Under the pieces are notes generated by a model. The model was given only the letters and a program-made list of their open reading frames with translations, did no database searches and was not told where the DNA came from. Shown here piece after piece: positions 1-40,901 of a stretch of 40,901 nt of DNA. Positions within the stretch are counted from its first letter, which is position 1, and each line of letters starts with the position of its first letter. This stretch comes from Candidatus Aenigmatarchaeota archaeon (GTDB lineage Archaea > Aenigmatarchaeota > Aenigmatarchaeia > CG10238-14 > SCSR01): the NCBI GenBank assembly GCA_016187405.1, contig JACPJS010000005.1:1-40901 (forward strand), in the 5' to 3' direction. The position numbers were made by a program, and so were the translations under genes.

Positions 1-118
1 CTTCAGATTCATGATAAGGTATACCAAGAAGTGGACTCTTGACTATCTCCGGCATTGCATCCTTGGAAAATCCAACACCTTGAATGGCTGGGCAATCTTG
101 GAAAGTTTGCCTTTTCAT
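1..118 (-). CDS. N-terminus of an unidentified CDS truncated by the window edge (MKRQTFQDCPAIQGVGFSKDAMPEIVKSPLLGIPYHESE...)
   Basis: Open minus-strand frame from ATG at 118 to the window edge, too short for the ORF track. Confidence 0.55.
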   Translation of the reverse strand, partial: MKRQTFQDCPAIQGVGFSKDAMPEIVKSPLLGIPYHESE

Positions 119-163
119 AATTTTATTGAGACTGTTAATGATTTAAACATATGAAAAATGGAG

Positions 164-325
164 TGCTCCCGCCGGGATTTGAACCCGAGTATGCAGAGAT
201 GTTAAACATCTTTACTGCCTAGCCTCGTTTGTTATCATCTTTTGTCAAACCTTTCAAAGTACAACTCGAAAGGGCATTGGACGAGGTTTGTCTCTGTGTC
301 CTTGACCGGACTAGACGACAGGAGC
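164..325 (-). tRNA. tRNA-Glu(UUC) with three predicted introns (minus-strand order 295-277, 266-221, 212-191)
   Basis: Acceptor GCTCCTG/CGGGAGC, T-arm TCGGG-TTCAAAT-CCCGG, D-arm GTCTAGTCCGGTCAAGGAC. Removing 19, 46 and 22 nt leaves a 75-nt tRNA with anticodon arm CTGCC-CTTTCGA-GGCAG. Each junction has a 4-bp helix with 3-nt bulges (ACA/AAT, CGA/CTA, TAA/ATA). Confidence 0.85.
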
Positions 326-368
326 CTAAACCTAATTTTATGGTATGGATTATTAAAGATTTGGAAAA

Positions 369-1373
369 TTATCGTTTTTTACCCATCATGTTGTAAACTC
401 GTAGCAAGTCAGAAAACAGCTCCAACACAAGAGGCCCTATCACTATACCACTAAAACCTAACAAACTTACTCCACCTATTGCACCTAAGATAACAGAGAG
501 TGAGTGCATGTTCGAATTTATCTTTACTACATATGCTCGAATTAAATTGTCAGAATTGCTTATCACGAAAATTCCATATGCAAGTAGACCGATGCCTTGA
601 AACAGATTCCCCTCAACTGCAGAGAAAATTGAAAGGGGTATGTAAACTATAGGTGACCCTATGAAAGGTAGTAATGATACGAGCATTGTTATGAATCCCC
701 AGAAAACAGGATTGGAAATCCCAAACAAATAGAAACCTATACCTGCAACTACACCCTGTCCTAATGAGGTCAAAAGCAATCCTATGAACAACCCTTGGAT
801 TGACTTGTATATCCTATCATTGAGATAGGATTTGTATTTTTCTTTCAATGGTATGTGGTTGTTTATTTCTTTCATAATCATCTTCCCATCGATAAGTAAG
901 TAAAACATCACGAAAAATACCACTGCCATTCCTGTGAAGAAATTGAAAACAGTTGTCGTGTATATAACAGCATTGTTTACAATATTCGCCTTTACAAGTT
1001 CTGTCAATCCGAATATCCAAGTGTTAAGATTTTGAGTGACTTTCAAATCAATTCCAAGACTCTGTAATCTTGCATCTAACCAATGTAAATCAAGATTCCC
1101 TACACCAGAAATGACATCTCTTGCCTGACCTATGAACACTACAGTCAAATATGTCAGTGGAATTACTATCAATAGTAGAACCAGTATAACTGTCAACAGC
1201 GCAGATATTATTTTGTAATTTATTTTCGACTCGATTTTTTTGTAAACAGGATACACTACTACAGTCAACACGACAGAAAAAAGGATGTAAGTTATGAACG
1301 GTTGTATAATCAGGAAAGTCAGAATGGCTAGAATTCCGAGTAAAATCAATACAAATCTGTCTTCGTTCATCAT
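369..1373 (-). CDS. AI-2E transporter / PerM-like (UPF0118) membrane protein
   Basis: 334 aa polytopic protein; C-terminal GGVSLLGFSGIVIGPLVLELFSDLLRVY typical of the family. Confidence 0.85.
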   Translation of the reverse strand: MMNEDRFVLILLGILAILTFLIIQPFITYILFSVVLTVVVYPVYKKIESKINYKIISALLTVILVLLLIVIPLTYLTVVFIGQARDVISGVGNLDLHWLDARLQSLGIDLKVTQNLNTWIFGLTELVKANIVNNAVIYTTTVFNFFTGMAVVFFVMFYLLIDGKMIMKEINNHIPLKEKYKSYLNDRIYKSIQGLFIGLLLTSLGQGVVAGIGFYLFGISNPVFWGFITMLVSLLPFIGSPIVYIPLSIFSAVEGNLFQGIGLLAYGIFVISNSDNLIRAYVVKINSNMHSLSVILGAIGGVSLLGFSGIVIGPLVLELFSDLLRVYNMMGKKR

Positions 1374-1407
1374 TAAGATTTTATTTTCAGTTCTAATAAT
1401 ATTATGT

Positions 1408-2496
1408 CTACAGATTGACTAAATTCTTTTTTGCAGCTGTCAGTATCTTTGGTTTACCTTTTGTAACAATAACTGTATCCTCAATCCTAACACCGCCTAT
1501 CGATGGAATGTATATCCCAGGTTCGATTGTTACAACCATGTTTTCTTTCAGAATGAAATCTGCATTAGGTGTCAAAGTTTTTCCATCATGAATAGCAAGT
1601 CCAACTTCATGCCCTAGTGAATGAATGAAAGATCCCTTGTATTTCTTGTCAATCATTTTCCTTGCGAAATTATCTATATCCTTGCCATTAGCACCGTCTT
1701 TGACCATATCAATTGCACCAGTTTGCGCATTCAAAACAGTTTCGTAAATGTCTTTCATCTTCTTGTCAGGTTTACCGAAAACAAAAGTCCTTGATATGTC
1801 TGATGTGTAACGGTTGTATTCAGCACCAAAGTCAATCAAAACAAATTGGTTCCTTTTAAGTTTCATATCTGTCGGTGTATGATGAGGACGTGAAGAGTTC
1901 TTGCCGAATGCAACTATCGGTGGGGAGAATGCGAGATTTGTGGCGCCGTAATCAAATTGTAGATCAATCAAGACTTTGGATAATTGCTTTTCAGTGATGT
2001 TATTTCTGATGTAAGATGGGAATTTATCGGCAACTTTTGCAGAAATCTTGCAGGCTTTTGATATCAATCTGATTTCTTTCTTGTTTTTTATTGAGCGTGC
2101 AGCAGAAAACGCGTCTGATATGTCTTCGATTTTAGCTTTTGTCAATTCGGATATGTTTGAATATTGTTTGTAGGATAATGTGTTTGCATTTATCCCTAGT
2201 TTTTTCACGCCTGACAAAATTCTTTTCAATTGTTCTCTTCGTTCCTCTCTTGTTTTGAAAGTTAGAATTTCTAAATTGGTCTCTTTTCGTGCTATAGGTT
2301 CTTCTAGTTCAGATGTCATAAGATATGATTTACCATCACGCTTTGCTACAATCGTACAACCCTCAAATACGCCTGATGTTATTCCGGATACATAGAAGAA
2401 ATTCAAATCTAGATTTGGATGCGCCCCGTTACTAATAAGGAATGCGTCAACATTATCATCTAAATTGGAAAATACCCTTTCTATCTGAGTTTTCAT
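1408..2496 (-). CDS. pepQ: Xaa-Pro peptidase, M24 family
   Basis: Metal-site motifs LIDFGAEYNRYTSDISRTF, GHEVGLAIHDG, VVTIEPGIYIPSIGGVRIEDT; start MKTQIERV preferred over the upstream ORF-track start. Confidence 0.9.
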   Translation of the reverse strand: MKTQIERVFSNLDDNVDAFLISNGAHPNLDLNFFYVSGITSGVFEGCTIVAKRDGKSYLMTSELEEPIARKETNLEILTFKTREERREQLKRILSGVKKLGINANTLSYKQYSNISELTKAKIEDISDAFSAARSIKNKKEIRLISKACKISAKVADKFPSYIRNNITEKQLSKVLIDLQFDYGATNLAFSPPIVAFGKNSSRPHHTPTDMKLKRNQFVLIDFGAEYNRYTSDISRTFVFGKPDKKMKDIYETVLNAQTGAIDMVKDGANGKDIDNFARKMIDKKYKGSFIHSLGHEVGLAIHDGKTLTPNADFILKENMVVTIEPGIYIPSIGGVRIEDTVIVTKGKPKILTAAKKNLVNL

Positions 2497-2866
2497 TATT
2501 ATTATTGTGTTTGTAAGTCTGATATAACTTTTCAACGGTTCTTCTGTTCACATAACCATGGCCCTTGAATCCACCACCGAATGCCTTAGGTATGTGCATC
2601 AGTTCGTGGATTATGGTTTTGATTTGCTCCTCATTGCTCTGCCTGTCGAAATTCTCGGAGACAACTTCAATGACATAATGTGCCTTTATTCCAAGACCTG
2701 TCTGTATCGCACGTGAGATTGTATGGCATCTTGCGAGAACACGCCTGCTTTGCGAACCAGTACTGCGGATACACACCACTCTGGATAAATCATGACTGAG
2801 ATTAAGTTTCTGGGATACATCATGGACCAGTGATTCTATGTCAGGAGCTCTTTGGTATTTTATCAT
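2456..2866 (-). CDS. Putative zinc metallopeptidase (HELMHIPKAFGGGFKGHG)
   Basis: HExxH followed by a downstream H; start MIKYQRAPD preferred because the longer ORF overlaps the divergent transporter. Confidence 0.65.
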   Translation of the reverse strand: MIKYQRAPDIESLVHDVSQKLNLSHDLSRVVCIRSTGSQSRRVLARCHTISRAIQTGLGIKAHYVIEVVSENFDRQSNEEQIKTIIHELMHIPKAFGGGFKGHGYVNRRTVEKLYQTYKHNNNNENSDRKGIFQFR

Positions 2867-2921
2867 AGATTGAATAGGATTTTGTATTTTATTAAAATAT
2901 TCTGAAAACAAATAATACCTA

Positions 2922-4397
2922 ATGAAGAAAAAACCCAGCATGGATGATATAAAAAAAACAATGAAAAAGATTAAGGAAGATCTCGAACAAACGTACATTA
3001 CCTACAAGTATAAGACTGTCCCTTCATTGAATAAGGCGAAAAACGCATCTGAAGATGCCCTGAAAAAAGGATTTGAAACTTCCAAACATGTTGGGGAAGA
3101 GATTAACAAAAAATATGTGAAGAAGGCGGGTGATTATTGGGAAAAACTGGGCCCTGGACTCACAACAGGTGCTGCTGATGACGATCCTTCTGGTATAGCT
3201 ACTTATTCTCAGACTGGAACGAAGTACGGATTTCAACTGTTATGGCTGGCTATTTTTACGTTCCCATTTATGTCGCTTGTCCAAGAGATGTGTGCAAGAA
3301 TCGGACTCGTCACTGGAAAAGGACTTGCTGCTAACATAAGGGAAAATTTTCCGATACAGATAATTTACCTTTCAACATTTTTCTTGCTTGTAGCAAATGT
3401 TTTCAATCTCGGAGTGGACTTGGGGATGATGGCAAGGTCGACGCAACTTATTTTTCCACAAATTGATTTCACTGTCCTGTTGATAATGTTTACAACTGTC
3501 AGTCTGGGTTTTCAAGTCTTCACTACATATCCACAATATGCAAAATATCTGAAATACCTTGCATTGATTCTGTTTTCGTATGTGATATCCGTGCTTGTGA
3601 TGAAGGATCTCAATTGGAGTCAGATATTAAGTTCTGCTATCACACCAGCAATTACATTCTCCAAAGACCAAATAATTTTAATCTGCGGTATTCTTGGTAC
3701 GACAATATCGCCATATCTGTTTTTCTGGCAGACGTCACAAGAAGTGGAGGAACTGCATACTGAGAAAGGTGACTACAACGTTAGGGCAAGACAGCATGGC
3801 ATACAATATGAAGGATTGAATAGCGAAATCAAAAAAATGAGGATTGATGTATGGTCAGGAATGTTCATATCAAATCTTGTAATGTTCTTCATAATCGTCG
3901 CGACCGCTGCAACTTTGTTTTCCAATGGTATAACAAATATCAACACCGTCCAAGATGCGGCTACGGCATTGAGACCTATAGCAGGCGAACAGGCGTATCT
4001 GCTATTTACAATAGGTGTTGTTGGTGCAGGACTTTTGGCAGTTCCTATACTGGCTGGATCGGCTTCGTATGCTTTGTCTGAAAGTCTGAAGATAAAGGGA
4101 GGATTGAATTACAAACTTAAAGATGCTCCGTTATTCTATGGAATCATAATAGCTTCGATGGTGATAGGATTTGCGATAAACTTTCTTGGGATAGATCCTA
4201 TAAACGCATTGATTTATTCTGCTATCATCAACGGGCTGATTTCACCATTGATACTTTTCATCATCGTGAAAATTAGCAGCGACCATCATATCATGGGAAA
4301 CAAGGTGAACCATCCTTTGGTCACACTTTTGGGATGGGCTATCACAGGACTGATGACAGTCGTAGGGATAATCACTGTGGCGTCATTTTTCTTGTAA
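2922..4397 (+). CDS. NRAMP-family divalent metal transporter with a Lys-rich N-terminal extension
   Basis: GPGLTTGAADDDPSGIATYSQTGTKYGF motif and about 11 TM segments. Confidence 0.9.
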   Translation: MKKKPSMDDIKKTMKKIKEDLEQTYITYKYKTVPSLNKAKNASEDALKKGFETSKHVGEEINKKYVKKAGDYWEKLGPGLTTGAADDDPSGIATYSQTGTKYGFQLLWLAIFTFPFMSLVQEMCARIGLVTGKGLAANIRENFPIQIIYLSTFFLLVANVFNLGVDLGMMARSTQLIFPQIDFTVLLIMFTTVSLGFQVFTTYPQYAKYLKYLALILFSYVISVLVMKDLNWSQILSSAITPAITFSKDQIILICGILGTTISPYLFFWQTSQEVEELHTEKGDYNVRARQHGIQYEGLNSEIKKMRIDVWSGMFISNLVMFFIIVATAATLFSNGITNINTVQDAATALRPIAGEQAYLLFTIGVVGAGLLAVPILAGSASYALSESLKIKGGLNYKLKDAPLFYGIIIASMVIGFAINFLGIDPINALIYSAIINGLISPLILFIIVKISSDHHIMGNKVNHPLVTLLGWAITGLMTVVGIITVASFFL

Positions 4398-4442
4398 ATT
4401 TGAATTATCATTTAGAATATTTTTTAGTCTATTCTTAGTCTT

Positions 4443-4853
4443 CTATCTTGTACCTCGTTCAATTTCAATTAAATGATTTCTGGCTCGTCTTACCCATTCA
4501 TATAAAAAAGAGATTGCATTTGTAGCAATAGGTATCGCAAGATATTTCGGATCGCTTACATAACCGGATATTGCAGCACTATCTAATATAACTCCGTATA
4601 TTCCTCCAGCTATAACTCCGAACATTTCAGATGTGTCCGGAGGAAGTCTTTCTAGGTCATTCAAATGTCTAATAACTGTAGGAATTGCATAAGGAGTTGT
4701 AACAATACCGAGACCACCTTCCAACATACCTTTACCGAAGTATGCCATACTTTTTCCTATACCATGAGGATACAACTCACGCAATTCAAAAGAAAATATA
4801 CGCTCCATTTCAGATGCAATTTCTCTCAATCCTGGTCTGTAATCAGTTGACAT
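4443..4853 (-). CDS. Hypothetical membrane protein (136 aa)
   Basis: Complete ORF with a TTTAAA promoter 18 nt upstream. Confidence 0.7.
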   Translation of the reverse strand: MSTDYRPGLREIASEMERIFSFELRELYPHGIGKSMAYFGKGMLEGGLGIVTTPYAIPTVIRHLNDLERLPPDTSEMFGVIAGGIYGVILDSAAISGYVSDPKYLAIPIATNAISFLYEWVRRARNHLIEIERGTR

Positions 4854-4870
4854 ACAAAGTAATGAGAACG

Positions 4871-4887
4871 TTAAAGATTTAAATTAG
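4871..4887 (-). promoter_or_regulatory. Promoter-like element CTAATTTAAATCTTTAA (minus strand)
   Basis: Exact 17-nt match at 20630-20646 in the same position upstream of another minus-strand gene. Confidence 0.5.
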
Positions 4888-4891
4888 ATAG

Positions 4892-4980
4892 TGGGCACGG
4901 CCAGATTTGAACTGGCGGCCGCCTGATTATCAGTTTCACCCTTAATGTCAGGTGCTCCAACCAGGCTAAGCTACGCGCCC
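4892..4980 (-). tRNA. tRNA-Ile(GAU) with a 14-nt intron (4948-4935) at position 30/31
   Basis: Acceptor GGGCGCG/CGTGCCC, T-arm GCCAG-TTCAAAT-CTGGC, mature anticodon arm CCTGA-CTGATAA-TCAGG; BHB helix CACC/GGTG with bulges TGA/AAA. Confidence 0.88.
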
Positions 4981-5025
4981 GTAAAGTTATTAATTAATTA
5001 GAATTACTTAAGTTTTTAATAGAAA

Positions 5026-5109
5026 GGGCCAGTGGTCTAACGGTATGACACAACCTCCGCAATAATACGGAATAGGTTGAGACTAGGGGTTCAATTCCCC
5101 TCTGGTCCA
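5026..5109 (+). tRNA. tRNA, probably Ala(CGC), with a 12-nt intron (5062-5073)
   Basis: Acceptor GGGCCAG/CTGGTCC with G3:U70; T-arm AGGGG-TTCAATT-CCCCT; BHB helix TCCG/CGGA with bulges CAA/ATA; mature loop TCCGCAA has C33. Confidence 0.75.
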
Positions 5110-5120
5110 TCATAATTTTT

Positions 5121-5696
5121 ATGATAATGAAGAACTACAAGGAACTATTAAAGAAGTATGGAAAGCAGAATTGGTGGCCATCGGTAACAAAGAAAGAATT
5201 TGAAATTTGCTTAGGTGCTATACTAACACAAAACACAAACTGGAAAAACGTGGAAAAGGCGATTGCTAATTTGATTGATGCAAATGCTATGGATCCTGAA
5301 AGTATACTGAATATGCCTACAAACAAATTAGAGGAATTAATCAAACCATCAGGTTTCTTCAAACAGAAAACAAAAAGATTGAAAGAGTTCAGCAAATTTG
5401 TACTTTCATATGGTTCGTTTGAAAATTTTAAGAAGAACGCCACAAGAGAGCAATTGTTGAATGTAAATGGAATTGGGAAAGAAACTGCAGATTCCATACT
5501 TTTGTATGCTTGCGGCAAACCGTATTTTGTTGTTGATACATACACAAGAAGATTGTTTTCTAATCTGGGGCTGATAAAAGGCGATGAAAAATATGACAAC
5601 ATAAGACAACTATTCGAATCGAAATTGCCAAAGGATGTGGAACTCTACAAGGAATTTCATGCATTGATTGTGAAGCATGGTAAAATGGGAAAATAG
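5121..5696 (+). CDS. Endonuclease III-like HhH-GPD DNA glycosylase ending before the Fe-S cluster loop
   Basis: LGAILTQNTNWKNVEKAI, LNVNGIGKETADSILLYACGKPYFVVDTYTRRL; ends EFHALIVKHGKMGK. Confidence 0.88.
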   Translation: MIMKNYKELLKKYGKQNWWPSVTKKEFEICLGAILTQNTNWKNVEKAIANLIDANAMDPESILNMPTNKLEELIKPSGFFKQKTKRLKEFSKFVLSYGSFENFKKNATREQLLNVNGIGKETADSILLYACGKPYFVVDTYTRRLFSNLGLIKGDEKYDNIRQLFESKLPKDVELYKEFHALIVKHGKMGK

Positions 5697-5698
5697 CA

Positions 5699-7243
5699 TT
5701 ACTTGACAAAATCGTCCCATTTGACTTTTGCCCGTTCAACCCAAGAGAATTTTTTCTGCAATGCAGATGTGTATACTTTCTGCCAGTCAACACCAGCCTT
5801 ATCCAACCATGCTTTGAAAACACGGGGGTCGATATAATTTTTCACAGATGTTCCGAGATTGTATTCCTTTGTCTTTTTTGATAATTCTATATCCAATTTT
5901 AATTTTTCAATCCTTTCCTTGAGTTTCTCTTTCTGTTTATCTGTCTTAGGAGTCGTACTCATCCATTTTGTTAATTTCTCTTGTTTCCTTTCCATTGTTT
6001 GTTCCCAGGTTTTTGGCGGAGTCTTTTTGTGATTGCACAGCATTGCAACCTGCAGGTTTGCGAGTTTAGCATTGTACAAGTTTGTTTGCGTATCTTTCGT
6101 CAGTTTTACATTCTTCAGATAATTCAACAACATATTCGTGGCATGATAAGTTCTGAATACTTTTGCGCTCAGTCCTTTGACACAAGAACTGAAGAATTCA
6201 TTCACGTGCCTTGAATCAATACCATGAAATACTAGGTCTGTTTTCTTTTTGTCTTTTACAAATTCTTTCATGTTTATTATGAAGGCAGGATCTGCATTCG
6301 AAAATTTAATTATCTTCTCCCATCTCACACTGTCCTTTCCTAGGAAATCGAATTCTATAGAGTCTGGATTGAATTTAATATGTTCTACGCGCAATGTCGA
6401 TGCGCCGACCGTGTCAGCCTCGTCTTCATCCTTTTCATCCCCGACTCTCATGACGAGTTTGTCAATCAAATAGCATGCAGTCGCAACCTGTCTTGTTTTC
6501 TCATCCTTTGAATTCATCTCGTCTGATATGAACTTTCTGATTTTCATTATCTGCTGATTCACTGATAACGCCTTGTCATATTTCTTCATCTCACGTTCCT
6601 GTCTCAATGAAGACCCTTCGCTCGGCCAGATGTATTTCATCTTGTCAGACAGTTCATCCTTCCATGACGCGACCCACATATAGTCAGAACCATTTATTAT
6701 TTCTTTCCATTTTCCTGGAACAGTCGTGTCCTTGCTGAGATTCAAAATAACGTCTTCTGATTTTATTCGTGACTTCCACTTTCCTCTCAATGGATGTTGA
6801 CCACGTCCCATGAAAATTCCCGGAGGCTCTACCATCCAGTTTGCAATCTCTGCTTTGTTCCCATCAATATCGACATAGCCGTATTTCTCCTTCAACGATT
6901 CCTTTATTTTCTTCCTTTCAACAGCGAGAGCTTTCTTTTCTTCCTTTGTGAGATTCTTTTCATTCTCTTGGAACTCTACCATCTTCGACAAATCAATATC
7001 ATCCATTGTTATGTCAGAAAAATTCTTCGGGAGAACTTTTTTCAAGTCGTTTAGAAAATTCTTCTGGAAAACAGGGTCTTTGACATAGGGTGTATTCAAT
7101 TTTTTTGTCCATGCATACAACATCTCTTCTGCCTCTGGACCCAGTTCAACTTTCTGTCCCTTTATTTTCACTGGCAATCTTCTATACACATATTCCGGTG
7201 GGAAGTACACGCCGTTGTGTTTGAATGTTTTCCATTTTGGCAT
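5699..7243 (-). CDS. DNA topoisomerase IB, eukaryotic/thaumarchaeal type
   Basis: GIFMGRGQHPLRGKWKSRI and the C-terminal catalytic region LGTSVKNYIDPRVFKAWLDKAGVDWQKVYTSALQKKFSW; start MPKWKTF preferred (the ORF track has 7270). Confidence 0.93.
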   Translation of the reverse strand: MPKWKTFKHNGVYFPPEYVYRRLPVKIKGQKVELGPEAEEMLYAWTKKLNTPYVKDPVFQKNFLNDLKKVLPKNFSDITMDDIDLSKMVEFQENEKNLTKEEKKALAVERKKIKESLKEKYGYVDIDGNKAEIANWMVEPPGIFMGRGQHPLRGKWKSRIKSEDVILNLSKDTTVPGKWKEIINGSDYMWVASWKDELSDKMKYIWPSEGSSLRQEREMKKYDKALSVNQQIMKIRKFISDEMNSKDEKTRQVATACYLIDKLVMRVGDEKDEDEADTVGASTLRVEHIKFNPDSIEFDFLGKDSVRWEKIIKFSNADPAFIINMKEFVKDKKKTDLVFHGIDSRHVNEFFSSCVKGLSAKVFRTYHATNMLLNYLKNVKLTKDTQTNLYNAKLANLQVAMLCNHKKTPPKTWEQTMERKQEKLTKWMSTTPKTDKQKEKLKERIEKLKLDIELSKKTKEYNLGTSVKNYIDPRVFKAWLDKAGVDWQKVYTSALQKKFSWVERAKVKWDDFVK

Positions 7244-7250
7244 AAGGATC

Positions 7251-7517
7251 TTATTCTTCAGCTTCGGCAAGTTTCTTTTTCATGCCTTCAATCATTTCAA
7301 CAAAATCGTCAATCTTGTCCATCGTCAGGACGAATCCCTGTTTAGTCGGACCTTTGTATTTGGAAGAGTTCATCCACACCCTGAAATCTATTCTGTCCTC
7401 GCCGTTGTAGTTTGTTTTCTTTATCACAAGAACTGCAGTGTCTTTGAGTTTGAACTCACCCAGTTTCACGTCCTTAGGATTTTCCGTTGGTTCTTCTTCA
7501 TCGTCCATAATCATCAT
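7251..7517 (-). CDS. PC4/Sub1-like ssDNA-binding transcriptional coactivator
   Basis: RIDFRVWMNSSKYKGPTKQGFVLTMDKIDDFVEMIEGMKK; start MMIMDDEEE near a TTTTTAAAG promoter. Confidence 0.75.
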   Translation of the reverse strand: MMIMDDEEEPTENPKDVKLGEFKLKDTAVLVIKKTNYNGEDRIDFRVWMNSSKYKGPTKQGFVLTMDKIDDFVEMIEGMKKKLAEAEE

Positions 7518-7566
7518 TCTCTTATTAAAGGATAAGTTTTTAAAGTTCCTATATTTAATAGGGAAA

Positions 7567-8277
7567 ATGATAATTGCCGCCACAAGTGACGTCCACGCCC
7601 CGAGATTCTATGAGGAGTTTGTCAGAGCTGTCGATAGGATTGATATCCAACCAGATTTGTTCCTTCTTGCCGGAGATATGATTGACCGTGGTCAGATAGA
7701 CTGGTATCACAAGATATTCAATGCGTTTCGTGGGAGATTCAAATGCCCGATAATGGCATGCTTCGGGAACAACGAGTACATCCCTGATATGAGAAATGAA
7801 ATCAAAGAAAAATTCCATGAGATAAAATTTCTGGATGACGATGCGACACAGTTTAAGCTTGATTTCAATGTTGTGAGTGTAGTTGGGAGTATTGGTGCGC
7901 TGGACATACCGACAAACTGGCAGAAGGCACACATACCTGACATAGAAAAAGTCTATCAGGAAAGAATAAACACCGTTGACAGACTGCTGCACAGAATGGT
8001 GAGTAATATCAGGATTGTTGTGACACATTATGCGACTACATACAAAACTCTAGTCGGAGAGAACTCGCGGGTATATGGTGGTATGGGAAGCAGGATGTTC
8101 GAGCCTGTATTGATAAACAGAAAACCGACTGTCGCTATACACGGTCATGTGCATAACGGGAGCAAATCTGCATGGGTCGATCACGTGCCTGTATTCAATG
8201 TCGCATTCCCGTTGAACAGGGAGATTGTAATCATAGACACTGATAAAATAAAGCCTGGTTTGGCAAAGTATGTTTAA
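7567..8277 (+). CDS. Calcineurin-like metallophosphoesterase
   Basis: SDVHAPRF, LAGDMIDRG, GNNEY, THYA, HGHVHNGS. Confidence 0.9.
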   Translation: MIIAATSDVHAPRFYEEFVRAVDRIDIQPDLFLLAGDMIDRGQIDWYHKIFNAFRGRFKCPIMACFGNNEYIPDMRNEIKEKFHEIKFLDDDATQFKLDFNVVSVVGSIGALDIPTNWQKAHIPDIEKVYQERINTVDRLLHRMVSNIRIVVTHYATTYKTLVGENSRVYGGMGSRMFEPVLINRKPTVAIHGHVHNGSKSAWVDHVPVFNVAFPLNREIVIIDTDKIKPGLAKYV

Positions 8278-8302
8278 GTATTCTACAAACTGAACAGATT
8301 AT

Positions 8303-8983
8303 ATGAGATATCTTGTAATTCCTGCTCATCCAGATGACGGAGAGTTTCTTTGCGGTGGAACTGTTGCTAAACTGGCGAAAGAAGGAAACGTAGTTTATTA
8401 TTGCAATATTACTAGTGGTCAGAGAGGTATAAGTGGAAAGAGTATTAAAGAATCTGCAAAAATTCGTGAGGCAGAGCAATTGAATGCATCCAAAGTTCTT
8501 GGAGTAAGGGAAGTTATTTTTCTTGGATTTATGGACGGTGAAGTTGAGAACACACCGAAATTGAGAAAGAAGATTGTAGAAGTCATTCGATTAGTAAAAC
8601 CTGATGTTGTAATGACATTTGATCCTGCACATAAATATGACAACTATGCACGATTGCATCCTGACCATAGAAGAACTGCAGAGACTGTGTTTGATGTATT
8701 GTATCCTGCAGTTGGAAATGATAGTTATTATCCAGAATTAATTAAAAAAGGTTTCAAACCACATACGGTTAAGGAGGCTTGGTTTTTCGGAAGTGATAAT
8801 CCGACTGACTATATTGATATAACAAAGACTATCAAAACTAAATTACAAGCATTGAGAGAACACAAAAGTCAGGTAAAAGAGCATGAATTTGAAAAAAGAG
8901 TAATGCATTGGGCAGGAGAAACTGGAAAGAAAGCCAAGGTTAAATATGCAGAAAGTTTCAGGAAACTAAAATTATGGCGATAG
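8303..8983 (+). CDS. PIG-L/LmbE family deacetylase
   Basis: PAHPDDGEFLCGGT and HPDHRR motifs. Confidence 0.9.
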   Translation: MRYLVIPAHPDDGEFLCGGTVAKLAKEGNVVYYCNITSGQRGISGKSIKESAKIREAEQLNASKVLGVREVIFLGFMDGEVENTPKLRKKIVEVIRLVKPDVVMTFDPAHKYDNYARLHPDHRRTAETVFDVLYPAVGNDSYYPELIKKGFKPHTVKEAWFFGSDNPTDYIDITKTIKTKLQALREHKSQVKEHEFEKRVMHWAGETGKKAKVKYAESFRKLKLWR

Positions 8984-9507
8984 ATTTATTGGCAATCGAT
9001 GTAGCAGTCCTGATGTTCATCAACAAATCTCTAGCGAATCCTGTTTTTGATTTAGTGATGCAATTTCTACAGAATTTCACTTATGTCTTCTGTGTATTTT
9101 TGATTTTATTTTTTGCATTCAAACGAAAGAAAGAATTGGCGTTACTTTTGATATTAGCTGCAATAATCAGTCTTGGTACGTCGTATGTATTGAAAACAGA
9201 AATACATCGCGATAGGCCGTATCAAACTTTGGATGTAAGACAACTTGTAGACGAGGATGCTGGGAAAAGTTTCCCGTCGAACCATGTTTTAATTATTACT
9301 GCATTATCAACTGTGATATTTTCATATTATCGTAGATTCGGAATTGCATTATTCGCATTTACAGGATTGGTTGCATTTAGTCGGATATATGTCGGTGTGC
9401 ATTATCCGAGTGATGTATTGGCTGGAGCCATCATAGGGTTGTTAATCGGATTGTTGATTCTAAAATTATTCAAGCCACGAATAAATAATTTATTAAAAAA
9501 ATTATGA
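8974..9507 (+). CDS. PAP2-family phosphatase
   Basis: KTEIHRDRP, SFPSNH, YVGVHYPSDVLAG. Confidence 0.9.
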   Translation: MAIDLLAIDVAVLMFINKSLANPVFDLVMQFLQNFTYVFCVFLILFFAFKRKKELALLLILAAIISLGTSYVLKTEIHRDRPYQTLDVRQLVDEDAGKSFPSNHVLIITALSTVIFSYYRRFGIALFAFTGLVAFSRIYVGVHYPSDVLAGAIIGLLIGLLILKLFKPRINNLLKKL

Positions 9508-10221
9508 AGACGTAATGTTCTCGTAATTTCCTAGAATTGAAGGATCTTTCATTACAAACCAACCGTCTGGTTCTATAATCCCAACACTATTCCACGCTTG
9601 AACTAGAGAATTGTATACGTTGGCTTCAGGTGAGAGAATAATGACTGGCGCACGTGTGATGTTATATTTTGATATCAGCATCTTTCCTTCGGTAGATGAT
9701 ATATCCAAAGTCGTTTCATTGTTTATTCCAACACCGAAATTTAACAGAATTTGTTTGTTTGTCAGGACGTTATAGCATTTCGTGCAAGATGTGTCATTCA
9801 AGTAAATAACTTTTACAAGACCTACTACTTTACCACTCGATATATTGTAATACGGCGGGAGACCACTTAACACAAGAGCTCCATTGTTTGCTGGAATCGT
9901 ACTTGATAAACCAGATTTATCAATCTCCCCTGTGATTATCAATGCTGGTAATTTTGTGATGCTATATCTATCAATCAAATATTTTCCTTCGTTGCTTGAG
10001 AATGAAACTGTATTTTCGCTCGTAACTTTAACATTAGGAACCTGCTTCAACTGACTGACTATTTTTTGCATGTCATAACAATCACTACAATCGTTCTTCA
10101 CGATAGTTGTAAGAATCGATGCAGATGTAGTTTTACTAAGATTGAAAGGTTTCAATATAGAATATGTCAGATATATGTTGATCAAGAAGACAACTGCTAG
10201 AGATATCAATAATCCTAACAA
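9502..10221 (-). CDS. Membrane-anchored protein with two thioredoxin-like domains
   Basis: N-terminal TM; CSDC and CTKC each followed by a thioredoxin-like SITKLPALIITG / NITRAPVIILSP segment; start is non-ATG (TTG at 10221 or further upstream). Confidence 0.7.
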   Translation of the reverse strand: MLGLLISLAVVFLINIYLTYSILKPFNLSKTTSASILTTIVKNDCSDCYDMQKIVSQLKQVPNVKVTSENTVSFSSNEGKYLIDRYSITKLPALIITGEIDKSGLSSTIPANNGALVLSGLPPYYNISSGKVVGLVKVIYLNDTSCTKCYNVLTNKQILLNFGVGINNETTLDISSTEGKMLISKYNITRAPVIILSPEANVYNSLVQAWNSVGIIEPDGWFVMKDPSILGNYENITSS

Positions 10222-10281
10222 TATCTTCTGCTGCGTATTTACTTTATTCTTTGCGATGTAGTTGCCCCTCAGTTTTATTTA

Positions 10282-10455
10282 TCAACATCCGCCTACTTGT
10301 GATGGCAACGTTGATAGTGCACTAGATTTCACGCCTGAGATCGCCCCAGTCGAAAGTGCCTGATACATTGTGTTCAATTGAACTGCCTGTACGCCAGCTA
10401 TTACTACCAACAATCCCACTAGCACTAGTAGCATTGTGTTTGTATTCATTTTCAT
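10282..10455 (-). CDS. 57-aa membrane peptide MKMNTNTMLLVLVGLLVVIAGVQAVQLNTMYQALSTGAISGVKSSALSTLPSQVGGC
   Basis: Complete ORF below the track cutoff; AGGAGG Shine-Dalgarno before ATG; one TM helix; C-terminal GGC; fits the gap between two cysteine-rich genes. Confidence 0.75.
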   Translation of the reverse strand: MKMNTNTMLLVLVGLLVVIAGVQAVQLNTMYQALSTGAISGVKSSALSTLPSQVGGC

Positions 10456-10465
10456 TTTTTGCCTC

Positions 10466-11857
10466 CTAAACTCCTGCGCTCTTCAAGTAATTTTGCACGT
10501 TGTAAGAGCCAGATAAGGATGAATAATCTTTTCCTGCGACAAGTTCCCTATCAACATCACTCCAATCTTTGTTTTGTGCCAATTTGAAATACATCGCGTC
10601 CTGCACATATGTTGATGGGAACCAGAATGAATTCGCCTTGACAAACGAATCGAAGATGTCCTTTTTGCCATGCCCTTGTGACGCCATCAATTCGACCAAT
10701 CCCAACGCCGAGAAACCATGTGAACAATCAGGGGACGATGTAGGATTGCTGCAACAAGGTCTGTACGAATTCTCTGCGACATATTTTGCAATCTCCTGTT
10801 GTTCTGGTGTGAGCGATAAAAGTTTCATATCGGAATATCCTGGCTTACCCACACCATTGTTGTAATTGTCAAAGTAACTTGCAATAGGACTATCACTCAG
10901 TATAGTATTATTGTTGTGTTGTCCCAATGACCAAAGAACATACATTACAAAAACTGAGTTGTCTGAATTGATTGTTATTTTTTCGTTTAGGTTCGGTGTT
11001 GTCAATATTCTATTTTCATCATCAGTTATTGAATGACCGTATTGATTTTGGAGTACGGATTTCAACTTGTTTGTATCCAAAGCACCCGACTTAATCATGT
11101 CTTGAACTACATTACCCCATGTTGCATTCAATGTGAATCCTTCCTTTGGAACGACTTCCGAAGTAACTTGTGCCAAATCAACTGGTGAATTTGTTGTCTG
11201 AGGTTTGGATATAGATATCATTCCAAAAACAGGGAGTATCTGAACTACAAGTATTATCGCTGTGACAATCAGCATCGAATAAATCAAATATTTGTAAACA
11301 GGGTGTGAGAAATTGTCAATTGCTTGATTTCTCCTTGTTAATTTCGTCGGCTCTCCGACTTTGCAGTATATGCAATAGTTTTCATACGCATTCCTTACAC
11401 TGAACCATAACGCCATCCCCAAAAGTGCGAATGCACCTAGCTGTACAACTCTGATATACGGTATTAGATTAATCAAAAGCAAGGAAAACACATTTCCGAA
11501 AACAAGTAGATTAATTCCAAGACAGGCTGGACATATCAGTCCTATTAATCCGACAAGTAAACCTCCGAAAGAAACACCTTTGCCTGTGGTGTTTTGCTTG
11601 GAAATAGAATAACTGGATAGTGCAAAAATAATTCCAATCGACACGGAACTTGCGAATATGAACAAATAGTCTACCAGTTCCAGAGGTGTTGTACGTAGAT
11701 TTGCGAATATCGGTGGTATCGAAAAAACACCATAAGCAAGAGAATAGATTACTGCAAATATCACTGCTGTCACGACTGCTGTTATGCTATATTTAGAATC
11801 AGACAAGACTTTAATCGCATTTGACAGTACATTTAATTTTGGTTTTGTTCTCATCAA
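10466..11857 (-). CDS. Polytopic membrane protein with CPAC, CIYC and a C-terminal CCSNPTSSPDCSHG domain
   Basis: Six or so TM segments followed by a soluble domain with clustered Cys/His. Confidence 0.75.
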   Translation of the reverse strand: MMRTKPKLNVLSNAIKVLSDSKYSITAVVTAVIFAVIYSLAYGVFSIPPIFANLRTTPLELVDYLFIFASSVSIGIIFALSSYSISKQNTTGKGVSFGGLLVGLIGLICPACLGINLLVFGNVFSLLLINLIPYIRVVQLGAFALLGMALWFSVRNAYENYCIYCKVGEPTKLTRRNQAIDNFSHPVYKYLIYSMLIVTAIILVVQILPVFGMISISKPQTTNSPVDLAQVTSEVVPKEGFTLNATWGNVVQDMIKSGALDTNKLKSVLQNQYGHSITDDENRILTTPNLNEKITINSDNSVFVMYVLWSLGQHNNNTILSDSPIASYFDNYNNGVGKPGYSDMKLLSLTPEQQEIAKYVAENSYRPCCSNPTSSPDCSHGFSALGLVELMASQGHGKKDIFDSFVKANSFWFPSTYVQDAMYFKLAQNKDWSDVDRELVAGKDYSSLSGSYNVQNYLKSAGV

Positions 11858-11946
11858 TCAATCACGAAATTTAGAATGATTATTGTAATAAGTGAAGGCT
11901 TGTTTATAAGGATTTTGGATTTAAAGTTTATAGAAAACTAATATGC

Positions 11947-12014
11947 CCTTGCCCCGTGCTTCTATGGTCATAGTTGGATTTGTCCAATACTCAATAAAGG
12001 CGTTTAAGGCAAGG
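11947..12014 (+). ncRNA. Candidate structured small RNA
   Basis: Closing stem CCTTGCC/GGCAAGG around hairpins CTATGgtCATAG and TTGGAtttgTCCAA; TATA-like TTTAAAGTTTATA upstream; no coding frame; a second TATA-like site before valS. Confidence 0.5.
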
Positions 12015-12068
12015 TAAATAAGACTTGGATTATAAAGTTTAAAAAAGAAATTATTTCAATCGAATGAC

Positions 12069-14390
12069 ATGGAACCTAAGATAAAAGAGATCCGATGGGA
12101 ACCAAAACTGGAACATACTATCGGCAAACAGTGGGAGAAGGAGAAGATATACAAGTTCAACATAGGCTCCAAGAAGAAGATATTTTCTATTGATACGCCA
12201 CCACCATATCCATCAGGAAGGCCGTGGCACGTAGGTGCGGCAGCACATTTTTCCCAGATAGACATGATTGCACGTACAGCAAGGATGCTTGGACACGAAA
12301 CATTGTTCCCAATCGGAATCGACAGAAACGGATTGCCTGTAGAGATTTACACAGAAAAGAAGTTCAACATCTCAATTCACTCAACACCCCGTGAAAATTT
12401 CATCGAATACTGCAAGATTGCATTGGACGATCTAGAAGCAGAGATGATACAGATAATGAAAATGATGGGAATGTCGGGTGATTTTGATAATTATTACAGG
12501 ACTGATTCGGAAGAATACAGGAAATTGACACAGTCTACGTTCATCGAAATGTGGAACAAGGGACTGATATACGAGGACACAAGACCTAACAACTATTGTC
12601 CGAAATGTGGGACGACATTGGCAGATGCCGAGATAGTCTATGTTGATTTACCAAGTCAATTGGTTCATGTCAATTTCAAGATAAAAGAAGGTGGACAGAT
12701 AACAATCGCCACGACAAGACCTGAATTCATTGCGGCATGCCAGGCAATTATAGTCCATCCAGATGACAAGAGACACAAAGACTTTGTAGGGAAGACTGCT
12801 ATACTTCCCTTGTACAATCGTGAAGTGAAGGTCATCGCACATCGACAAGCTGATCCAAAATTCGGTACAGGTGCTCTGATGACTTGCAGTTATGGTGATT
12901 ACGAGGATGTTAGACTGTTCAGGGAATTGAAGCTGCAGGAAATAATCTTGATTGATACTGAAGGTAAGATTACACACAATGCAGGAATTTATGCGGGACT
13001 GCCAGCATCCGAGGCGAGAAAAAGAATCACAGAAGATTTGGAGATTGAAGGTTTTCTTGTGAAGAAAGAACCTATAATGCACCGTACTCCGACATGCGAG
13101 AGAAGCAAGAATCCCATCGAAGTTGTGCCAATGGACGAATATTATTTGAAACAGGTCGAGTACAAAAAACAGATTGCAAAAATTGCAAAGGAATTAATCT
13201 TCCATCCAGAATCTCATCGTCAGCAATTGTTGGACTGGGTTAATGCAGTGTCTATAGACTGGCCAATATCAAGAAGAAGATTCTACGGGACAGAAATACC
13301 TATATGGCATTGTAGGGATTGTAAGAAAGCGAATCTTCCCAAACCTGGAAAATATTATCAACCGTGGAAAGATGCTGCACCACTTGCCAAATGTAAATAT
13401 TGTAAATGTACAGAGTTTGTTGGTGAGACAAGAACGTTGGATACATGGGTTGATTCAAGTGTATCACCATTGTACATATCGAAATACGGCAAGGATAAAA
13501 GATTCTTCAATAAAACATATCCAAACACATTGAGACCGCAGGGAAAGGATATCATACGAACATGGTTGTATTATTCATTGCTGCGTTGTTTCTTGTTGAC
13601 AGGAAAGTCTCCGTTCAAGCATGCGTGGATAATGGGTCATGGTGTCGATGAACAAGGAGAGAAGATGAGCAAATCAAAAGGGAATGTAATAGATCCTATT
13701 CCTATATTGGAAAAATACGGTGCTGACATGTTCAGATACTGGGCGGCAAGCGAATCTGCATTGGGATCTGATTACAGATGTTCTGAGCAGAGAATTCAGA
13801 GCGCAGGCAAGTTCCTTACAAAACTGTGGAACATTTCCAGATTCATCTCGATGTTCCCTAAAGTCAAGAAAGTAAAATTAACTGCAACTGACAAATGGAT
13901 CCTTTCTGAATTGGACAAGTTGATACAGGAATGTATGAAAGGTTATCAAGATTTTAATTTCTTCGTACCTGCAAACAAGATTCGAGAATTTGCATGGAAT
14001 CTGTTCGCAGATCATTATGTCGAGATGGTAAAGGTCCGTGCATATGGTGAAGGTTTCACAAGGGAAGAGAAAGAAGCTGCATGGTATACGCTACATGTTT
14101 GTTTGGAATCAATATTGGAATTACTTGCGCCTATTGTTCCTTATATGACGGATTTCATTGCACGTGAATTGTATCACAAGTACAGCGTGCATACAGAACT
14201 GTTTCCAAAACCTCAATGGAAAAGTCCACTCGTTAAACTGACTCCGAAAATCATTGAATTCAATTCAAAGGTCTGGAATGATAAGAAAGGTAAGGGAATT
14301 TCATTGAGGGATGAGATCAAAATGAAAATACCTACCACATTGAAACAGTTTGAGAAAGATTTACGAGCTATGCACAAGCTCACTGGTTAA
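12069..14390 (+). CDS. valS: Valyl-tRNA synthetase
   Basis: DTPPPYPSGRPWHVGAAAHFSQIDMIAR, ATTRPEFIAAC, KMSKSKGNVIDP. Confidence 0.93.
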   Translation: MEPKIKEIRWEPKLEHTIGKQWEKEKIYKFNIGSKKKIFSIDTPPPYPSGRPWHVGAAAHFSQIDMIARTARMLGHETLFPIGIDRNGLPVEIYTEKKFNISIHSTPRENFIEYCKIALDDLEAEMIQIMKMMGMSGDFDNYYRTDSEEYRKLTQSTFIEMWNKGLIYEDTRPNNYCPKCGTTLADAEIVYVDLPSQLVHVNFKIKEGGQITIATTRPEFIAACQAIIVHPDDKRHKDFVGKTAILPLYNREVKVIAHRQADPKFGTGALMTCSYGDYEDVRLFRELKLQEIILIDTEGKITHNAGIYAGLPASEARKRITEDLEIEGFLVKKEPIMHRTPTCERSKNPIEVVPMDEYYLKQVEYKKQIAKIAKELIFHPESHRQQLLDWVNAVSIDWPISRRRFYGTEIPIWHCRDCKKANLPKPGKYYQPWKDAAPLAKCKYCKCTEFVGETRTLDTWVDSSVSPLYISKYGKDKRFFNKTYPNTLRPQGKDIIRTWLYYSLLRCFLLTGKSPFKHAWIMGHGVDEQGEKMSKSKGNVIDPIPILEKYGADMFRYWAASESALGSDYRCSEQRIQSAGKFLTKLWNISRFISMFPKVKKVKLTATDKWILSELDKLIQECMKGYQDFNFFVPANKIREFAWNLFADHYVEMVKVRAYGEGFTREEKEAAWYTLHVCLESILELLAPIVPYMTDFIARELYHKYSVHTELFPKPQWKSPLVKLTPKIIEFNSKVWNDKKGKGISLRDEIKMKIPTTLKQFEKDLRAMHKLTG

Positions 14391-15299
14391 ACTCTGAAGA
14401 TATTTGTGAGACTTGTAAAACGAAAATCCTATTGCTAACACAGTCACTACTGTCGGGAGATATGTTGGTAATTGTATATGGAAGCTCTCAAGAATCATGA
14501 ACACGCCAAGAAAACCTATAACTGTCATTGCACCGTTCTTCAGCCATTTGTATTTGGAGATTCTGCTTATACCCATTATTGTCAATTTTCTGAGAACAAG
14601 AGCTCCTATACCAAGACCTATCGCTATGTAAAGTAAGTTTGTTGTGAATGCAAATGCTCCGACGACTCCGTCGAAACTGAACGTCGCATCAAGAACTTCA
14701 AGATAGACAAATTTCGATATGTCAGACATTCTACCTTTCAATAATTTTTCTTCTTCCCTTTCGGCAGTTTCCTTGAACCCATAAACAATGAAAAATGTCG
14801 CGCTGCCTATTGCGGCAGCCAGCATCAAGTTAGGATTTTGTCTGGCAAAGAAAAGTACTGTTACCAAAAGTATTGCTGCGAAAGCAAAGAACCACACAGC
14901 GTATTCCTCTCTCAATAATTTCTCGTGAAAAAACAATGTGTCCTTTTTCTCCATGAACAGCCAGTGGATGTATAAAAGAAGCAAAAACATACCACCAAAA
15001 ATCAGTATCAACGGTTTCTGCATTTCGATTGCCTGAGCAGCGACTTGATTGTTACCGATGAAAGCCTCGAAAAGTTCTCCTAATGATATGTTGGGAACGA
15101 CAAGCAACACTATAAGAAGAGGTACTATCAATCTCACAAGGAATACTGATGTAAGAATACCGACGAAAAGAAATCTCTTCTGCCATTTATCGCTCATCGA
15201 CGAAAGCACATGAGCATTGATTATAGCATTGTCTATACTGTTGGCTATTTCGAATAGAGAAAGACCAAATATCAGCATCAATGTTTCGATTAGCGCCAT
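14361..15299 (-). CDS. TerC/DUF475-family integral membrane protein
   Basis: FEIANSIDNAIINAHVLSSMS and LEVLDATFSFDGVVGAFAFTTN. Confidence 0.88.
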   Translation of the reverse strand: MALIETLMLIFGLSLFEIANSIDNAIINAHVLSSMSDKWQKRFLFVGILTSVFLVRLIVPLLIVLLVVPNISLGELFEAFIGNNQVAAQAIEMQKPLILIFGGMFLLLLYIHWLFMEKKDTLFFHEKLLREEYAVWFFAFAAILLVTVLFFARQNPNLMLAAAIGSATFFIVYGFKETAEREEEKLLKGRMSDISKFVYLEVLDATFSFDGVVGAFAFTTNLLYIAIGLGIGALVLRKLTIMGISRISKYKWLKNGAMTVIGFLGVFMILESFHIQLPTYLPTVVTVLAIGFSFYKSHKYLQSLTSELVHSS

Positions 15300-15353
15300 T
15301 TAAATCAATATACTCTTTAAATCTATAGACTATAGAAAATTAATATAAGGTCG

Positions 15354-16568
15354 GTTGTATTTAACGAAGAAGAAAAACTGAGGATAAAGAAAATTCTGAA
15401 AGAGCTAGAGGCTATACGAGGGAGGCACACTGAACTTGTTTCTGTTTATGTTCCTGCCGGATATAATCTGTTTGAGATAATCAGCCAGCTCTCGAATGAA
15501 AAGTCCACTGCTGTGAACATCAAATCCAAAAGCACCAGGAACAATGTCGTTGATGCACTGGAGAAGATTGTACAACACTTGAAGATATTCAAGAAGACTC
15601 CTGTGAACGGTTTGATTGTTTTTTGTGGGAATGTTTCACAAGACGAGGGTAATCCTGACTTGAAAATATGGAGTTTCGAACCTCCTGAGAAAATGAACTC
15701 AAAGATTTATTGGTGCGACCAGGTTTTCGTCCTGGACCCGTTGAAGGAGATGGTAGCAGAGAAAGAAGTGTATGGATTGCTTGTCATGGATGCGAGTGAA
15801 GCTGATATCGCGTTGTTGAATGGAAAGAAAATTATACAATTGAAACATCTCGATTCGCTTGTTGCTGGCAAGGCTATCAAGGGAGGAATGTCACAGAGAC
15901 GTTATGATAGAATCCGTGAAGAGGCTCTTAATGATTACTTTAAGGAAGTCGGGGAGATTGCATCCGAGGCATTCTTGAAACAGAAGGAACTGAAAGGAAT
16001 TTTAATAGGCGGGCCTGGACCGATAAAAGATCAGTTTGTCAAAGAAGAACATCTGAATTATCAGTTGCTTTCAAAGATTCTAGGGGAGAAGGATATTGGA
16101 TATACGGGTGACCAAGGACTGGAAGAACTGGTGCAGAAATCGGAGGATTTGTTGAAGGAAGCTGCAGTAATGAAGGAAAGGAAACTGATACAAAAATTCT
16201 TTACAGAGATACAGAAAAACGGAAATGTTGTTTATGGATATACGCAAACAATCGAGGCAATGAACATCGGCGCCATTGAGACGTTGTTGATATCCGAAAC
16301 TTTCGATTGGGTAAGGGTAAAATTGAAATGTGATAACACGCATGAGACTGAAAAGGATTTGCCTCAAGATGACATAGACAGACAGGTTTGCGATGTTTGT
16401 GGACAATTGTTGAAGGTTGAAAATAAAGATGACCTTGGAGAGTTGTTATCTGAAAAAGCTAAAACTTACGGAAGTACTGTTGAAATCATTTCTAAAGATA
16501 CGCAAGAGGGAATGCAATTCGGAAAACTTGCTGGTATCGGCGGATTCTTGAGATACAAGATTCAGTAA
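15354..16568 (+). CDS. prf1: Peptide chain release factor aRF1; translation start unresolved
   Basis: NIKS motif (NIKSKSTRNNV) and GGPGPIKDQF; upstream frame VFNEEEKLRIKKILKELEAIRGRHTELVSVYVPAGYNLFEIISQLSNEKSTAV is the conserved N-domain but lacks an ATG/GTG/TTG start. Confidence 0.85.
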   Translation, partial: VVFNEEEKLRIKKILKELEAIRGRHTELVSVYVPAGYNLFEIISQLSNEKSTAVNIKSKSTRNNVVDALEKIVQHLKIFKKTPVNGLIVFCGNVSQDEGNPDLKIWSFEPPEKMNSKIYWCDQVFVLDPLKEMVAEKEVYGLLVMDASEADIALLNGKKIIQLKHLDSLVAGKAIKGGMSQRRYDRIREEALNDYFKEVGEIASEAFLKQKELKGILIGGPGPIKDQFVKEEHLNYQLLSKILGEKDIGYTGDQGLEELVQKSEDLLKEAAVMKERKLIQKFFTEIQKNGNVVYGYTQTIEAMNIGAIETLLISETFDWVRVKLKCDNTHETEKDLPQDDIDRQVCDVCGQLLKVENKDDLGELLSEKAKTYGSTVEIISKDTQEGMQFGKLAGIGGFLRYKIQ

Positions 16569-16569
16569 A

Positions 16570-17337
16570 TCACAAATCTAAATTGAAAAACCTTATCGCA
16601 TTACTTCCGCATTTATTCCAGACTTGTTCGAATGTTAATTTCTTTTCTTCAGATATTTTTCCACAAGGAATTTTTATATTCACAGGCGTTCCACGTACTC
16701 CATCACCGAACCACGGAGAATCTGTCTCCAATAAAATATTTTCAATCGGCATGTCACGAACTACTTTCTTGTGATTCTTACTCTTAGCAATTATAGGACC
16801 TACTGTTATTGAATATTTATTTTCAATCACGCGTGGAATCAAGTCTTTGAATCCCCACATGTGGAGTAAAACATTCTTTGCATCTTCCTGTTCTAAGATT
16901 TTCAAAACATCTTCACCAGCATCACGCGTATGAATAACCAGTGGGAGTTTCAGTTCCTTTGATAGTTCAATGTGCTGAATGAAAAGTTCCTTCTGTTTTT
17001 CTCTCCATTCTTCCTCTCTCACCCAGAAATAATCAAGTCCAGTCTCACCTATAGCAACCAGATTTTTTTTATTTTCTCTTAATCGTTCAAGATGTTCATC
17101 GATTTGCCTTGGAGTTATCTCCTTGACGAACTCTGGATGTATGGATGCAGATAGGAAAACATAATTCTTGAATTGCTTGGTGATTTCAAGAGCACGATTC
17201 CATTCTCCGATATCGCAACATGTAGTTACAACAGCTTTGATTCCTTCGTCATTGCAATTCTGTATAACCTGATCTAAATCTTTCAGGTAATCTTTCTGTT
17301 CCAAATGGCAATGAGCATCAATCATCCAATCAACCAA
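16570..17337 (-). CDS. TatD-family hydrolase
   Basis: MIDAHCHLEQ, GETGLDYFW, LVIHTRDA, ILLETDSPW. Confidence 0.92.
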   Translation of the reverse strand: MVDWMIDAHCHLEQKDYLKDLDQVIQNCNDEGIKAVVTTCCDIGEWNRALEITKQFKNYVFLSASIHPEFVKEITPRQIDEHLERLRENKKNLVAIGETGLDYFWVREEEWREKQKELFIQHIELSKELKLPLVIHTRDAGEDVLKILEQEDAKNVLLHMWGFKDLIPRVIENKYSITVGPIIAKSKNHKKVVRDMPIENILLETDSPWFGDGVRGTPVNIKIPCGKISEEKKLTFEQVWNKCGSNAIRFFNLDL

Positions 17338-17989
17338 AAAGTTTAACTGAATATCCTATCATCAGAATACCTGTAAAATTAAGTGTGTATGATACGAATA
17401 GGAAATTTTTGGTTGGAAATTTAATTGCGCCAAACAATGCTATACCTATCTCATCAGGTAAAGGAGATGCGATTATGAAACCTGCTATGACAGGGATTAT
17501 AGAATGCCATATCTTGCTTTTAGAAACATCACGCCATAAATTTACAATGAATCGCTGTTCCGGTTTGAAAAGACTTAAGATAGGACTGTTGATGTTTTCT
17601 ATTTCTCTTGATAACAATTTTATTTCCTTCAAAAGTTTGCTTCTGACAAATTTGAATATAAGATAATCACTTATGACTGCACCGAATGCGCCTATGAAAG
17701 CAACATAGAAAGGATTCAAGTCCTTTGAAAGATTAAACAGGAATGCTGTAGCAATGGGTGTCGTTATACCATATGTGAATAACAATCCTCCAAAAAAGGA
17801 CGCTGGGTATCCCAAATATCCCAACTGATTTATGAATTGAAGTATTGAATCGGTGGATAGGATAAAATAAGCTGCTACGAAACTTGCAGTCAGTAAAATA
17901 AGATTATGATATTTAAATTCAAACTTTTCTATAGTTTTCAAAGTTTTCGTTGCGTTATTTTCAGTGTGTCTAAAAAATCTCTTTTTCAT
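17330..17989 (-). CDS. Hypothetical membrane protein
   Basis: 219 aa, multiple hydrophobic segments. Confidence 0.7.
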   Translation of the reverse strand: MKKRFFRHTENNATKTLKTIEKFEFKYHNLILLTASFVAAYFILSTDSILQFINQLGYLGYPASFFGGLLFTYGITTPIATAFLFNLSKDLNPFYVAFIGAFGAVISDYLIFKFVRSKLLKEIKLLSREIENINSPILSLFKPEQRFIVNLWRDVSKSKIWHSIIPVIAGFIIASPLPDEIGIALFGAIKFPTKNFLFVSYTLNFTGILMIGYSVKLFG

Positions 17990-18014
17990 TAAAATTGATT
18001 TGATTTAGTAGAAT

Positions 18015-18395
18015 TTATTCTATTTTGATTGCGTTAGCCACGCCATCTTGTCCAGGACGTGAAACAATCCTTGCTCTACCTGCCTCTGTATTAACAATAG
18101 CACCTTTTGTTATGACCTTTCTTCTTGCCAAATCAGGATTTGCAAAATTCGATATTACATCAATTATCTTCACTTTTATAGTCTTGTGAGTCTTCGTATC
18201 TGTCAGATTAACAAATGACAAAGAATGCAATCTTACTTTCTTTCCGCCACCTTTAGTAGACATTATGATTCTTTTTTCCTCGCCTATCTTCGAATATGTA
18301 GGATATCCGCCAAGCTCGTATCTTCTTTTCTTTCTGGCTAGATTTATCTTTCCGCCTGTGTTCTTTCTTCCTGATTCACCGTGCCATGTTGCCAT
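18015..18395 (-). CDS. rps8e: Ribosomal protein eS8 (S8e)
   Basis: WHGESGRKNTGGKINLARKKRRYELGGYPT. Confidence 0.93.
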   Translation of the reverse strand: MATWHGESGRKNTGGKINLARKKRRYELGGYPTYSKIGEEKRIIMSTKGGGKKVRLHSLSFVNLTDTKTHKTIKVKIIDVISNFANPDLARRKVITKGAIVNTEAGRARIVSRPGQDGVANAIKIE

Positions 18396-18448
18396 AACAA
18401 TCTAATGATGATTGTGGGTTTATAAATGTTAACAGTATCTATCGTTTT

Positions 18449-18934
18449 ATGAATTATGCAGGAATTGTTTTGTCTGGTCTACCTGCTTCAGGTAAATCTT
18501 CTCTTGCAAGAGAACTGTCTAGAGTTTGTGGCTGGCAGATTTATTCTATAGGAGATGAATTAAAGAGTAGATGGTTACTTGGTAATAATGGGGCTTCCTT
18601 TGAAGATTATGTGACACATTTACCATCGGCAGCTTTCCTACCAGTTATTGAAACTGCAAGAAGAAACTTAGAGACAGGAAATGCTGTAATAGATGCAAGA
18701 TACACGCCTCCTTATGATGATCTTAATCCGTTTAAGATTTTTGTTGCTGCTAGTTTGGATTTAAGGATAAGAAGAGCCTTGAAAAGGTACGAAGGTAAGT
18801 CATTTGAAGAAGTTAGGGCAATTCTTGAAAGATTGGAGGAATTTGAGTTAAGAATGGGTAGAACTCTATTTGGACAAGATTATGATTATAGAGATCCGTC
18901 ACATTATAATTTAGTTATTAACTCTGAAATTTAA
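18449..18934 (+). CDS. P-loop nucleotide kinase, cytidylate kinase-like
   Basis: SGLPASGKSSLAREL Walker A; cytidylate-kinase-like C-terminus YNLVINSEI. Confidence 0.75.
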   Translation: MNYAGIVLSGLPASGKSSLARELSRVCGWQIYSIGDELKSRWLLGNNGASFEDYVTHLPSAAFLPVIETARRNLETGNAVIDARYTPPYDDLNPFKIFVAASLDLRIRRALKRYEGKSFEEVRAILERLEEFELRMGRTLFGQDYDYRDPSHYNLVINSEI

Positions 18935-19042
18935 ACTGTTGCAGAAGAAGTTTCTGTTGTAACTGATTTGATTGTTTAATGATAACGATAAAAAAAACAA
19001 AACGCTTTTATATTTGTAGTACATAATAAGGAACAGAATTAA

Positions 19043-19261
19043 ATGACAGATAGGCCAATTGATGTTTTAGACAAGGCAAAAGGAAAAAGAGTGATAATCA
19101 AGTTGAAGAACGGTGAAGAAATCACTGGAATTCTAAAAGCACTTGACCTTCATTTGAATCTTTGGTTGGACGAAGCAGAAGTCACGAAGAATGAAACGAA
19201 AATAAGATTGGGGAGTGTTCTAGTTCGCGGTGACACGATAGTCTATGCAAGCCCAGTATAA
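19043..19261 (+). CDS. LSm/Sm-like archaeal protein
   Basis: LDKAKGKRVIIKLKNGEEITGILKALDLHLNLWLDEA and VLVRGDTIVY. Confidence 0.93.
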   Translation: MTDRPIDVLDKAKGKRVIIKLKNGEEITGILKALDLHLNLWLDEAEVTKNETKIRLGSVLVRGDTIVYASPV

Positions 19262-19313
19262 GTTTGGATTATTTAATTGAAATTTTAATGAAAAGAATTC
19301 ACTAGAGTCAGAC

Positions 19314-19742
19314 CTAGAGTTCTACAACATAAGGAGTTATCGAGTAGAAAGAAGTACGATCCATGCGACTTAATCTGGTGTAAAGTTCGCTAGCTATTTC
19401 TGAGTTAACAACGGAACCGTGTATAATTCCGACTCCCGAATGCTCGGGTGACATCGTTGCAACAACATACACGACTGGACCATTCGATACATGATCTGCG
19501 GAGTTAAGATCGCCGAATAATCGAACGCTTTCGGAATGATAATTTGCCGATATAACAGCATCACCTGAACTAGTCTCTACTATTTTTTTGTCCCTGTCTC
19601 TACGATTTTTGTTGCGGTCTTCTGCACATCTTTTGACATGCTCTTCATCAAGACCTAGCGTCATTATGTCTCTTCGATTGTCCATTTCCCTAATTAAGGC
19701 ATACAAATGCCCATTCCATTCTAAAGTCCACCTGTCAGTCAT
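19314..19742 (-). CDS. Hypothetical protein
   Basis: ORF with start MTDRWTLEW downstream of a TTTAAA element. Confidence 0.6.
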   Translation of the reverse strand: MTDRWTLEWNGHLYALIREMDNRRDIMTLGLDEEHVKRCAEDRNKNRRDRDKKIVETSSGDAVISANYHSESVRLFGDLNSADHVSNGPVVYVVATMSPEHSGVGIIHGSVVNSEIASELYTRLSRMDRTSFYSITPYVVEL

Positions 19743-19853
19743 AATCAACAGTTGAATAGTAAATTTTAAATAGACCAATGGAATTTTTGTTTACAGTAGT
19801 CCTGTTTAAGCTTATAAGTTTACGGTCCTATAATTATTTTATACGGTGTACTA

Positions 19854-20216
19854 ATGGGAATTTTTGATATATTCAAAGGCTCAGGTTCAAAAGAAAAAGT
19901 GAGTGGAGATTCTGTAGAATTTCCTGAAGATTCAGAACCAAGAGAGCAATTGACAGTAAGAATTGAAAGCATTGGTGGATTGCAGGATGTTGAAAAGGCT
20001 GCAATGTTATTGAGAAAGGGTACAGTTCTTTTATTGAAGATAAAGGACATACAAAGAAGAGATATCGGTTTGGCTCAGACTGCGTTGCAGAAATTGAAGA
20101 GATTGAGCACACAGTTCAATTGGGATCTTGTCGCATTGCCAGAAGGATATTTGATAATGACTCCAAACTTTGCAAAGATTGAGAGACCAGAGTCATCAAC
20201 ACCATCAGTAGAGTAA
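19854..20216 (+). CDS. sepF: SepF-like cell division protein
   Basis: VRIESIGGLQDVEKAAMLLRKGTVLLLKIKDIQRRD...QKLKRLSTQFNWDLVALPEGYLIMTP. Confidence 0.85.
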   Translation: MGIFDIFKGSGSKEKVSGDSVEFPEDSEPREQLTVRIESIGGLQDVEKAAMLLRKGTVLLLKIKDIQRRDIGLAQTALQKLKRLSTQFNWDLVALPEGYLIMTPNFAKIERPESSTPSVE

Positions 20217-20235
20217 ATGTAAAATATTTTCTATA

Positions 20236-20613
20236 CTAGATTTTAAAACGTGGCGCATATCTTTGATCAGTTAAAACTCTTCTCGGATCTTCTGATCTAA
20301 GTATCCTTAAACCCAAATCAAGTATTTGATATGCATTATCAGATAAACCAAAATTTATTCTTTCAGTATCTAAATCATGATTATAAGGTAGGCTAAATCC
20401 TTCTTTTTCAGATATTTGTAATTTTTCAAAGATGTCTAGAATTCTTCTATTCCTAGAAGTTACATCCATAATTGCCCTTACACCGTCGTCACTGGTGAGA
20501 GATTCTCTGTATCTTAATAAAACATCTGATAATTCTTTTGCAACAAAAAGATATGGATTCAATGCTACATATTTAGAAACATCTTCTTCAAGGGGAATGT
20601 ATCTAGCTGCCAT
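20236..20613 (-). CDS. Hypothetical protein
   Basis: 125 aa ORF with a promoter-like element 17 nt upstream. Confidence 0.6.
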   Translation of the reverse strand: MAARYIPLEEDVSKYVALNPYLFVAKELSDVLLRYRESLTSDDGVRAIMDVTSRNRRILDIFEKLQISEKEGFSLPYNHDLDTERINFGLSDNAYQILDLGLRILRSEDPRRVLTDQRYAPRFKI

Positions 20614-20629
20614 AAGTTAAATCAATTCT

Positions 20630-20646
20630 TTAAAGATTTAAATTAG
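20630..20646 (-). promoter_or_regulatory. Promoter-like element CTAATTTAAATCTTTAA (minus strand)
   Basis: Identical to 4871-4887. Confidence 0.5.
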
Positions 20647-20704
20647 GTTTCAAACGGTCTTTGATTTCTTCTTGGGATAAATAGATATCATTTCAACTTA
20701 TTTT

Positions 20705-21865
20705 ATGTCATTAAGATATTCAGATTTTGTCGATTATGATAAACTAGATCCTGTAAAAAGAATGGCATTGGAAATGTTTGAACCAACGTTAGTTTATCCT
20801 GAAAGATTAGGAATAAGAGTTGTGTCAAGTACTTTAGGTAAAACTGCTATGGGATTTGATTTCCGTGGAGTTGTGGATACTGATTTTATTTTAACCAGTA
20901 ATGTGGAAGGTCTGGGAACCAAAAATAAAATCGCTGATGAAATGTATGCAACCGTACTTGCTGAGAAAAGGAAAATTGCTGATGCAATGGGTGAGAAAAG
21001 ATTATATAGAGGATTAGGACAGGATACAGTTGCAATGTCTGTTAATGATCAACTTGCGATAGGTGCAGATGTTTTTTCTTATAATGATATTATTTCATGT
21101 GGAAACTCTTCTTGGTTTTCAACGGATATGGAAAGAGTTAGTGAATTATTGCAAGGATATAGAGACGCTGCTGATGCAGGACAATTTGCTATACCACAAG
21201 GTGAAACATCAGAATTAAGAGATGTTGTATTTCCTGATACACTTCATTTGGCTGGTTCTTCGATTGGATTGATTAGGCCACCAAGTAGACATGTTACAGG
21301 AGACAGGATACAAATTGGTGATATAATTTATGGATTGGAGAGCAGTGGTATGCATGCAAACGGAATTGCAAAAGCGAGAAGAATCACAGAAAAATTGAAA
21401 AATGGTTACTTCACTGAATTAGGAAAAAACAAAACAGTAGGTGAGGCTTTGCTTGCTACCACAACATTGTATTCAAGAGCTGTAATGGCAATGTTGGATG
21501 CAGGTGTGGATATTCATTATTTGCAACCTATTACTGGACATGGGTGGGAAAAAATTGCACGACCGAGAAAACAATTCACATACGTTATTGAAAGGTTACC
21601 TCCTGTTCCATCACTATTTCGAGCTTTGATCGAATGGGGTTCTAAAAATGGATTTGATATGTCTGATAAGGAAAATTACTTCACATGGAACATGGGAATT
21701 GGATATGTTATAATAGCTCCCGAAAGTACACGTGAAGCTGTTTTGACTACTGCAAGAGACAAATGCGGAATAAGTACACACATACTTGGTTATGTTGCTG
21801 AAGGTGACAGGCAAGTTTTAATGCCATTTAGTGAAAACGGAAAACAAGTTGCATATACACCTTAG
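20705..21865 (+). CDS. PurM-like AIR synthase family protein
   Basis: DFILTSNVEGLGTKNKIA, DTVAMSVNDQLAIGADVFSYND, GLESSGMHANGIAKARRI. Confidence 0.8.
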   Translation: MSLRYSDFVDYDKLDPVKRMALEMFEPTLVYPERLGIRVVSSTLGKTAMGFDFRGVVDTDFILTSNVEGLGTKNKIADEMYATVLAEKRKIADAMGEKRLYRGLGQDTVAMSVNDQLAIGADVFSYNDIISCGNSSWFSTDMERVSELLQGYRDAADAGQFAIPQGETSELRDVVFPDTLHLAGSSIGLIRPPSRHVTGDRIQIGDIIYGLESSGMHANGIAKARRITEKLKNGYFTELGKNKTVGEALLATTTLYSRAVMAMLDAGVDIHYLQPITGHGWEKIARPRKQFTYVIERLPPVPSLFRALIEWGSKNGFDMSDKENYFTWNMGIGYVIIAPESTREAVLTTARDKCGISTHILGYVAEGDRQVLMPFSENGKQVAYTP

Positions 21866-22962
21866 AATGGTCTTTGGTTTCTTCTCTGTTCAGATAATCC
21901 TGGAATATTTCCTGTCTTGTTCAAAATATCCTGATAAACCATTTCAAGTTCGTTCTCTTCAAGTTTCGCCCTCTGATCAGCTTCTATTATGACAGAAGGC
22001 ATTCCATATCCTTCATGCCCGACCATCTTCAACGTTATAGAAGAAATGAAATTCGCTTTGTCGATAACACCTTTGTCACCGAGAAAATCTATCCTGACAG
22101 GCCTGTCGAATTCTGCAGTCTTCAGATAGAATGTAAAGATTTTATTATCGCCGAATTCTTTCAATATAGGATGTTGTGCAGCTTGAGCCGAATATGGAAA
22201 CACAAGACTTCGTTCATTCTTCTGCAGTGCGTATGAAAGCAGATTAGAATCTTTTGTCCGTGTCAGAACTATTTTCATCTCCGGAGGAAATTTCGGATTG
22301 TTGTGTATGAAAAGAAAGTTGTTCAATATATCACAAAATCTCAGACCTCTACTGTCTTCTATCACACCAGCCAACACGGTCTTCTTTTTCTTGACAGTGT
22401 CAAACAATTTGCTGTAAGTTTCTATCATTCTTTTGTAGTTTTCACTGAGCAGTGTCCCTTTCTCTGGGATGAACGTGTAATGAGGTATGACAGAACCGTG
22501 CATGAATAAAATATCCGGCTCGAATTTCTCTATCGTTTCAATCGCAGTCTGGACTTCCTTTATCTGACGTTCGATGTTTGAGTTGACTTCGAATTCAATG
22601 TCATTGAAAGGATCCATTATGATTCTAGGTTCTGGAGTTGGCATCGAATCAGGATAGTATTCTGTATTAGCGAGTTTACTATCTTCATAAGAAAAAACGA
22701 CACCACATGCCTTCAATAGCATCAAGTCTATCCCATGGAATGATTTCTTCAATAGTCCGCCATCAACACCAGCAACTTTGAAATTAGAAGGTCCGTCTTC
22801 AGTAATCGGGATTATCAGTTTGTTCTCAAGGATTTCATCTGTCAATTCCAAGTCTGTCAATGAGTTTGTTTCCCGCAAGAATGTACCTAAATTCTTCCTT
22901 TGAGTCTCCATCTGACCGATGATTTTCGCGAGATTTTCAGTTATCTCAATGAGTTCTTTCAC
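21862..22962 (-). CDS. nurA: NurA-family nuclease
   Basis: VAGVDGGLL, DILFMHGSV, VLAGVIEDSRGLRF. Confidence 0.8.
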   Translation of the reverse strand: MKELIEITENLAKIIGQMETQRKNLGTFLRETNSLTDLELTDEILENKLIIPITEDGPSNFKVAGVDGGLLKKSFHGIDLMLLKACGVVFSYEDSKLANTEYYPDSMPTPEPRIIMDPFNDIEFEVNSNIERQIKEVQTAIETIEKFEPDILFMHGSVIPHYTFIPEKGTLLSENYKRMIETYSKLFDTVKKKKTVLAGVIEDSRGLRFCDILNNFLFIHNNPKFPPEMKIVLTRTKDSNLLSYALQKNERSLVFPYSAQAAQHPILKEFGDNKIFTFYLKTAEFDRPVRIDFLGDKGVIDKANFISSITLKMVGHEGYGMPSVIIEADQRAKLEENELEMVYQDILNKTGNIPGLSEQRRNQRPF

Positions 22963-23000
22963 AAGAAATATATGACTCTTAATTATTTTATATTCAAACT

Positions 23001-23426
23001 TTATCCTACAGTTCTAATTATTCTTGGTGTACCCTTATCTGTCGGATTTCTGGGTACTGATGTTATGCAATATCTACCGACTACATTCCCAGATTCATCG
23101 GATGTATAAGAAATGCCTAAAGAAAATACGTGATCTCTCGTGTAAGCATTAAAGGCATCATCACCACGATCAATTCCACCAAGGTAACAATATCTTTGAA
23201 GTAGAGGATGTCCATTAAAATCTCGTCCATTTAAAAGAAGTGTTTTTCTCCCCACATAGCTAACAACAGCCGATTCTATATCGCTCCATGTCAAACCCTG
23301 AGCGTGCAATGCTTCATCCAATTGGTCGTATATTTTCTGCAAATTTGTTGATGCTTCCCATGTAATATTCCGAGCCCGTCGAGTCAATGACTGGGATAAA
23401 CCTTCGGCTGGTACGACTAAAGTCAT
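23001..23426 (-). CDS. Hypothetical protein
   Basis: 141 aa ORF with CTTAAATCTTTTG promoter-like element. Confidence 0.6.
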   Translation of the reverse strand: MTLVVPAEGLSQSLTRRARNITWEASTNLQKIYDQLDEALHAQGLTWSDIESAVVSYVGRKTLLLNGRDFNGHPLLQRYCYLGGIDRGDDAFNAYTRDHVFSLGISYTSDESGNVVGRYCITSVPRNPTDKGTPRIIRTVG

Positions 23427-23493
23427 ATTATAGAGTTGCGAGACAAAAGATTTAAGAGCGTTATTTTTAAACTATATCTCAAATCTAATTAGG

Positions 23494-24990
23494 GTGATTC
23501 ACTTAGTCAAGGGAAAATTCTACATTACAACAGCAATACCATATGTAAATGCAGCACCGCACATAGGACATGCACTTGAATTCGTCCAGACTGATGTGAT
23601 AGCAAGATGGCACAAATTGATTGGTGATGAAGTATTCCTTACCACTGGTGCTGATGAGAATGCACAGAAGAATGTGCAGGCAGCAGAAGAAGCAGGCATA
23701 ACTACGAGACAATTGTGCGACAGTAATGCTGCTGTATTCAGGGGACTAGCTGATAAAATCGGTCTGTCATATGACAGTTTTCTAAGATCTTCTATTTCAA
23801 AAGATCACTGGCCAGGCGTCAACAAACTCTGGGAGTTGTGTAAGAAATCCGGTGACATCTACAAGAAAAAATACAGAGGACTTTACTGTGTTGGTTGCGA
23901 ACAATTCTATACGGAATCTGAATTGGTAAATGGATTGTGCCCTGAACATAAAAGAAAACCGGAAATCGTAGAGGAAGAAAATTATTTCTTCAGGTTATCG
24001 AAATACCAAAAGCAGATTGAGAAACTGATTGAATCTGGAAAATTGAAGATAGTTCCTGAGACAAGAAAACACGAAGTCCTCAGTTTTGTAAAGCAAGGCC
24101 TAGAAGATTTCAGTGTATCACGTTCTGCAAAAAGATTGAAAGGATGGGGTGTTCCTGTTCCTAGCGATGATTCACAGATAATGTATGTCTGGTTTGATGC
24201 GCTGAACGTTTATCAGACTTCGATAGGGTTCGGGATTGATGAGAAGAAATACAAGAAATGGTGGCCTGCAAATTTGCATGTGATAGGCAAAGGAATTGTC
24301 AGATTCCATGCTGTATACTGGCCTGCGATATTGTTATCTGCTGGATTGAAATTGCCTGAATCAATTCTTGTCCACGGTTATATCACACTGAATGGTCAGA
24401 AGATTAGCAAATCATTGGGCAATACAATCGACCCATTGGAACTATTCGATAAATATTCGGTTGACGCAATTAGATATTTTCTGGTTAAAGAAATTCCTAT
24501 AGGTGACGATGGAGATTTCTCAGAGAAAGCCTTGATCAATAGGATAAACGGTGAACTTGTCGCCGACTTGGGAAATCTTGTATATCGTGTACTGAGTCTT
24601 TCTGAGAAATTCAAGGGGAAGATTGAAGGCAAACCTGAACTCGACAAGAGACTGGATTTGAAAAAGATACAGGACCGTATGGAAAATTATCAGTTGAACG
24701 AAGCACTTGAAGGTGCATGGGAATTCATCAGGGCTACGAACAAGTATGTGAATGAGAACGAGCCGTGGAAATTGCAAGGAAAGGAATTGTCGAATGTTTT
24801 ATATAACTTGTTGGAGGCATGCAGAGTTATTTCAATTCTAGTTTCTCCTTTCATTCCAGAGACTTCGGAAAAAATAAATGAACAGCTTGGCGTCAAAGAG
24901 GGCGAATTGAAGGATTGCAAGTTTGAAAAATTCATTGGAAAGATTAAGAAAGGACAATATCTATTTAAAAAGATTGAAGATAAGATTTGA
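23494..24990 (+). CDS. metG: Methionyl-tRNA synthetase catalytic subunit
   Basis: YITTAIPYVNAAPHIGHALEFVQTDVIARW, KISKSLGNTIDP; GTG start. Confidence 0.95.
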   Translation: MIHLVKGKFYITTAIPYVNAAPHIGHALEFVQTDVIARWHKLIGDEVFLTTGADENAQKNVQAAEEAGITTRQLCDSNAAVFRGLADKIGLSYDSFLRSSISKDHWPGVNKLWELCKKSGDIYKKKYRGLYCVGCEQFYTESELVNGLCPEHKRKPEIVEEENYFFRLSKYQKQIEKLIESGKLKIVPETRKHEVLSFVKQGLEDFSVSRSAKRLKGWGVPVPSDDSQIMYVWFDALNVYQTSIGFGIDEKKYKKWWPANLHVIGKGIVRFHAVYWPAILLSAGLKLPESILVHGYITLNGQKISKSLGNTIDPLELFDKYSVDAIRYFLVKEIPIGDDGDFSEKALINRINGELVADLGNLVYRVLSLSEKFKGKIEGKPELDKRLDLKKIQDRMENYQLNEALEGAWEFIRATNKYVNENEPWKLQGKELSNVLYNLLEACRVISILVSPFIPETSEKINEQLGVKEGELKDCKFEKFIGKIKKGQYLFKKIEDKI

Positions 24991-24992
24991 GT

Positions 24993-25202
24993 ATGATGTT
25001 TCCAATTTCATATTCAAGAAGAATTCCGGATGAAGAGGTTACAGAGGAGACATTTTTCAGATTGTTTGATAGGGGACCACCTGAGGTAATATATAGTGAT
25101 GGGCAACGATATAGGGCAATATCTTACAAACCTGAAAACGACGAAAGATTTTTTGGCGGATTAGTTAGAATTTCAACTGCGGTTTACAGAAAAATGCTTT
25201 AA
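24993..25202 (+). CDS. Small hypothetical protein
   Basis: ORF directly after metG, before the tRNA-binding subunit. Confidence 0.5.
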   Translation: MMFPISYSRRIPDEEVTEETFFRLFDRGPPEVIYSDGQRYRAISYKPENDERFFGGLVRISTAVYRKML

Positions 25203-25243
25203 ATCTTCTAAGTGCTTATAAACTTCGCATAGTAAATTTTCTT

Positions 25244-25570
25244 ATGGAAATTTCATTTGATGAATTCAAAAAAATAGAACTCAGAATAGGAGAAATAATC
25301 TCGGTTGAAGAGATAGAAGGTTCTGAAAAACTGATCAAGCTAAAAGTTTCTTTCGGTGATGAGGAAAGACAGATTCTAGCAGGGATTAAAAAATATTATT
25401 CAAGTGAAGACTTGGTTGGGAACAAATTCATCTTTGTCACGAATCTTGAAAAAAGAAAGATAATGGGACTGGAAAGTCAGGGAATGATATTGGCTGCAGG
25501 AGATGAGAATGGAAATCCTGTATTGATATGTCCGGATAAAGACGCGAAAGTAGGAAGTATAATTAGATAA
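25244..25570 (+). CDS. Methionyl-tRNA synthetase C-terminal tRNA-binding (EMAPII/Trbp111-like) protein
   Basis: FKKIELRIGEIISVEEIEGSEKLIKLKVSFGDEERQILAGI...KIMGLESQGMILAAG. Confidence 0.92.
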   Translation: MEISFDEFKKIELRIGEIISVEEIEGSEKLIKLKVSFGDEERQILAGIKKYYSSEDLVGNKFIFVTNLEKRKIMGLESQGMILAAGDENGNPVLICPDKDAKVGSIIR

Positions 25571-25584
25571 AATCAAATATTATT

Positions 25585-26055
25585 ATGAAGCTTGTCAAGG
25601 ACTATATGGAAAAGAAGGTCAAGATTGTAAAGCCGAGTGATTCCATATTCAAGGTTGCGAAATTTCTTTCCAAACATGACATATCAGGTGCACCTGTTGT
25701 TAGCGGTAAGAAAGTCCTCGGTGTAATAAGCGAGACTGATTTGATAAAATTCATGAAATTGGATAATACAAAAAACTTTACAGAATTCGCTACAGAACCG
25801 CATACATTGACCATTGCTCTTATAGAACTTTTGAAAGAGACATTCGACATGAAAGAAAAAACTATTGAACTCAAGAGAATACGCGCGAAGGATTTCATGA
25901 CAAAAGGTGCAATTTCAGTGGGACCTAATGAGGGTATGCTTGAAGCTGCAACAATTATGGAGAGCAATAAAATTGACAGGCTGCTTGTTATAGATAGAGG
26001 GAAACTTGTCGGAATAATTTCAAGGCTCGATTTAATCAGATCTCTTATTGACTAG
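25585..26055 (+). CDS. CBS-domain pair protein
   Basis: VKDYMEKKVKIVKPSDSIFKVAKFLSKHDISGAPVV and a second CBS repeat. Confidence 0.9.
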   Translation: MKLVKDYMEKKVKIVKPSDSIFKVAKFLSKHDISGAPVVSGKKVLGVISETDLIKFMKLDNTKNFTEFATEPHTLTIALIELLKETFDMKEKTIELKRIRAKDFMTKGAISVGPNEGMLEAATIMESNKIDRLLVIDRGKLVGIISRLDLIRSLID

Positions 26056-26970
26056 GAACTCTTTGACGTTGTGCACGATTTCTTTTGCTGATTTGATAAC
26101 GGCTTCTTTTGTAGATGCGCCGATGTGTGGCGTTAGGATGAGATTATCATGAGTTCTTGCATATTCAGTCAATTTTGAATTCGATGGTAATGGTTCTTCT
26201 GTGAATACATCCAGGGCAGCTCCGGCAATCTTCCCTTCATTCAACGCATCCAATAAATCATCATCGTTTACCAATTCTCCTCGCGAGACATTTACCAAAA
26301 ATGCATTCTTCTTCATCTTGGAAATTGAACTTGAGTTTATCATGTCTCTAGTTTCTGGTGAGAGAAATGAATGTAGCGTGATAACATCAGAATTATGAAA
26401 CAAGTCGTCCAGTGTAACCATTTTGACTCCGATTTTTTCTACAATTGATTTGTCTACATAAGGATCGTAAGCGATTATTTTCATTCCAAAAACTTTCGCA
26501 TATTCTCCAATCCTACTCCCGATTCTACCGAACCCTATTATCCCAAGTGTCTTTCCTTCCAGTTCTGTACCGACGAACTCATGCCTGTTCCATTTTCCCG
26601 AAGACAATGAACTATGCGCACCCGGTATTTTTCTCACAAGTGAAAGAATCAGCGAAAATGTAAGTTCTGCGGCAGGTACTGTATGTGTACCGGATAGATT
26701 GAATATTTTTATCCCTCTTGCAATCGCATCTTCAACATCTATATGATCCAGACCTGTTGTGGATGTTCCTATGACCTTTAATCTGGTCGCTTTTTCTAGG
26801 ACATGTTTGTCAAATGTTGTATCGACTCGAGTTAGTACGGCATCATAATTTCCTATTTCATTCAACAGTTCTTCACGGGACATGTCTCTACAGACAACAT
26901 CTGCAACTCCGTCAAACTCTGACAAGATGTCTTCTGGGAAATAATTTGGTGATACAACCAATACTTTCAT
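26032..26970 (-). CDS. D-2-hydroxyacid / D-3-phosphoglycerate dehydrogenase-like protein
   Basis: TLGIIGFGRIGSRIGEYAKVFGMKIIAYDP, NVSRGELVNDDDLLDAL, LTPHIGAST. Confidence 0.9.
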   Translation of the reverse strand: MKVLVVSPNYFPEDILSEFDGVADVVCRDMSREELLNEIGNYDAVLTRVDTTFDKHVLEKATRLKVIGTSTTGLDHIDVEDAIARGIKIFNLSGTHTVPAAELTFSLILSLVRKIPGAHSSLSSGKWNRHEFVGTELEGKTLGIIGFGRIGSRIGEYAKVFGMKIIAYDPYVDKSIVEKIGVKMVTLDDLFHNSDVITLHSFLSPETRDMINSSSISKMKKNAFLVNVSRGELVNDDDLLDALNEGKIAGAALDVFTEEPLPSNSKLTEYARTHDNLILTPHIGASTKEAVIKSAKEIVHNVKEFLVNKRSD

Positions 26971-27003
26971 GATTATGATAACGTGATGAATTATTTAAGT
27001 TAG

Positions 27004-27100
27004 CGCTGGAAGCGAGATTTGAACTCGCAAGTCCTTGCGGACGCAAGCTTTCGGTTTTAAAGTTCCAGGCTTGTGCCATACCAGATTAGGCGACTCCAGC
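27004..27100 (-). tRNA. tRNA-Ser(GGA) with a 13-nt intron (27062-27050)
   Basis: Type II variable arm GTCC-GCAA-GGAC; acceptor GCTGGAG/TTCCAGC; discriminator G; anticodon arm CAAGC-CTGGAA|A-GCTTG. Confidence 0.92.
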
Positions 27101-27112
27101 ATACAATGATTC

Positions 27113-27418
27113 CTAATTTCTATAAGATAAATCGCTTGCCCATCGATCCCCGTCTATAAGAAAAATCACTTTATCGCTGCCTTTACTGCTACTCACATAA
27201 TCCTCAAATCGGATACCACCGAATGGACCCAGAGACGAGGTTTCCCAGTCGGTATACAATCTCACTTCATAGTCATCTGTACTGTAGTATCTTTCTCTTC
27301 CACCTTTAACATACATTTCAGCTGCACTCAAAACAAGATCGATAATCTGTGGGAAAGTAAGATAATTGGATGTGCGTAAAAATACATGCTCTACCACATT
27401 TCCGTTGTAAGTTACCAT
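27113..27418 (-). CDS. Hypothetical protein
   Basis: 101 aa ORF with an upstream TTAAAAA promoter-like element. Confidence 0.55.
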   Translation of the reverse strand: MVTYNGNVVEHVFLRTSNYLTFPQIIDLVLSAAEMYVKGGRERYYSTDDYEVRLYTDWETSSLGPFGGIRFEDYVSSSKGSDKVIFLIDGDRWASDLSYRN

Positions 27419-27488
27419 ATAGATTAGAAATTAATTCTAACTCAACGTTTTTAAGCTAAAATCACATATTAACTTAAGGAGGAATTCA

Positions 27489-27653
27489 ATGTTTGGCGCA
27501 AAAAAGAAACCATTTGGTGGATATGCAATCAGCTTCAAGGGAAGAAAGGAGACTTTGGAACAAGTTTTCGGGTCTGGTAAGATAGCACCATCTGAAATGA
27601 CAAAGAAATTGTGGCATTTTGTAAAGAGCAGAAAATTATCAAGCAAGGGTTAG
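27489..27653 (+). CDS. 54-aa small protein, possibly SWIB-related
   Basis: AAGGAGG Shine-Dalgarno; MFGAKKKPFGGYAISFKGRKETLEQVFGSGKIAPSEMTKKLWHFVKSRKLSSKG; the PSEMTKKLWHFVKSRKL stretch resembles part of SWIB domains. Confidence 0.7.
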   Translation: MFGAKKKPFGGYAISFKGRKETLEQVFGSGKIAPSEMTKKLWHFVKSRKLSSKG

Positions 27654-27742
27654 AGAATTTTTTTGTTTTCTCTTTATTTCCTTTAATGTCTATTCGGTTT
27701 AATGTATATACATAAACCTTTAAATATTGTCACTTTCTAGTA

Positions 27743-28333
27743 ATGAATATGACTGGACGATTAGAGGACTTTAATCCATTGGAATTAGCACATTTGAGAC
27801 AAAGAAAACCAATATGGCTAACAGATGATGAGTATAGAAGTACATTTAGCCAAGTTCCTAGATTATGTGCAGATGGCGTCGTTGTAACTGATGATGACAA
27901 AAGGGTTTTGCTTATTCAAAGATCAATACCACCTACCATAGGAAAATGGTGCTTGCCTGGTGGCAAGAAAGACCTGAATGAAAAACTAGAAGATACGGTT
28001 AAAAGAAAGGTTTATGATGAAACTGGAATTTATGTTGATGTTGATAGAACTGTTGGACTAAGAGGGCTTGTTGGAGTGTATGATGACCCTTTAATTGATA
28101 GAGTATATTGGCAAAGGGGTAGAGGCTATCAAATAGACCCTGATTGGGAAAACACTTTTACAGATTCTACTGGAGTCACATATCTAGTGAGACAAGTTGG
28201 TGGAACACTAAGGGCAGGAAAAGATACTGGAGATGTTTCGTTTTTCTATTTCGAAAATTTACCTGGCGTTATAGCATCGCATCATTTTGATGTATTGCAA
28301 GATGCATATAAATTACTCAGAAGAGTTAGTTGA
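27743..28333 (+). CDS. NUDIX hydrolase
   Basis: GKWCLPGGKKDLNEKLEDTVKRKVYDETGI Nudix box (degenerate). Confidence 0.85.
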   Translation: MNMTGRLEDFNPLELAHLRQRKPIWLTDDEYRSTFSQVPRLCADGVVVTDDDKRVLLIQRSIPPTIGKWCLPGGKKDLNEKLEDTVKRKVYDETGIYVDVDRTVGLRGLVGVYDDPLIDRVYWQRGRGYQIDPDWENTFTDSTGVTYLVRQVGGTLRAGKDTGDVSFFYFENLPGVIASHHFDVLQDAYKLLRRVS

Positions 28334-28339
28334 TTTAGA

Positions 28340-29209
28340 ATGTTCAAAGGAGATTTAAGACAAATATGTATAGATGCTCTGATCAAGTCTTATAAAAGGC
28401 ATCAAAAGTTGGGTAAAGATGGTTTGAAAGAACTGACTAAAAATTTTGCGGGTGAAACCTCTCTGGTTGCAGATTGGGATGCAGAAGAAGCGGTGATTGA
28501 AACTTTAAGAAATCACAAGGTTCCCATAACAATAGTTTCTGAAGAACATGGTACAGTTAGACTAGGTAGTGAATTCACTGGAGTTCTCGATGGTTTGGAT
28601 GGAACTAATCGATATGAAGCATTTATATCAGGTGATAGGACTGCAAGATATGGTACGATGTTCGCAATTTTTGAAGGTACGAATCCCATATACGGTAATT
28701 ATATTTTCAGTGGAATAATGGAGCATCCCACAGGGAGATTAATAACAGCTTCTCGTGATAAAGGAATACATCTAATCGATCCGTCTACAGGAAAAAGTAA
28801 ATTGGTTGAATCTGATCTACGAACAGAACTTGACCCGAAAAGAATACGTGCAGATACTGGTTCGAAAGCGAAACATTTTCCATTTGTTGTCGATGCGTAT
28901 ATTAAAAAATTACCTGAACTTCACTTGTTATCAGATAATATATCTTTAAGATCATCCGCTGCACATTATGCTGATTTTGCTTTGGGTGAAGCCGATTGGG
29001 TGTTTGAATGTACCAGAAAACATAATCTTGAGATTGCAGTTGCATATGGGTTGGTAAGGGAAAGAGGTGGTGTGATGGTATCATTAGATGGAAAAGATAT
29101 TGGCAATCAAAGATATTTTGAATTTCATTATGACCCAGAAGATTATGTTGTTGTAATTAGTGCACCAAATTTACAAGCTGCTAAGACAGTTATTAAACGA
29201 TTGAAATAA
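28340..29209 (+). CDS. Inositol monophosphatase-family protein
   Basis: SEEHG, VLDGLDGTNRY, WVFECTRKHNLEIAVAYGLVRERGG. Confidence 0.85.
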   Translation: MFKGDLRQICIDALIKSYKRHQKLGKDGLKELTKNFAGETSLVADWDAEEAVIETLRNHKVPITIVSEEHGTVRLGSEFTGVLDGLDGTNRYEAFISGDRTARYGTMFAIFEGTNPIYGNYIFSGIMEHPTGRLITASRDKGIHLIDPSTGKSKLVESDLRTELDPKRIRADTGSKAKHFPFVVDAYIKKLPELHLLSDNISLRSSAAHYADFALGEADWVFECTRKHNLEIAVAYGLVRERGGVMVSLDGKDIGNQRYFEFHYDPEDYVVVISAPNLQAAKTVIKRLK

Positions 29210-29220
29210 TTGGAATATAG

Positions 29221-29293
29221 TGCGCCAATCGGGATTTGAACCCGAGCAACAAGCTTGGAAGGCTTGTGTCATACCAGGCTAGACCATCGGCGC
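29221..29293 (-). tRNA. tRNA-Gly(UCC), intronless
   Basis: GCGCCGA/TTGGCGC acceptor; CAAGC-CTTCCAA-GCTTG anticodon arm; TCGGG-TTCAAAT-CCCGA. Confidence 0.95.
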
Positions 29294-29328
29294 TTGGTTA
29301 TTTTATATTAGACTGCTATTTTTAAATT

Positions 29329-29472
29329 ATGACCACAGAGGACATTATCAGGAGGAGAATAAAGAAACTCAAGAGACAGTTTCCAGAGATTGACGAGAAA
29401 CAACTGGAAAGAGACATGATTCCTTTGTCAGGTGAGAATATCACAATAAGGAAAAAGAAGAAAATTATTTGA
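29329..29472 (+). CDS. 47-aa K/R-rich small protein
   Basis: MTTEDIIRRRIKKLKRQFPEIDEKQLERDMIPLSGENITIRKKKKII; fills the gap between tRNA-Gly and the convergent gene. Confidence 0.45.
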   Translation: MTTEDIIRRRIKKLKRQFPEIDEKQLERDMIPLSGENITIRKKKKII

Positions 29473-29986
29473 CATATTTCAAAATAAACTTCACCCTGTC
29501 TTCAATCGGCATAACACGGACCCGTATGATTTTGTATCCAAGGTTTTTGTATATTTTTTTAATCCATGCATGTATTTCTTTCGCTTCTTTCTTTGATTCT
29601 ACACGTGCAGAATCCTTCCTGTACGGGAGCATATCCAATATGAAAACTTTTTTGTATCTGTCCTTGCTTTCGAATTTCAATCCCATCGGGACTCCCATCT
29701 TTAAGAAATGAAAATATGCAATCGAATCAGGTATGCCCCTGTCAAAGAAAACTGTTTTATTTTTCGGTGCTTTCTTTTCCAATTTTAATTTTCCCTTCAG
29801 AACCTGATGCTGGAACTTGAACTCATGCCTCCTTACATCATTGCCGTTTTTCTTTTCTTTTTCAATCAGCATTCTCGCATATTCAGGAACTGTATAGTAA
29901 CCCAGACCGGTGAAATAGTTGATTATCGTAGTCTTGCCGGAATTTGGTCCGCCGGTGATAACATACCAGTTTGGAACTTTCTTCAT
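29465..29986 (-). CDS. AAA/NadR-like P-loop ATPase
   Basis: YVITGGPNSGKTTIINYFTGLGYYTVPEYAR and FFDRGIPDSIAYF. Confidence 0.85.
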   Translation of the reverse strand: MKKVPNWYVITGGPNSGKTTIINYFTGLGYYTVPEYARMLIEKEKKNGNDVRRHEFKFQHQVLKGKLKLEKKAPKNKTVFFDRGIPDSIAYFHFLKMGVPMGLKFESKDRYKKVFILDMLPYRKDSARVESKKEAKEIHAWIKKIYKNLGYKIIRVRVMPIEDRVKFILKYVK

Positions 29987-30013
29987 TATATTATTTGTCC
30001 ATACAAAAAGAAA

Positions 30014-31129
30014 TTACAATGCTAATTGAAGCTGAGCTGAGCTAACTACTGGACGAATGTATCTGTCGGGAAGAGTATAAACACCGCTTGTTTCTTTTAC
30101 AACGCCTTGAGAAACCAACATTTGCAGACGTTCAACAATTCTATCTTCGAGTGTCCCGTCCAATTCTAATCCTAGACGTTCTCCAGAAGCGTACAAATCA
30201 CTCATTATAGCGGATCCCTCCATTAGAGTTGATAAAATTCCAACGTTTACAGAATCGTCAAGAAAATAACCCATACCATTCAATCGTCTTTCTATGTCTG
30301 GTACTTTTCTTTTCCATAATGCAACATCAACATACATATCGTCAGCAACAGGTTTCACCAGATTTTTTTCCATCAGATAACTAACAGCACGCTCGATATC
30401 TTCGTCGTCACGGCCGCCGAAACGGTCATCTGTGAACTCGCATGCCGACCCATACCCGTCTGTCTGTAATACATCTGTAACATCTGATCCGTAAGCATAA
30501 GTTGGCGATACAACAGTCATTGCACGCAATACCCTCAAAATAAAAACATCGTCTGTCAGTGTATCTATTTCAGGGAAGTAAGGTCTAAGATAATCTCTTA
30601 ATTCTTTTCGAGTTTTTTCATCTACATGATTGGTGTATGCACGAAGGACATCCCTATCATCACGACGGGATGGAATGGCTACGTCAGGCGTACCAACATA
30701 TGTGACTTGCAATTCTTTTGCATCACCGAAGATAGCTGCAACAGATACATGACTGGACAATCTTTGACCTTTATAGGAAATAGTGTTTTGTCTGACTGAA
30801 AATCTTTTATGGTCATCATCTGGATGTATTCGAGGTGTATAGTGTCCAGTGCCGTCTCTGACAAACATATCATACGGTTTTCGCAATAAAGATCTAATTC
30901 TCACATCTAACACATCGTCTGGTTTTTCGTAAAGTAAGTTTACACGATCTACAACGTCACTATCATCAAGTGCGCTGATTAAATCATCCAAATGGTGTTT
31001 CAGAGGTCTCTTAGTATCAACCTCTACAGCTATGGGATCTACATCAACAGGAACATAATGGGATTCCCCCTCGCCGCAATCTTCGATAGGTGATTCTAAA
31101 TCTCCAGAAGCTTGAACTAATACTGCCAT
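30014..31129 (-). CDS. Hypothetical 371-aa Asp-rich protein
   Basis: Long ORF; repeated helical segments; no recognised family. Confidence 0.65.
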   Translation of the reverse strand: MAVLVQASGDLESPIEDCGEGESHYVPVDVDPIAVEVDTKRPLKHHLDDLISALDDSDVVDRVNLLYEKPDDVLDVRIRSLLRKPYDMFVRDGTGHYTPRIHPDDDHKRFSVRQNTISYKGQRLSSHVSVAAIFGDAKELQVTYVGTPDVAIPSRRDDRDVLRAYTNHVDEKTRKELRDYLRPYFPEIDTLTDDVFILRVLRAMTVVSPTYAYGSDVTDVLQTDGYGSACEFTDDRFGGRDDEDIERAVSYLMEKNLVKPVADDMYVDVALWKRKVPDIERRLNGMGYFLDDSVNVGILSTLMEGSAIMSDLYASGERLGLELDGTLEDRIVERLQMLVSQGVVKETSGVYTLPDRYIRPVVSSAQLQLAL

Positions 31130-31154
31130 TAATTTTCTTTTGAATTTAACAGAT

Positions 31155-31706
31155 TTAAGTCTGCGCTAGTTCTCTCTTCAGCCAAGAATCTGTGTCTTTA
31201 GTTCGTTTTCTCCTTGTTCTACGACTTCCTATATCCGATCTGGGCTTTCTCGGCTTTCTTTCTTTCACATGTTCTACAACCGCAGGCTGCTCGTAAGAAG
31301 AATCTGACAAAGAAGATTTCAAAGTCTGCATTATTTCTTTGTAACGTGGTTCGGAAATTTGTTTTACTTTGTTCGGATCAAGATATTCACCGTGTCCATC
31401 GTCGTCATATCTAGGGACAACGTGTATGTGGGCATGATGAACTCCCATTCCAGCAGTCAAAAACTGTACATATTTGGCATTCAATGAATTCATTTGTGCG
31501 AAAGCAATTTTCCTAGCAACTTCCCAATAGTTTCCGAATTCCGGAACGTCATAAGTCCAACGATAATGATTTTTCGACACGACTTGCACATGCCCTTCTG
31601 TCAAAGGTCTTATATCCAAGAATGCGATGAACTTGTCATCCTCATATACCTTCAACGATGGTATCTTTTTGGCGACTATAGCACAGAAAATACATTTCTC
31701 ATCCAT
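31155..31706 (-). CDS. HIT-family hydrolase
   Basis: CIFCAIVAKKIPSLKVYEDDKFIAFLDIRPLTEGH and HHAHIHVVPRY; basic C-terminal tail. Confidence 0.93.
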   Translation of the reverse strand: MDEKCIFCAIVAKKIPSLKVYEDDKFIAFLDIRPLTEGHVQVVSKNHYRWTYDVPEFGNYWEVARKIAFAQMNSLNAKYVQFLTAGMGVHHAHIHVVPRYDDDGHGEYLDPNKVKQISEPRYKEIMQTLKSSLSDSSYEQPAVVEHVKERKPRKPRSDIGSRRTRRKRTKDTDSWLKRELAQT

Positions 31707-31764
31707 ATTCCCAATATACCATTAAGGTTTTTAAGCATATAATTTGAATTACTGATGTGCTTAT

Positions 31765-32742
31765 ATGCCAAATGTCAAAACGCCTCGAAGAGGTTCTAAA
31801 GGTCACTGGCCGAGAAGAAGAACTAATCGTATATATCCTACTCTGAATACATTCCCTGAAACTGACAAGCCAAAGATAATGGGGTTCGCCGGATACAAGG
31901 CATCTATGACTCATGCGATTGTTTTTGATAACAGAAAAGGATCGTTGACATTCGGCCAAGAGATATCAACACCTGTCACAGTCCTTGATTGCCCGCCATT
32001 GAAGATAGTCGGATTGAGAACTTACAAGAACACTACAGATGGATTGAAAGTTATTTCAGAATCACTTGTTAAGGAAGTCCCGAAAGAATTGTCGAGAAAG
32101 ATGAAGGTCGGGAATTTCAAGACTGAAGAAAAGATTGCTAACATGGAAAAGAAATTAGGTGATGTTTCGAAAGTAAGATTGATAGTTGCAACCCAGCCAC
32201 AATTGTCTGGTGTTAAGAAAAAGAGACCAGAAGTTTTCGAATTGGAGATCGGTGGTAAGGATGCAAAAGAGAAATTTGAATTTGCAAAGTCAATGTTGAA
32301 CAAGGAATTCACTGCGAAAGATTTTGTCAAAGAAGGTGAATTGATTGATGTTGTTTCTGTTACAAGAGGTCAGGGAACTCAGGGACCTGTAAAGAGATTC
32401 CATATAAGGATCCAAGTAAGGCACGCAAAAAAGAAATTGAGACACGTCGGTTCATTGGGACAGGAAAGACCAGGCAAGGTCAGACCAACAGTTCCACAGG
32501 CAGGACAGTTGGGATTCTTCAGAAGAACTGAAGTGAACAAGAGGGTTTTGAAAATCGGTGATGCAGGTGAAGAAGTGACTCCTAAATCAGGATTTATCAA
32601 TTATGGTGTCGTTAAAGGAAATTATATTTTGTTGGAAGGTTCTGTCCCTGGGACAAACAGGAGACTGATAATGATGAGGCCTGCTATAAGACCTGGTAGA
32701 TTAAAGTTCAATCTCCCAGAAGTAAGGGAAGTTGCCAAGTGA
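31765..32742 (+). CDS. rpl3: Ribosomal protein uL3
   Basis: GFAGYKASMTH, GQGTQGPVKRF, GSVPGTNRRLIMMRPAIR. Confidence 0.95.
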   Translation: MPNVKTPRRGSKGHWPRRRTNRIYPTLNTFPETDKPKIMGFAGYKASMTHAIVFDNRKGSLTFGQEISTPVTVLDCPPLKIVGLRTYKNTTDGLKVISESLVKEVPKELSRKMKVGNFKTEEKIANMEKKLGDVSKVRLIVATQPQLSGVKKKRPEVFELEIGGKDAKEKFEFAKSMLNKEFTAKDFVKEGELIDVVSVTRGQGTQGPVKRFHIRIQVRHAKKKLRHVGSLGQERPGKVRPTVPQAGQLGFFRRTEVNKRVLKIGDAGEEVTPKSGFINYGVVKGNYILLEGSVPGTNRRLIMMRPAIRPGRLKFNLPEVREVAK

Positions 32743-32746
32743 TTTT

Positions 32747-33205
32747 ATGACTTATGAACAAGACAGAACTCGTGAATTGATAAGAAGATTGCTTGAAATG
32801 GAAGGAGATGGATTTACTGACGAAGATGTAACTCGAAAAGAACGTGAATTGTATGATTGGGGAATGGCACGACGTTTGAAAATAGCTGCAGATATTGTTG
32901 AAAGATTAATTGAAAAAAATGTGATAACATCTGGACAAGCATACAAGATTATTCATGCCGATTATGATCATAGAGGAGAATGGCACGAACCGAGCATGTA
33001 TTTAGAATATGGGTGGATGAGCCCAGATAGTTTAGGAATTCTAATGCACAATCGTTATGATAGTCCACGTTTTCCGTATATTGGTACGAGCCAAAGAACT
33101 AATAGTGAATATAGAATAGGTGATGCAAAGAAAGCTGGCGAATATGTAAGGATTGCTAGAGAATTGGGCCAAATATTAGAAGATGCTAGGGGTATAATGG
33201 CATGA
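32747..33205 (+). CDS. Hypothetical protein inserted between uL3 and uL4
   Basis: ORF from ATG just after the uL3 stop; ATGA overlap with uL4. Confidence 0.7.
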   Translation: MTYEQDRTRELIRRLLEMEGDGFTDEDVTRKERELYDWGMARRLKIAADIVERLIEKNVITSGQAYKIIHADYDHRGEWHEPSMYLEYGWMSPDSLGILMHNRYDSPRFPYIGTSQRTNSEYRIGDAKKAGEYVRIARELGQILEDARGIMA

Positions 33206-33993
33206 AAGCGAATGTCATTGATTTGAATGGAAAGGCTGTAGAGAAAATCGATTTGCCTAAAGTTTTTGATGAGCCTATAAGACAGGATTTGGTTTTACGT
33301 GCGGTTCTTGCGACACAGAATAACAAGAGACAAGTTTACTCACCAAACTACATGGCAGGCAAGAGAACATCAGCTCATTATCACGGTAGAAGAAGAATAT
33401 ACCAGTCTATGATGAATCGTGAAATGGCAAGATTGCCAAGAATACATCCATCGGGTAGAACTGTTCCATTTTTGGCTATGGATGCAAGATTTGTACCACA
33501 AGCAGTAAAAGGAAGAAGAGCTCATCCTCCGAAAACTGAAAAGATATGGAACCAGAAGATAAACAAGAAGGAAAAAAGGAAGGCAATCGATTCTGCAATA
33601 GCGGCAACTGCTGTGAAGGAAATTGTCGAGAAGAGACATCGAATAAGTGAATTGAAAGAACTGCCGATAATTGTCGAGAACAAATTACAGGAATTGAAAA
33701 AGACTAAAGATGTTATTGATTTTCTAAAAAAGATTGGCCTCGACAAGGAACTGGTAAGAATCAGTGAAAGAAAGGTGAGATCAGGTAAAGGAAAGGCTCG
33801 TGGAAGAAAATACAAAACCAAAGTCGGACCATTGTTTGTTGTAACTAATGACAAGGATTTGGGAAAGGCTGTTAAAAATATTTTAGGATGCGACACGTGC
33901 AAGGTTGGAAATCTTTCGGCAGAATATCTCGCACCTGGCGCGATGATGGGAAGATTGACTATATTCACAAAAGATGCAGTTGAGAAACTTTAA
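33202..33993 (+). CDS. rpl4: Ribosomal protein uL4
   Basis: DEPIRQDLVLRAVLATQNNKRQ; GKGKARGRKYKTKVGPLFVV. Confidence 0.95.
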   Translation: MKANVIDLNGKAVEKIDLPKVFDEPIRQDLVLRAVLATQNNKRQVYSPNYMAGKRTSAHYHGRRRIYQSMMNREMARLPRIHPSGRTVPFLAMDARFVPQAVKGRRAHPPKTEKIWNQKINKKEKRKAIDSAIAATAVKEIVEKRHRISELKELPIIVENKLQELKKTKDVIDFLKKIGLDKELVRISERKVRSGKGKARGRKYKTKVGPLFVVTNDKDLGKAVKNILGCDTCKVGNLSAEYLAPGAMMGRLTIFTKDAVEKL

Positions 33994-34262
33994 ACCAATC
34001 TTGCTTTTTCATACCTTATATGAGCTTCTTCTTCAGACAATTTTAATAGAAATGGTATCCAACCCAAACCCCGTGGATTATTTGGTCTCATAGCTCTGAA
34101 ATATAATGTATCGACCAGAGATTCTGAATCTGCAGGATCGTCATAAATATTTAATTTATACGCATGCATGTCAGCAAGCATCTGTGCTTGAATATCATCT
34201 AGACTACCAGATTCAAAGCTACCTACTGGTCCTTCGATTCTTGTAGCAATGTATCGTGGCAT
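33990..34262 (-). CDS. Hypothetical protein, antisense orientation in the ribosomal cluster
   Basis: 90 aa ORF; upstream GGTTTAAATTG promoter-like element; stop overlaps uL4 stop. Confidence 0.6.
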   Translation of the reverse strand: MPRYIATRIEGPVGSFESGSLDDIQAQMLADMHAYKLNIYDDPADSESLVDTLYFRAMRPNNPRGLGWIPFLLKLSEEEAHIRYEKARLV

Positions 34263-34322
34263 AAATCCTATACAAAATTAAAACAATTTAAACCCATTTG
34301 TAAGAATAATTTAAGTGAAACC

Positions 34323-34583
34323 ATGGATCCGTACAAGTCAATAAGCTACGCCTATCTTACAGAAAAGGCTATAGGCCTGATAGAGAAGGAGAACAAGTTA
34401 GTGTTTATAGTAAATAGAAAGGCGAATGAAAAGATGATAAGAGAAGCCATCGAGAAAACATTCGACGTCAAGGTCGACAAGATCAATACACTTATCAAAG
34501 GCGGAGAGAAGAAGGCTTACATAAAATTAAAGCCAGAGTTCAAGGCCGTTGATGTCGCTGTCAAATTAGGATTGACTGTCTAG
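34323..34583 (+). CDS. rpl23: Ribosomal protein uL23
   Basis: YLTEKAIGLIEKENKLVFIVNRKANEKMIREAIEKTFDVKVDKINTLI. Confidence 0.95.
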   Translation: MDPYKSISYAYLTEKAIGLIEKENKLVFIVNRKANEKMIREAIEKTFDVKVDKINTLIKGGEKKAYIKLKPEFKAVDVAVKLGLTV

Positions 34584-34591
34584 GTGATGTA

Positions 34592-35287
34592 ATGGGAAAG
34601 AACTTGATCATACAAGCAAGAGGAAAGGGTGGACCGAGATATCGAACACCATCACACAGATTCTTGGGCAGGGTTGAATATCTTCCTGTCGGAAATTTCA
34701 CGGCGAGAGTTTTGGATATACTAAACGATCCTGGTCACTACACTCCATTGATGTTGATCAAAGGACAAGATGGAAAAAAGATTCTACAAGTCGCTCCTGA
34801 AGGAATACAGACAGGTGATTTCATTCATTATGGTGAATATGCGGGTATAGGCAGTGTTGTAGAATTGTCAAAGATTCCAATCGGAACCAAAGTTTCATGT
34901 ATAGAAACACAACAAGGTTCTGGTCCGAAATTCTGTAGAAGTTCTGGTACTTTTGCTTTTGTAACTAATGCTAACGATAACAGAGTCACTGTCAAATTCT
35001 CATCTGGTAAAGAAAAGATATTGGACGGAAGATGCAGGGCTATGGTCGGCATACCAGCTGGTGGCGGAAGATTGGAAAAGCCATGGATAAAGGCTGGAAA
35101 GAAGGTTCATGCAATGTTGACAAGAGGAAAGCTGTTCCCTAGAAGCGCCGGAGTTTCGATGACTCCTACAGATCATCCTTACGGTGGTAGAAAGAAAGCT
35201 GCGAAGAACAAAGCAATATCCAGACATGCATCGCCTGGTAGAAAGGTCGGTAGCATTTCTGCAAGAAGGACAGGTAAGAGGAAGTAA
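34592..35287 (+). CDS. rpl2: Ribosomal protein uL2
   Basis: GKNLIIQARGKGGPRYRTPSHR; GVSMTPTDHPYGG. Confidence 0.96.
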   Translation: MGKNLIIQARGKGGPRYRTPSHRFLGRVEYLPVGNFTARVLDILNDPGHYTPLMLIKGQDGKKILQVAPEGIQTGDFIHYGEYAGIGSVVELSKIPIGTKVSCIETQQGSGPKFCRSSGTFAFVTNANDNRVTVKFSSGKEKILDGRCRAMVGIPAGGGRLEKPWIKAGKKVHAMLTRGKLFPRSAGVSMTPTDHPYGGRKKAAKNKAISRHASPGRKVGSISARRTGKRK

Positions 35288-35289
35288 TA

Positions 35290-35703
35290 ATGGCAAAAGA
35301 ATTTTTGTTCAGAGGTCTGAATTTGGACAAGGTCAAAGCATTGACTATTGATGACTTTATCAAATTGCTCCCATCACGTGAACGAAGAACATTGAAAAGA
35401 GGGATGAGCGAACAGCAGAAAAAACTTTTGGAAAAAATAAAGAGACATCCTGACAAGGTTCACAAGACACATTTGAGAAGCATGATAATTTTACCTGAGA
35501 TGATCGGAATAAAATTCGGTGTCTACAAAGGTGGTTCACCTGAAGGCGACAAGACAAACAAATGGGTTTCAGTAGAAGTCAAATCTGACATGATCGGATA
35601 CAGATTGGGAGATTTCTCTATTCCTTTGAAGCGTGTCCAACATTCAGCACCTGGTATTGGAGCATCCAAGTCTACAAAGCACTCCAGCATGAAGACGACG
35701 TAA
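35290..35703 (+). CDS. rps19: Ribosomal protein uS19
   Basis: THLRSMIILPEMIGIKFGVYKG; RLGDFSIPLKRVQHSAPGIGASKST. Confidence 0.94.
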   Translation: MAKEFLFRGLNLDKVKALTIDDFIKLLPSRERRTLKRGMSEQQKKLLEKIKRHPDKVHKTHLRSMIILPEMIGIKFGVYKGGSPEGDKTNKWVSVEVKSDMIGYRLGDFSIPLKRVQHSAPGIGASKSTKHSSMKTT

Positions 35704-35711
35704 GTGATTGA

Positions 35712-36071
35712 ATGAAGACAAGCACATCAAAATCAATAAACAGCAAAGTATCGTTCAAGGAATCAAAGTTCCTTACAGGAGTGATAAAAGGAAAGAATGT
35801 CGCAAAGGTGAAAAAATATTTGGAGAATCTTCACAAGAGAAAAGTTGATCTTGATGGGAAATATTATCCAAAGACCGTGGAGAAATTGTTGGAACTAGTG
35901 AAAAATGCGGAAGCGAATGCAAAGAGCAAGAAAATGAACGTAGAAAGACTATTCATCAAGAACGCATATGCAAACAAGGCAGAGAAGAGAAACTTGGGAA
36001 AATCAAAATTGAAATTGAGGGGAAGAATCGGAAAATCTGCCAACATCAACATAATTTTAGAGGAAAGATAG
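35712..36071 (+). CDS. rpl22: Ribosomal protein uL22
   Basis: Synteny; VAKVKKYLENLHKRK; LELVKNAEANAKSKKMNVERLFIKNAYANK. Confidence 0.9.
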   Translation: MKTSTSKSINSKVSFKESKFLTGVIKGKNVAKVKKYLENLHKRKVDLDGKYYPKTVEKLLELVKNAEANAKSKKMNVERLFIKNAYANKAEKRNLGKSKLKLRGRIGKSANINIILEER

Positions 36072-36123
36072 ATATTCTGTAGTATAGAAAAGCTTATATA
36101 CCGTCACTATACAGTAGTAACAT

Positions 36124-36795
36124 ATGAGTGACTTTGAACTTCAGTTGGATGGATATGAATCAGATTTATTCGATGAACGAACTGCTGTAGCTGTTTTACC
36201 AGCTAATAATCAAATATCTGGTGTAAAGAAATTAGCTTCTGTAGTAGCAGAAAGTCCTGTTGTTCCTATTGCGGGAGGCTTATCAGTCATTTCTGCAATG
36301 GGTTATGTTCATGAGCTTGGGCATTATTTAGTTGGTCTTTTGTTCAACTGTAATCCGGCAATTTATTTAGGTGATATCTCCAAAGGTAATCTTGCACATG
36401 TTAGTTATGGTCATTGTGCTGCTCCTCTTTCAAAAATTCAACTCATGGATATGACTGCTGGAGGGGATGTTCTTTTATACGCCACAGTCTTAGGATTGAA
36501 CGTTTTAAGCAACACTATGAACAACTCGTATCGAAGTCTAGTAAAAGGGCTTTCCACGGTAGGGGGGTTCTTGCCAGCTCTCTATGCGATCGGTGATGCA
36601 GTGACGGGACACGCAGGAGATTATCACAAATTGAACGAAATGGGTATTGGATATATGGTAACGATACCGCTTGCTTTGGGGTTGGGCATAGCCAATGCAT
36701 ATCTTGCGAATAAAACCATGGAAACGAAATATGAGCGAGGACGAAGAGAACGAATCGAACGTGGCAGACGTATGCGCCACCAAAGTTCTGTATAA
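36124..36795 (+). CDS. Membrane protein with HELGH motif, putative M50-like metalloprotease
   Basis: GYVHELGHYLVG in a hydrophobic segment; strong CTTATATACC TATA box upstream. Confidence 0.65.
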   Translation: MSDFELQLDGYESDLFDERTAVAVLPANNQISGVKKLASVVAESPVVPIAGGLSVISAMGYVHELGHYLVGLLFNCNPAIYLGDISKGNLAHVSYGHCAAPLSKIQLMDMTAGGDVLLYATVLGLNVLSNTMNNSYRSLVKGLSTVGGFLPALYAIGDAVTGHAGDYHKLNEMGIGYMVTIPLALGLGIANAYLANKTMETKYERGRRERIERGRRMRHQSSV

Positions 36796-36904
36796 GTTTT
36801 TAATTTATAGTAGAAATAAAAACTCTCATAATTAAAGCTTTGTTTAAATAATACTTTTTGAGGCATATTACTTAAACATCACCCCCATTTCTTAATAATT
36901 CTAC

Positions 36905-37507
36905 ATGTCAATCGAGAAAACCTTCGTGAAGGAAGGAATAAAGGTAGCTGAAGTAGAGGAATTCTTGAGAAAGAAATTCGAAAAGGCTGGATATAGCCAT
37001 ACTGAAATCCAGAGGACTCCTTTGGGAACCAGAATAATTGTTCATGTTCACAAGCCTGGATTGGTTATCGGAAGAAGCGGTAGAAGGGTGAATGAAATAA
37101 CAGAAGACATCAGAAAGAAATTCGGTTTCGAAAATCCATTGTTGGACGTTAGAGAAGTTTCAACTCCGTTATTGATTGCTAATATTGTTGCTAGCAGAAT
37201 TGTTACTTCGATTGAAAAGGGAATCAACTACAAGAAAGCTGTCAATTATTACATGGACAAAGTCATTGAAGCAGGTGCAGTAGGAATATCAGTTGAGGTC
37301 GCTGGAAAGATCGGTGGTGTTGAGAGATCACGTGGACAGAAATTCAAGAAAGGTTTCGTCGCACACTCGGGTGAAATCGCAGAAAGATTGGTTGATTATG
37401 GATATACGCAAGCCAACATACAAGCAGGTGTTATAGGCATCAAAGTTAGGATAATGCAATCGCTTCCAAAGGAAGTTGCTGTCGAGAAGAAATTGCATCC
37501 GAGTTAA
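36905..37507 (+). CDS. rps3: Ribosomal protein uS3
   Basis: VHKPGLVIGRSGRRVNEITEDI KH domain. Confidence 0.95.
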   Translation: MSIEKTFVKEGIKVAEVEEFLRKKFEKAGYSHTEIQRTPLGTRIIVHVHKPGLVIGRSGRRVNEITEDIRKKFGFENPLLDVREVSTPLLIANIVASRIVTSIEKGINYKKAVNYYMDKVIEAGAVGISVEVAGKIGGVERSRGQKFKKGFVAHSGEIAERLVDYGYTQANIQAGVIGIKVRIMQSLPKEVAVEKKLHPS

Positions 37508-37546
37508 ATTTTGATTTAAATATATGACAGATGAAATAGTGATTAA

Positions 37547-37747
37547 GTGAAGATAAAAGAAATTCGTGCAATCGACAAAAAAGAATTAAGCAAGAAACTA
37601 TCTGAATTGAGATTGGAACTTGTGAAAGAGATTGCAAATGTCAAAAGAGGGCGTCCTATAAAGAATCCTGGAAAGATTAGAGTTTTGAAAAAGAGCATTG
37701 CTCGAGTCTTGACTGTGAAGAATCAAAAAGCTGTGGTGAAGAAATAA
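37547..37747 (+). CDS. rpl29: Ribosomal protein uL29
   Basis: MKIKEIRAIDKKELSKKLSELRLEL; GTG start. Confidence 0.92.
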   Translation: MKIKEIRAIDKKELSKKLSELRLELVKEIANVKRGRPIKNPGKIRVLKKSIARVLTVKNQKAVVKK

Positions 37748-37748
37748 G

Positions 37749-38081
37749 ATGGCCGTATGTCCAAAATGTGGTGCTCAAGCAAATCAAAATACCTGTTCAA
37801 AGTGTGGACTACCATTTGATCTTTGTGTCTGCGTTACAATCGAGAGAGAAGCAGAAACGATAAAAGTTTATGTCGAGATGAGAAGGTTCAACAAACCTAT
37901 GACTATAGTTGAAGGGATTTCTGAGAATGCAAAACCTGTGGTGAAGAATCTCAAATCGAAACTTGCATGCGGCGGTACGTTAAAGGAAAATAAAATATCA
38001 TTGCAAGGAAATCACAAGGCGAAGATTAAAGCTCTTTTAGTGAAGATGGGTTATTCTGAAAGTCAGATTGAAGTCAGTTAA
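37749..38081 (+). CDS. Translation initiation factor aIF1 (SUI1) with zinc ribbon
   Basis: CPKCGAQANQNTCSKCGLPFDLCVC; LKSKLACGGTLKENKISLQGNHKAKI. Confidence 0.93.
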   Translation: MAVCPKCGAQANQNTCSKCGLPFDLCVCVTIEREAETIKVYVEMRRFNKPMTIVEGISENAKPVVKNLKSKLACGGTLKENKISLQGNHKAKIKALLVKMGYSESQIEVS

Positions 38082-38156
38082 TTAAACGTAAGCTCTTTGT
38101 AAAGGATTTATTAGTCACGATATTTTCTAACGCATCTTTGTGCTATTTCATCTACA

Positions 38157-38561
38157 TCAGAAGGGTAATGGAGAATCTACTTTTTCAAACTGAACAAGAA
38201 AATTTCCAATTCTATAACCATAGCCTCTCAAGTAAGTCTGTAGTATGGCTTCTGCCTGTTGAGGACTTTTTGCATGATAAACAACGTCTATAGCATCTTG
38301 TCTATCACTCCATGATGAAATTCTTCCTGAATCAGTCTCTAGTGAAGGATGATGGAGTATTAAAGGATTTTGAAATGATCCAAAGAGATCATAATCGTAC
38401 CACTCAGCATTTGTCACTGGTTTTCTGAGTTCTCTGAATTCAGGTGAAAATTCTATATGCGCAATTACAAAGTTGTCTTCTCCTAGAAAAACTCTAGCAC
38501 GTGTAACATAAGGATTTTGTGGTAGGACTGCATAACCTGCAATCCAAGGTTTCACTGTCAT
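38157..38561 (-). CDS. Hypothetical protein between aIF1 and Rpp29, opposite strand
   Basis: Start MTVKPWIAGYAV; upstream part of the 295-aa ORF is antisense to Rpp29. Confidence 0.65.
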   Translation of the reverse strand: MTVKPWIAGYAVLPQNPYVTRARVFLGEDNFVIAHIEFSPEFRELRKPVTNAEWYDYDLFGSFQNPLILHHPSLETDSGRISSWSDRQDAIDVVYHAKSPQQAEAILQTYLRGYGYRIGNFLVQFEKVDSPLPF

Positions 38562-38595
38562 CAAATTAATAATTAAAACAAAAGTATTTATTAAT

Positions 38596-38880
38596 ATGTC
38601 AATAACACCACAGAACCTTGTAAGACATGAATTGATATCATTGCCAGTAAAATTGATGCAATCCACGGATTCTACACAAAAAGGAATGTCAGGCAAAGTT
38701 ATTGACGAGACATATAACATTCTCACAATCGAACAGAAGAACGGAACTGAGAAGAAGGTTGTAAAGGGAAATTCTGTTTTTCTTTTTACTCTTCCTGACA
38801 AGACAAAGGTCATGGTCGATGGAAAACTGCTGATTTCACGTCCAGAGGACAGAATTAAGAAGAAATTCGCGAAATGGTGA
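38596..38880 (+). CDS. rnp1: Ribonuclease P protein component 1 (Rpp29)
   Basis: NLVRHELISLPVKLMQSTDSTQKGMSGKVIDETYNILTIE; synteny. Confidence 0.92.
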   Translation: MSITPQNLVRHELISLPVKLMQSTDSTQKGMSGKVIDETYNILTIEQKNGTEKKVVKGNSVFLFTLPDKTKVMVDGKLLISRPEDRIKKKFAKW

Positions 38881-38923
38881 GCTGTAAAGTTAGCGACTGG
38901 TATAACATCGGGCTTATATGCAG

Positions 38924-38940
38924 TTTTCTCGTAGAGAAAA
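38924..38940 (+). other. Perfect hairpin TTTTCTC-GTA-GAGAAAA in a long intergenic gap
   Basis: 7-bp inverted repeat in a region without a supported CDS. Confidence 0.5.
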
Positions 38941-39124
38941 TTGGAGTGAGGCGATTTACCTATATGTTTTGGATAACATGGCAGAGACCATATAAAGAAG
39001 CGGTCAGATTGACAAAGAGATGACAGTCTTGAAGACCAGGTCAAAATTACCTTTAATTTAATAATACGAAAATAACCAGTAGGTTATAAAAACATATCTT
39101 TTGTTAATTAATAGAGTCGATAAG

Positions 39125-39454
39125 ATGAAAGCAAGGAACATTGGGATTGAAGTTACCCCACCAAAGAACGAATGTGAAGATCCAAAGTGCTGCTGGCATG
39201 GGACAGTGCCGGTCAGAGGTAAGATATTCAAGGGCAAGGTTGTCTCAGCAAAGGCATTGAAGACAGCAATAATATCACGCGACTATCTGCATCCGTTGCC
39301 AAAATACGAAAGACTTGAAAGAAGAACTTCAAGAATTGTTGCTTATAATCCTGAATGCATCTCAGCAAAGGAAAACGACACGGTCACGATAGCCGAATGC
39401 AGACCAATCAGCAAGACGAAACATTTTATCATCGTTGAGAGGATGGGACAATGA
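39125..39454 (+). CDS. rps17: Ribosomal protein uS17
   Basis: PVRGKIFKGKVVSAKALKTAIISRDYLHPLPKYERLERRTSRIVAYNP; start MKARNIGIEV preferred. Confidence 0.94.
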   Translation: MKARNIGIEVTPPKNECEDPKCCWHGTVPVRGKIFKGKVVSAKALKTAIISRDYLHPLPKYERLERRTSRIVAYNPECISAKENDTVTIAECRPISKTKHFIIVERMGQ

Positions 39455-39849
39455 AACCAGTAAAGACATCTGTTGCAAAAGGGTTGCTTGCAGGCAGTCA
39501 TATCTTATGTGCAGACAATAGCGGTGCAAAGATATTGAGAATAATCTCAGTTGTTGGATACAAGGGAAGAAGAAAGAGAGTTCCAAAATGCGGTATAGGA
39601 GATATGGTCAAGGTTGTTGTTAAGGAAGGAGACGTTAAGATCAGAAAGCAGGTTTTGGATGCTGTTATAGTAAGGCAGAGACAGGAATCAAGAAGATTGG
39701 ATGGATGGAGAATTTCTTTTGAAGACAATGCGGCAGTTCTGACAGATCTTGCAGGAACTCCGAAAGGCACTGAAGTAAAAGGTCCAATAGCAAAGGAAGT
39801 CGTCGAGAGATTTTCAGCAATTGGAAAAATAGCGAGCATAGTGGTGTAA
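39451..39849 (+). CDS. rpl14: Ribosomal protein uL14
   Basis: LCADNSGAKILRIISVVGYKGRRKRVPKCGIGDMVKVVVKEG. Confidence 0.96.
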   Translation: MKPVKTSVAKGLLAGSHILCADNSGAKILRIISVVGYKGRRKRVPKCGIGDMVKVVVKEGDVKIRKQVLDAVIVRQRQESRRLDGWRISFEDNAAVLTDLAGTPKGTEVKGPIAKEVVERFSAIGKIASIVV

Positions 39850-40143
39850 ATGAAAAGACCAACATCTAAAGCACCAGGAAAACAGAGAAAATTCTTGCAC
39901 GATGCGCCATTGCATTTGAAGAGAAAAATATTGTCTAGTCATTTATCGAAGGAACTGAAAGCAAAATACACAAGAAGAAGTCTTGCTGTTAGAAAAGGAG
40001 ACGAAGTCCATGTGATGAGAGGCAAGTTCAAAGGAAAGACCGGAAAGAATCCTAGCAAGTTGAAAATAATCAATTTAAATCTTGATGACAAACGTAGGAT
40101 AAAAATATTGGAAAGGAAAGGTGTAAAAAGTGGCTCATCTTAA
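39850..40143 (+). CDS. rpl24: Ribosomal protein uL24
   Basis: SSHLSKELKAKYTRRSLAVRKGDEVHVMRGKFKGKTGK. Confidence 0.94.
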   Translation: MKRPTSKAPGKQRKFLHDAPLHLKRKILSSHLSKELKAKYTRRSLAVRKGDEVHVMRGKFKGKTGKNPSKLKIINLNLDDKRRIKILERKGVKSGSS

Positions 40144-40828
40144 AAGACTAGTGGCTCCGGCATTCTGGAGAACACCAAAAAAGGGAAGCACATGGGTAGT
40201 GACACCGCATCCTGGACCTCATCCTAAATTCCAATCAATCCCATTGTCAATAATCATAAAATCATTCTTGAAACTCGGGGATACAACGACTGAAGCGCAG
40301 AAGATTATCAGAACAGGTGAAGTCTTCGTCGATGGAAAGAGGAGAAAGGATTATGCATATCCAGCAGGATTGTTCGATGTAGTAACAGTACCGAAGACAA
40401 ATTCATTTTACAGATTGATCTCTTCGAAGAAAGGATTGGATATTTTAGAGACAAACAAGGCTGATGCCAGCTTGAAGATTTTCGGAATCAAATCAAAAAC
40501 GGTCTTGAAAGGAAACAAGATGCAGTTGAACTTGCATGACGGGAAGAACATCACTGTTGAGAAAGGAAATTACAAGACTGGAGATTCGTTATTGTTGGAA
40601 CTGCCTTCATTGAAAGTTGTAGAACACGTTCCATTCGAAAAAGGCGCTACAATAATGGTAACAAAAGGTGCAGACTCTGGAAAGATGGGTAAGGTAAAGA
40701 GCACAATCAAGGGAAACATGAGAGAGAATGAAAAGGTTGTTTGTGTGATTGACAAGGAAGATAGAATAATCGGAAAGAATAGTTTGATAGTTATCGGAAA
40801 AGAAAAATCAGCGATAAAGGTTGAGTGA
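40130..40828 (+). CDS. rps4e: Ribosomal protein eS4 (S4e)
   Basis: HLKRLVAPAFWRTPKKGSTWVVTPHPGPHP. Confidence 0.95.
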   Translation: MAHLKRLVAPAFWRTPKKGSTWVVTPHPGPHPKFQSIPLSIIIKSFLKLGDTTTEAQKIIRTGEVFVDGKRRKDYAYPAGLFDVVTVPKTNSFYRLISSKKGLDILETNKADASLKIFGIKSKTVLKGNKMQLNLHDGKNITVEKGNYKTGDSLLLELPSLKVVEHVPFEKGATIMVTKGADSGKMGKVKSTIKGNMRENEKVVCVIDKEDRIIGKNSLIVIGKEKSAIKVE

Positions 40829-40829
40829 T

Positions 40830-40901
40830 ATGGAAAACAAAATGAAAGAAATCAAGATTGAGAAAGTCACTTTGAATATCGGATGCGGTGACGACAAGTG
40901 G
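40830..40901 (+). CDS. rpl5: Ribosomal protein uL5, N-terminus, truncated by window end
   Basis: MENKMKEIKIEKVTLNIGCGDDKW; synteny. Confidence 0.88.
   Translation, partial: MENKMKEIKIEKVTLNIGCGDDKW

Follow-up and report, generated by a model that had tools for sequence, protein, structure and literature searches.

A compact unit of three tightly spaced genes, designated A, B and C, was found on the minus strand of the 40,901-nucleotide stretch of Candidatus Aenigmatarchaeota DNA analyzed here (the window). We propose that the unit works as a thiol relay outside the cytoplasm, probably handling Cu(I), with B providing a mobile cysteine arm in trans, and we give this reading about an even chance of being right. 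The three-gene unit is well supported, and the copper role is supported by the context of relatives only. We infer the identity of the metal, the direction of its transfer and the physical contact of the three parts. The unit apparently belongs to a widespread, undescribed family, which is named the CC family here after the cysteine pair in the distal domain of A. A sequence-only reading of this DNA had taken the three genes for an extracytoplasmic thiol or metal system. That interpretation is right in outline and too local, since the CC family is widespread beyond the genus and has a copper context in relatives.

Genes and products of the locus

The three frames were read again, and the frames, motifs and coordinates given by the sequence-only reading were all recovered, as seen in Table 1. 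CPAC, CIYC and CCSNPTSSPDCSHG are present in the frame of gene A, for which there are two start candidates, a TTG at 11857 and an ATG at 11854; the ATG is the more likely. The predicted membrane topology of the unit would place the CC domain of A outside the cytoplasm. Gene B begins 10 nt after gene A and is absent from the ORF track. It encodes one hydrophobic segment, a Ser/Gly/Ala-rich linker and a C-terminal PSQVGGC, and its sole cysteine is its last residue. The hydrophobic segment is favored as an anchor over a cleaved signal peptide, because the residue before the putative cleavage site varies between A and T and the helical pattern runs on. The TATA-like pattern upstream of gene A is not more frequent in the window than expected by chance.

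Table 1. Positions of the A-B-C genes and nearby elements in the window
Feature	Position	Strand	Description
Gene A	10466..11857	-	463 aa; membrane protein with CC domain
Parts of gene A			Membrane-spanning N-terminus carrying CPAC and CIYC; CC domain (residues ~230-460) containing RPCCSNPTSSPDCSHG
Gene B	10282..10455	-	57 aa; reading frame, homologues, signs of purifying selection
Shine-Dalgarno of gene B (AGGAGG)	10460..10467, approximate	-	Overlaps gene A stop codon; direct sequence reading
Gene C	9502..10257	-	Membrane-anchored, two thioredoxin-like CxxC domains (CSDC, CTKC); Thioredoxin_3 match, homologue alignment
Candidate archaeal TATA-like element (CTTATAAA)	11903..11910	-	~50 bases upstream of gene A; weak

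For gene C, the position and both CxxC motifs stood, and the TTG at 10221 that the ORF list gives as its start did not, since the homologues start upstream and this start would remove the N-terminus. There is no ATG, GTG or TTG at the point where the homologues start. A Shine-Dalgarno-like GAGGGG followed by ATC at 10257-10255 (-) was found at the 5' end of the gene (window 10255-10263), and this near-cognate ATC is the likely start. The alternatives are an upstream CTG start or an assembly error.

Searches of Pfam, NCBIfam and PADLOC gave no credible family for A or B. A had no Pfam match at E<=1 except a chance match to ARID, did not qualify as DsbD_TM or DsbD_2, and found no match in a sequence search of the PDB. 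The AlphaFold2 model of A has pLDDT block means of 95-99 over most of the CC domain (residues 230-460) and lower confidence in the membrane part. A Foldseek search with the whole model found nothing at E<=1e-3, its top matches being unrelated membrane proteins, and the low-confidence membrane part may mask a match of the CC domain. Over 64 sequences, W309, R366, P367, C368, C369, N371, D377, C378, H380, G381, F413 and G450 are invariant, including the RPCC-N-DC-HG signature of the domain. The Cys-Cys-Cys-His cluster could, judging by these residues, bind a soft metal. The CC subfamilies, with PDC[NS]HG, CGCAHS and CECGHH motifs, are homologous by profile (hhalign 96% and 98.8%), and the CC domain of A is best described at the sequence level as an unclassified family. 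No description of the A-B-C system or the CC family was found in the open-access literature searched, the coverage of which is incomplete, in agreement with the earlier opinion that the system was undescribed.

PCYCGC (PF13798), a family of small Cys/His-rich proteins that lie outside the cytoplasm and contain CGC, was considered on account of the CGC-H motif. It was rejected, because no CC locus matched the family model and profile comparison gave a probability of 1.3%. Some PCYCGC-family proteins of Aenigmatarchaeota have a cysteine near the C-terminus (RGCAAS, AGCV; L182 1384-1833 (+), L183 1486-2010 (-)), and these also showed no relation to the CC domain by profile comparison. C matched Thioredoxin_3 (PF13192) with 28.1 bits against a cut-off of 24.8, and its profile match, CxxC motifs and cis-Pro-like LPAL segment are those of a thioredoxin-like fold. 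Both CxxC motifs are conserved in the alignment of 8/8 homologues. C also weakly matched structures of archaeal PDO (1a8l, 1j08). An identity with PDO (TIGR02187) was rejected at 21.8 bits, far below the curated cut-off of 185; unlike PDO, C is anchored in the membrane, is built of 2-4 repeats in relatives and can carry a cupredoxin.

Conservation of the unit and the cysteine tail in cis or in trans

The sequence-only reading had staked its interpretation on the conservation of the peptide and its neighbors, and both were borne out. A-B-C was found in identical order in 5/5 genomes of the same genus and in two further genera (g9, g11), with A 46-55% identical to its homologues. The B homologues adjoining A and C in these genomes are 56-60% identical to B, and the SQVGGC(G) end is invariant among them. 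A dN/dS of ~0.07-0.21, from pairs that are not saturated, shows that B is under purifying selection. On this evidence B is a real, conserved gene, and it is from the selection that we infer its translation. In seven of eight genomes, the DNA pattern encoding QVGGC has a single match, which lies at the A-B-C locus; the eighth (G002) has one additional match in an unrelated frame.

Other families of the phylum repeat the unit with a CC-domain protein, a transmembrane peptide ending in MVGGC and an anchored protein with 2-4 thioredoxin-like repeats. Of the 27 Aenigmatarchaeota genomes with C, 24 have the peptide adjoining it, the exceptions being G057, G074 and G112. A search for MVGGC directly before a stop gave 22 sites in 14 genomes and none for the reversed control pattern; 21 of these sites are CC proteins or peptides of A-B-C-type loci. 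The sole site outside such pairs (L212; G110:C51:959-976, minus strand) is an 88-aa HHG-rich frame that ends in GGMVGGC and adjoins a DsbA-like gene. A contig labelled Candidatus Zambryskibacteria (L109 4905-7292 (+)) has peptide, C and A in an order unlike that of the archaea, through either inter-domain transfer or mis-binning.

When the genomes of 85,462 species were scanned, 210 proteins related to A were found, chiefly in Patescibacteria (CPR), Micrarchaeota and Chloroflexi, and the best 80 of these were taken further. At the C-terminus of nearly every stand-alone CC protein is a flexible stretch followed by GG(G/S)C and one or two residues. By comparison, only 15 of 373 neighboring genes encode a cysteine within the last four residues. 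A of the window has both marks of the CC family, the CC...C-H motif with profile homology and the GGC tail, here in trans as the adjacent peptide. A third CC subfamily (PCCGFQK...CECGHH) is also cysteine-tailed, with GACG or GGCA ends (L043 12815-13369 (+), L042 705-1259 (-), L074, L112 2448-2969 (+)).

Next to proteins that have the tail in cis, the peptide is missing. This was the case for 73 distinct proteins of the PDC[NS]HG type, the subfamily of A; one further tailed protein of this type lies 2.4 kb from a peptide, which belongs with a different CC protein. Twelve complete proteins of the type were scored as tailless, and 10 of them have a peptide within 0.8 kb; of the other two, L029 has a cysteine six residues from the end and L114 is masked by N. 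All six tailless proteins of the CGCAHS type have a separate peptide. The search for GGC peptides beside CC proteins elsewhere, which the sequence-only reading had suggested, therefore found one adjoining 16/16 evaluable tailless proteins in two subfamilies. These tailless proteins are confined to few clades, with few independent switches between cis and trans. When both kinds of tail occur in one genome, the two match at 43 of 55 residue positions, against 27 after shuffling (P about 2e-5; 11 non-redundant cases, with a statistic that ignores relatedness), as if both tails faced one site.

These data suggest that the GGC cysteine is part of a portable tail, in most cases fused to the CC domain, and B looks like the detached tail of the neighboring CC protein. 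B is linked to A because of the fused relatives, which is a Rosetta-stone argument, and the conserved adjacency. In the model of a cis-tailed relative, the tail has low confidence and is disordered, suggesting that it is probably mobile.

Copper context and alternative explanations

Among the 80 CC loci, Cu-type P1B ATPases were found at 41, and in many of these CPC or CPH occurs together with YN4P and MxxSS. CsoR-family repressors were found at 22 loci, rhodanese/cupredoxin at 25, further cupredoxins at 10 and two-component systems at 14-15. CcdA-like proteins were present at 37 loci, DsbA-like proteins at 18 and DUF1573 proteins with a CPCC motif at 44. The DUF1573 protein, which has an N-terminal CPCCGEPL...PCCG, is the commonest neighbor of the CC gene in CPR bacteria (L125 8871-9665 (+) and 43 other loci). 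Within 160 Aenigmatarchaeota genomes, a Cu-ATPase was found in 36 of the 41 with part of the module versus 32 of the 119 without (P 6e-12); the association remained after ten close relatives were dropped (P 9e-9). C is fused to a cupredoxin in two genomes, G013 and G018, and CopY/BlaI-type repressors (PF03965) adjoin the module in G013 and G016. At three loci (L029 1461-2589 (-), L044 5616-6732 (+), L106 7144-7899 (+)) such a repressor and a BlaR1-like M48/M56 peptidase adjoin the module, which suggests a membrane-sensed regulator.

The genetic association expected of a copper-handling system was found in relatives. In the genome of the window (440 kb, 73% complete), no Cu-ATPase was detected and the locus has no copper neighbors. 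Therefore, the copper assignment of this copy comes from its relatives only. Mercuric-reductase-like genes and ArsR regulators are also among the neighbors of relatives, so the metal could be other than copper.

Another possible explanation is a purely thiol-disulfide pathway, in which electrons or disulfides pass from A and the GGC arm across the membrane to C and client proteins, and the copper genes are nearby only since copper harms extracytoplasmic thiols. The thioredoxin-like C, the intramembrane CPxC and CxxC motifs of A and the frequent CcdA/DsbD, DsbA, AhpC/TSA and thioredoxin reductase genes nearby are consistent with it. We consider this explanation rather unlikely, given the strong association with CsoR, Cu-ATPase and cupredoxin, the fusions of C to cupredoxin, and the invariant His and Asp beside the cysteines, which suggest a metal site. 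The module could also serve in assembly, loading copper into a client cuproprotein, either a cupredoxin or a CuA-type oxidase, as cupredoxins adjoin the module or are fused to C. No obligatory cupredoxin partner was seen, and COX1 is present in just 2 of the 160 genomes and in none of the window's genus. An oxidase is therefore not the usual client, assembly of CuA or the heme-copper oxidase was rejected, and copper loading in general seems improbable.

The tail itself could instead be a signal for C-terminal processing, lipidation or anchoring by an unknown enzyme, with no catalytic thiol. It is portable and nearly identical on two proteins per genome, as a recognition motif would be. Against this, both proteins already have a hydrophobic N-terminal anchor, and the position of the cysteine is not strict, as it is often followed by two more residues (GGCGA, GGCGV). 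Unrelated proteins should also bear a general sorting signal, whereas this tail is confined to the unit, and we think there is little chance that it is such a signal. The sequence-only reading had offered a tethered thiol carrier, a metal ligand or a modified-peptide substrate as roles for B. The evidence fits the first two; the modified (RiPP-like) peptide was rejected, as there was no sign of a modifying enzyme and the same tail is found in cis on full-length proteins.

Proposed mechanism and its meaning

In the proposed thiol relay, which is the simplest account, the Cys-Cys-(Asn)-Asp-Cys-His site of the CC domain would bind metal or form a reactive thiol pair, and the flexible one-cysteine arm would visit this site, where metal or reducing equivalents would be picked up or handed over. 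The arm would be the CC protein's own C-terminus in most relatives and the separate, membrane-anchored B, acting in trans, in this lineage. C, a membrane-anchored string of thioredoxin-like domains, would keep the thiols reduced or receive the arm's delivery. C is missing from most CPR relatives and therefore lies outside the core; in other lineages, CcdA/DsbA-type partners may keep the thiols reduced instead.

Parts of this mechanism resemble known systems. In MerA and high-Mr thioredoxin reductase, a flexible C-terminal arm that ends in Gly/Cys carries metal or electrons to a buried cysteine pair. The GGC tail would likewise be a C-terminal cysteine arm serving a cysteine pair. Those arms are parts of flavoenzymes, have two cysteines or Cys-Sec and occur in cis without exception, whereas the arm proposed here has one cysteine, goes with an unrelated domain and no flavin domain, and can be a separate membrane peptide. 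Sco/TlpA and PCuAC pair a thioredoxin-like protein with a copper-binding partner outside the cytoplasm and deliver copper to CuA. The A-B-C unit would similarly combine a thioredoxin-like protein with a proposed copper-binding partner, but nearly all genomes have no CuA oxidase and there is no homologous copper chaperone. As in copper-resistance islands of the CopA/CsoR type, Cu-type P1B ATPase, CsoR, cupredoxin and YHS genes adjoin the CC gene in relatives. The difference is that no annotated copper family includes the CC domain, the GGC peptide or the tandem thioredoxin protein.

More broadly, we tentatively suggest, somewhat short of an even chance, that CPR bacteria and DPANN archaea have in common a previously undescribed extracytoplasmic metal/thiol machine. 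It would consist of an unclassified Cys3-His domain and a single-cysteine swinging arm that is detachable as a ~60-aa membrane peptide acting in trans. Ultra-small bacteria and archaea account for much of microbial diversity, with a surface chemistry that is still largely unknown. A possible bearing on copper-oxide-coated ultra-small cells (PMC9209642) is speculation. The finding provides a testable hypothesis for hundreds of unannotated proteins of these organisms, and the cis and trans arrangements of the tail offer a clean test system. A short peptide outside the ORF track appears here to be a functional part split off from a larger protein.
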